Of a DNA stretch of 6,494 nucleotides, positions 1 to 6,494 are shown piece by piece; position 1 is the stretch's first letter; each line of letters begins with the position of its first letter. Source of the stretch: an uncultured Clostridia bacterium (GTDB lineage: Bacteria > Bacillota > Clostridia > Oscillospirales > CAG-272); NCBI GenBank assembly GCA_947306035.1, contig CAMZFG010000055.1, forward strand, positions 1 to 6,494, given 5' to 3'. The position numbers and the translations under genes are program-made. The notes beneath the pieces are model-generated. The model was not told where the DNA came from and made no database searches. It saw only the letters and a program-made list of their open reading frames with translations.

Positions 1-7
1 CGCCGAT

Positions 8-118
8 GCGATATTGTTCTCGTCCCGCAAGGGACATATCGCGCCGCAGGCATATCGCGTCCCACAGGGACATATCGCAAATTCCGTCAGGAATTTATAT
101 CGCTGCGGCTGCGCCGCA
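8..118. repeat. Tandem array of five hairpins separated by ATATCGC linkers
   Basis: On the + strand five self-complementary units follow each other. They are GTCCC-gcaa-GGGAC (22-35), GCC-gca-GGC (43-51), GTCCC-aca-GGGAC (59-71), AAATTCC-gtca-GGAATTT (79-96) and TGCGGC-tgc-GCCGCA (104-118). Between consecutive units lies exactly the same 7 bases, ATATCGC (36-42, 52-58, 72-78, 97-103). An inverted copy of the linker, GCGATAT, stands at 8-14 before the first hairpin and could pair with 36-42. Arm sequence and length (3-7 bp) change from unit to unit but complementarity is always perfect, while the linker does not vary. The array lies just beyond the hypA stop codon. I recall similar short-palindrome arrays in intergenic DNA of gut Clostridia but cannot verify a named family. 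The structure is seen directly; its function is unknown. Confidence 0.85.
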
Positions 119-135
119 ACGGGCCGCGTTTTTTT
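105..135 (+). terminator. Possible rightward intrinsic terminator at the array end
   Basis: GCGGC (105-109) can pair with GCCGC (123-127), one base before a run of seven T (129-135). This pairing competes with the last array hairpin, where 104-109 pairs with 113-118. The T-run lies on the + strand, so it would stop rightward transcription arriving from a gene left of the window, convergent with hypA. On the - strand no T-run follows the hairpins, so it is not an obvious terminator for the hyp operon. The T-run partly overlaps the hypA stop codon (134-136). Confidence 0.4.
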
Positions 136-505
136 ATGCGTTTTGCGGCGGGTCGGTGTTCAGTTCCGCCTCGATCTGCTTGATCGAAAAGGCGTTGCCC
201 TGCAACAGGTACGTCTCGGTGCTGCCGCACAGGGGGCAGGTCTTGCCGTTCGGCACGGTCTTGTAGGTGCCCTCGCACGCGGTGCAGAAGGTGACGGCCT
301 CGACCGTTTCGATATACAGCGGCGCGCCCCGGACCAACTCGTCCTTTTCGCGAAAATAGTTCCAGCAGTCGACCAGTTGTTCGGTCACGACGCCCGACAC
401 TTCGCCCACTTCCAGCGTCACGGAGCCGATGCGGCGCACGTCATGTTCCTTCGCCACGTCGTGCAGCGTTTGTATGACGTGTTTGACGATGCCGAGTTCA
501 TGCAT
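134..505 (-). CDS. hypA: Hydrogenase/nickel-enzyme maturation factor HypA
   Basis: This is a nickel metallochaperone of 123 residues, within the usual range for HypA (about 115-120). It hands nickel to a target apo-enzyme together with HypB, in the cytoplasm. The protein starts Met-His-Glu, the N-terminal nickel site of the family (Met1, His2, Glu3). A structural zinc site of two CxxC pairs is visible at Cys74/Cys77 and Cys90/Cys93. The family segment GEVSGVV lies at residues 34-40. The ATG at 503-505 is chosen because it puts His at position 2; an in-frame GTG nine bases upstream would bury that nickel site. The start overlaps the end of the upstream hypB by 8 bases, so translation is probably coupled. 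It is the last gene of the operon and the hairpin array begins 15 bases after its stop codon. The family assignment is firm. The target enzyme (hydrogenase, urease or another nickel enzyme) cannot be told from the window. Confidence 0.93.
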   Translation of the reverse strand: MHELGIVKHVIQTLHDVAKEHDVRRIGSVTLEVGEVSGVVTEQLVDCWNYFREKDELVRGAPLYIETVEAVTFCTACEGTYKTVPNGKTCPLCGSTETYLLQGNAFSIKQIEAELNTDPPQNA

Positions 506-1163
506 GGCGGCCACGCTTCCGCTCTGCCAGCAGCCAGTCCTCCCACGCCCGCATGCCCTCGCCCGTTTTGGCCGAGACGGGGAAAACGGCGATGCCGGGG
601 TTCAAGGCGCGCGCGCGTCGGGTGACGGCCGCAAAATCAAAGTCGAAATAGGGCGCGGCGTCCGTTTTGGTCACGACGAGCGCGTCGCTTTTCTGAAACA
701 TCAACGGATATTTCAGGGGCTTGTCGTCGCCCTCCGGCACGCTCAAGATCATGACGTTGACGTGCGCGCCCGTGTCGAACTCGGCGGGGCAGATGAGGTT
801 GCCCACGTTCTCGAGAAAAACGACGTCCAGGTCGCCCGTCGGCATACCGGCAAGGCCCGCGCGCGTCATGCCCGCGTCCATGTGGCACATGCCGTCGGTG
901 TGCAGTTGTATGCTCGCGGCGCCGAGCGCGGCGATCTTTTTTGCGTCCACGTCGGAGGCGATATCCGCCTCCATCACGCCGATGCGCACGCGGCCGATAA
1001 GGTCGCTGACGGTGCGGGAGATCAGCGTGGTCTTGCCGCTGCCGGGCGCACTCGTCAGGTTGACGAGAAAGAGCCCGCGCGCCGTCAGTTCGCGGCGAAG
1101 TTCTGCCGCGTCGCGGTCGTTGGAAGCGGTGACCGTTTCTTTGAGTTCGATGGTCCGGATCAC
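498..1163 (-). CDS. hypB: Nickel-insertion GTPase HypB, second (promoter-distal) copy
   Basis: A SIMIBI-class GTPase of 221 residues that uses GTP hydrolysis to drive nickel transfer with HypA. Visible motifs are the P-loop SAPGSGKT (38-45), VMEADI with DVDAKK (63-76), the metal-site pair Cys93-His94 in GMCHMDA, ENVGNLICP with Cys125 (118-126), TKTD (165-168) as the guanine-specificity motif in place of NKxD, and SAKTGEG (197-203). The N-terminal Cys-rich nickel site of E. coli HypB and the His-rich stretch of some homologues are absent. The start is taken as GTG (1161-1163), which overlaps the TGA of the upstream hypB and follows an AGGGGG-like ribosome site seven bases away. The open frame continues upstream to 1475, but only as antiparallel overlap inside the other hypB, and family homology starts here. 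It is a clear paralogue of the adjacent hypB, by eye about half identical. Both copies keep the P-loop and the Cys/His ligands, so both look active. Confidence 0.93.
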   Translation of the reverse strand: MIRTIELKETVTASNDRDAAELRRELTARGLFLVNLTSAPGSGKTTLISRTVSDLIGRVRIGVMEADIASDVDAKKIAALGAASIQLHTDGMCHMDAGMTRAGLAGMPTGDLDVVFLENVGNLICPAEFDTGAHVNVMILSVPEGDDKPLKYPLMFQKSDALVVTKTDAAPYFDFDFAAVTRRARALNPGIAVFPVSAKTGEGMRAWEDWLLAERKRGRHA

Positions 1164-1855
1164 GGCGTCGCCCCCTTTCGTTTGCCCGCGCGCGCCGCGT
1201 CGATGCGCTCCGTCAGGCGGCGGCAAAACGCGTCTATGCCCTCGCCCGTTTTGGCCGAGACGGGAAAAATCTCCATGTCGGGATGGAGCGCACGCACGTT
1301 TTTCTCGCACCGTTCCGGGTCGAAATCGAAGATCGGGGCCGTGTCGATCTTGTTGATCAGCATCATATCGGACACCGTGAACATCAGCGGATATTTCAGC
1401 GGCTTGTCGTCGCCCTCCGGCACGCTCAAGATCATCAGCCGCAGATCGGCGCCGACGTCGAACTCCGCGGGGCACACGAGGTTGCCCACGTTCTCCAGCA
1501 CGATCACGTCCGGCAGCGACCCGAAGGCGTCAAGGCCCTGCAGCGTCATTCTGGCGTCCATGTGGCAGGAGGTGCCGGTGTGGAGTTGCACCACCTCGGC
1601 GCCGTGCGCGGCGACGGTGCGGGCGTCCACGTCTGCGTCCATATCCGCCTCCATCACGCCGATGCGAAAGCGGTCGCCGAGGGCGTCGATCACGCGGCAC
1701 AGCACGCTCGTTTTGCCCGCGCCGGGCGAGGCCATCAGGTTGATGAGATACGTGCCCTCTCTTTCGGTGCGGGCGCGCACCAGGGCGGCAAAGCGGTCGT
1801 TTTCCGCCTCGATCCCCGCGCGCACGTCCAATACTTCAAACGTGCCTTTATCCAT
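1160..1855 (-). CDS. hypB: Nickel-insertion GTPase HypB, first (promoter-proximal) copy
   Basis: A HypB-family GTPase of 231 residues. Motifs are the P-loop ASPGAGKT (42-49), VMEADMDADVDA (68-78), Cys97-His98 in TSCHMDA, ENVGNLVCP with Cys128 (121-129), canonical NKID (168-171) and SAKTGEG (200-206). The Cys-His pair and the Cys of ENVGNLVCP are the nickel/zinc ligands at the GTPase dimer interface in characterised HypB proteins. As in the second copy, there is no N-terminal Cys-rich or His-rich metal store. The ATG (1853-1855) overlaps the stop of the upstream oxidoreductase within the 8 bases ATGGATAA, a classic coupling arrangement; only a weak GAGAAAG-type ribosome site precedes it. Its own TGA overlaps the GTG of the second hypB. 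It differs from that copy mainly in the N-terminal 30 residues, the guanine motif (NKID against TKTD) and the C-terminus. Confidence 0.94.
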   Translation of the reverse strand: MDKGTFEVLDVRAGIEAENDRFAALVRARTEREGTYLINLMASPGAGKTSVLCRVIDALGDRFRIGVMEADMDADVDARTVAAHGAEVVQLHTGTSCHMDARMTLQGLDAFGSLPDVIVLENVGNLVCPAEFDVGADLRLMILSVPEGDDKPLKYPLMFTVSDMMLINKIDTAPIFDFDPERCEKNVRALHPDMEIFPVSAKTGEGIDAFCRRLTERIDAARAGKRKGATP

Positions 1856-4670
1856 CTTCGGTCTTTCTCACCACGATCTTGACGGCGCGTTTGGCCATAT
1901 AGGGCAGCAGCGCTTTGAGTTTATCCTCGGACTTATACATCTTGCTGGCGGCGGGCACGTCGCGCGTCAGGTGGATGGCGTCGAACTCGCACTTGGTGGT
2001 GCAAAGACCGCAGCCGACGCAGCGGTTGGTATCCACGGTCGTCGCGCCGCACCCGAGGCAGCGGGCGGCCTCTTTTTTGACCTGTTCTTCGGTCAAGGTC
2101 AGGCGCAGATCCTCAAAGGTCGCGCTCGCCCGCCCCGCCTTTTTGCCGGGTATCTGCCGGGGCGCATTGTCAAAACTCTCCGCGGCGGCGGGATCGGCGA
2201 TGTCGTTTTTATCCAGTTCCTTGAATTCGCGCAGATCGCGCGCGATGGTCAGACTGTTGCCGGGATGCACGAAGCGGTTGATGGACACCGCGCCCTCGCG
2301 GCCGCCGGCAATGGCGTCAATGGCAAAGCGGGCGCCGGTGAACACGTCGCCGCCGACGAAAATGTCGGGTTCCGCCGTCTGGCGCGTCACGGGGTCGGCC
2401 ACCACGGTGCCGTTCGGCCGCAGTTCGACTTTCGTGCCTTTCAAAAGATCGCCCCATACCGCGCTTTGTCCGATGGACAAGAGCAGATTGTCGCAGGGCA
2501 CGGTCATCGTGTCGTTCTCGTCGTAGACGGGCGAGAAGCGGTGGTTTTCGTCATAGACGCGGGTGCATTTTTTGAACACCACGGCACAAACGCGGCCGTT
2601 TTCGGAGAGCACCTCTTTGGGGCCCCAGCCGTTGCAGACCGCCACGCCGTCTTCCTCTGCTTCTCTGACTTCGTCTTTGGCCGCGGGCATCTCGTCGCGC
2701 TGCTCGAGGCAGTACATGGCGACCTCGTCCGAGCCGGCGCGCAGCGCGCTGCCCGCCACGTCGACGGCCACGTTGCCGCCGCCGATGACGACGGTCTTGC
2801 CCGTCAGGCGCACGCCGTGATCGCGGTTGATGCGCCGCAGAAAATCAACGCCCGTCTCGACGCCGCCGGTCTGCTCGCCGGGCACGCCGGCCATACGGCC
2901 GCCCTGCATGCCGATGGCGATGAAGAACGCTTTGTAACCTTCGCGGCGCAGGTCTTCAATGGTGACGTCGCGGCCGACTTCCACGCCGAAGCGGAAGTCC
3001 ACGCCCATGTCGCGGATGACGTCGATCTCGGCCTGCATCACGTCCTTTTCGAGCCGGTAGGAAGGAATGCCGTGTTCCAGCATGCCGCCGGCGCGGTCTT
3101 CCTTTTCAAAGACCGTCACGGGGTAGCCGTCGCGGCGCAGGAAGTAGGCCGCCGAAAGGCCGGCGGGGCCGCTGCCGATGACGGCGATCTTATACGCGTC
3201 GCCCCACATGCCGCCGTCGTGCTTTTCGCAAAGCGGCACGTAGCGGTCGGCTTTGTCGAGGTCGCGGGCGGCGATGAACTTTTTGATCTCGTCAATGGCG
3301 AGCGGCGCGTCGACCGTGCCGCGCGTGCAGGCGTCCTCGCACCGGCGGTTGCACACCGCGCCGCAGATCATGGGCAGGGGGTTATCCTGCTTGATGAGGC
3401 GCAGCGCCTCGTCGTACCGCCCCTCGGCCGCCATTTTGATGTAGCCCTGCACCGAAAGATGCACGGGGCAGGCGGTCTTGCAGGGAGCCGTGCCGCTGTC
3501 GTAGCAGTTGATTTTGGCGTCCTCGCGGTAGTTGTAATTCCATTTGTCGGGGCCCCATTTGCGCCCGTTCGGCAACTGCGTTTTGGGATACTTGACCTCG
3601 CTGCCGTCCTTTTTGCACAGTTTTTGTCCGAGTTTGGCGGCGCCGACGGGGCAGACCTCCACGCATTTGCCGCAGGCCACGCACTTTTCTTTTTCCACGT
3701 GCGCGCGATAGGCCGAGGCGGACATGTTGGGCGTGTTGAACAGTTGCGACGTGCGCAGCGCGTTGCAGACGCCCGGGGCGCAGTTGCAGATGGCGACGAT
3801 CTTATCCTCGCCGTCGATATTGGTGATCTGGTGCACGTAGCCGTGGCGCTCCGCGCGCTCGAGGATCTCGTACACTTCCTCTTTGGTCACGTAATGCCCG
3901 ATGCCGCGGTCGTCCATGTACTCCGCCATGTCGCCCACGCCGATGCAGTAATTGCCGCAGATCTCGCCCGAGCCCTCGCCGCGCATGGCCTGCTGCTTGC
4001 GGCAGGAACACTCGGAAATGCCGAACTTGTCGTACATGTCGATCCAGCGGGAAAGATGCTCCACGGGCACGCTGCGGCTCTCGGCGGCAATGGCTTTTTC
4101 CACGGGGATGACGTGCATGCCGATGCCTGCGCCGCCGGGCGGCACCAGTTGGGTCAGGCCGGCCAGCGGGATCTGCGTCATCAGGTTGAAAAAGGTGGCC
4201 AGTTGCGGGAATTCGTCGGTCAGTTTTTGCTGCATCATCATGAACTCCGCGCTGCCGGGCACGAAAATGGGCAGTTCGTACTGCAGGTGCCGGTCCGGCG
4301 TTTTGGCGCGGTTCTGCTCGATGACGCCGATCCAGCGCAGGCGCTCGACCATCTTTTGCGTGTCCTCTTCCGACATGCCGTTCATTTCGGCCAGTTCGGG
4401 CACGGAATACGGCACGCGCGTCTTTTTGAAATTCAAAAGGAACTTGACCTGTTCCTTGTCAAGGATCATGTCGAGTATCCAGTATTCGGGGTCGCGGTTG
4501 TTGATCTTGCGGAACAACTTTTTCTTGATGCGGTCGGTGATCATTTCCGCCAACTGCTTGACCAGTTGCTCCTTTTCGGGGTCCGCCGCCACGTAGTTCG
4601 GGTCCTGCCAGTAGTCCCGCTCGTTGATCATCGGATCGCCGATCTTCCACTCTTCAAAACTCTTGCCCAT
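1848..4670 (-). CDS. Multi-cluster Fe-S FAD/NAD(P)-dependent oxidoreductase (GltD/NfnB-like core)
   Basis: A 940-residue soluble flavoprotein that leads the operon. Residues 1-130 are a Cys-free helical, winged-helix-like region. An unusual Cys set follows: CxC at 221/223, Cys238, Cys242, and CxCxxxxC at 295/297/302. Next is a ferredoxin motif, Cys330/333/336/340, then a GltD-type Fe-S domain (Cys389, 397, 401, 436, 440, 444, 448). The FAD Rossmann motif GSGPAG is at 499-504, a second nucleotide-binding motif GGGNVAVD at 630-637, and the FAD-closing VGGDVFTG at 772-779. The C-terminus holds CLGC (871/874) and another ferredoxin motif (884/887/890/894). The core matches glutamate synthase small subunit and NfnB-type enzymes, which pass electrons between NAD(P)H, FAD and Fe-S centres. 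No glutamate synthase large subunit is adjacent. The likely role is NAD(P)H:ferredoxin-type electron transfer; partner and direction are unknown. The ATG has GGAGGT six bases upstream. The stop overlaps hypB by 8 bases. Confidence 0.88.
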   Translation of the reverse strand: MGKSFEEWKIGDPMINERDYWQDPNYVAADPEKEQLVKQLAEMITDRIKKKLFRKINNRDPEYWILDMILDKEQVKFLLNFKKTRVPYSVPELAEMNGMSEEDTQKMVERLRWIGVIEQNRAKTPDRHLQYELPIFVPGSAEFMMMQQKLTDEFPQLATFFNLMTQIPLAGLTQLVPPGGAGIGMHVIPVEKAIAAESRSVPVEHLSRWIDMYDKFGISECSCRKQQAMRGEGSGEICGNYCIGVGDMAEYMDDRGIGHYVTKEEVYEILERAERHGYVHQITNIDGEDKIVAICNCAPGVCNALRTSQLFNTPNMSASAYRAHVEKEKCVACGKCVEVCPVGAAKLGQKLCKKDGSEVKYPKTQLPNGRKWGPDKWNYNYREDAKINCYDSGTAPCKTACPVHLSVQGYIKMAAEGRYDEALRLIKQDNPLPMICGAVCNRRCEDACTRGTVDAPLAIDEIKKFIAARDLDKADRYVPLCEKHDGGMWGDAYKIAVIGSGPAGLSAAYFLRRDGYPVTVFEKEDRAGGMLEHGIPSYRLEKDVMQAEIDVIRDMGVDFRFGVEVGRDVTIEDLRREGYKAFFIAIGMQGGRMAGVPGEQTGGVETGVDFLRRINRDHGVRLTGKTVVIGGGNVAVDVAGSALRAGSDEVAMYCLEQRDEMPAAKDEVREAEEDGVAVCNGWGPKEVLSENGRVCAVVFKKCTRVYDENHRFSPVYDENDTMTVPCDNLLLSIGQSAVWGDLLKGTKVELRPNGTVVADPVTRQTAEPDIFVGGDVFTGARFAIDAIAGGREGAVSINRFVHPGNSLTIARDLREFKELDKNDIADPAAAESFDNAPRQIPGKKAGRASATFEDLRLTLTEEQVKKEAARCLGCGATTVDTNRCVGCGLCTTKCEFDAIHLTRDVPAASKMYKSEDKLKALLPYMAKRAVKIVVRKTEDG

Positions 4671-4676
4671 CGTGAT

Positions 4677-4682
4677 ACCTCC
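4677..4682 (-). promoter_or_regulatory. Strong ribosome binding site of the oxidoreductase gene
   Basis: GGAGGT on the - strand, six bases before the ATG at 4668-4670. It fixes the start of the 940-residue protein, whose next in-frame Met is residue 14. Confidence 0.85.
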
Positions 4683-4697
4683 GTATCGTCATGTCCG

Positions 4698-4710
4698 GCG
4701 CGCTTCGCGC
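4698..4710 (-). other. Small GC hairpin in the operon leader
   Basis: GCGCG-aag-CGCGC on the - strand forms a five-pair stem with a three-base loop. It lies between the predicted transcription start (about 4717) and the ribosome site. No T-run follows on the - strand, so it is not an attenuator. It could stabilise the 5' end of the mRNA. The leader is only about 47 bases, too short for a known nickel/cobalt riboswitch. Confidence 0.4.
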
Positions 4711-4715
4711 GGCCT

Positions 4716-4730
4716 TTATAATGATTATAC
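4716..4730. promoter_or_regulatory. PerR/Fur-type operator across the operon -10
   Basis: The + strand reads TTATAATGATTATAC. The PerR consensus of Bacillus is TTATAATNATTATAA (a 7-1-7 inverted repeat), so 14 of 15 positions fit with only the last base differing. The inner 13 bases, TATAATGATTATA, are a perfect palindrome about the central base. The box covers the -10 hexamer (4724-4729) and the predicted start site, which is where a repressor would block RNA polymerase. The -10 sequence alone explains one half-site but not the matching second half. Fur and Zur boxes share the 7-1-7 plan but differ in the outer bases (TGATAAT and TCGTAAT), so PerR fits best. The regulator itself is not in the window. 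Confidence 0.6.
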
Positions 4731-4752
4731 AATATCATCGTAAAAAAGTCAA
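4724..4752 (-). promoter_or_regulatory. Sigma-A promoter of the oxidoreductase-hypB-hypB-hypA operon
   Basis: On the - strand, TTGACT (4747-4752) and a perfect TATAAT (4724-4729) are separated by 17 bases, the ideal spacing. The predicted start is near 4717, giving a leader of about 47 bases before the ATG. This is the only clear promoter for the four overlapping genes. Confidence 0.85.
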
Positions 4753-4819
4753 TATCCGGTTACAGCGGCCCGCAGGTGCAAAAAATGCCGCAAACGGGTA
4801 AAAAAACGCGAAAAGACGC

Positions 4820-4848
4820 TTGACATTTGTCTGACAATATCCTAAAAT
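4820..4848 (+). promoter_or_regulatory. Sigma-A promoter of pfkA
   Basis: A perfect TTGACA (4820-4825), a 17-base spacer and TAAAAT (4843-4848) give a near-consensus vegetative promoter. The start site is predicted near 4855, leaving a leader of about 44 bases. The promoter is back to back with the leftward operon promoter, about 67 bases between the two -35 boxes. Confidence 0.85.
4827..4837. promoter_or_regulatory. Palindrome TTGTCTGACAA in the pfkA promoter spacer
   Basis: TTGTC-T-GACAA is a perfect 11-base inverted repeat lying entirely between the -35 and -10 of pfkA. It fits the loose TNGTNNNACNA pattern of FadR-type GntR repressors. A protein bound here would block the promoter. No such regulator is in the window, so the assignment rests on symmetry and position alone. 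Confidence 0.35.
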
Positions 4849-4886
4849 TGTAATAAAGTACGTTTTGGCCCGCCCTGCGCGGGGAA

Positions 4887-4892
4887 AGGAAG
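4887..4892 (+). promoter_or_regulatory. Ribosome binding site of pfkA
   Basis: AGGAAG followed by six A bases and then the ATG at 4899-4901. This supports the start used for the 358-residue product. Confidence 0.75.
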
Positions 4893-4898
4893 AAAAAA

Positions 4899-5975
4899 AT
4901 GGCTGCATTCAGAAAGATCGGCATTCTCACATCCGGCGGCGACGCGCCGGGCATGAACGCCTGCGTTCGCGCCGTCACCCGCAAGGCCCACGCGGAGGGC
5001 GTGGAAGTGGCCGGCATCATCGGCGGTTACTCCGGCCTGATCAACGACAACATCCTGGATCTGACGCCCCGCATGGTCTCCGACATCATCGCGCGCGGCG
5101 GCACCATGCTCTACTCCGACCGCTGCCTCGAGTTCAAGACCGAGCCCGGTATGCAGAAGGCCATTGCCACCTGCAAAAAGCACGGCATCGACGCGCTGGT
5201 CGTCATCGGCGGCGACGGCACCTTCCGCGGCGGTACGGATATGACCAACCGCGGCGTGCCCACCATCGGCATTCCCGGCACCATCGACAACGATATCACC
5301 GCCACCGACTACACCATCGGTTTCGATTCCGCCATGACCACCACGGCCAACATGATCGACTGCCTGCGCGACACCTGCGAATCGCACGCGCGCTGCAACG
5401 TGGTCGAGGTCATGGGCCGCGACTGCGGGCAGATCGCCCTTTACACCGCGCTGGCCACCGGCGCCGTGGCGGCGGTCATTCCCGAAGTCCCCTTTGACGA
5501 GCCCGGCACCATCGCCCGCATGAAACAACTGAAAGCCGCCGGCAAACGCGGCTTCGTGGTCGTCGTCAGCGAGGGCGTCCGCACCCCCGAGGGCACACCC
5601 TACAGCGAGAAACTGGCCGAGGTCATTGCCAAAGAGACGCTGATCGAGACCAAATTCGCCCGCTTCGCCCACGTGGTGCGCGGCGGCAAACCCTCCCTGC
5701 AGGATCGCCTGATCGCCACCGAAATGGGCGTGATGGCCGTCGATCTTTTGCTGGCGGGGCAGAGCAACAAGGTCATCTGCCGGCTCGACAGCAAGATCGT
5801 GCCGGTCGACATCAACTTTGCGCTGATCTCCGACCGCTACTACAAGAACAAACTCAAAGAGGGCGACCTTGACGCCTTCACCCCCGATCAGGTGAACGCC
5901 ATGAAGGAGAGAGCCGAAAAACTGAACGCCGAGATACGGCGCGTGTATCAGATGATCGAAGACACGAGCAAGTAA
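4899..5975 (+). CDS. pfkA: ATP-dependent 6-phosphofructokinase
   Basis: Phosphorylates fructose 6-phosphate to fructose 1,6-bisphosphate, the committed step of glycolysis, in the cytoplasm. Family motifs are LTSGGDAPGMN (10-20), GGDGT (104-108), PGTIDND (126-132) with the catalytic Asp at 130, EVMGRDCG (170-177), the substrate-side His258 and Arg261 in HVVRGG, and the LQDR turn (267-270). Phosphoryl-donor choice can be read from two positions: Gly107 and Gly127 correspond to E. coli Gly104 and Gly124. Pyrophosphate-dependent enzymes usually carry Asp and Lys there, so this enzyme should use ATP. Arg24 and Arg28 align with effector-site Arg21 and Arg25 of E. coli, so ADP/PEP-type allostery is possible. 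At 358 residues it is about 38 longer than E. coli PfkA, mostly in a charged C-terminal tail. It is a single-gene unit between its own promoter and terminator. Confidence 0.95.
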   Translation: MAAFRKIGILTSGGDAPGMNACVRAVTRKAHAEGVEVAGIIGGYSGLINDNILDLTPRMVSDIIARGGTMLYSDRCLEFKTEPGMQKAIATCKKHGIDALVVIGGDGTFRGGTDMTNRGVPTIGIPGTIDNDITATDYTIGFDSAMTTTANMIDCLRDTCESHARCNVVEVMGRDCGQIALYTALATGAVAAVIPEVPFDEPGTIARMKQLKAAGKRGFVVVVSEGVRTPEGTPYSEKLAEVIAKETLIETKFARFAHVVRGGKPSLQDRLIATEMGVMAVDLLLAGQSNKVICRLDSKIVPVDINFALISDRYYKNKLKEGDLDAFTPDQVNAMKERAEKLNAEIRRVYQMIEDTSK

Positions 5976-5984
5976 AATAATAAG

Positions 5985-6013
5985 AAAAAAGCCCCCGAAC
6001 GGGGGCTTTTTTT
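5985..6013 (+). terminator. Intrinsic terminator of pfkA
   Basis: GCCCCC (5991-5996), loop GAAC, GGGGGC (6001-6006), then seven T (6007-6013), begins 15 bases after the pfkA stop (stem at 5991). Six A bases precede the stem, so the A-T pairs extend it and the structure could also work on the - strand. Confidence 0.93.
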
Positions 6014-6020
6014 GTGTGTT

Positions 6021-6136
6021 CATCAAAATCTCTTCCGCCATGCGGCGTTGCTCCTCGGCTACTCCCTCGACGTAGAAAACTACGCCGTCGGGAGGGCGCC
6101 TGCGGTGCGCCTTGCCTGGCGAAAGATCTTTTGATG
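6021..6136. repeat. Long foldback element with nested hairpins
   Basis: The outer arms 6021-6039 (CATCAAAATCTCTTCCGCC) and 6118-6136 (GGCGAAAGATCTTTTGATG) are inverted repeats with a few differences. Inside, 6062-6075 and 6080-6094 form a near-perfect arm pair closing on GTAG-AAAA-CTAC (6072-6083). A separate GGCGC/GCGCC hairpin lies at 6095-6111. The whole could fold as a branched, cruciform-like structure of about 116 bases. Its left arm contains the 29-base unit that recurs at 6368. No open frame or transposase is inside. It may be a MITE-like or REP-like element. Confidence 0.65.
6023..6051 (+). repeat. 29-base repeat unit, copy 1
   Basis: TCAAAA, three variable bases (TCT), then CTTCCGCCATGCGGCGTTGC. 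The last 20 bases (6032-6051) are identical to 6377-6396. The unit is the left arm and inner flank of the foldback at 6021-6136. Confidence 0.85.
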
Positions 6137-6140
6137 GGAG

Positions 6141-6181
6141 AACAGCCCCCCGCTGCCTGTGGCAGAAAAAGGGGGGCTGTT
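6141..6181. repeat. Two-tier hairpin, terminator-like
   Basis: AACAGCCCCCC (6141-6151) pairs perfectly with GGGGGGCTGTT (6171-6181), an 11-bp outer stem. Inside sits a CTGCC-tgt-GGCAG hairpin (6153-6165), with AAAAA unpaired on the 3' side. Only TTT follows on the + strand, so termination strength is doubtful. It could be a backup stop for pfkA or a repeat element. Confidence 0.6.
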
Positions 6182-6186
6182 TGAGT

Positions 6187-6244
6187 GGCAGCGGTCGAAA
6201 GTCAGCAAGCGAGCGTAGCGAACGCCGCTGATTTCGGGCACCGC
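6187..6244. repeat. Imperfect inverted repeat
   Basis: GCAGCGGTCGAAAGTCAGC on the left and GCTGATTTCGGGCACCGC on the right are imperfectly complementary. They enclose GCGAGCGTAGCGAAC, which is itself partly symmetrical. No gene lies inside. It is likely another foldback repeat of the same cluster. Confidence 0.5.
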
Positions 6245-6291
6245 AACAGATGGAGGAGAGCGCGTGTACTGAAAAGAAAGCGGTTTTCATA

Positions 6292-6356
6292 GTCGCGCGG
6301 GCTCCTTCCGTCGCCTTCGGCGCCACCTCCCTCCCGGAGGGAGGCAGGGACGCGAC
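6292..6356. repeat. Branched foldback element with outer stem GTCGCG/CGCGAC
   Basis: The outer arms GTCGCG (6292-6297) and CGCGAC (6351-6356) enclose two hairpins: CGCC-ttc-GGCG (6312-6322) and the palindrome CCTCCCTCC-c-GGAGGGAGG (6326-6344). Together these make a three-way-junction layout. From memory, similar CTCCC/GGGAG repeats with a second small hairpin are common between genes in gut Clostridia, but I cannot confirm a match. Confidence 0.6.
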
Positions 6357-6367
6357 CGACGCTCTTG

Positions 6368-6396
6368 TCAAAAGCACTTCCGCCATGCGGCGTTGC
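6368..6396 (+). repeat. 29-base repeat unit, copy 2
   Basis: TCAAAA, variable GCA, then CTTCCGCCATGCGGCGTTGC. It differs from copy 1 (6023-6051) only within the three variable bases. It is in the same orientation, 345 bases downstream. The sequence diverges after the shared unit, and any right arm would lie beyond the window. Confidence 0.85.
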
Positions 6397-6462
6397 GCGG
6401 CACGTTCCGATTGCACGCCATGAACGCGCCGCACCTGACGGCTCCCTCCGGTGATGGGGGTT

Positions 6463-6482
6463 GCCGTCGCTGCGCGAGCGGC
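6463..6482. repeat. Hairpin at the right edge
   Basis: GCCGTCGCT (6463-6471) and AGCGGC (6477-6482) pair with one bulged base around the loop GCGCG. Just before it, GGCTCCCTCC (6439-6448) and GGGGGTTGCC (6456-6465) are imperfectly complementary and partly compete with this hairpin. It is probably the left part of a further repeat cut by the window end. Confidence 0.4.
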
Positions 6483-6494
6483 ACGAGTAACGCT

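Follow-up and report, generated by a model that had tools for sequence, protein, structure and literature searches.

A joint-linked hairpin array at a Clostridia contig end, its Gut-1 relatives and a probable mirror-image element

What kind of element keeps a row of hairpins perfectly paired while the seven bases between them never change? This question is raised by the start of a contig from an uncultured Clostridia bacterium. The window, by which we mean the whole stretch of DNA analysed, is the complete 6494-base contig C55 of a draft genome of 1.22 Mb that is 70% complete. Sequence inspection reveals five perfectly paired hairpins and four identical ATATCGC joints at positions 22-118. An earlier note on this DNA had described them as structures whose stems are free to vary between fixed joints, and had considered a stabilising device for the hyp operon, a protein-binding platform or a mobile satellite. 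Its overall interpretation is partly supported by our analysis: the structure and joint, their recurrence and their dispersal hold, and the hyp device does not. It had overlooked the second, mirror-image half, the kinship with Gut-1, the orientation towards the 3' ends of genes and the opposite joint at 8-14.

The array and the genes beside it

The features are listed below; A-half and B-half denote the two halves of complete elements found in relatives.

1-7, no strand: probably the opening bases of the B-half's first hairpin, the rest being cut off by the contig end; position taken from comparison with complete elements
8-14, minus strand: joint in the opposite orientation (GCGATAT on the plus strand), probably the mirror half's first joint, judging from complete elements
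15-21, no strand: centre, separating the two halves; comparison of the sequence with relatives shows no closing strand of the GGATTTATATC type that many of them have
22-35, no strand: hairpin 1, GTCCC-GCAA-GGGAC, 5 bp, loop GCAA, perfectly paired
36-42, plus strand: joint ATATCGC, exact match
43-51, no strand: hairpin 2, GCC-GCA-GGC, 3 bp, loop GCA, perfectly paired
52-58, plus strand: joint ATATCGC, exact match
59-71, no strand: hairpin 3, GTCCC-ACA-GGGAC, 5 bp, loop ACA, perfectly paired
72-78, plus strand: joint ATATCGC, exact match
79-96, no strand: hairpin 4, AAATTCC-GTCA-GGAATTT, 7 bp, loop GTCA, perfectly paired, terminal hairpin of the A-half, with similar hairpins in many relatives
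97-103, plus strand: joint ATATCGC, exact match, outermost of the A-half
104-118, no strand: outer hairpin TGCGGC-TGC-GCCGCA, 6 bp, perfectly paired, between the A-half and the hypA stop codon
31-105, minus strand: match to the Gut-1 (RF01706) covariance model with E 5.5e-4 and 38.4 bits, short of the gathering score, which is 50
36-103, minus strand: match to model R1, 72.3 bits, E 1.3e-15 (the window is not among the 14 training elements)
134-514, minus strand: hypA (PF01155), its 3' end facing the A-half

The five hairpins hold 26 base pairs in total, which none of 200,000 within-segment letter shuffles reached (maximum 16), and this bears out the description of perfect hairpins with identical joints. 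ATATCGC occurs six times in the window on both strands together, against 0.59 expected, and no shuffle out of 200 attained this count. The claim that all five stems differ fails for hairpins 1 and 3, whose arms are identical (GTCCC/GGGAC) and whose loops alone are different, and stands for the others. The regular spacing is all that would be explained by clustering through chance, by a CRISPR array or by a plain tandem repeat; all three are refuted by the shuffles and by the palindromic inter-joint segments, which also agree with the earlier remark that the array is unlike CRISPR. A long conserved repeat is lacking and the same architecture is found in other genomes, leaving such readings a negligible probability. 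Folding of the cut array gives moderate signals, with z = -3.3 as RNA (minus strand, 1-160; reached by 0 of 200 shuffles) and z = -2.6 as DNA (plus strand, 1-132; 2 of 200).

Past the hypA stop codon (134-136) the outer hairpin comes first, and the outermost joint (97-103) follows at a distance of 30 nt from that codon. The minus strand carries hypA, two CobW/HypB-type GTPases and a 940-residue iron-sulphur flavoprotein, and the plus strand a phosphofructokinase. The two GTPase genes stand in tandem at 498-1855, between hypA and the flavoprotein gene, and TTCCGCCATGCGGCGTTGC occurs twice downstream of the phosphofructokinase gene, at 6033-6051 and 6378-6396. Searches of 20 further genomes from this genus found no hypA, and a comparison of the hyp locus between species thus gave no result; the contig may therefore be foreign (transferred) or mis-binned. 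This doubt about the contig weakens statements about the host and leaves the family assignment of the element untouched.

Mirror-image halves and the relation to Gut-1

The opposite-orientation GCGATAT at 8-14 turned out to be the key to the architecture of the element. Complete elements consist of GCGATAT-joined hairpins, a centre, and then ATATCGC-joined hairpins. One of the two halves, the A-half, has AAATCCC-GGGATTT as its terminal hairpin in the GCGATAT type. An arm of the terminal hairpin recurs in the centre, a sign by which the A side can be assigned in 50 of 62 complete elements. Some hairpins of the B-half contain GA mismatch pairs (cGAacaaagtGAg, judged by eye). Since the array of the window sits at the very end of the contig, base 1 being the contig start, its left side is cut. 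The joint at 8-14 is the sole opposite one of the array, and beyond it the contig ends; a second half with the reverse-complement joint is present in most relatives tested (29 of 33). We infer that one half is present in the window together with the opening bases of its partner, the remainder of which would lie beyond the contig end.

Rfam models at the gathering threshold give no match in the window. At a relaxed threshold, the Gut-1 model matches A-halves, including that of the window with the 38.4 bits listed above against the cut-off of 50. This match covers model positions 1-77 of 77, and the three hairpins come in the same order. The likeness thus extends to hairpin order, approximate lengths and the joining of three hairpins by one repeated 7-base motif; the differences are that the Gut-1 model spans the A-half only and that the window has the joint GCGAUAU in place of the GUGAAAU of Gut-1. 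Joints of related elements are GTGATAT, ATGATAT, GTTATAT and ATGAAAT. Because it falls below the Rfam cut-off, we class the window as a relative of Gut-1 and not a member, and one of its own relatives (L285) scores 52.0 bits, above that cut-off. Two further elements above the cut-off lie in the genome of the window, one on C168 with the joint GTGAAAT, cut by the contig end, and one on C27 with the joint GTTATAT and the mirrored ATATAAC.

A Gut-1 search of 291 genomes across the class gave matches in 49, of which 33 were above the cut-off, and none in 242; these counts are lower bounds owing to strict filters and 15 candidates per genome. A single match, below the cut-off, was found in 14 control genomes. 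We also built a model, R1, from 14 GCGATAT elements that did not include the window; it holds 12 base pairs and is therefore largely a sequence model. In its search the window ranked third of 52 matches, and Gut-1 elements of the GTGAAAT type were recovered as well. We conclude that the two belong to a single family whose joints are exchangeable.

In the part of the 2010 discovery paper that we consulted (PMC2864571), Gut-1 is marked as a certain RNA, not cis-regulatory, and listed as "Human gut only", that is, as an RNA of human gut sequences. This was the only paper that our literature search found to name Gut-1, an RNA for which we found no assigned function; the consulted text describes neither a B-half nor high copy number nor presence and absence. 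That Gut-1 is one half of a larger element is new. Among the 33 Gut-1 hits with at least 100 nt downstream, to which the test was confined, the reverse complement of the A joint occurs at least twice downstream in 29 and the joint itself in one. By source, the recurrence holds for 19 of 22 class-wide hits, picked before the other half was inspected, and for 10 of the 11 others, several of which had been picked as complete elements. From the class-wide search 23 of 27 sites were used, three B-half matches and one wrongly placed site being dropped; from the relatives 12 of 16 rows were used, leaving out the window, one L188 duplicate and two opposite-strand B-half matches.

The two halves are predicted to fold into a fishbone, in which the left GCGATAT joints would pair with the right ATATCGC joints and the hairpins would stand opposite each other in between. 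For the complete L188 element each joint is predicted to pair with its mirror, with z = -8.6 as RNA and z = -10.3 as DNA (0 of 200 shuffles each). The 44 of 62 complete elements that have at least three joints on each side and at most 320 bases all gave z below -3 (median -5.2, 60 shuffles each). Part of this depth is owed to the search itself, whose criteria were hairpins and joints that are reverse complements. In their minimum-energy folds at least one left-right joint helix forms in 40 of the 44, at least two in 35 and none in four; some of the helices are out of register. Left and right joints are complementary at 6.77 of 7 positions, against 6.75 when right joints are exchanged within a type, a value as high as the observed one arising in 34 of 500 permutations; in the 44 complete elements, within-type permutation thus found no covariation of individual left-right pairs. 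As the exchange barely lowers the complementarity, the joints change together, and the data do not demonstrate selection on single joint pairs. Two other sources were set aside: the complementarity across joint types (6.77 vs 5.97), which is built in by the search, and alignment A1, from which no covariation count was taken because its later hairpins are misaligned.

Stem exchange, copy number and dispersal

The earlier note held that structure is kept, that stem sequence is free and that the joint is fixed, and six relatives confirm it. From these genomes, 62 arrays were chosen by exact joints alone, and 136 distinct inter-joint segments were long enough to test. Their four end bases pair at 3.72 of 4 positions, compared with 1.53 when the arms are exchanged (maximum 1.79 of 1000 exchanges), and the tested segments start with 43 different 4-mers. 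Three-base loops are GNA in 39 of 72 cases. Orthologous elements of G118 and G454 illustrate the exchange directly: the stems have been replaced with pairing and joints kept, as in TCCC-TCC-GGGA versus ACGC-TTTG-GCGT, and the G454 element has one B hairpin fewer than that of G118. The array is not unique and pairing has not decayed, although joints do shift together from one lineage to the next.

Several genomes of Clostridia hold multiple copies of related arrays. In the genome of the window itself, a pattern of two ATATCGC joints matches three times at the array and once elsewhere (a single pair on C50). Across the 146 genomes of the family, this two-joint pattern has at least one match in 122, mostly 0 to 5 per strand, compared with 0 to 2 for the reversed control. 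The highest counts, the three-joint figures including overlapping matches, are:

G118: 69 two-joint matches, 40 three-joint matches
G011: 64 and 26
G014: 60 and 35
G003: 31 and 14
G142: 29 and 11
G010: 24 and 12
G112: 5 three-joint matches

The seven genomes of the three-joint search were picked for high two-joint counts, and the reversed-pattern control gave 0 in all seven. Other genomes of the class carry ATATCAC or ATATCAT joints instead; in the class-wide search, AT-rich genomes whose matches were no commoner than in the control were not counted as carriers. Two genomes (G247 and G225) hold ATATCGC and ATATCAC joints in separate arrays.

A three-joint scan of genome contigs returned at least 119 stretches, many of them in MAGs labelled Clostridia, Oscillospiraceae or Ruminococcus; part of these loci were seen through a later filter only or not at all. 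Among the matches listed, those from other phyla are mostly unrelated repeats or coding sequence. A Sporolactobacillus record (L075) has 11 three-joint matches, and the listed ones, at a regular 60-base spacing, look like an unrelated tandem repeat. The arrays collected, 16 loci judged unrelated being left out, comprise 103 "half" arrays with one joint kind and 68 complete ones, out of 171. At L192, L216, L281, L282 and L283, similar copies of the element or of a half lie about 1.1-1.7 kb apart and look like local duplication. A phage origin was considered and rejected: a viral scan gave at least 119 stretches, and among those listed, inspected together with two further ones, the viral look-alikes are L324, L395 and possibly L421. 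L395 is a viral-collection contig with several arrays of this kind.

The "mobile satellite" of the earlier note finds support in copies at other loci of the same genome and in orthologous sites that differ in whether they hold the element. At one such site, bounded by a shared pair of genes, an element is present in G118 and G454 and a single terminator-like hairpin takes its place in G003, the unaligned bases between the gene matches numbering 57 in G003 versus 262 in G118. Stretches of about 95 bases from G118 are up to 93% alike at another locus of that genome. Behind a tRNA-Met gene, G283 carries the element, its terminator hairpin being part of the repeated unit, and G233 shows a plain terminator, followed after about 100 bp by what may be a decayed B-half; given this possible remnant, loss is as likely as gain at the tRNA-Met site.

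Position behind terminators and candidate explanations

The A-end of the element mostly faces the 3' end of a gene or tRNA. Among 47 complete elements, a neighbour within 200 nt presents its 3' end to the A-end in 28 and its 5' end in 4, with no neighbour in 15 (one-sided binomial, about 1e-5). The B-end faces 12 3' ends and 7 5' ends and has no neighbour in 28. These 47 were taken from 62 complete elements by leaving out 12 with an unclear A side, one duplicate and two from long stretches, and they are not a random sample, many loci having come from strong Gut-1 hits. A preliminary tally based on rough reading frames and taken at the two ends of each of 113 arrays (20 loci judged unrelated and 4 duplicates left out) gave 78 facing 3' ends versus 45 facing 5' ends; better gene calls and the distinction of A and B sharpened the result. 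tRNA genes make up 14 of the 28 3' ends at A-ends. Because relatives lie behind various genes and tRNAs, a role specific to the hyp operon is not supported. Directly before the A-half stands a T-tract in 22 of 23 class-wide Gut-1 hits and in 2 of 12 others; by eye, these T-tracts are the ends of terminator hairpins.

This placement can be read in terms of RNA. Read-through past the terminator would give a hairpin-rich 3' RNA or a small RNA that stabilises transcripts or binds a protein, much as the Gut-1 authors proposed in the consulted part of PMC2864571. The certain-RNA rating given there, the CUUCGG loops of the Gut-1 consensus and the A-ends behind gene and tRNA 3' ends are consistent with such an RNA. 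However, the start of the A-half right after a T-tract implies that there would mostly be no transcription from that side, an objection that applies to the class-wide hits and hardly to the others. In addition, the GNA loops lie on the opposite strand in the mirror half, so that one transcript would hold both loop kinds, and presence differs between sister species. We therefore regard a structured RNA as possible and on balance improbable.

That tRNA genes supply half of the 28 3' ends at A-ends also fits a platform for DNA topology or protein binding. Gyrase is bound by the BIMEs of E. coli, and cruciform-prone DNA behind busy transcription units might likewise attract gyrase or some other protein of the host. 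The count of gaps between genes leans the same way in one genome: in three contigs of G118 (380 kb), an element occupies 5 of 26 convergent gaps versus 3 of 140 tandem and 1 of 32 divergent ones. In three contigs of G361 (388 kb), where convergent gaps stand out less clearly, the figures are 1 of 21, 4 of 152 and 0 of 21; these are small numbers from gene calls made with a simple codon model. The reversed-sequence control placed no element in any of the six contigs. Against such a platform stand a patchy distribution within one genus (69 pattern hits in G118 versus 3 in G071) and the lack of a known binding protein, and we consider it rather unlikely, somewhat more so than the RNA.

Among mobile elements, REP sequences and REPINs moved by RAYT (Y1) transposases are the closest precedent. 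They share extragenic palindromes, inverted pairs of hairpins, many copies and predicted single-strand folding with the arrays described here, according to the consulted parts of PMC3116915 and PMC3733652. The differences are that each half contains several hairpins here, that the joint ATATCGC is conserved instead of the stems, which vary, and that the GTAG or CGTC tag described in the consulted part of PMC3733652 is missing. The Y1 transposase (PF01797) has clear matches in the carriers G010, G142 and G122 and weak ones in G003 and G011, and none in the genome of the window (G000), G118, G014 or G112, although in draft genomes absence is no proof. We hence give a REPIN of this kind a slim chance.

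A second precedent comes from the terminators themselves. Group IIC introns target terminators, and elements of the GTGAAAT type lie right behind terminator-like hairpins. Rfam scans of 15 relatives and the window gave no group II intron match at the element, and RVT_1 had a match in 5 of 16 carriers and none in 11 (G000 being outside this sample, and draft genomes may miss genes). A reverse transcriptase was for that reason rejected as a necessary helper. A gene between paired copies was likewise rejected as an autonomous version, as the reading frames at six loci differ and look ordinary by eye.

Based on the above data, we propose that the array is the A-half of a dispersed element related to Gut-1, likely non-autonomous mobile DNA whose fishbone would be read by a putative enzyme and which would be set behind gene and tRNA terminators. 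With Y1 and reverse transcriptase matches both patchy, movement would fall to another enzyme, and we put the chances of this proposal at about even. Two mirror-image halves would fold into the fishbone, and the element may move as a folded single strand. The putative enzyme would recognise the joint together with the hairpin shape and set the element down behind the terminator of a gene or tRNA. Two further points count against a mobile reading: arrays of this kind would also be maintained if they served the host, and the window is without the closing strand found in many relatives. A wider claim, to which we lend a little less credence, is that Gut-1 is not a free-standing RNA but one side of a fishbone built from two mirror-image combs of hairpins, representing a novel class of Clostridia mobile DNA with interchangeable stems, the joint as its sole sequence tag and a fixed polarity behind terminators. 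Its copying would depend on an enzyme outside the known machineries of Y1 and reverse transcriptase.

If Gut-1 is part of a dispersed element with mirror-image halves, an entry now catalogued as noncoding RNA turns into DNA of a mobile or structural kind and, if true, this would be a clear case of a repeat defined by shape and a 7-base joint and not by stem sequence. The element also gives a signature for finding the enzyme that handles it. Lastly, a conserved GCATCTAAACCATTCGGCTCTTCCA, or a close variant, lies just outside the B-half at L492, L494, L495, L496, L502 and L504, in several families; it ends in CCA like a tRNA, although it could be matched to none, and is often followed by another terminator-like hairpin.
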